Of a stretch of DNA of 34,310 nucleotides, positions 1 to 34,310 are shown in pieces (positions within the stretch are counted from its first letter, which is position 1; each line of letters opens with the position of its first letter). Source of the stretch: Asaia bogorensis (GTDB lineage Bacteria; Pseudomonadota; Alphaproteobacteria; Acetobacterales; Acetobacteraceae); assembly GCA_945873675.1 (NCBI GenBank), contig CAMCEP010000003.1, positions 1 to 34,310 of the forward strand. The letters run 5' to 3'. Below the pieces are notes generated by a model. The model was not told the DNA's origin and made no database searches. It saw only the letters and a list, made by a program, of their open reading frames with translations. The translations under genes and the position numbers were made by a program.

Positions 1-69
1 CTCCACCCAGACCGTAGCGGCTACGCATTGCAGTTAGGTGCCGATGGCTTGCTGATTCAAATGGAGTAA
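1..69 (+). CDS. C-terminal fragment of an unidentified protein (runs off left edge)
   Basis: Open frame from base 1 ending in TAA at 67-69: LHPDRSGYALQLGADGLLIQME*. Convergent with the cytochrome gene. Too short to identify. Confidence 0.3.
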   Translation, partial: LHPDRSGYALQLGADGLLIQME

Positions 70-92
70 CCCTGACACAGCGCTGCACGCTG

Positions 93-2438
93 TTACGGCC
101 GCGCGGGCAAACGCCCAAGAAGCGCACGCAATTGCGCCAGCAGCGCGGCCGCCTCCCGGTCTGCTGGATTCAGCGCGGCCGCCGCGGCTGCAAGCCGCTC
201 AGCCTCAGCGATATTCGCGCGGTCGCGTTCAATCGTCGCCAGCGCAAACAGGCTATCGCGGTGCCGCGGATGGCGTTCCAGATTCCCGCGCAGCACCGCC
301 GCAGCTTCTTCCGTCCGCCGCAATTGATTGAGCGCGATGCCCTGGACATAACCGTAGCGTGGTTCTTCCGGCCGCAACGCGCTTGCCTGACTGAGCGGGC
401 CAAGCGCATCCGCCACGCGCCCCTGTTGGGCGAGTGTCAGCGCCAGCGCGTAATGCGCCTCCGCCTCACGCGGATGCGCGTCAACGGCACGCCGCAATAT
501 CGCTTCCGCAGCTTCGCGCTGGCCGCGCCGCGCTTCGAAATCCGCGAAATTCACGAGCGCGCCGAGATGCGTCGGATCGCGCGCCAAAGCATCGCGATAG
601 GCAGCCTCGGCGCCCGCCATATCGCCACGCGCGGTGAGCAAGGCAGCGATGTTCACATGCGCCTCTGGCCGTTCTGCCGCGACACGTTCACTCGTGAGCA
701 GTTCCGCCCAAGCCTGGGTAAAGGCCGTGCGCGCAGCCTCTGGCAGCGCTTCACGCGGCACGGGGGCAAGGGCGCGTGCTGCCTCAATACGCACCAACCG
801 CGTCTCATCTGCCAGAAAGCGCGCTGCGTGCAGGCGATTGCGCGGGTGCAGCCCATCCAATGTGCGAAGCGCCGCCGCGCGCACCAGCGGTTCCGGGTCC
901 AGCAAGGTCGCGCCAATCGCTTGTGCCGATGCCTGGGATGGCGGCATGGGCAATAAGGAAATGGCCGTCGCGCGCAGGATCGGTGCATGGGCGCGGTTGG
1001 TCGCGACGGCGGCGAGCAGCCTATCCGCACCGGCATCCCCATGTCGTCCCGCAGCAATGGCCAAGGCGGGGTGGGGATCATCGCGGCGGCGCGGTCCGAA
1101 CCATTCCACGATCTGGCTTGCTGCCCAGGCTTGCGGACGATCCGTGTGGCAGGACGTGCAAACATCCGGCGCGCCGATGTGCGATGCCACATCAGGGCGT
1201 GGAATGCTGAAAGCGTGATGCCGGCGCCGATCCACGCCCATATAGGTCACGGCCGGCATGTGGCAGGACACGCATTGCGCGCCAGCACTGCCGGGCGGAT
1301 GCCGATGATGTTCTGCCACATCAAAGCGTGCCGGTAGGTGGCATTGCGCGCAGACCGCGTTGCCTTCTGCGCGCAGCGTACCGCGATGCGGGTCATGGCA
1401 ATCGGCGCAGACCACGCCGGCGCGCTGCATGCGGCTTTGCGCGAAGGATCCCCACTCAAATACTTCGCCCTGAATTTGACCATCGGCGTGATATTCGCCC
1501 TGCTGGAGCAGCATGGGCGCATGGGTGTCCAGAAAGCGCTGGCCTGGCAGCGGGTCCGCGACCAGCGGGCGCGATCTGGAATGGCAGGGTGCGCAGGTTT
1601 CGACCTGAGCGGCAGTGGCTTGCCGCGGCGGCCCATCCCAATGCGCGATGCCACGCGGGTCATCCTTGGCAAAGCGCCAGGCTCCACCAGAAGAATCGCG
1701 GAACCACACTGAAAGCGCGCGATGCGGGTTACCTTTATCCGCACCCGCCTGCGCCCAAGCCACATGCGCTGCACCCGGCCCGTGGCAGCTTTCACAGCCC
1801 ACACTAATTTCGGTCCAGCTTGTATCGTAGCGATCCGTCGCCTGATCATATCCGCGCACCAAGCCGGTCGAATGGCAGGATGCGCACATGAAATTCCAGG
1901 TCTGCTCTCGCCCAGTCCAATGCAGAGGATCGCTGGCGGGCAGCGGATCATCCGCCATCAAATGGTACCAGCGCTGTCCCCCCTGTTCGCGCGGACGGCT
2001 ATCCCAGGCCCAGGGCAGCGCCTGGCGGCGCCCATCGGGAAACAACACCAAATATTGTTGTAGCGGGTCTGCGCCGAAAGTCTCCGTAATGGTGAAATCC
2101 GCGACTGTCCCGCCCGGTCCATCAGTGCGGATAATGTAACGACCCCCCTCGCGCCGAAAGCTTGCGCTATGTCGGCCATCCTGGACCGTCACGCCGGAGA
2201 AATCGCCAAGCACATTTGCGGGTGTTGCCGCAGCCATGGCGCGTGCGTGATCACTGCTGCGCCAGTCGCCATATTCCCGCGCATGGCAGCTGCCACAGGT
2301 CGCTGAACCAACAAAGCCCGTACGCGCTGCCTCACGCGCCCGAGGTTCTGCCGATAGCGTGAGCAGTGCCACAATGCCCAAAGGCAACAGGATTGCGGCA
2401 AGCAGTGCCGCCCAGCCCGCCAGACGCCGCACGCCCAT
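93..2438 (-). CDS. Multiheme cytochrome c with HEAT-like and tetratricopeptide repeats
   Basis: Eight CXXCH motifs (CGSCH, CASCH, CESCH, CAPCH, CADCH, CAQCH, CVSCH, CTSCH), N-terminal TM/signal segment, then HEAT-like and TPR-like repeats. The ORF track starts at 2480, but the ATG at 2438 (MGVRRLAGW...) overlaps the upstream stop (TGATG) and is the more likely start. Confidence 0.85.
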   Translation of the reverse strand: MGVRRLAGWAALLAAILLPLGIVALLTLSAEPRAREAARTGFVGSATCGSCHAREYGDWRSSDHARAMAAATPANVLGDFSGVTVQDGRHSASFRREGGRYIIRTDGPGGTVADFTITETFGADPLQQYLVLFPDGRRQALPWAWDSRPREQGGQRWYHLMADDPLPASDPLHWTGREQTWNFMCASCHSTGLVRGYDQATDRYDTSWTEISVGCESCHGPGAAHVAWAQAGADKGNPHRALSVWFRDSSGGAWRFAKDDPRGIAHWDGPPRQATAAQVETCAPCHSRSRPLVADPLPGQRFLDTHAPMLLQQGEYHADGQIQGEVFEWGSFAQSRMQRAGVVCADCHDPHRGTLRAEGNAVCAQCHLPARFDVAEHHRHPPGSAGAQCVSCHMPAVTYMGVDRRRHHAFSIPRPDVASHIGAPDVCTSCHTDRPQAWAASQIVEWFGPRRRDDPHPALAIAAGRHGDAGADRLLAAVATNRAHAPILRATAISLLPMPPSQASAQAIGATLLDPEPLVRAAALRTLDGLHPRNRLHAARFLADETRLVRIEAARALAPVPREALPEAARTAFTQAWAELLTSERVAAERPEAHVNIAALLTARGDMAGAEAAYRDALARDPTHLGALVNFADFEARRGQREAAEAILRRAVDAHPREAEAHYALALTLAQQGRVADALGPLSQASALRPEEPRYGYVQGIALNQLRRTEEAAAVLRGNLERHPRHRDSLFALATIERDRANIAEAERLAAAAAALNPADREAAALLAQLRALLGRLPARP

Positions 2439-2791
2439 CAGCGCGGGAATAGAAACTGGATCTGGAAGCGAAGCTGCCATTCGGGTCCTATATCCGGGCG
2501 AATGGCATTATAATACGCGCCAAGCTGCGCATTTATAGGCTGCTGCTTGTTCATGCCACAGGACACAACCGGCTGAATGTTGAGCACGTTCTGGATGTGG
2601 TCATTCGGACCATAGCCAAAATTCATGTTGTTCTGGAAAAGAACGCTTTTCATCGCCGCAATCGGGTTCTGCGCGGCGCGCGCCAGTGCCTGACTGCCAA
2701 ACGCCAGGGTGGCAGCCATTGCCGCCATCACAACTACTGCTCGGCGCCGCTTGCCCGAACCCCAATCCATGGCCCGCCAGGCTTTCGGCAT
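2438..2791 (-). CDS. Neuromedin-U-like / putative outer-membrane protein, apparently internally deleted (117 aa)
   Basis: N-terminal half ...NPIAAMKSVLFQNNMNFGYGPNDHIQNVLNIQPVV resembles the start, and ...KQQPINAQLGAYYNAIRPDIGPEWQLRFQIQFLFPR the C-terminal end, of longer (about 250-330 aa) proteins of this type. The middle is missing. Frame is intact and coupled to both neighbours. Confidence 0.6.
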   Translation of the reverse strand: MPKAWRAMDWGSGKRRRAVVVMAAMAATLAFGSQALARAAQNPIAAMKSVLFQNNMNFGYGPNDHIQNVLNIQPVVSCGMNKQQPINAQLGAYYNAIRPDIGPEWQLRFQIQFLFPR

Positions 2792-5265
2792 TACTCCCTC
2801 CTGATCTGGCGCCGCGCCATTTCATCCTGCAGCGCCTGCAGCGATGCCGGTGTGATGGTGCTATCGCCCAGGTCAATGGTCAGCCGCACAATCCGCCCGG
2901 TGAAGGGATTGGGAGAGGTATAATCGCCATCATCCACCGATGTGCCGGTATCTAAGCCTACATCGAAGGTTTCGTCCCAGGCGACAGTGAAGGGCAGCGT
3001 ATTGGGCAGCGCCCGCTGCGCGACCTGCCTGCCATTGACGGTCAGCGTGCCAGTACCGCCGCGCCCAAAGGGCATGCCCTGTGGCTGCATCTGCCAATCA
3101 AAGACCAGCGCGTGGCGCCCGGGCGGCAAGGCGGTTGGCCCTTCCCAGCGATGGCGCTGCACGTTGAGAAAGTTCCAGAGAAAGACCGGCCGACCTTGAT
3201 GCAGGTAGAAGCCGTAACCTGCAAAGCGCCCTCCTTGCGTCAGCAACACGCCATTGGCGCCGCCCTGCGGCACTTCAATTTCAGCCGTGATACTGTAGGA
3301 ACGGTTCAGAAGGCTCGGCGCCGCATTGCCTTGGATCGAGGCGACGGGGCCAGTATAGGCGAATTGCTGCCGACCAGCTGCCGGACCAGGCCGTGCGGAG
3401 ATCATCCGCGTCAAGACACTATTGTCGAGTGGTAGAATCTGGTAGCGCGCTGCCTCCATCATGAAGATATCTTGCATCGCACGCAGCCGCGCGGGCTCCC
3501 GCGCTGCAAGGTCGTTCATCTGCGTCGGATCCGCGCCCAAATTGTAGAGTTCCCAGGTATAGCCATGCATCACATCAACCGGCTTGGGTGACTGCGAATC
3601 CCACGGCACGACGGGCGGCGTGGTATTGGCCATCCAACCATCATGGTAGATTGCGCGATTGCCCAGCATTTCGAAGTATTGGGTGCGCCTTTGGCTGGGT
3701 GCGTCGCGGCCCGCGGCGTCGAAGGTATAGGCCATGCTGACACCCTCAATCGGGCGCTGTGCAATGCCGTTGACCATCGTGGGCGCCTGCACGCCAACCG
3801 CCTCCAGAATGGTCGGCACAACGTCAATCACGTGGTGGAACTGGTGACGAATGGCGCCGCGTTCCGTGATGCGGCGTGGCCAGGAAATCGCCATACCATT
3901 GCGCGTGCCACCAAGATGCGAAGCGATCTGCTTAGTCCAGCGATAGGGCGTGTTGAGCGCGAAAGTCCAGCCTGCGGACATGTGGTTATAAGTGCGGTCA
4001 TTCCCCCAATCGTCAATGAATGGCAGCATTTGATCTACGGAGAACAAGGTACCGTTGAACCATGCCACTTCGTTCACTGTGCCATCAAGGCCGCCTTCTG
4101 CGCTGCCGCCATTGTCGCCGCTGATGTAGATGATCAACGTATTGTCGAACTGACCAGCCTCATCCACTGCCTGAATTACTCGATTAATTTCGAAATCAGT
4201 ATAGGCAAGGTAGGCAGCATAAACCTCCATCTGGCGCGCATAGAGCCGCCGTTGGTTTGCCGAAAGGCTGTCCCACCGCGGCACAACATCAGGCAGCGGC
4301 GGCAATTGCGCATTTGCGGGAATAACCCCCATGCGGCGCTGATTGTCGAAGATGCGCCGGCGCAGCACGTCCCACCCTTCATCGAATTGGCCGCGGAAGC
4401 GGGCAATCCATTCCGGGGTCGCGTGGTGGGGCGCATGGGCGCCGCCCGGGGCGTAGTGGATGAACCACGGCCGCTTCGGCGCGACCGAGGTGTTGAGCCG
4501 GATATGGGCGATGGCGTCGTCCGCTGTCGCAGTGGTCAGGTTCCAGCCAGGTACGCCGAGGTTGGGATGGATCGGCGTGTGGCCCCGGAACAGATTACCG
4601 GGCTGCCACTGGCTCGTATCGCCGCCGACGAAACCATAGAAATAGTCGAAGCCCATGCCGGATGGCCAATTATGGAAGGGCCCAGCTGGGCTTGCTTCCC
4701 AACTCGGCACATTATGGTTCTTGCCGAACCAGGCCGTCGCGTAGCCCGTGGCTTGGAGCGTCGCCGCAATCGTCGCGGTCTCCCGCGGGATGATGGAATT
4801 GTAGCCTGGAAAACCGGTGGTGGTTTCGGAAATAGTGGCAAAGCCAACGGAATGGTGATTGCGGCCCGTCAGCAGCGCAGCGCGGGTTGGCGAGCAGAGC
4901 GCCGTGGTATGGAATTGCGTGTAGCGCAGCCCAGCCTGCGCCACGCGGTCCAACGCAGGTGTTGGGATGACACCGCCGAAGGTAGAAGGCGCACCAAAGC
5001 CGACATCATCGGTGAGGATCACAAGGATATTGGGTGCCGCATCAGGCGCTGCGACCTGCGGCGGCCAAGCGACGCGACTATCACCGACATTAGGCATGAT
5101 GGTGCCGGTAAAGGGCGGCGTTGGCGCTGGCAGGCTGAAGGGGTTCGGGGTCATCACCGCATCAGGCGCGCCTGGCGTGCCGCGGATCTGCTGTGCGCCT
5201 GCGCCGGCGCTTGCCATCAGCGTGGCTATGAACCCTGTAAGGACTACAAGCTTTGGCAGACGCAT
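2791..5265 (-). CDS. Arylsulfatase-like type I sulfatase
   Basis: Sulfatase signature CSPTRAALLTGR (formylglycine C-x-P-T-R), N-terminal NILVILTDDVGFG metal-binding motif, signal peptide MRLPKLVVLTGFIATLMASAGAGAQQ. Confidence 0.93.
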   Translation of the reverse strand: MRLPKLVVLTGFIATLMASAGAGAQQIRGTPGAPDAVMTPNPFSLPAPTPPFTGTIMPNVGDSRVAWPPQVAAPDAAPNILVILTDDVGFGAPSTFGGVIPTPALDRVAQAGLRYTQFHTTALCSPTRAALLTGRNHHSVGFATISETTTGFPGYNSIIPRETATIAATLQATGYATAWFGKNHNVPSWEASPAGPFHNWPSGMGFDYFYGFVGGDTSQWQPGNLFRGHTPIHPNLGVPGWNLTTATADDAIAHIRLNTSVAPKRPWFIHYAPGGAHAPHHATPEWIARFRGQFDEGWDVLRRRIFDNQRRMGVIPANAQLPPLPDVVPRWDSLSANQRRLYARQMEVYAAYLAYTDFEINRVIQAVDEAGQFDNTLIIYISGDNGGSAEGGLDGTVNEVAWFNGTLFSVDQMLPFIDDWGNDRTYNHMSAGWTFALNTPYRWTKQIASHLGGTRNGMAISWPRRITERGAIRHQFHHVIDVVPTILEAVGVQAPTMVNGIAQRPIEGVSMAYTFDAAGRDAPSQRRTQYFEMLGNRAIYHDGWMANTTPPVVPWDSQSPKPVDVMHGYTWELYNLGADPTQMNDLAAREPARLRAMQDIFMMEAARYQILPLDNSVLTRMISARPGPAAGRQQFAYTGPVASIQGNAAPSLLNRSYSITAEIEVPQGGANGVLLTQGGRFAGYGFYLHQGRPVFLWNFLNVQRHRWEGPTALPPGRHALVFDWQMQPQGMPFGRGGTGTLTVNGRQVAQRALPNTLPFTVAWDETFDVGLDTGTSVDDGDYTSPNPFTGRIVRLTIDLGDSTITPASLQALQDEMARRQIRRE

Positions 5266-5565
5266 GATGCTGGTTTCCTTCGTGCTTGGGTTCGTTCATT
5301 TATAAAACGCGATAAGTCACGCTTTGCTGCGTGGTCTGTGACCCGCGCCCTTGTCGTTTGCGGGCAGGCTGCCGTGGCCTCCACTAGCCCCAGCCCGCAC
5401 CAGGCGCCTTGATGGAACTCAACATCCATTAAGCGTAATTGCCACGCCATGTCGCGCGTTCACTACTTTTTGAATTTCATCAGTAAGACAGTGCTGGTTT
5501 GATGCTTGGTGGCGGGTTTTTCACGTTACAGTCTGGCCGGGCTCCCCTGCCAAGGATCGATGCTC

Positions 5566-7026
5566 ATGAAAAAATCCATCAAAACCTCACATGCGCTCTC
5601 AAGCAAGACAATCGTTGCCGAAGCGACGCTGCCGGTCCCAGCAATTGCGGCGCCGCCGAAGGCGACTGGCAGCCACGGTGCGTCTCTGGATGAAAAGTTT
5701 GAAGCCGGTAAGGCATTACGCGACAAGGTTCCCCGTGCCGCCCAGGCAGTTTGGAAGCGTTCGGCGGATCGCCTAGATCCTGTCGCTATACTGCAAGCAT
5801 CCGACCCTGATCGGCTACCCGAACTGGTCCCTATTCGCTACGGGCGCATGCTGCAATCGCCCTTCGCTTTCTATCGCGGCGCGGCAGCGGTCATGGCTGA
5901 TGATCTAGCGCGAATGCCTTCTACCGGCGTGCGCGTGCAGACCTGCGGTGATTGTCATCTTTCGAATTTCGGCGGCTTCGCTTCGCCCGAGCGCAACGTA
6001 TTGTTTGACATTAATGATTTTGATGAGACTTTGCCGGCACCTTGGGAATGGGATGTCAAACGGCTTGTCGCGTCTTTCGTTCTGGCAACACGGGCGAATG
6101 GCCTCGCAGATAAGGATGGACGGGCCGCGGCTATCGCCTGCGCGCGCAGCTACCGTAAACGTCTAAGGGAATTTACGCGCGTGTCGCCACTTGACGTATG
6201 GTATGCGCGTATCACGGCGGAGGATGTGGCTGCGGAGGTGCCGCCGGCAACGGCAGATCGGCTGCGCGCGCGTGTTGAAAAGGCGATGGACGGCAGCAGT
6301 TCTGAATATGACTTTCCGCGCTTGGCAGAAATTGTCGGCGGACGCACAGCCATCCGCGATGCGGCACCGCTCATCTTCCACCCCGACGCCGCGCGCACTC
6401 CGGCATTTGAGGAGGTTCTGAATCAGATTTTCACCGCCTACCGTGAAACGCTTGCGGATGACCGGCGGGTATTGCTGGATCGCTACAGAATCGTAGACGC
6501 AGCCATCAAGGTAGTTGGTGTGGGTAGCGTCGGGCGGCGCTGTTGGATCATATTGCTGATGTCAGCCACCAATGATCCACTATTCCTGCAGGTGAAGGAA
6601 GCTACCCAATCGGTGCTTGAACCGTATGCCGGCAAAAGTGCCTATGCCCATCACGGCCAGCGGGTGGTCATGGGCCAGCGGCTGATGCAGCCGGCGTCCG
6701 ACCTGTTTCTGGGCTGGGTCACTGGGCCCGGTAACAGACAGTTCTATTTCCGGCAGTTGCGCGACGCGAAGATCAAGCCGCTAGTTGAGACCTTCGATGA
6801 GGAGCTGATGGAGAGCTATGGCAAGGTCTGTGGCTGGTCGCTCGCGCGCGCACATGCGCGTAGTGCCGATGTTAGGCTTATCGCAGGCTATTTCGGCAAG
6901 GGTGACGAGTTCGATGAGGCGATGGGCGATTTCGCCCTTGCCTATGCCGATCAGGCCGAACGCGATCATGCCGCGCTCAAGGCTGCTGTGCGAAAGGGGA
7001 GCGTGACCGTCACCACCGATGTGTAG
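5566..7026 (+). CDS. DUF2252 family protein
   Basis: Characteristic DUF2252 segments: FYRGAAAVMADDLA, GDCHLSNFGGFASPE..VLFDINDFDETLPAPWEWDVKRL. ORF opens at 5506; AAGGA at 5552-5556 favours ATG 5560 or 5566. Confidence 0.88.
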   Translation: MKKSIKTSHALSSKTIVAEATLPVPAIAAPPKATGSHGASLDEKFEAGKALRDKVPRAAQAVWKRSADRLDPVAILQASDPDRLPELVPIRYGRMLQSPFAFYRGAAAVMADDLARMPSTGVRVQTCGDCHLSNFGGFASPERNVLFDINDFDETLPAPWEWDVKRLVASFVLATRANGLADKDGRAAAIACARSYRKRLREFTRVSPLDVWYARITAEDVAAEVPPATADRLRARVEKAMDGSSSEYDFPRLAEIVGGRTAIRDAAPLIFHPDAARTPAFEEVLNQIFTAYRETLADDRRVLLDRYRIVDAAIKVVGVGSVGRRCWIILLMSATNDPLFLQVKEATQSVLEPYAGKSAYAHHGQRVVMGQRLMQPASDLFLGWVTGPGNRQFYFRQLRDAKIKPLVETFDEELMESYGKVCGWSLARAHARSADVRLIAGYFGKGDEFDEAMGDFALAYADQAERDHAALKAAVRKGSVTVTTDV

Positions 7027-7230
7027 AGCGTTTTGTCAGTCTTCCGGAATCTGATGAATCTGACACACCATGGCGGGGAATCCAGCTGATCAAGGCAAGT
7101 TTTCGGAGTGCAGGAGGCGCAGATGATGGAAAATTCGTTCGCCTTAGGCCGTTTCCGATAGGAAATCAGACCAACCTGTCGCGAGCACGTCTTCCGCAAG
7201 CCAAGTGAATCTGCCAGGAAGGACCATAAG

Positions 7231-8433
7231 ATGCCGTCTGCCAAACCCCTTGGGACACCGATCGAGGATACGGAAAATTTCTCGCTCTTCCTGGGTGGGC
7301 CCTTGTTTCAATTGCTGCTGAGGGCACATCTGACCGATGATGCGCTGATGATGATGCGAAAGCGCGTCATCGTCATTACACTGCTAACCTGGTTGCCCTT
7401 GCTTATCTTGGCATTGCTTGAGGGACACGCGCTGGGTGGGGTCGCAATCCCGTTCATCTTCGATGCTGAGGTCCATGTCCGCTTTCTTGTCGCGGTCCCG
7501 CTATTGATCGCGGCCGAATTGCTGGTGCAGGAACGGATGCGACCTGTGGCGCGCATTTTTCTTGAAAGGCACCTCATTCCCGAAAAGGATCTATCGCATT
7601 ACAAGGCGGCCATTACTTCAGCCTATGGGCTGCGCAACTCGGTCGTTGCTGAGGTACTTCTCATTGCTTTCGTCTATGCCATCGGGATCATGATCATCTG
7701 GCGGCAATACATCGCCATTGATGCAGCCACTTGGTATGCATCGCCATCTGACGAAGGGGCGCGCCTTTCCCTTGCGGGTTTCTGGTTTGGTCTTGTCAGC
7801 CTGCCGTTTTTTCAGTTCCTGCTTTGCCGGTGGTATTTTCGGATTTTCATCTGGGCGCGTCTACTTTGGCGGGTTTCGCGCATTCGGCTGAGCCTGATAC
7901 CGACACAGCCGGACCGCGTCGGTGGCCTTGGTTTCTTGTCATTGTCTGTACAAGGTTTCGTCGTTCTTGCAGCCGCGCATGGGGCATTATTGGCATCGTA
8001 TTTGGCAAATCGCATCCTTCATTTTGGCGTACCGCTTTCCAGCTTCATGTTCGAAATCGGCGCTGTTGTGGTCTTTGTACTGACTTTCGCTCTCATGCCG
8101 CTTTTGGTATTTTCAGGTCAATTGGCGACCGCGAAGCGGGCGGGCGGGCGAGAATACGGTACCTTGGCCGAGCGCTATGTACGCGCTTTTGACACCAAGT
8201 GGCTGCGGGGTGGTGCGCCACCCGATGAAGCTTTGGTGGGTAGCGCTGATATCCAGTCTCTCGCTGATCTTTCCAACAGCTTCGAGGTTGTGAGAACCAT
8301 GCGCCTTGCCCCGATCACAAGGGATGATTTTATTCGCTTGGTAATAGTCACACTTCTACCGGTTGCGCCACTATTATTGACCATGATGCCGCTTGAGGAA
8401 TTGCTCAGAAGGCTAATTGGTGTTTTGTTCTGA
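7231..8433 (+). CDS. Multipass membrane protein of unknown function
   Basis: 400-aa ORF with several long hydrophobic segments, AGGAAGGA RBS before ATG 7231, coding-like composition. No family recognised. Confidence 0.75.
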   Translation: MPSAKPLGTPIEDTENFSLFLGGPLFQLLLRAHLTDDALMMMRKRVIVITLLTWLPLLILALLEGHALGGVAIPFIFDAEVHVRFLVAVPLLIAAELLVQERMRPVARIFLERHLIPEKDLSHYKAAITSAYGLRNSVVAEVLLIAFVYAIGIMIIWRQYIAIDAATWYASPSDEGARLSLAGFWFGLVSLPFFQFLLCRWYFRIFIWARLLWRVSRIRLSLIPTQPDRVGGLGFLSLSVQGFVVLAAAHGALLASYLANRILHFGVPLSSFMFEIGAVVVFVLTFALMPLLVFSGQLATAKRAGGREYGTLAERYVRAFDTKWLRGGAPPDEALVGSADIQSLADLSNSFEVVRTMRLAPITRDDFIRLVIVTLLPVAPLLLTMMPLEELLRRLIGVLF

Positions 8434-8749
8434 ACTGTCTGGCGTCAGCGCCTATGGGGCTGGATTGGTGATTTGAGCGAGGGGGGATTTCTGGCTCATC
8501 GTAACCTCTAAGGAGAGTGAATAGTCATGCTCGATTTTCGCGCCGCGGCCAGCCAATCACACCCTCTCCACCATCCAGAACCCACGTGATACCGACTGCA
8601 TATGCAACGCCGCCGCGGGTAAATCCATCGCCGAAAGGCGCCTATTCCGCGCCGTCACGCGCGTCTTGTCATTCGCCCAAACATTGCAAGCTTCTGCGTA
8701 CAACCTTTTCTGATAAGCCCTCCCCTGTCAAAGTGATCACGTCAATCGG

Positions 8750-10015
8750 CTATTCCAGACGGCGGCAGCGAACCGGCTTTCGGTCCCCGATGCGCAGGCC
8801 TATATCAACTGCGCCACCGCTGATATTAGTGATCGGCGGTGAGATATTGGGGTTGGCGACACGGTTGCGGAACTCGCCAGCGACACCGGAGACGCCGACC
8901 TCAATGGCTGCGCGCGGCATCCAGGTCTCAGAAGTCGGCGGTCCTTTCGCGAATAGCAGCCGACCCTCAAGGTTGGGCTTGCCGTTATTTTCGATCAGCA
9001 CGCTCTGGTCGAGTGAGCGGGTAACTGGCTCGGTCACCGCGACCTCACCAGTGAGGGTCATATCGCCGAAGGTCTGCACCCGGCTGGCCTTCAGCCCCGT
9101 ACGTAGGGAATTCCCAGGATTGCCTGATGCGCCGAGGATGCCATAGGCGTCCACCATGCTTGGCGCCCGCGGGCTGAAAGTGTCCGACATGCGACCAGTC
9201 GCGAAGGTCCAGGTGTCATTGGTTGCATAGGCGAAGGCAAGACCGGGGGTGAAGCCATAGGGGCCGGAAATGGATGGCTCCTGCAGGAAGGCGGATAGGA
9301 AATAGGCGCCAGTCTTCCATTCGCCGATCTGGGGTCCGCCAATCGCCAGCGACAGGTTGCTGTAGCGCGCAGTCAGGTCGAACTGACTCTCGCGGCCCGC
9401 AACATCGCGCCCAACCAGCAGGAAGCTGGTACCAACACCGAGGTAACGCGGCACGGAGGAGAGCATAACTGTCTTCAGGGTACCACCAAGGGTGACGCTG
9501 AAATTCTCGGCATCCATGATCCTGACGCCGCCCGCCGCTGCCGGGTTGGCCGGCATGCCCCGCACCTGCGCGTCCGAGGTGACGGGCACGCGCGGTAATT
9601 CCGCGACCGCGTCCAGAAGGCCCGCAGCCGGCGCCGGCGCGGCCGGTGCGGCAGCGGCCCTTACGCTTGGGGCGGCTGCCGCACCGGCCGCTTGCGCTTC
9701 GGGTTGCATCGCAACGGGCGCCACTGCCGTTGCGCGGGGCGGCGGGGCGCGCCTGGGCGTAGCGGGCAAGGTGGTTGTGGGGCGGGTGGGGGTAGCCTCG
9801 GCCGCGGGAGCCCCCTGGGCGGGGCGACCCGCGGCCAGGGCATCGACCCGACGGGCCAGGTCCTTAAGCTGCTGCTCCTGCGCGGCAATGACCGCTTGCT
9901 GCTGCTGGATCAATTCGCGGAGCGCGGTGATCTCATCAGCGGCGTGCGCCGGTACTGCACCAAACGCGCCAGCAACCAGGGCAAGGGCAAGGCCGCGGAT
10001 AGGCGGGTTCAGCAT
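8750..10015 (-). CDS. DcaP-like outer-membrane porin with N-terminal coiled coil; C-terminus apparently truncated
   Basis: Signal peptide, coiled coil (ITALRELIQQQQAVIAAQEQQLKDLARRVDALAA), Pro/Ala linker, then barrel-like VTLGGTLKT...RESQFDLTARYSNLSLAIGG. Ends in RIGDRKPVRCRRLE* without an aromatic-terminated beta strand. Confidence 0.65.
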   Translation of the reverse strand: MLNPPIRGLALALVAGAFGAVPAHAADEITALRELIQQQQAVIAAQEQQLKDLARRVDALAAGRPAQGAPAAEATPTRPTTTLPATPRRAPPPRATAVAPVAMQPEAQAAGAAAAPSVRAAAAPAAPAPAAGLLDAVAELPRVPVTSDAQVRGMPANPAAAGGVRIMDAENFSVTLGGTLKTVMLSSVPRYLGVGTSFLLVGRDVAGRESQFDLTARYSNLSLAIGGPQIGEWKTGAYFLSAFLQEPSISGPYGFTPGLAFAYATNDTWTFATGRMSDTFSPRAPSMVDAYGILGASGNPGNSLRTGLKASRVQTFGDMTLTGEVAVTEPVTRSLDQSVLIENNGKPNLEGRLLFAKGPPTSETWMPRAAIEVGVSGVAGEFRNRVANPNISPPITNISGGAVDIGLRIGDRKPVRCRRLE

Positions 10016-10654
10016 CTCAACCTCGGCTGAACGGGCCGATGGCGGGGGTCATCATACTACCCTCCGCACTGCGCATGGACAGGGCGCGCTGTCCCGCGGC
10101 GCGCCTGACGGGGACTGCCGCCCGCCCCTTGGTCTTGGGCAGATAGCGCAATTGCTTGCGTTCCGATGACGGCGTTTTTTGGAATGGAGCCATTAAAGGA
10201 CAGACCCGTCGAAAACCCGAAAAACGCTCTCCGGCGACTGTTTTCAGCCGCAATTATTGACGTGAGCGATTTAGGATCAGGGCTCATTTTCCAATCCAGA
10301 AATTTCTGATTGCCCAGAGTGTGATGGCCATGAGCAATTATTCGTTAATTAAGTGTGGAACGTTACGTATCACTCGTCAAATGGTTTTAGACCGGGCGGC
10401 GTTCTTGCGGCACAGGTGGGCCGCCCGTCCGGCTATGCCTTCTAATGGGTTCAGGGGCAGCCCGTGTTTAACCAGAATCTCCTCCTCACGCAGAACCATT
10501 GCTCGGAAGGGACAACGGCTTTATCGCCCAGGTGCCACAGCCTGGTCTTTGATTGGCTGTCCATCGTCAACTCATTTGAGCCTGCTTGGCGCGTTGTCTA
10601 ACGGAGATTTTAGCCCATCTGTGATTTAGGTTAGGATGCGTTTTGGTGATGCAT

Positions 10655-10798
10655 CTAGCGGCGGTGCTGAATGCTTCTGCGCTTGATGCGTTCACGCTTC
10701 AACAGGATGGCTTGCTCCCTGCCAAAATAGACATCCGCAAGGGTCAGATTGTTCAAGCTCTCGTGATAGCGCCGTAGTTGTTGGTAGCGGCCGCTTCG
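10655..10798 (-). pseudogene. 3' end of an IS3-type transposase orfB (integrase C-terminus), remnant
   Basis: Minus-strand translation RSGRYQQLRRYHESLNNLTLADVYFGREQAILLKRERIKRRSIQHRR* matches the conserved C-terminus of IS3-family integrases (YHESLNNLTPADVYFGRG..I...R..IKR). Confidence 0.8.
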
Positions 10799-11070
10799 GT
10801 CTTGAGGGGTAGCTATCAGTCGCTTGGAATGAGGCTACGCGCTATCGCTTCCATGCACCCGCACCTTCCCCAAACATGAACCACATATTCCGTGAGGCAT
10901 CCCGCCAGTTGGTCTCAGATCATTTGGCCACTGGCACTCGTTTTTCGCTTAAAAGGTCACACGGCTCCCTCAGGCACAGACGCCTGAGACGCTCCCTGCC
11001 ACTTGTCGGTTTGCCTGTTCTGGACAATCATCTCGAACTGCGAACCCTTTCGGCACAAGAGAGACTCCGA

Positions 11071-12039
11071 ATGTTGCTGCTGCGACGCATATTTCTTGGA
11101 ATGCTTGCCACGCCTGTAATCATGCGCGGTTCGCTGGCACAAGATTTTCCAACGCAGCCGCTACGCCTGATCCCCCCCTATCCGCCTGGCGGTGGTACGG
11201 ACACGGTGGCGCGCCTTCTTCTGCCGCATCTAATGGCGCAGCTTGGGCAAAACATTGTGGTTGAAAACCGGGGTGGTGCGGGTGGTACTATTGGTGCCGC
11301 CGAAGTGGCGCGTTCGCCGAAGGATGGGCACACCTTGTTGCTCGACAGCATGGGGCATGTGGTGAACGCGACACTGATGCCCAATCTGCCATTCGACTAT
11401 ACGACTGCTTTTGCGCCTATCTCGCAGCTCACCTGGCAGCCCCAGATGCTCGTCGTGCCGGCGGCTTCGCCCTATCGCAGCCTGGCTGAATTGGTAACAG
11501 CGGCGAAGGCGAGACCGGGGACGCTTCCTTATGCGTCTTCTGGCAATGGTAGCGGCGCGCACCTTGCCATGGCGGCTTTTGCCAAAATGGCCGGGATGGA
11601 AGTGGTGCATGTTCCCTATCGCGGCGGCGGCCCCGCCATGACGGACCTTGTGGCGGGCAATGTTGCCATGGCTTTTGCTTCGGCTGCCGCAGCCACTGCG
11701 CATGTGCAGGCGGGGCGCCTGCGTGCTTTGGGTGCGGCCGGCTTGCGGCGAATCACCGCCTTGCCTGATCTGCCGACGATTTCGGAATTAGGTTATACAG
11801 GCTTTGATTGGGATGAATGGAACGGGCTTTGGACAGTTGCGGGAACACCCGCAAGCAGTGTTGCGAAACTCCATGCCGCAACAGTTTTCGCCCTGAACCA
11901 GCCAGATGTGCAGGCGCGCATGAGCCAGATTGGCATTGTGCCCCTTGGCACTAACCCTCAGCAGTTTGGGGCCTTTGTTGTTGAACAACGCGAACGCACG
12001 GCCCGCCTTATCCGTGAAGCCAATATCACCTTGGGGTGA
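11071..12039 (+). CDS. Bug/TctC-type tripartite tricarboxylate transporter solute-binding protein
   Basis: Signal peptide then QPLRLIPPYPPGGGTDTVARLL, VVENRGGAGGTIGAAEVARSPKDGHTLL, VPYRGGGPAMTDLVAGNVAMAF. ORF opens at 10876; ATG 11071 gives the proper signal peptide. Confidence 0.93.
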   Translation: MLLLRRIFLGMLATPVIMRGSLAQDFPTQPLRLIPPYPPGGGTDTVARLLLPHLMAQLGQNIVVENRGGAGGTIGAAEVARSPKDGHTLLLDSMGHVVNATLMPNLPFDYTTAFAPISQLTWQPQMLVVPAASPYRSLAELVTAAKARPGTLPYASSGNGSGAHLAMAAFAKMAGMEVVHVPYRGGGPAMTDLVAGNVAMAFASAAAATAHVQAGRLRALGAAGLRRITALPDLPTISELGYTGFDWDEWNGLWTVAGTPASSVAKLHAATVFALNQPDVQARMSQIGIVPLGTNPQQFGAFVVEQRERTARLIREANITLG

Positions 12040-12042
12040 AAT

Positions 12043-12960
12043 ATGTACGCTGCACCGCCTTCCGTTACCGCAGAAATTTTTACCGAAGTGCCAGAAGGCC
12101 TCAGGCTTCAAGGGCGCAGCAGTGAATGGCTATACGGTCGTGGCGGCGCCACACCACATTCCTTTCTGGAAGGCCCTTCTTTCGATCGCCGTGGAAATCT
12201 TTGGCTCACCGATATCGTCTTTGGGCGTATTTTCCGTGTCACGCCGGCTGGTGAATGGTCAGTGGTCGCAGAATATGATGGAGAACCGAATGGCTTGGCC
12301 TTCCACCGTGATGGTTGGGCTGCCATTACCGATGCAAAGCGCGGTCTGCTTCGCCTGAACCCCGAAACCGGCGAAGTTTCGCCCCTTTTGCCCAGGGCGA
12401 GACGGGAGGGATTTCGCGGCGTGAATGACTGCACTTTCGCCAAGAATGGTGATTTATTCTTTACGGATCAGGGGCAAACTGGCCTGCAAGACCCTGCGGG
12501 GCGTGTGTATCGTCTGCGCGCGGGGGCTTCTCAGGCGGATGCGCTTATCTCCAACGTGCCAAGCCCAAATGGCCTTGTTCTGACCGAAGATGCGCATACG
12601 CTTTATGTCGCGGCAACGCGCGATAACGCGATTTGGCGCGTGCCGATCACGGAAGATGGTGGCGTTATTCGTGTTGGTCGTTTTATCGCCATGTCAGGCG
12701 GCTTGGCTGGGCCGGATGGTATGGCGATGGATGTTGAAGGCAATATCGCGGTTGCGCATGCTGGCATGGGGAGTGTTTGGATCTTCTCCCGGCTTGGTGA
12801 GCCATTGCTTCGCATTCGTTCACCTCGCGGCTTGGCGACCACCAATGTGTGCTTCGGCGGGCATGAGAATAGCGATGTTTTCATTACTGAAAGCGACAGT
12901 GGCAGCGTTTTGCGGGCACGATGGAAACATCCTGGGGCGACGCTATTCTCTCATTGCTGA
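12043..12960 (+). CDS. SMP-30/gluconolactonase/LRE family protein
   Basis: EGPSFDRRGNLWLTDI..GRIFRVTP.GEWSVVAEYDGEPNGLAFHRDG, NDCTFAKNGDLFFTD, SPNGLVLTEDAHTLYVA, PDGMAMDVEGNI. Confidence 0.92.
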   Translation: MYAAPPSVTAEIFTEVPEGLRLQGRSSEWLYGRGGATPHSFLEGPSFDRRGNLWLTDIVFGRIFRVTPAGEWSVVAEYDGEPNGLAFHRDGWAAITDAKRGLLRLNPETGEVSPLLPRARREGFRGVNDCTFAKNGDLFFTDQGQTGLQDPAGRVYRLRAGASQADALISNVPSPNGLVLTEDAHTLYVAATRDNAIWRVPITEDGGVIRVGRFIAMSGGLAGPDGMAMDVEGNIAVAHAGMGSVWIFSRLGEPLLRIRSPRGLATTNVCFGGHENSDVFITESDSGSVLRARWKHPGATLFSHC

Positions 12961-13012
12961 TTGGCGCGCGTCATAGTGATTTAGACTGGTTGTCCGAATT
13001 TCGGATTCTCCT

Positions 13013-14632
13013 CTACCAAGAAATATATCCAGCCTGGATATCTCTCTCGCGCGCCACCTTATTTCGTTGATCAGGGTCGCCATGCCCGCCACCGCCTGGT
13101 GTTGCCAGAATAACGGTGTCACCACACGACAGAACATATTGCTTCTTTGGGTCTACCTTGTCGCCATTGATGCGCAGCACGCCGGGCGCGCCCGCCTTGC
13201 CGCCTTCAACGCCAAAGGCTGGAAAAATGGTTCGCTCTGCAAGGAATGAAACGGCAATTGGCGTTTCTGATCTGCTTTCCAACGCAATTTCCTGACCAAG
13301 CCCACCACGATGCCGCCCAGGCCCGCCGCTATCGGGACGCAAACGTTTGTAGTGAACGCGCAAGGGCGCGATATGTTCAGTGATTTCGATGGCAGTGGAT
13401 GAAACATTCGAAGGCCAGGAAAGGCAGGATATGCCATCGCCGCGCATATTGGCGCCCATGCCACCATTGTAGAAAAACATATTGGCGTAGGGCTTGCCAT
13501 GCGCATTCACGCCCGATTGATTCATGCCCCACATGGGGGAACCGCAGGCCGCCATCACACGTTCAGGCACGATTTGCCCAAGGCAACCGAAAACTAGCAT
13601 AGGAAGGTAGTGCCCGATCAGCATGCGCGAGCCACCGGAAGCAGGAAATACTGGGTTCACGATACAGCCATCAGGCGCGATCATGGAAATTGGCCGCCAT
13701 GCACCCTCATTATTCGGCAGATTTGGGCTGGTGCAGACCTTCACGCCATACATGGTCATGGCGTAGGTATAGCAAAGCGCGCAATTGATGGCCCGATCCA
13801 CCTGCGCATCCGTGCCGGTATAATCCGCGATGATCCGATCACCCTCAATCGTCAAGGAAAGCTTCAGCGTGACAGGCTTGTCCATAAGGCCATCGGTCTG
13901 CAATTCGCTTTTATAGGTACCATCAGGCAAGGCAGCGATGGCGGAACGCATTGCCGCTTCGCAACGCGCATGGATTTCCGCAGCCAATGACGCAAGATCA
14001 TCAAGCCCTGCTTGCTCCATCAGGATATGAAGGCGTTCTTCCATCAAATCCAGGGCAACAACCTGCGCCCAAAGATCACCCATGGTCTGTTCTGGCGTGC
14101 GCACATTCTTGCGCAGGATTGCGACAAGGGTTTCATCAGCCTCACCCGCACGCATGAGCTTTAAGGGTGGAATTTGCAACCCTTCCTCAAACACTTCACG
14201 CGGTTCGGGGCTGCGTATCTTGCCGCCAATATCCGGCGCATGTGCGGTTGAAGCGCTGAAGGCAACCAGCTTGCCGTGGCGGAAGATTGGCTTTGCGACG
14301 GTGATGTCGGGCAAATGCCCAGTGCCGAGCCAGATATCATTGGTAATCAAAACATCGCCCGGCTTAAGCGTTTCCGGTGGAAAGAATCTCAGGAAATGCT
14401 TGACAGTTTCTGGAAGCGTTCCGATGAAGCTTGGAATGCTTTCGGTTGCCTGTACCAGACTTTGGCCCGCCGCATCTGTAACAATGCAGGAAAAATCATA
14501 GCTTTCCCGGACCAGCGTGGAAAAACTTGTTCGCACCAAAGCCGCCGCGGCTTCATCCACAAGTGAAATAAGCCTGCGCCAGAGCAACTCCAGCTCAACA
14601 GCGTCAAATTGGCGGGGTGTCTCTGCGTTCAT
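13013..14632 (-). CDS. Hydantoinase B / oxoprolinase family protein (HyuB-like)
   Basis: ELLWRRLISLVDEAAAALVRTSFSTLVRESYDFSC, GDVLITNDIWLGTGHLPDI, SGGPGRHRGGLGQ, PGGGGHGDP. ATGA overlap with the upstream HyuA-like gene. Confidence 0.94.
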   Translation of the reverse strand: MNAETPRQFDAVELELLWRRLISLVDEAAAALVRTSFSTLVRESYDFSCIVTDAAGQSLVQATESIPSFIGTLPETVKHFLRFFPPETLKPGDVLITNDIWLGTGHLPDITVAKPIFRHGKLVAFSASTAHAPDIGGKIRSPEPREVFEEGLQIPPLKLMRAGEADETLVAILRKNVRTPEQTMGDLWAQVVALDLMEERLHILMEQAGLDDLASLAAEIHARCEAAMRSAIAALPDGTYKSELQTDGLMDKPVTLKLSLTIEGDRIIADYTGTDAQVDRAINCALCYTYAMTMYGVKVCTSPNLPNNEGAWRPISMIAPDGCIVNPVFPASGGSRMLIGHYLPMLVFGCLGQIVPERVMAACGSPMWGMNQSGVNAHGKPYANMFFYNGGMGANMRGDGISCLSWPSNVSSTAIEITEHIAPLRVHYKRLRPDSGGPGRHRGGLGQEIALESRSETPIAVSFLAERTIFPAFGVEGGKAGAPGVLRINGDKVDPKKQYVLSCGDTVILATPGGGGHGDPDQRNKVARERDIQAGYISW

Positions 14633-16704
14633 GATACATACTCCGCCATGATCGATCCTTCAGGCAGCAGCGAAATGCGCGCGCCTGGACCCACAATAAA
14701 GGTGCTTTCGTTTTCTTCGAATACGGCGGGCCCCGTGATGCTGGTGCCGGGTGTCAGGGCATAACGATCATAGACAGGGGTACTGCGCCTTTCGCCGAGT
14801 TCATCGAAATAGACGTCCCGATGACCTTTCAGCGCTACCTTCCCGGTATTTTGCTGATCCAAACGAAGCTTACCCCCCGCGCCAGGCATTGGGGCCGTCA
14901 CGGATACGCGCAGTGCGACGAATTGAACCGCGGCCCCTGGTGGTATGCGGCCAAATAAATTTCGGTAGGCCGCTTCAAAGGCAGCAAGTATTCCCTGCTG
15001 ATCTGATGACGCTTCTAGCGCCACGGTGATCTCAAACCCCTGTCCGATGTAGCGCATATCGGCAAGTCGCCGCAGCCGTGCTTTGTCCATTTCAGCACCG
15101 GTTTCACGAATGATGGCCATGCCATCCTTTTCCAACCCGGAGAAAATTGCATCCGCCGTGGCAAGGTCAGTGCTCGCGAGCGGCATATTGAAGGACGCAA
15201 CCCGGTCAATACGCGCGGGCGCCATCAGCATACCAATAGTGCTGCCAGCCCCTGCACCTGGTGGGCAGATCACATGCCTGACGCCAAGTTTGCGCGCGAC
15301 ATGCCAGGCATGCACCGGCGCCGCACCGCCTGTGGCAAGCAAGGCGTAGTCTTGCGGAACGCGGCCACGCTCTGCAATCGCGACACGCGCGGCGCCCGCC
15401 ATATTCTCATTCACCACATCATGAATACCAAAGGCACCGCGCAAATCCTCCAGCCCCATGCTGCTGGAAAGCGATCCAAGGGCCTGCTCGGCACCCGCAA
15501 GATTAATGCGCATCGCTCCGCCCAAGAAGAAATCGGCGTTGAGATACCCCAAGGATAAATCACTATCTGTCACCGTCGGCTCATGCCCACCCCTGGCGTA
15601 ACAAACTGGCCCAGGCTGAGCGCCTGCGCTCTCAGGCCCTACATGCAGGGTGCCCAAGTCACTGCGGCGAGCGATAGAACCACCGCCGGCGCCAATTTCA
15701 ATCAACTCCACTGTGGCGATTTGAATGGGCAGGCCGCTGCCGCGCAGGAAACGCTTGGTGCGCGCGGCCTCAAAGCCCCAGGCAACCAGTGGCTCGCCAT
15801 CATCCACCAAGGCAAGCTTGGCTGTGGTGCCGCCCATATCGAAAGCCAAGACGCGATCAAGCCCCGCGTGCCGCCCAAACCACGCCCCCGCGAGGGCACC
15901 TGCGGCCGGGCCACTTTCAAGTAACTGCACCGGTGCGCGCTTTGCTTCAGCCACATGCGTCAAGCCACCATTGGACAGCATGAGGAAAAGCGACCCTGGT
16001 ATGCCTACCTGCTTCAGCGCCTTTTCCAAATTCTCGAGATAGATTTCGGCAATTGGACGCACATAGGCATTTGCAACGGCCGTCACGCAGCGCGGGTATT
16101 CCCTAATTTCTGGGGCGATATCCGATGACAGGGTGATGGAAAGCTTTGGATATTTTTTTGCGATCGCCTCGGCCGCCATCCTTTCATGAACTGGATTGGC
16201 GTAGGAATGCAAAAAACAAATGGCAAGGCTGGTGACACCCGCTTCCACCAGAAACGCAACCTCGTGGAGCATGGCTTCGATATCAAGAGGTATTTCCACC
16301 TGACCATCTGGCGCCAAACGCTCACGCACCTCTCGGCGAAGTGGCCGCGGTACCAAGGGCTTCGGCATTTCAAGAAACAGATCATAGAGTTCGTACTTAC
16401 GTTCCCGGCCAATCTCAAGAACGTCCGCGAAGCCTGCTGTCGTCAAAAGCCCGGTCGGCGCGCCTTTTCTTTCAATCAGGGCATTCGTGAAAAGCGTTGT
16501 TGCATGAACAACGCGACCGATGGAGGCCGGCGCTATATCGCCTTTCTTGAGGAGATGCGTAAGTCCCAGCATGGTCCCGCGCGCAGGATCGTCAGGCGTA
16601 GTGCTTTCTTTCCAGATGATCGCCCGGCCATCACTCGGGTCAAGGACAACCAGGTCAGTGAAGGTGCCGCCAATATCAATACCAAGCGAGAGAGACGCCG
16701 ACAT
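14629..16704 (-). CDS. Hydantoinase A / oxoprolinase family protein (HyuA-like)
   Basis: LGIDIGGTFTDLVVLD, HATTLFTNALIERKGAPTGLLTTAGFADVLEIGRE, FDMGGTTAKLALV, GAGGGSIA. ORF opens at 16752; start at 16704 gives MSASLSLGIDIGGTFTD. Confidence 0.94.
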   Translation of the reverse strand: MSASLSLGIDIGGTFTDLVVLDPSDGRAIIWKESTTPDDPARGTMLGLTHLLKKGDIAPASIGRVVHATTLFTNALIERKGAPTGLLTTAGFADVLEIGRERKYELYDLFLEMPKPLVPRPLRREVRERLAPDGQVEIPLDIEAMLHEVAFLVEAGVTSLAICFLHSYANPVHERMAAEAIAKKYPKLSITLSSDIAPEIREYPRCVTAVANAYVRPIAEIYLENLEKALKQVGIPGSLFLMLSNGGLTHVAEAKRAPVQLLESGPAAGALAGAWFGRHAGLDRVLAFDMGGTTAKLALVDDGEPLVAWGFEAARTKRFLRGSGLPIQIATVELIEIGAGGGSIARRSDLGTLHVGPESAGAQPGPVCYARGGHEPTVTDSDLSLGYLNADFFLGGAMRINLAGAEQALGSLSSSMGLEDLRGAFGIHDVVNENMAGAARVAIAERGRVPQDYALLATGGAAPVHAWHVARKLGVRHVICPPGAGAGSTIGMLMAPARIDRVASFNMPLASTDLATADAIFSGLEKDGMAIIRETGAEMDKARLRRLADMRYIGQGFEITVALEASSDQQGILAAFEAAYRNLFGRIPPGAAVQFVALRVSVTAPMPGAGGKLRLDQQNTGKVALKGHRDVYFDELGERRSTPVYDRYALTPGTSITGPAVFEENESTFIVGPGARISLLPEGSIMAEYVS

Positions 16705-16748
16705 ATTTATGATCCAGTATAAAGAGAAGACTGTGCCCTTAGACGGCG

Positions 16749-17741
16749 TCAATCGCCACGAATGTTATTGGCCTGCACAACGCGACGCCAGGCTTCTCGA
16801 TCACGCTTGATGCGATCTTCGAAGGTTGCGCCGCTTTCGCCAAGCGGCAGCAAACCACGTTCCACCAATGTGCGCGCTGTTTGAGGGTCTGCCAAGGTTG
16901 CTGCGAATGCGGCGGCAAGGCCTTCGCGGATTTCCTTTGGCAAGCCTGCGGGCCCAGCCAAGCCGAACCAGTTATTGATTTCAAGCGCAGGCAGTCTACC
17001 CGCAAGGGGCGACAGTTCAGGCATCAGCGGCGATGCCTCTCTGGTGGTCACGCCGATGCCCTTTAATTGGCCCGCACGAATAGCGGGCGCAACTTCAGCT
17101 ACATTGGCGACCATGATGTCAATACGGCCGGCCGAAACATCCAACGCAGCAGGCGCACCACCGCGATAGGATACATGCGTCATTTGTACACCAAGTGCGC
17201 CAGCAATCAGGGCGCCCCCCAAATGATTGATGGAACCATTGCCAGCCGAAGAATAGGTTGCAGCCCCATTGCGTGAACGCGCAAATGCAGCAAGGCCCTC
17301 AAGATCATTGAAGGGCGCATCTGGGCGCGCGACAAGCGCCATGGGCGTACCGGCGAGCGCGGTAACAGGCGTGAGATCACGGTCAAGATCAAGCGGAATC
17401 GGAATGCCCGGGATGGCAGGCGCCACGCACATCATCCCCATAATGGCGCTCGCCAAGGTATAGCCATCGGGTGCGGCGCGGGCGGCTGCCTGCGCGGCAA
17501 TGAAACCGTAAGCACCGCTGCGGATTTCAGGGATTACGCTTACGCCGCGGACCCGTTGAAGCCCTTCAGCGACAATACGCACAAGAATATCCACGGCGCC
17601 GCCAGGTGCGTAACCAATCAGAATACGAATGGGTTGCTGTGGTGTCCAAGCGGCCTGTGCCCTGACATTGACGCCTGCGAGAGTGAGTGGCGCGGCGGCC
17701 AACAAGGCACGCCGTGTTACTCGCGTTTGGATATCCGGCAT
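16749..17741 (-). CDS. Bug/TctC-type tripartite tricarboxylate transporter solute-binding protein
   Basis: RRALLAAAPLTLAGVNVRAQA leader; QPIRILIGYAPGGAVDILVRIVAEGL, YSSAGNGSINHLGGALI, VSYRGGAPAALDVSAGRIDIM. ORF opens at 17795; MPDIQTRVTRRALL at 17741 is preferred. Confidence 0.91.
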   Translation of the reverse strand: MPDIQTRVTRRALLAAAPLTLAGVNVRAQAAWTPQQPIRILIGYAPGGAVDILVRIVAEGLQRVRGVSVIPEIRSGAYGFIAAQAAARAAPDGYTLASAIMGMMCVAPAIPGIPIPLDLDRDLTPVTALAGTPMALVARPDAPFNDLEGLAAFARSRNGAATYSSAGNGSINHLGGALIAGALGVQMTHVSYRGGAPAALDVSAGRIDIMVANVAEVAPAIRAGQLKGIGVTTREASPLMPELSPLAGRLPALEINNWFGLAGPAGLPKEIREGLAAAFAATLADPQTARTLVERGLLPLGESGATFEDRIKRDREAWRRVVQANNIRGD

Positions 17742-18001
17742 GAGGTTTCTCCGCATTGTTGGGACCATGTGCAGCGATCCTAGGGCGATTGACAATCAGG
17801 CGACAAGGGACAGTCGGTCTTATGCCGCCGTTTAAAGAGCTTGACAGGCAGGTGATCAAGGGTCTCGCGCCTGAAGCCTATCCCTTTGAAGGCTATAGAC
17901 GCCACGGGTCCGCAAAGCATCGCCCAATAAACACAGCAGCTTTTCGATAGGACGATTTCAACGTGATGGGATGGCAGCGTTAGTGCATTGCAAGTAGCGA
18001 T

Positions 18002-18967
18002 CTATTGGCTGGCACGATTGGCCAATTGGGCAATAGGTCTCCATTTTTCGCGATCAGCCTTGCCGATACGGCTGAATTCCTCGGGTGTAGTATACAATGG
18101 CGCAATGCCCTGACTATCAAGCTGCGCAATTGCACCGGGCTGAGCTAGCGTTTGCTTGATTGCCGCGTTCAAACTTTCAACCACGCTGCGGGGAGTTCCC
18201 TTCGTGGTCATCACGCCGAACCAGCTGCGTACCTCAAAGCCGGAGACGCCGCCTTCCGCCAGGGTAGGCACATCCGGTAGATGCGGCATGCGGGAAAGTA
18301 GCGGTACGCCCATGGCACGAAGCGCCCCGGTCTGGATATGCGGAAAACAGGTCGGCGTTGTCGCGAACATGAAATCAAGCCGACCCGCCAATAAATCCAC
18401 CATCGCCGGGCCGCCACCACGATATGGTACGCCAATGGCGCGGATATCTGCCATTTGGCTCAATAAAAGTGCCGCAAGCCATGGGCTGGATCCAACGCCG
18501 GGATGGCCCCAGCTCAAGCCGCCAGGATTTGCACGCGCGGCAGAAAGCAAATCCGATAAGCTGCGCCATGGGCGATCCTTTGATGTCACCAGCACGGTCA
18601 GCACATCAGCCACAAGTGCGATAGGCTCCAGAATCTCGAGTGGCTGCTGCTCATTTGGCGTATTCTGCACCAAGGGGTTTACCAACAGGGCGCCCATATT
18701 GTTGATGACGAGCGTATGGCCATCCGGCGCCGCACGTAACACAGGTTCCATGGCCAAGGCCCCCTGTGCGCCGCCACGATTTTCCACAACCACTGGCTGG
18801 CCCAAAATTTCGGCCATACCGTTGGCAATGAGTCGCCCAACGAAATCGAGCGATCCGGCGCTGGCAGAGCCAACCAACAACCTGATCGGGCGTGCCGGGA
18901 AAGGCTGCTGAGCGTCTGCCCTTGAGGCCAGCAAAACAGGCGTCGCAAGAAAAGATCGACGGGTCAT
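18002..18967 (-). CDS. Bug/TctC-type tripartite tricarboxylate transporter solute-binding protein
   Basis: MTRRSFLATPVLLASRADAQQPFPARPIRLLVGSASAGSLDFVGRLIA, VVENRGGAQGALAMEPVLRAAPDGHTLVI, VPYRGGGPAMVDLLAGRLDFMF. ORF opens at 19075; ATG 18967 is the likely start. Confidence 0.91.
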   Translation of the reverse strand: MTRRSFLATPVLLASRADAQQPFPARPIRLLVGSASAGSLDFVGRLIANGMAEILGQPVVVENRGGAQGALAMEPVLRAAPDGHTLVINNMGALLVNPLVQNTPNEQQPLEILEPIALVADVLTVLVTSKDRPWRSLSDLLSAARANPGGLSWGHPGVGSSPWLAALLLSQMADIRAIGVPYRGGGPAMVDLLAGRLDFMFATTPTCFPHIQTGALRAMGVPLLSRMPHLPDVPTLAEGGVSGFEVRSWFGVMTTKGTPRSVVESLNAAIKQTLAQPGAIAQLDSQGIAPLYTTPEEFSRIGKADREKWRPIAQLANRASQ

Positions 18968-19093
18968 TTTGACGCTGCCGGAATGCTGCGGATTCTTGGG
19001 ACGCTCCCCATATTGTAGCCCACTGATCCCTTTAAGCTGTCCCATCATCATAATTCCCAAATGCTCCCCAATCACTCCTATGTCAGCACCAGC

Positions 19094-20683
19094 TCATACC
19101 TTTTCTATATTCCAGTAAAATAAGGCGGGTCCTGGCAATACGCCGCGCAAAGACCGTCGATGCGCAATGACACCGCGGTATTGCCCCAGTGGTATCAGCG
19201 TGCCTATTTCAAGATGGGTTTTTTCCAGCTGTTTCACGATATCTCGGCGCTTTGCAGGGTCAGCCTCAAAGGTCCAGGCATCGGTCAATTCGCCAACGCG
19301 GCGGTCACAGGGCCAACCAAACCACGCCTGATCACAATGGCGTGCAAAATTGTTCAATAGCGGATTGGCAATACCCGTAAGCGTGGCATTGGTGACAAAC
19401 AGATTCCACCCACCTTGCCCTGGCGGCGCGCGATTGGCCCGACGTTGGACAAGCGTGCTCCAATCCATCACCTGCAAATCAACTGTGGCGCCCATTTTGC
19501 GAAGTGCATCTGCAATTAGCAGGGCGCTTGGATGCAAGGTGGCATTATCAGCCGGATCCAAGACAACAATGGGCCGCCCATCATATCCGGCCGCGCGTAA
19601 CTGGCGCCCGGCCTCTGTGAGATCATGGCGCGGCCAGCCGAGGGTCTCAGCCTGATTGGGTTCACCGGGCGTGCAGCCAAATATCGCCATGCAGTCGCGC
19701 CACGGCGTGCGATCACCAACCGTTGCCTGCATGAAATCCGATTGCTGCACCGCCATCATCAGGGCACGGCGCGCATCAGCATTATTAAATGGCGGATGCA
19801 GATGGTTGATGGCGCAAAAGAGCTGAAAGCCGAGCGGATCATTGGCCGAAACGGTCACATCGCGTGCGCGTGACATACGTTCTACCAAATCCGGTGCCGG
19901 GCTTTCTAGTATGTCAAGCTCACCATTAAGCAATCCCGACATAGCTGTCGCGGCATCGGGTGTGTAGAGCAGCTCAACCCGATCCACCTTCGCGACCTTA
20001 CCGCCAGCGGCCTGACTTGGTGGTTCGGAACGCGGCACGTAGCGCGCAAATCTCTCATAGACCACCTTGGCACCTGGTACCCATTCTTCACGCCGCATGC
20101 GAAAGGGACCAGACCCGATAACCTCAGTCACCTGCGTATTTGGATCGGTCATGGCCAGGCGCTCTGGCATCATGAAGGGCACGGTACTGTCGATTTTCCC
20201 GAGTGCTTCCAGCACGAATCCAAGGGGGCGATTGAGCTGAAGCGTGAAGTTGCGCTCATCGCGTGCCGTAAGGCTCGCGGTATTTGCGATAAGGGCGCGC
20301 CCCATGCCGTCCTTGGCGGCCCAGCGCCTGATTGATGCAACGCAATCCGCAGCGCGTACGGGAGTATCGTCATGCCAGGTCAGGCCCGGACGCAGGGTGA
20401 ATTCCCAGCGCAACCCATCGCTGCTGACCTGATGGCGTTCGACCATTTGTGGCTGGGGTGTATTGTTGGCATCCAGCGCAAAAAGCGTGTCATAGACAAG
20501 ATATCCATGATTGCGCGTAATGTAAGCGGTTGTCCAAATGGGATCGAGAGCACGTAGATCACCGATGGGCACGGCGCGGATGGTCTTGCGCGGATCCTGC
20601 GCCAAAGAAGCCCTTGTGGTGGCAGAAACAATCCCTGGCGCAGCAAGGCCGGCAAGCAAGAGCGAACGTCGATGAGTTCTCAT
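19094..20683 (-). CDS. ABC transporter solute-binding protein, family 5 (SBP_bac_5; peptide/nickel type)
   Basis: Signal peptide MRTHRRSLLLAGLAAPGIVSATTRASLAQ; YDTLFALDANNTPQPQMVERHQVSSDGLRWEFTLRPGLTWHDDTPVRAADCVASIRRW is diagnostic. Confidence 0.93.
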   Translation of the reverse strand: MRTHRRSLLLAGLAAPGIVSATTRASLAQDPRKTIRAVPIGDLRALDPIWTTAYITRNHGYLVYDTLFALDANNTPQPQMVERHQVSSDGLRWEFTLRPGLTWHDDTPVRAADCVASIRRWAAKDGMGRALIANTASLTARDERNFTLQLNRPLGFVLEALGKIDSTVPFMMPERLAMTDPNTQVTEVIGSGPFRMRREEWVPGAKVVYERFARYVPRSEPPSQAAGGKVAKVDRVELLYTPDAATAMSGLLNGELDILESPAPDLVERMSRARDVTVSANDPLGFQLFCAINHLHPPFNNADARRALMMAVQQSDFMQATVGDRTPWRDCMAIFGCTPGEPNQAETLGWPRHDLTEAGRQLRAAGYDGRPIVVLDPADNATLHPSALLIADALRKMGATVDLQVMDWSTLVQRRANRAPPGQGGWNLFVTNATLTGIANPLLNNFARHCDQAWFGWPCDRRVGELTDAWTFEADPAKRRDIVKQLEKTHLEIGTLIPLGQYRGVIAHRRSLRGVLPGPALFYWNIEKV

Positions 20684-20695
20684 TCTCTTTCTCCT

Positions 20696-22096
20696 TCAGG
20701 GTGGTGGTGCAAAGCCAGTCGGTATGGGCAGGCTTGGATTTTCCGCGAATAGGCGCGCCCAGGCGCGCCGCGCTATGCGATCAGCTTGTGCGACAATGGT
20801 ATCCTCATCCATGGTCAACACGCGGCCATCGCGCATCAGCCAGGCACCATCGACCATCACCGCATCAACATCGCGGCCCTGCCCCTGATGCACGAAGGAA
20901 GATATCATGCGCATGCGGGGCACTAGATGTGCACGATCTGTGCGGATCATAATGAGATCAGCCCGATTACCGGGGGCAAGCCAACCGCCATCAGGCACTT
21001 CCATCGCGGCGTAGCCATTGCGTGTAGCCCAGCGCAAGGCTTCTTCCGGTGTAGGGTTGCGGCCATCGGTACGGCGAATACGCTCCATGAATAGGCCGGT
21101 GCGCATCACTTCAACCATATCTTCCGCCATATTGTCGCTGCCCATCCCAATCAGGCAGCCATCAGCTTCAAGCTTGGCGATCCGCGGCGAAAGTCCCCGT
21201 CGTGCGGCAATGGCGGAATTGAAGGAAACGCGCGCCTTTGCGCGGCCCAAGAGTTTTTCCTCCCGATCAGCCATGCAGCGGCAATGCGCCGCCACCAAGC
21301 GGTCATGGAGAAAACCTTCAGCATGGAGATATTCGGTCGGCAGGCAGCCGCGATGCGCCTCAACAGCGGCAACCTCGCCCCAGATCTGATTCAGATGAAC
21401 CGTTGCGATAGCATCCAATGACTGACGCACATCATTCAGGCGCCGTAGATATTTGGGCGTACACATATCAGGCGCCCATGCCGCAACGCCCACAGCGATG
21501 CGACCGCCAGCCCGGCCATGCCAGCCAGAATGGAGCCGCGCAATACGCTCAAGACCCGCTTCACCTATTTTCTCAGAAGCAATGAAAGGGGCGGGATCGC
21601 CAATGCCGGCATCCGCCCGATCCCAGGCGCGCTCAGCCAATAAAAGGCGAAGGCCGGTCGCCTCGAGCAGGCTGGCATAATTCTCTATTCCGCTCCCATC
21701 CTCCAGCAGGGCCGTCGTCCCGCACCGAATAGCCTCAAGCGCGCCAAGTTGCACCATGACCCCGGCTTCTTCTTTCGACAGGCTTGGAAGGGGCAAGGGC
21801 GAAAGGCCACCGCAAAAGGGTGGGGCATGGGGTGGTGAAAGATCTTCATAAATGCCACGCGCCAACGTCATACCGAGATGCGTATGGATATTCGCGAAGC
21901 CAGGCATGACGGCATGGTTTCGCCCGTCAATAGCCTCTGCATCCGGAAATCGTGCTTGTAATTCGGGGGTAAGTCCGATGGCGGCAATACGCCCACCGTC
22001 AATCGCAATCGCGGCACCGTGCATGACATTATTCGCATCATCCACAGTGATCAGGGTGGTATTATGGATCAGAATGGTCACCGATGGCTCTCCCAT
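20696..22096 (-). CDS. Amidohydrolase family protein (ATZ/TRZ, cytosine-deaminase-like superfamily)
   Basis: PGFANIHTHLGMTLARGIYEDL metal-binding HTH motif, VAAHCRCMAD, GMGSDNMAEDM, NRADLIMIRTD C-terminal composite domain. Confidence 0.9.
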   Translation of the reverse strand: MGEPSVTILIHNTTLITVDDANNVMHGAAIAIDGGRIAAIGLTPELQARFPDAEAIDGRNHAVMPGFANIHTHLGMTLARGIYEDLSPPHAPPFCGGLSPLPLPSLSKEEAGVMVQLGALEAIRCGTTALLEDGSGIENYASLLEATGLRLLLAERAWDRADAGIGDPAPFIASEKIGEAGLERIARLHSGWHGRAGGRIAVGVAAWAPDMCTPKYLRRLNDVRQSLDAIATVHLNQIWGEVAAVEAHRGCLPTEYLHAEGFLHDRLVAAHCRCMADREEKLLGRAKARVSFNSAIAARRGLSPRIAKLEADGCLIGMGSDNMAEDMVEVMRTGLFMERIRRTDGRNPTPEEALRWATRNGYAAMEVPDGGWLAPGNRADLIMIRTDRAHLVPRMRMISSFVHQGQGRDVDAVMVDGAWLMRDGRVLTMDEDTIVAQADRIARRAWARLFAENPSLPIPTGFAPPP

Positions 22097-22240
22097 TGGC
22101 TGGTGGCAGATTCCAGTAAACCAATTTACCAGAAAAAGATTTCATCGTCCGGGCAATTCAAACATCGCAAGGCAGCGCAATAACCAACATCAGGTTGGAC
22201 AACAGGCTTGCGCGGCCTGCAATGCAATCACTGGTGCGCA

Positions 22241-23815
22241 TCATGTCTTCTCAACCTGCCAGAACATCGGATAGGCCGATTCGATCATATTTTTGAGCGT
22301 TGTCCGATATCCTGCAGGGATCGAAAACTGCCCCCACATCACATTCGGTGTCAGGCGATACATGGCTTCCTGAAGATCGGCAGCGATGCGTTTGCGGGAT
22401 GCGTCATCCTCGGCCCGCGCAAAGGCCTGTAGCATGGCTGGAACGGCATTATCGCAGGACCAGCCCGGGAAATCCGCGCAGGTGGATGCCACATAGAAAT
22501 GCGTCAGAGGCGACAACATGTCGGTCCCGTTGGAATAGACCGAAAACATGGACCAATTATCGCGTCGCGCGCGGCGCGCCAGGACGGTACCCCAATCCAT
22601 TACCTGTTCATCAACCGTGAAGCCAACCTGGCGCATGTTATGCGCCAAAACCATCGCGGCTGTCTGGCTAATGGAACCGCCAACTTCCAGGATGATAACG
22701 GGCTGCCCCCGATAGGAAGTCGCCCGAAGCTCCGCCTTGGCAGCTTCAAGGTCAAGACCGGCGCCGACGGCACCAGCATCCGTTGTCATCGGCGCACCGC
22801 ACATCCAGAAGGAAGGGCATTGCGGCGCGCGATGTTGTGGGGGCACCCCAATGGCGGTGAGCACAGCGTTCTGATCCACAAGCTTCCAAAGTACTTTCCG
22901 GATCGCCGGATCATCAAAGGGCGGGGCTGCGTGGTTCAGTCGGAAATTCCCCTGAAATTGCTCCACACCACCAAAGCTCATGAGCTTGACGCCGCGTGTA
23001 CGTTCAAGCCGCGACAGCAGATCGAAGGGCAGATATTGTTGGTAATCAATCTCTCCCGCCATCAGTGCAGTCGCGCCGGTCGCTTGATCTGGCATTACCC
23101 GCAGAAGAAGCTGATCAATTTTCACATCCTTGCCGCCTGCGAGAAAATCGGGGGCTTCACGGCGGGGGATATAATCCGGGTTCCTCTCAAGCACCATCAG
23201 GCTACCTGGCCGCCATAAATCCGCACGGAACCTGAACGGGCCAGACCCCACAGGTTCCGTAATACGTTGATCGCCCGGAATGCGCGCTAGTTTTTCCGGC
23301 ATCATGACCGGCAATGGCGCATTGGGCTTGCCCAGCACCTGGAGCATCAGTGGAAAGGGTTCTTTTAGGTAAATCGTAAAGCTGCGTACATCACGCGCTT
23401 CCATGCGTTCATGCGCATTGCGCAGCGCGCGCCCCAAAGCATCGCGCGGCATCCAACGATTGAGCGAGGCGACACAATCCGCCGCTGTAACGGGCGTTCC
23501 ATCATGCCACTTCAAGCCTTCACGCAGGCGGAAATCCCACCGAAGACGGTCAGAGGATAGCTGATGCGCTTCCACCATCTGTGGCTGAATGGCACCCTTG
23601 GAATCCATGGCGTAGAGCATATCAAAAACATGCAGCCCAAAGGTCCGCGTAATGGCGGCAGTGATGAAATGGGGATCAAGGATAGTAACTTCGGATTCCA
23701 AAACGACATTCACGGCCTTGCTGGCCCTTGCCTCACGCGGCCGGATCAGCGCCGCCGTCATCAAACCGGCTGTCACACCAAAAGTTGCGCGGCGCCCAAG
23801 CATGTTTCCACCCAT
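22241..23815 (-). CDS. ABC transporter solute-binding protein, family 5 (SBP_bac_5)
   Basis: FDMLYAMDSKGAIQPQMVEAHQLSSDRLRWDFRLREGLKWHDGTPVTAADCVASLNRW; clearly paralogous to the protein at 19094-20683. Start may be ATG 23803 (MLGRRATF). Confidence 0.93.
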   Translation of the reverse strand: MGGNMLGRRATFGVTAGLMTAALIRPREARASKAVNVVLESEVTILDPHFITAAITRTFGLHVFDMLYAMDSKGAIQPQMVEAHQLSSDRLRWDFRLREGLKWHDGTPVTAADCVASLNRWMPRDALGRALRNAHERMEARDVRSFTIYLKEPFPLMLQVLGKPNAPLPVMMPEKLARIPGDQRITEPVGSGPFRFRADLWRPGSLMVLERNPDYIPRREAPDFLAGGKDVKIDQLLLRVMPDQATGATALMAGEIDYQQYLPFDLLSRLERTRGVKLMSFGGVEQFQGNFRLNHAAPPFDDPAIRKVLWKLVDQNAVLTAIGVPPQHRAPQCPSFWMCGAPMTTDAGAVGAGLDLEAAKAELRATSYRGQPVIILEVGGSISQTAAMVLAHNMRQVGFTVDEQVMDWGTVLARRARRDNWSMFSVYSNGTDMLSPLTHFYVASTCADFPGWSCDNAVPAMLQAFARAEDDASRKRIAADLQEAMYRLTPNVMWGQFSIPAGYRTTLKNMIESAYPMFWQVEKT

Positions 23816-23878
23816 TTTTGGCTCCCCTTGTTCTTTTTCCGTCAGGAAAGCCTATCGTCACATTTGGCCTTCCACAAT

Positions 23879-23898
23879 GCCTAAATGCTGGCTTAGGC
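23879..23898. promoter_or_regulatory. Short inverted repeat in the divergent SBP/amidase intergenic region (candidate operator)
   Basis: GCCTAA-N8-TTAGGC, located 26-45 bp upstream of the amidase ATG; short arms, could be chance. Confidence 0.25.
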
Positions 23899-23923
23899 TG
23901 CTCACTGAATTGAGGAGGCGGCT

Positions 23924-25363
23924 ATGGCGCAGGACGATCTTTTGTTCATGACAGCAAGTCGTGCGGCTATGCTGATACGGATGCGTAAGCTTTCGCCGGT
24001 TGAGTATCTTGAAGCGATCCTCACCGCCGCACATCAACAGCAGACGCGCCTGAATTGCTTCACGGCCATACTGGATGAAGAAGCGCGGGAAGCAGCACAG
24101 CGCGCCGAACAGGCGGTGATGAAGGGTGCGCCACTTGGCCCCCTGCATGGTGTGCCCATCAGTATCAAGGATTTGCTGGATGTGCGTGGCACGCCCACGC
24201 GGCATGGTTCGGCGATTTTCGCAGATGCGGCGCCAGCCATCCATGACGATATATTGGTGCAGCGGCTGCGTGATGCGGGCGCTGTTATATTCGCAAAAAC
24301 CACGACGCCGGAATTTGGCGTCAAGGGTCTCACGGATGGTCCGGCCTTCGGCGTTACGCGCAACCCGTGGAATCTCGAACGAACGCCAGGGGGATCTTCA
24401 GGTGGTTCCGCCGCAGCCGTCGCCGCCGGTGTTGGGCCGATTTCCTTGGGCACAGATGGTGCTGGCTCAGTCCGCGGCCCCGCAGCTTGTACTGGCCTGG
24501 TGGGGCTGAAGCCCACCCTTGGCGCTGTGCCTTATGAAACCGCGCGGGATGCTTTCGGCAATAATGTCTATGCCGGTCCACTAGCACGCAGCGTCACCGA
24601 TGCCGCCATCATGCATAGCATTCTGAGCGGCGCAGCACCGAAGGACCCATGGAGCCAGTCAGGCCAGGACCAGTATCGCTTGTCGCCAAGGCTGATTGGC
24701 GATGATCTTTCTGGCATTCGTCTTGGCTATATTCCGCGCTGCGCCAATCCACGCGTATCGCGCGATGTTCAGGCCAATACCGATGCGGCCCTGAAATCCT
24801 ATGAAGAACGTGGCGCCGTTGTCGAGGAAGTGACAGACGCGATTGACTGGATCGAGCTTGAGGGGCGGATTCTCTATCAGGCGAATTTTACGGTCTTTTG
24901 CGCACAATACCTGCCGCGTTGGCAGAACCAAATGGACCCGGTAACATTGGCTTTCATGGAACGTGGCGCGCAATATTCGGTTGCCGATTTTCGGAATGCG
25001 CAATTCGCGCGCGGCCGGCTATATCGTGCCATTCAGGACCTGCTAGCGCGCTATGACGCTTTGGTGATGCCAACCACAACACGTACGGCGCTTGATGTTG
25101 GCTTTGACGCCGCCAATGACGAGGTTGAAGTGGATGGTGTGAAATGCGGCATCACAAGGCTTGGTTGGAATTCGGCCTTATATCCGTTCAATCTGACCGG
25201 CCATCCAGCCATAACCATACCCTCAGGCTTCGCCGCGGATGGTCTGCCGACAGCGCTCCAAATCGTAGGACGCTGGGGTGCTGAGACAGATATGATGCGG
25301 CTTGCCGCCGTTCAGGAAACGGCGCGCCCCTGGGCGCAGTTTCGGCCAACCATGTCGGCATAG
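23924..25363 (+). CDS. Amidase (amidase signature family, GatA-like)
   Basis: Amidase signature GGSSGGSAAAVAAGVGPISLGTDGAGSVRGPAACTGLVGLKPT, catalytic Lys in GVPISIKDLLDVRG; RBS GAGGAGG before ATG. Confidence 0.95.
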   Translation: MAQDDLLFMTASRAAMLIRMRKLSPVEYLEAILTAAHQQQTRLNCFTAILDEEAREAAQRAEQAVMKGAPLGPLHGVPISIKDLLDVRGTPTRHGSAIFADAAPAIHDDILVQRLRDAGAVIFAKTTTPEFGVKGLTDGPAFGVTRNPWNLERTPGGSSGGSAAAVAAGVGPISLGTDGAGSVRGPAACTGLVGLKPTLGAVPYETARDAFGNNVYAGPLARSVTDAAIMHSILSGAAPKDPWSQSGQDQYRLSPRLIGDDLSGIRLGYIPRCANPRVSRDVQANTDAALKSYEERGAVVEEVTDAIDWIELEGRILYQANFTVFCAQYLPRWQNQMDPVTLAFMERGAQYSVADFRNAQFARGRLYRAIQDLLARYDALVMPTTTRTALDVGFDAANDEVEVDGVKCGITRLGWNSALYPFNLTGHPAITIPSGFAADGLPTALQIVGRWGAETDMMRLAAVQETARPWAQFRPTMSA

Positions 25364-25639
25364 CGTTTTGTTTCAAATCATTTGAGATCTCGGTGAGCAT
25401 GGGAGGATAGCGACCTAACGCCAAGGGTGTGCCATGCTTTGATATGGAGTTAAGCGATGACGCTAATCACTCCCCGCTTGGCACTTTGCGCCTATCTGAC
25501 AAACCACTCGTGAAGACGGGATTTCAGCACTCAGTATAATGGTTGGGCACCTTATGCCCCGTCTGGCTGATTGATCTTCAAATCAAGTTATTGGTTGGCA
25601 GCCGCCCAGGCAATAATTCATGCGGCGGGCACCGTTCGG

Positions 25640-25842
25640 CGTGACACTTAAAGCCGTGGTGCGCCAACGCCTCACCCAGGAACCCCTTCGATCAGGCGGC
25701 TCTCGGCTAAGGCTACGCGGCGGCATAGGGCGGCGATGCTTTCCGCACCTCGCCGCCCTTCCAGGGCAATGCGGTTCTTGCCCTTGGCGGAATGGCGCTT
25801 GCGCGTGGCACGAAGAGTATTACGGACCAGCTTTTCGGCTGA
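25640..25842 (-). pseudogene. 5' part of an IS3-type transposase orfA, frameshifted remnant
   Basis: Minus-strand translation AEKLVRNTLRATRKRHSAKGKNRIALEGRRGAESIAALCRR... resembles IS3-family OrfA (..RHSAEEKIRIVLEGLRGEESIAALCRREGI..). The frame then degenerates and reaches a stop at about 25672. Confidence 0.72.
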
Positions 25843-25943
25843 AACGCGCAAATAAGAACCGGACAGGCTTCCTGTTATGCCCCGCTGATCACGCCTGACA
25901 GGCCGCGTAACCGCGCTGAATCAAAACGGTTTCGTAATGCTGA

Positions 25944-27074
25944 TCACTTGCGGCTGAAACTGCCTACGCCCACCAGCACCGCCACCGCCCCACAAAGCCC
26001 CGCCATGCCCCAGAAAATCCCCGCCCCAAGCGCGGCATAGCCAGGGCCAGAGGCTAACGTCAGCACCGTCGTCATCGCACCCACCGCGGCACCCAGCAGC
26101 GTCTGCGCCGTCCCCCCCAGGCTGCCCGGCACGCGTTCCTGCAACAGCTTTATCGCCGCCAAATGCATGGCGCCAAAGGTCAGCGCATGCAGCGCCTGCG
26201 CGAAAATCAGCGGCGGCAGGCTTTCACTGACAGCCATGATCGGCCAGCGGACCAAGCCCGCACCCGCCGCCAGCAATATCAACCCACGCACGCCAAGCCG
26301 TTCCACGAGGCCCCGCCCCCATAGGAACAGCGCCACCTCCGCCACCACACCCCAGCCCCAAAGCAGCCCAATTACCCCGGCACTGAAGCCCAAAGCCTGC
26401 CAATGAATGGACCCAAAGGCGTAATAGGCCGCGTGGCTGCCCTGCATCAGCGCGGCAATCAGCATCAGCCGGCGCAGCCAAGGCAGCGCGAGTGCGGCAC
26501 GAAAGCCGCTCGCGCCGCCGCGGCCAAACCCCTCAGCACGCGGCAGCAGAAAGGCGGCTGCCGCGCCAAGGCCAAGCATGGCGGCAATCAGCCAAGCGGC
26601 ACTCCCCGCGCCCAAAACGCCCACCAGCGCGCCCGCCAGCACGGCGGCCAGGATATAGCTTGCGGAACCCGCCGCACGGGCGCGGCCATAATCAAAGCCG
26701 GGGGGCTCTCGGGCAACACGCAGCGCCATCGCGTCAGCAAGTGCGGTCGTCGGCGCCAGCGCCGCCGCCAGCGCCAAATTCACCAATAGCAAGGCCCAAA
26801 ACCCGCCCACCAACCCAAAGCCCGCCGCGAAAACCGCCGCCGCGCCGGTGCAGCAAATCAGCACCAGGCGCGGATCACCCAGCCAATCCGCAATGCGCCC
26901 ACCCAGGGGCCCCGCCAGTAATTTCAGCGCACTCCCTGCGGCCAAAACCGTGCCCAGATCAGCCGGCGTCAGCCCGCGCGCGAGTAAAAGCGGCGGCAGA
27001 AAGGGCATCATCACGCCAAAGGCCGCGAATTGCGCGGCGAAGATCAGGGCGAAGCGGGTGGCGGGGCTCATCAC
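25944..27074 (-). CDS. MFS transporter (MFS_1-like)
   Basis: 376-aa multipass protein: FAAFGVMMPFLPPLLLARGLTPADLGTVLAAGSALKLLAGPLGGRIADWLGDPR; many TM segments. Confidence 0.9.
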   Translation of the reverse strand: MMSPATRFALIFAAQFAAFGVMMPFLPPLLLARGLTPADLGTVLAAGSALKLLAGPLGGRIADWLGDPRLVLICCTGAAAVFAAGFGLVGGFWALLLVNLALAAALAPTTALADAMALRVAREPPGFDYGRARAAGSASYILAAVLAGALVGVLGAGSAAWLIAAMLGLGAAAAFLLPRAEGFGRGGASGFRAALALPWLRRLMLIAALMQGSHAAYYAFGSIHWQALGFSAGVIGLLWGWGVVAEVALFLWGRGLVERLGVRGLILLAAGAGLVRWPIMAVSESLPPLIFAQALHALTFGAMHLAAIKLLQERVPGSLGGTAQTLLGAAVGAMTTVLTLASGPGYAALGAGIFWGMAGLCGAVAVLVGVGSFSRK

Positions 27075-27124
27075 GGGCCTAACACCCTGCCCGCTGCCGC
27101 CACCATGGACAAGCGCGCCGCATC

Positions 27125-29989
27125 ATGCCACGGAGCATCGCCTTTCCTTTCTTGGACATTGACCCCCGCATGTTCGAACCCAGGGTTCGCGCCATTCTTG
27201 GCCCGACCAATACCGGCAAGACCCACCTCGCGATTGAGCGTATGCTCGCCCATGCCTCGGGCAGTATCGGCTTTCCGCTGCGGCTGCTGGCGCGTGAAAA
27301 TTATGATCGCATGGTGGCGATGAAGGGTGAGCGCTTCGTCGCCCTGATCACCGGTGAGGAAAAGATTGTCCCGCCCGAGGCGAAGTATTTCGCCTGCACG
27401 GTGGAAGCCATGCCGCTGGATCGGCCGGTGGAATTCCTCGCGGTGGATGAAATCCAGCTTTGCGCGGACCCGGATCGCGGGCATGTCTTTACCGATCGGC
27501 TGCTCAATGCGCGCGGCATGGTAGAAACCATGTTCCTGGGTGCGGAGACCATCGCACCCTTGCTCCGCCGCCTGATCCCGCGCGCGGAAATCGAAACCCG
27601 CGCACGCTTGTCACAACTGACTTATGCCGGCCCTGCCAAGTTGTCCCGCCTGCCGACGCGTTCCGCCATTGTCGCTTTCAGCGCGCAGGAAGTCTACGCC
27701 ATTGCGGAAGCCGTGCGCCGCCGGCGTGGCGGTTGCGCGGTGGTCATGGGAAGGCTTTCGCCGCGCACCCGCAATGCGCAGGTCGCACTCTATCAAAACC
27801 GGGAAGTGGATTTCCTGGTCGCGACAGATGCGATTGGCATGGGCCTCAATATGGATGTGGACCATGTGGCGCTCGCCGCGCTCAACAAGTTTGATGGCCA
27901 TCAGCCGCGCGCGCTCACCGCACAGGAAATCGCGCAAATCGCCGGTCGCGCCGGGCGTGGCATGCGCGATGGCACTTTCGGCACCACGGCGGAAGCGCCG
28001 ACACTGGATGATGACATCATCACCCAGATCGAAACCCATGCCTTTGAACCGCTGAAGACACTTGCCTGGCGGAATTCCGATCTGGATTTTTCTTCGGTCG
28101 AGACTTTGCTTGATACGCTTGGCGCGTCGGCGCCGCTGCCGGGCCTTGCCAAGGGCCATGATGCGGTGGACCACATCACGCTTTCCATGCTGGTGCGGGA
28201 AGAAGAAATTCGCGGCCTGGCCGATACGGCTTCGCGCGTGCGCTTGCTGTGGGAAGCCTGCCAGGTGCCGGATTTCCGTAAGCTCGCGGATGATAGCCAT
28301 ACGCGCCTTTGCGCGCGCATCTTCACGCATTTGGCGCGTGAGGGGCGGCTACCGCGCGATTGGGTAGCGTCATCGCTCGCGCAGCTTGGCATGGCGGAAG
28401 GTGATCTTGATACGCTGATGGCGCGGCTTTCGGCCATTCGCGTCTGGTCCTATGTCGCGGCGCGCGCCGATTGGCTGGATAATGCGGCAGAATTGCAGGC
28501 CGATGCGCGGCGCGTGGAAGACATGGTCTCCGACGCTTTGCATGAAAGCCTCACCGCGCGCTTTGTGGACCGCCGCGCAGCGCATCTGATCCGTGCGCTT
28601 GATGAAAGCGATGAGGAATTGCTCTCCGCCGTCACCCGCCGCGGCGAAGTGGTGGTGGAAGGCCATCCGGTCGGCCATGTGAAGGGCTTTCTGTTCGAAC
28701 CCGATGCGGCAGCGGTGAAGGAAGAAGAACGCCGTGTGGTGCTGCGTGCCGCACGCCGCGCGCTGGGGGCGGAAATCCCGCGCCGTGTGACCATGCTGGA
28801 AACCGCCAAGGATGAGGCATTCGCGCTGACGCCGCAGCATGCCGTAACCTGGGCCTATTCCCACGCGCCGAATATGCCAGCCGGGCTCGGTGATATCGCG
28901 GAAGTGGCGAAGCTCAAGCATGGTTCTGAACCGGGCAAGCCGCTGATTGAAGTGCTGCCCTCGGAATTTTTGGATGGCGCGCAACGCGAACGTATTCGCG
29001 CGCGGTTGGCGACTTGGATCGAAGCTTTGGTGAAGCGAGATCTGGGTGCGATTTTCACCGCCGAAGAAAAGGCCGCCGAGGATAATACCCTGCGCGGCCC
29101 GGCCTTTCGCCTGCGGGAAGAATTGGGCCTGGCCATGGGCGCCACGGATAGTGAAATCCGCCCCGATCTCCGCCAAAAGCTGAAAGGCATTGGCATTCGC
29201 GCCGGGCGCTATGCGCTTTACGTGCCGGAAGCACTGAAACCGCGCGCCATGGCTTTGCGTGCGCAGCTTTGGTCTCTGCTGCGCGGCATTGAAACGCCGA
29301 AGCTGCCCTCGGGCGGTTTGATCGCGGTGGCGCCGCCCGCCGATTGGCCGCGCGGCTTTGCCGAGACCATGGGTTGGCTGCCGGCCGGCCCCGTGCTGCT
29401 GCGCCTTGATGTAGCGGAACGCATCGCCGGCGAATTGGGGCACCTGACGCGCAAATCCCCCGCCCTACTACCGGGCGATCTGGCCAGCCGCTTGGGGATC
29501 AAGGGCGAAAACCTTGGCCCGGTGCTAGATGCCATGGGCTTCCGGCTGATCCCGGCGGAAACCCTTGATGAGAAAAACTTCGGCCCCGCCGCGCCCGCGC
29601 GCATCGGCCAGCAGCGCGCGCCGCGTTTTGAGCCGCGGCAGCATCAGCGCCAAGAGCAAGGCCCGCGCCGCGATGACCGGCGCCCGGATCGCCGCGGTCA
29701 GCGACCAGATCAGCGCCGCCAGGAAGGCGCGCCGACTGAAGGGGCGGCGCCCGACCAGACCGCCCCAGAACAGCAGCGCCCGGAACGCCGGCCAGATCAA
29801 CGCCCAGATCGCCGCCCAAAGCCCGATGGCAGCGGGCAGCAGCAGCGCCAGCATTACGGCCAGAAGAGCGGCAATGACCGCCCACGCGGCCCCCGGCCGC
29901 CGCGGGAAGATCGCGTAGCGCTGCCCCCCATGCCGCGCCCCGATAGCCCCTTTGCGGTGCTCGCCGCCTTGAAGCTCAAGAAGGATTGA
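27125..29989 (+). CDS. SUV3-like superfamily 2 RNA/DNA helicase with Arg/Gln/Pro-rich C-terminal tail
   Basis: Walker A GPTNTGKTHLAIERM, EEKIVPPEA, DEIQLCADPDRGHVFTDRLL, LVATDAIGMGLNMDVDHV, QIAGRAGRG; SUV3 C-terminal region; low-complexity tail. Confidence 0.94.
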   Translation: MPRSIAFPFLDIDPRMFEPRVRAILGPTNTGKTHLAIERMLAHASGSIGFPLRLLARENYDRMVAMKGERFVALITGEEKIVPPEAKYFACTVEAMPLDRPVEFLAVDEIQLCADPDRGHVFTDRLLNARGMVETMFLGAETIAPLLRRLIPRAEIETRARLSQLTYAGPAKLSRLPTRSAIVAFSAQEVYAIAEAVRRRRGGCAVVMGRLSPRTRNAQVALYQNREVDFLVATDAIGMGLNMDVDHVALAALNKFDGHQPRALTAQEIAQIAGRAGRGMRDGTFGTTAEAPTLDDDIITQIETHAFEPLKTLAWRNSDLDFSSVETLLDTLGASAPLPGLAKGHDAVDHITLSMLVREEEIRGLADTASRVRLLWEACQVPDFRKLADDSHTRLCARIFTHLAREGRLPRDWVASSLAQLGMAEGDLDTLMARLSAIRVWSYVAARADWLDNAAELQADARRVEDMVSDALHESLTARFVDRRAAHLIRALDESDEELLSAVTRRGEVVVEGHPVGHVKGFLFEPDAAAVKEEERRVVLRAARRALGAEIPRRVTMLETAKDEAFALTPQHAVTWAYSHAPNMPAGLGDIAEVAKLKHGSEPGKPLIEVLPSEFLDGAQRERIRARLATWIEALVKRDLGAIFTAEEKAAEDNTLRGPAFRLREELGLAMGATDSEIRPDLRQKLKGIGIRAGRYALYVPEALKPRAMALRAQLWSLLRGIETPKLPSGGLIAVAPPADWPRGFAETMGWLPAGPVLLRLDVAERIAGELGHLTRKSPALLPGDLASRLGIKGENLGPVLDAMGFRLIPAETLDEKNFGPAAPARIGQQRAPRFEPRQHQRQEQGPRRDDRRPDRRGQRPDQRRQEGAPTEGAAPDQTAPEQQRPERRPDQRPDRRPKPDGSGQQQRQHYGQKSGNDRPRGPRPPREDRVALPPMPRPDSPFAVLAALKLKKD

Positions 29990-29999
29990 GCGGGGGGCG

Positions 30000-30290
30000 G
30001 TGGCGGCAGAGGCGGAAGGGCGGGATTATCAGCGGCTGGATGCCTGGCTTTGGTGCGCGCGTTTTCGCAAGACCAGGGCAGAATGCGCGCGGCAGGTGGA
30101 AAAGGGCGTGGTGCGGATCAATCGCCTGCCGACCGACAAGCCCCATGCCAAGCTGCGGCCAGGTGATGTGCTGACGCTTGCAACCGGGCAAGGCGCTTCG
30201 GGGCAGATCATCCTATGGCGCGTGCTGACCTTGGCCGAACGGCGTGGTCCGGCGGCCGAGGCGCGGTTGCTCTATGAGGTCCTCACCTGA
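30000..30290 (+). CDS. S4-domain RNA-binding protein (HslR/Hsp15-like)
   Basis: YQRLDAWLWCARFRKTRAECARQVEKGVVRINRLPTDKPHAKLRPGDVLTL S4 domain; GTG start at 30000. Confidence 0.9.
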   Translation: MAAEAEGRDYQRLDAWLWCARFRKTRAECARQVEKGVVRINRLPTDKPHAKLRPGDVLTLATGQGASGQIILWRVLTLAERRGPAAEARLLYEVLT

Positions 30291-30388
30291 ATCTTGACAG
30301 CCATGCGTCAAGCCACCTTGTCTAAAACCTCTGACGCGGTCATTTTGGGCGCGGTTTTGGATAGGCTTAACCCCGGGGAATCGCGCCA

Positions 30389-30721
30389 GTGACCTATGTC
30401 GTCACCGAAAATTGCATCAACTGCAAATACATGGATTGTGTGGAAGTCTGTCCGGTGGACTGCTTCTATGTTGGCGAAAACATGCTGGTGATCCACCCGG
30501 ATGAATGCATTGATTGCGGCGTCTGCGAACCGGAATGCCCCGCTGAGGCGATCCTGCCCGATAGCGACGACAAGGCGACCCCCTGGGTAGAACTCAACCG
30601 GGATTACGCCCAGCAATGGCCCAATATCACCCGCAAGGGCGATGCACCGGCGGATGCCGATGATTGGAAGGACAAGCCGGGCAAGCAGGCACTGCTCAGC
30701 CCCAATCCCGGCAAGCCCTGA
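30389..30721 (+). CDS. fdxA: Ferredoxin FdxA (7Fe-type, two Fe-S clusters)
   Basis: [58 protein letters not shown] start. Confidence 0.96.
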
Positions 30722-30937
30722 GGGCGTTCCGTCAAGAAGGCCACGAATATCTGACCGGATTGGTCATGAATTCTGCCGGCATTGGCTGCTTGGCGGGTGA
30801 CCAGGGGCGTTTTTTGTGTTAAACTGGCGTTTCTTCATTCCAGCAACTGGTCTGACCTAGATGTCTGGCTGGGATGGTGTTTTGCATTCTCAACCGGATC
30901 GCGCTGATCCGGGTTCTGCGTTGGGAGTCCCGTTTTC

Positions 30938-32464
30938 ATGACACGCAAGCCAGTGTCCAAGGCGTCTGCCAAAAGCCGCGCCAAGCCAGCCCGACCCGCG
31001 GCAAAGAAGCCCGCCAGCAAAGCGAAGCCGGCCGCAAAGAAATCCTCCGCCAAGGCAAAGGCGACCACGAAGCCCAACAAGAAGGTGGCGCCAAAAACTG
31101 TGAAGAAGCCCGTGACCAAAGCGTCAGCTAAGCCAGCGGCCAAGCCAAGCGCGAAACCAGCAGCCAAGCCGACGAACAAGCCAGCAAGCAAGGCGTCAAG
31201 CAAGCCAGCCAGCAAGCCTATGGCCAAAGCCGCGCCGAAACCTGCACCCAAGCCCGCCGCGTCCGCCAAGGCGAAGTCTTTAGCCAAACCTGCGGGCAAG
31301 TCCGCACCTAAGCCGGTAGCGCAGGTAGCCGCCCAACCCGCCGCCAAGGCGAAAGCCGCTCCGATAACGGCCAATCAGGCTGCTCAGCCGCCCAGCACCA
31401 AGCCACCTGTGCGCGCCAAGGCCGAAGCGCCCGCCGCGACGCCCGTGGCGCCAGTAACCGAGGCACCCGCCAAAACCTCCGCGCCGCCAAAGCCCGCGAA
31501 ACCCGCGGCGGCGGAAGCTATGGCCGCGCCCCCAAAGCCCGCATCCAAGCCCAAAGCCAAAGCTCCACCTGCGGCCCAATCAGCCTCCCCCGCACCATCG
31601 GCGGAAGCAAATCCTGAAGCCGCGCCAGTTAAGGCAGAGCTTCAAGAAGCCCCAAGCCCTGCGCCGGTGCCGCCAGAAACAACGCCTCGGCTCTTAGTGC
31701 CGCAGGCGCCGGCGGTTGCCATGGTAACCCCGCCCTCCCCGGCACCAGCACCGCGCCCGGCGCCGCCGCCCAGTATCTCGCCGCTATCTCCGCCGCCACC
31801 CACCATGCGCCCGAATGTCCAGATGGGGATGCGCCCGCCTGGCGGAGGTCCGCCTCGTCCTGGAATGCCGATGTCATCTTCTTCGCCAAAACCGCCCCCT
31901 GCCCCGAAACAGGAATTCAAGGCGGGCGATTATGTCGTCTACCCAACCCATGGCGTCGGGATGGTCCAGGGCATCCGCTCCCTTGAGGCTGCTGGGTTTC
32001 CTCTCCAGGTCATTGAAGTGACCTTTGAAGAAAACCGCATGAAGCTGAGCGTGCCGGTGAACAAGGCATCATCCTCAGGCCTACGCAAGCTTTGCACCAC
32101 GGAAAGCTTTCAGCCGGCCATGGAAACCCTAAAGGGCCGCGCGCGCATCAAGCGCACCATGTGGTCCCGCCGAGCACAGGAATATGAGGCAAAGATCAAT
32201 TCGGGCGATCCGGTGCAAATCGCCGAAGTGGTCCGGGACCTGTTCCGCAATGCGGGCCAGCCCGATCAATCCTTCAGCGAACGCCAGATCTACGAATTGG
32301 CACTAGATCGCTTGGCTGCCGAAGCCGCAGCGATTGACCGTTGTGACAAGACAACAGCAATCGAAAAGCTGATGGTGGTGCTGCGTTCCGGCGCCGCGGG
32401 GTCACGCGAATCCGCATCGAAGGAAGCAGCCGCGCCTGCCGCTGAAGCGCAATTGCCTGAGTAG
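30938..32464 (+). CDS. CarD family transcriptional regulator with long Lys/Ala/Pro-rich N-terminal extension
   Basis: C-terminal part QEFKAGDYVVYPTHGVGMVQGIRSLEAAGFPLQVIEVTFEENRMKLSVPVNKASSSGLRKL... is the CarD domain, beginning near residue 325 (about 31910). The preceding ~324 aa are AK/KP/PA-rich and histone H1-like. Confidence 0.93.
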   Translation: MTRKPVSKASAKSRAKPARPAAKKPASKAKPAAKKSSAKAKATTKPNKKVAPKTVKKPVTKASAKPAAKPSAKPAAKPTNKPASKASSKPASKPMAKAAPKPAPKPAASAKAKSLAKPAGKSAPKPVAQVAAQPAAKAKAAPITANQAAQPPSTKPPVRAKAEAPAATPVAPVTEAPAKTSAPPKPAKPAAAEAMAAPPKPASKPKAKAPPAAQSASPAPSAEANPEAAPVKAELQEAPSPAPVPPETTPRLLVPQAPAVAMVTPPSPAPAPRPAPPPSISPLSPPPPTMRPNVQMGMRPPGGGPPRPGMPMSSSSPKPPPAPKQEFKAGDYVVYPTHGVGMVQGIRSLEAAGFPLQVIEVTFEENRMKLSVPVNKASSSGLRKLCTTESFQPAMETLKGRARIKRTMWSRRAQEYEAKINSGDPVQIAEVVRDLFRNAGQPDQSFSERQIYELALDRLAAEAAAIDRCDKTTAIEKLMVVLRSGAAGSRESASKEAAAPAAEAQLPE

Positions 32465-32492
32465 TAAGGCACCGCTTCTGCAGGGCACCAGT

Positions 32493-32522
32493 ATTCGATT
32501 TGATGAAATCATCAAATCGAAT
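32493..32522. repeat. Perfect 14-bp inverted repeat with 2-bp centre
   Basis: ATTCGATTTGATGA-AA-TCATCAAATCGAAT, 29 bp after the carD-like stop. Confidence 0.85.
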
Positions 32523-32884
32523 TCTCTGCTCTGGAATACACCGACTTTGGTGGGCCGATTACTGCTGCTGCCCGAAACCGACAGCAGCGAAGGGACCGCC
32601 AGGAGCATGGCTCAGAAAAAACGAATCACCGGGCGGTTCACTGAACCTGATCGGGCAGACACGGCGTCGCGATGACATAACTTGCGGGGGAACATCAATC
32701 CGCGTCGCATCTGCTGACGCTGTCTGCCCGAAGCCTTTACCGGATCGCATTTTCTAAAGAGCGAAGAAATTCAAATCCTCCAGGCAAGGCGCGAAGGCGC
32801 GCACAACGCTGCAGGAGAATGACCTGATTACAGAATAAACCCACTGATGAAGCGCCGAGCACCCAAGATGCGGCATTTCCTAGA

Positions 32885-32921
32885 CACAAAAAAACCCGAC
32901 TGACGGGTAGCCAGCGGGTTT
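32885..32921 (-). terminator. Rho-independent terminator for the small lipoprotein gene
   Basis: On the minus strand: AAACCCG-CTGGCTACCCGTCAGT-CGGGTTTTTTT, a stem followed by a T run, about 85 bp downstream of the stop at 33005. Confidence 0.75.
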
Positions 32922-33004
32922 AAATTTTAGTTGCCTCTTAAAAAAGAAGCAAAACTAAAACATCCGGGGCGACACTAAGGGCCGCCACCGGACGGATAGG
33001 CTAA

Positions 33005-33175
33005 TTAGCCGCGCGCCCGAGGTGCCGGAGCGGGGGCAGGTGCCGGAGCCGGAGCCGGGGCCGGAGCAGGCTCCTGAGCGCAGGCGGCGAGCAGCGCGGC
33101 CGGTGCCAGGATCGCCAAGGCCGCAGCCTTGCGGATCAGGGCTTTGCGGGTCATTTCTTTGGTTTCAGCGGTCAT
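33005..33175 (-). CDS. Small Pro-Ala-repeat lipoprotein
   Basis: MTAETKEMTRKALIRKAAALAILAPAALLAACAQEPAPAPAPAPAPAPAPAPRARG: signal peptide with lipobox LAAC and a (PA)n mature chain. ORF opens at 33226; ATG 33175 is preferred. Confidence 0.7.
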   Translation of the reverse strand: MTAETKEMTRKALIRKAAALAILAPAALLAACAQEPAPAPAPAPAPAPAPAPRARG

Positions 33176-33288
33176 TTTATACATCCAGATGGCTAGAGTC
33201 ATGGAAACAGTGTAGATAAAAGGCAATTATGCTGGAATTGTCAAACCCTTTTATTGCGCAAAAAAGCGATTTGTCAGGAGTTGATTGC

Positions 33289-34310
33289 GTGCAACGGCCC
33301 TGGAATAGGCACAAATCAGACCCCGGCGGGCGGGCAGACCATCCGCCGGCTCAGCTTTCTAGGCGCACCTGCCTTGTGCATGGCACTTTTGGTCTAGCCG
33401 CTACGCTGGCGCTTTTGGGCTGTGCGACGCCGGAAAGCGAATCGCCGGAACCCATCGCGCTCCAGTCTGACGAAGACACAGGGAACGCGGCGGAGGCCCC
33501 CACCCAGCTCGTTGCTGGGGAGCCTTTGGATGGCCCTCTACTGCGCCGCTTCTACGCGCGTCGCGATTTTGAACCTGTCTGGACCACGCGTGAAGCCCAG
33601 GCAAAGGCGCTCAAGGCTGCCGTACTGCGCGCCCAAGGTCACGGCCTGGACCCCGATTTGTTCTACGCAAGCCTGCTCAGGCGCATCGACACCTTCCCAC
33701 CCGATCGGCGCGAATTGCTGCTTACACATGCCGTTCTCACCTATGCAGAGGCACTCGCCTTCGGCGCTTTGCCCCCGGGTCAGCGTAAGAATATTGAAGC
33801 GCTTTTGCCAGAACCCGTAGATGTGACGGAAGTGCTCGACGCGGCGCTAGATGGCCCAGACCCGGTGGCAGCCATTGAAGCGCTGGCGCCACAAAGCCCG
33901 ACCTACATGGCGCTGCGTCAGGCCCTGCAGCAGCATCAGCAGGCCAACCGGCCGAGTAGGGCGCAAGCGAACCGTCAGCGCCTGATTGAGGCGAATCTTG
34001 AACGCCAACGCTGGCTGCCACGAGACCTGCCAGCGGATCGTGTCTGGGTGAATGTGCCCGATCAGCAACTCGTGCTCTACCGCGATGACCGTCCTGTTTT
34101 CGTCACGCGCGTAGTGGTGGGCGAAGCGACGGAGCGCAAGCAAAGCCCCGAATTCAATACCAGGATCGAATCCGCATTGTTCAACCCACCTTGGATCATT
34201 CCGCACGATATTGTCGAAGCGGATATCAGGCCAATGCTGCAGCGCGATCCGCTTTATTTGGTGCGCAACAAAATAGTCCTATTGCCGAATGGTGACGCAG
34301 AGCAGGCGCC
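33289..34310 (+). CDS. L,D-transpeptidase (YkuD/YcbB-like), putative lipoprotein, partial at right edge
   Basis: Frame from GTG 33289 (AGGAG at 33276-33280): MQRPWNRHKSD...SRRTCLVHGTFGLAATLALLGCATPESE (lipobox LLGC), then DGPLLRRFYARRDFEPVWTTREAQ, IEANLERQRWLPRDLPADRVWVNVPDQQLVLYRDDRPVFVTRVVVGEATERKQSPEFNTRIESALFNPPWIIPHDI. Open to the window end, hence absent from the ORF track. Confidence 0.9.
   Translation, partial: MQRPWNRHKSDPGGRADHPPAQLSRRTCLVHGTFGLAATLALLGCATPESESPEPIALQSDEDTGNAAEAPTQLVAGEPLDGPLLRRFYARRDFEPVWTTREAQAKALKAAVLRAQGHGLDPDLFYASLLRRIDTFPPDRRELLLTHAVLTYAEALAFGALPPGQRKNIEALLPEPVDVTEVLDAALDGPDPVAAIEALAPQSPTYMALRQALQQHQQANRPSRAQANRQRLIEANLERQRWLPRDLPADRVWVNVPDQQLVLYRDDRPVFVTRVVVGEATERKQSPEFNTRIESALFNPPWIIPHDIVEADIRPMLQRDPLYLVRNKIVLLPNGDAEQA

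Follow-up and report, generated by a model that had tools for sequence, protein, structure and literature searches.

CdnL (CarD) is a general regulator of transcription initiation in the Alphaproteobacteria, described as small and as being recruited mainly through RNA polymerase. What, then, is to be made of a carD gene whose product measures 508 aa and carries its CarD part behind a lysine-rich extension of more than 300 residues? The gene lies in the stretch of 34,310 nt analysed here (positions 1–34310 of contig C3 of a draft genome; "the window"). An earlier note, made from the letters alone, had described it as a CarD regulator with a histone H1/AlgP-like N-terminal extension, and had named a late start codon and an assembly artefact as the two ways in which this description could fail. 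We asked which CarD protein this is, if the extension is a genuine part of it, how widespread such extensions are, and what they may do.

The core is an ordinary CdnL

The open reading frame (30938–32464, plus strand, ATG start) contains the Pfam domains CarD_TRCF_RID (PF02559) at residues 327–385 and CarD_C (PF21095) at residues 395–477 (1.8e-12 and 5.3e-21, respectively), whereas Pfam finds no domain in residues 1–324. In the AlphaFold model (29 sequences), all residues before 332 are devoid of secondary structure, and the folded part behind them comprises five strands and five helices. Its closest matches among solved structures are chains of CarD and CdnL, with 4kbm, 4l5g and 2lwj among the best. 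The layout, a complete CdnL-type CarD preceded by 324 aa of disordered Lys/Ala/Pro sequence, confirms the long N-terminal extension proposed before. Both the domain order (PF02559, then PF21095) and the fold (a five-stranded Tudor-like domain plus a helical domain with a conserved Trp) are those of the CdnL branch. This Trp, W409, is invariant in the CarD alignment and aligns with the WSRR of M. tuberculosis CarD; the residues of CdnL that face RNA polymerase and the promoter are intact, W409 included. The features of the locus are compiled in Table 1.

Table 1. Sequence features of the cdnL locus, in window coordinates
Feature	Position	Strand	Remarks
FdxA-type ferredoxin gene, upstream neighbour of cdnL	30389..30721	+	Fer4 and DUF3470; in Rhodospirillales, marks the CdnL gene by synteny
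Leader inverted repeat with 7-bp arms (CCGGATC-gcgct-GATCCGG), shortly before the ribosome-binding site	30894..30912	+	possible RNA hairpin
GGGAG resembling a Shine-Dalgarno sequence, 10 nt ahead of the ATG	30923..30927	+	TTGGGAGTCC invariant in 16 close-clade sequences
Basic Lys/Ala/Pro segment (tail part 1, residues 1-140)	30938..31357	+	lysine mostly every 4 residues; dN/dS 0.20
Ala/Pro-rich segment of low charge (tail part 2, residues 141-240), the most variable of the three	31358..31657	+	dN/dS 0.32; indels numerous and in frame
Pro-rich linker (tail part 3, residues 241-324)	31658..31909	+	core ...PAPAPRPAPPPSISPLSPPPPTMRPN...GMRPPGGGPPRPGM...; dN/dS 0.118
RNA-polymerase-interacting Tudor-like domain (CarD_TRCF_RID)	31916..32092	+	PF02559; modelled by AlphaFold as five strands (residues 332-385)
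CarD C-terminal helical domain with conserved Trp W409 (32162-32164)	32120..32368	+	PF21095
C-terminal extension, 21 aa after ...VVLRSGAA	32399..32461	+	places inside the chain the AA with which alphaproteobacterial CdnL typically ends

Among CdnL loci with sufficient flanking sequence, nearly all have an fdxA gene ahead of carD, inside the family as well as in other Rhodospirillales, and the present locus shares this context. Since fdxA is found upstream nearly everywhere, we regard the gene as an ordinary alphaproteobacterial CdnL gene with an added tail and not as a new paralogue: the 508-aa protein is a vertically inherited orthologue of the ordinary alphaproteobacterial CdnL. The CarD domain match is the only one in the draft genome (2.99 Mb, 398 contigs, 77% complete), and the named relatives found with it belong mainly to Roseomonas and Neoroseomonas (Acetobacteraceae). 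The designation as a CarD regulator therefore holds as far as the complete CarD domains are concerned, but the protein is a CdnL orthologue and not a Myxococcus-type CarD; the latter identity is ruled out by the lack of RGRP AT-hooks in the protein and by the N-terminal position of its basic domain.

In its domains, fold, conserved RNA polymerase- and promoter-facing residues and its orthologous gene context within the Rhodospirillales (fdxA upstream), the protein resembles Caulobacter crescentus CdnL (PMC5324124). Unlike alphaproteobacterial CdnL as described, a standalone protein that mostly ends in AA or VA, it has the 324-aa basic disordered N-terminal tail and a C-terminal extension. An extension of about 20–28 aa past the usual AA/VA position is common to the close relatives; in Caulobacter, the C-terminal AA/VA end of CdnL is needed for proteolysis (PMC5324124).

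The tail is coding and translated

We compared the window's gene within a close clade of 16 genomes (the window's included), the relatives being 91–96% identical in CarD. The protein start MTRKPVSK is invariant in 16/16 genomes, tails measure 295–383 aa, every indel is in frame, and the sense frame is the sole frame of six that is open in all 16 sequences. Pooled dN/dS amounts to 0.22 for the tail overall and to 0.029 for CarD. The tail is thus coding, under purifying selection, predicted to be disordered, and attached to an intact CdnL.

A start just upstream of 31910 is contradicted by the invariance of MTRKPVSK and of the GGGAG preceding it (16/16) and by the selection acting on the tail, and repeat length as an assembly artefact by the equivalent tails in independent assemblies; tandem repeats in the DNA of the tail region are weak. 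With start conservation, tail constraint, a missing conserved internal ribosome-binding site (see below) and independent assemblies taken together, both doubts fail. A chance reading frame in GC-rich DNA is likewise ruled out, by control frames, lysine periodicity and frame openness (see below for the first two).

In the leader, the inverted repeat has 98.2% of its cells paired across the 16 sequences, and one pair is altered on both sides (GC/AU, in six sequences), an exchange that possibly goes back to a single inherited event. At one locus (L004) a similar element occurs twice in tandem. Searches near the cdnL gene for an Rfam family, a tRNA or a sigma-70 consensus gave no match.

A period-4 lysine comb and a constrained proline linker

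The composition of the tail changes along its length, from basic to Pro/Ala-rich, much as the earlier note had outlined. In residues 1–140, Ala makes up 30%, Lys 26% and Pro 16%, while Asp and Glu are entirely absent (net charge about +40); in residues 1–125, Lys reaches 28%, again with zero acidic residues, and occupies mostly every fourth position. There are 25 lysine pairs at lag 4, whereas 20,000 shuffles gave 9.3 on average and never more than 19; lags 8 and 12 show echoes of this spacing, and the period of four is kept in every close relative. Tetrapeptide lysine period and predicted lack of structure are those of the KPAA tails of AlgP and PhaF, so that the H1/AlgP-like character assigned to the tail is borne out. 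The linker (residues 241–324), with 39% Pro, is nearly invariant in the close clade, including an almost unchanging PPPSISPLSPPPPTMRPN core, and has the lowest dN/dS of the three tail parts (Table 1). Its PPPT[MH]RP motif can be recognised in other Roseomonas loci, though only as traces outside the close clade. A search of the draft genome with the tail as protein query returned no match besides itself.

Distribution of the tails

The survey of CarD length and architecture that had been suggested for the Acetobacteraceae shows long tails to be the rule on the Roseomonas side and absent in the sampled Acetobacter-like genera. In Roseomonas and related genera, tails comprise roughly 90–390 residues with a basic distal half and often begin with MKAPARAK or MKASARAK. 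Elsewhere in the family they are shorter, neutral or acidic (neutral or acidic, for example, at loci L048, L057, L063 and L069). Family-wide, tail length spans about 50–390 aa, these values being approximate, as automatic start choice failed where MAKA directly precedes CarD (e.g. L046 and L052). In 20 Acetobacter-like or divergent genomes (L132–L151), CarD itself has diverged (42–48% identity), N-termini are mostly short and no fdxA match adjoins the gene; this CarD may be a replaced or paralogous copy. Several members of the window's genus (L184–L188) encode a second CarD, about 40–45% identical, that has no basic tail; the window's draft genome (77% complete) yielded no such second copy.

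For the class as a whole, we sampled 192 alphaproteobacterial genomes, for which about 150 matches were listed. Lys-rich tails were present in 20/20 fetched loci with open frames of more than 300 aa and in 8/20 examined loci with open frames of 230–290 aa, i.e. in at least 28 of about 150 genomes among the matches listed, distributed across the Alphaproteobacteria. This is a lower bound, since the count covers frames from 230 aa upward. The arrangement is thus recurrent and found throughout the family, not a peculiarity of one genome. Many alphaproteobacteria, on the other hand, have no long CdnL tail. As a control, we counted frames of at least 130 aa with at least 9 Lys in 40 residues at the same loci, which yielded 74/186 CarD frames (a set partly chosen for long frames) versus 4/2788 other open frames. 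Parsimony on a tree of 171 CarD sequences required 25 changes of tail state, a number that is indicative only, the protein being short; it suggests that tails were gained and lost repeatedly on CdnL.

Known proteins with comparable tails

CdnL has been described as a standalone protein of 160–200 aa, with a basic DNA-binding domain placed only in myxobacterial CarD (PMC4374960). At 508 aa, the present protein falls outside this range, which describes a size and is no domain criterion. The closest precedent is Myxococcus xanthus CarD, which likewise joins an RNA polymerase-binding CarD domain to a long disordered basic domain; the latter binds DNA and boosts activity, and human histone H1 or its C-terminal region can reportedly take its place (PMC8156234, PMC4374960). 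There, however, the basic domain is C-terminal, is accompanied by an acidic stretch, contains RGRP AT-hooks and works with CarG, whereas here it is N-terminal, of KPA type, free of AT-hooks and attached to a CdnL-type core.

AlgP of Pseudomonas aeruginosa and PhaF share the disordered lysine-rich tail with period-4 KPAA-like repeats, which serves there as a DNA, polyphosphate or granule tether; for AlgP, tethering to either DNA or polyphosphate is documented (PMC9239181). AlgP differs in having an N-terminal helical domain (absent from the 508-aa protein according to Pfam and the AlphaFold model), a C-terminal repeat and no CarD domain, and the repeats of the present tail are degenerate. The C-terminal domain of eukaryotic histone H1 is also K/A/P-rich and disordered, as is the distal part of our tail, which equally lacks acidic residues. 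The globular winged-helix domain of H1 is missing here, Pfam having returned CarD domains only, and the likeness is one of composition that does not imply homology.

A possible DNA tether

In known CdnL proteins, the Tudor-like domain binds RNA polymerase beta and the helical domain stabilises the open complex (PMC8156234, PMC5324124). From the conserved residues we infer the same activities for the 508-aa protein: its folded part, with W409 in the helical domain, would bind the beta lobe and stabilise open promoter complexes. The tail, judged by its counterparts in Myxococcus CarD and AlgP, probably clings to DNA or another negatively charged polymer. Our best explanation, to which we assign a probability of roughly 55%, is that it acts as a DNA tether raising the occupancy of CdnL while the folded part binds RNA polymerase. 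The distal 140 residues, with their lysine comb of about +40, would bind DNA by charge, whatever its sequence, and may also hold on to it outside the promoter; the Pro-rich linker would give the comb its reach and keep it away from the polymerase-bound domain. In this way the tail would raise the occupancy of CdnL on the nucleoid and at promoters. Caulobacter CdnL binds DNA weakly and non-specifically (PMC5324124), and the constraint on the tail, its conserved lysine period and the recurrence of Lys-rich tails on CdnL also favour this reading. Both DNA binding by the tail and its consequence for transcription are argued here mainly by analogy. The wide variation of tail length and charge in the family counts against a DNA tether, as do the missing long tails of the sampled Acetobacter-like genera and of many alphaproteobacteria. 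That the protein couples chromatin compaction to initiation, as the earlier note went on to propose, goes beyond this evidence and is a hypothesis.

The main rival, in our view unlikely, is that the comb tethers CdnL not to DNA but to another polyanion, be it polyphosphate, RNA or ribosomes, which would withdraw it from promoters or concentrate it in condensates when polyphosphate accumulates in starvation. KPAA-tailed AlgP indeed resides on polyphosphate granules and returns to the nucleoid when polyphosphate is absent (PMC9239181), and in the same genus a similar conserved KPA tail is carried by urease gamma, a cytosolic enzyme with no known DNA role, so that such a tail is by itself no proof of a chromatin role. 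We found no polyphosphate-specific feature in the protein, however, and the tail is fused to a promoter factor, which has DNA as the polyanion closest at hand.

Rather unlikely, too, is a tail that has no specific function and arose largely by passive growth of low-complexity sequence in a GC-rich genome, with selection keeping it from doing harm. The variable tail length, both among close relatives and in the family, would fit such growth, as would tandem additions such as KVAPKVAP in L009 and the relaxed dN/dS of the middle part. Purifying selection is nevertheless clear on the N-terminal segment and on the linker, the lysine period persists in every close relative, and Lys-rich stretches are far more frequent on CdnL than in control frames. 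Nor does the genome tend to lysine tracts in general: a period-4 pattern of six lysines occurs at two loci only of the draft genome, carD and ureA.

The strong constraint on the linker, which exceeds that on the basic part, means that the key contact may lie there. The main function could then reside in a protein docking motif or an EF-P-dependent translation brake, with the basic tail being secondary; we consider this quite improbable, as beyond the close clade only traces of the motif persist and no partner is known. It is very improbable that the tail is no part of the main product, through cleavage or translation from near residue 310 (GMPM): the close clade does conserve ATGs 12–15 codons ahead of CarD, and some members have an SD-like GGAGG there, but about half of the close relatives have lost this GGAGG, other genus members (L021–L031) lack an ATG within 29 codons of CarD, L118, L123 and L128 lack any start codon within 60 codons, and the constraint on the tail acts at the codon level, by which, together with start conservation, a mis-set start codon is ruled out.

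Returning to the tether, we found no report of Lys-rich CdnL tails or of disordered CarD tails in the open-access papers that our search covered. Given this and the description of CdnL as small and standalone, we regard the tailed CdnL as a new variant; new is the long Lys-rich N-terminal tail on CdnL, while the CdnL core, the basic domain of Myxococcus CarD and KPAA tails were already known. Tentatively, and at somewhat less than even odds, long Lys-rich N-terminal tails might have been gained repeatedly on CdnL across the Alphaproteobacteria and define an unrecognised class of self-tethered CdnL proteins that would hold DNA or another polyanion themselves, as opposed to polymerase-dependent recruitment, and would form the opposite-end counterpart of the H1-replaceable domain of Myxococcus CarD. 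If many lineages have added an H1/AlgP-like tail, a single protein would physically connect global initiation with binding to the nucleoid (or to polyphosphate), and tailed and tail-less orthologues would constitute a natural comparison set for the effects of a disordered basic tail on a promoter factor. The start sites and lengths of CdnL entries in databases deserve checking.

Low-complexity ends of other proteins

The urease gamma subunit (UreA, PF00547; contig C67, 10384–10840; loci L226 and L248) has a C-terminal KPA/lysine-rich tail of about 45–75 aa that ends in KGAR[KR] and is found in all 24 genus loci read (relatives L249–L271). Three genomes of the genus contain a more distant UreA with a short open frame that leaves little room for a KPA tail. 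In the window, the neighbouring Suv3-like helicase gene (PF22527; 27125–29989) encodes a long Arg/Gln/Asp/Pro-rich low-complexity end, and the corresponding helicase frame in L080 contains a lysine-rich stretch. A small open reading frame on the minus strand (33005–33226) combines a signal-peptide-like N-terminus with PA repeats at its end (AACAQEPAPAPAPAPAPAPAPAPAPRARG) and possibly encodes a lipoprotein.
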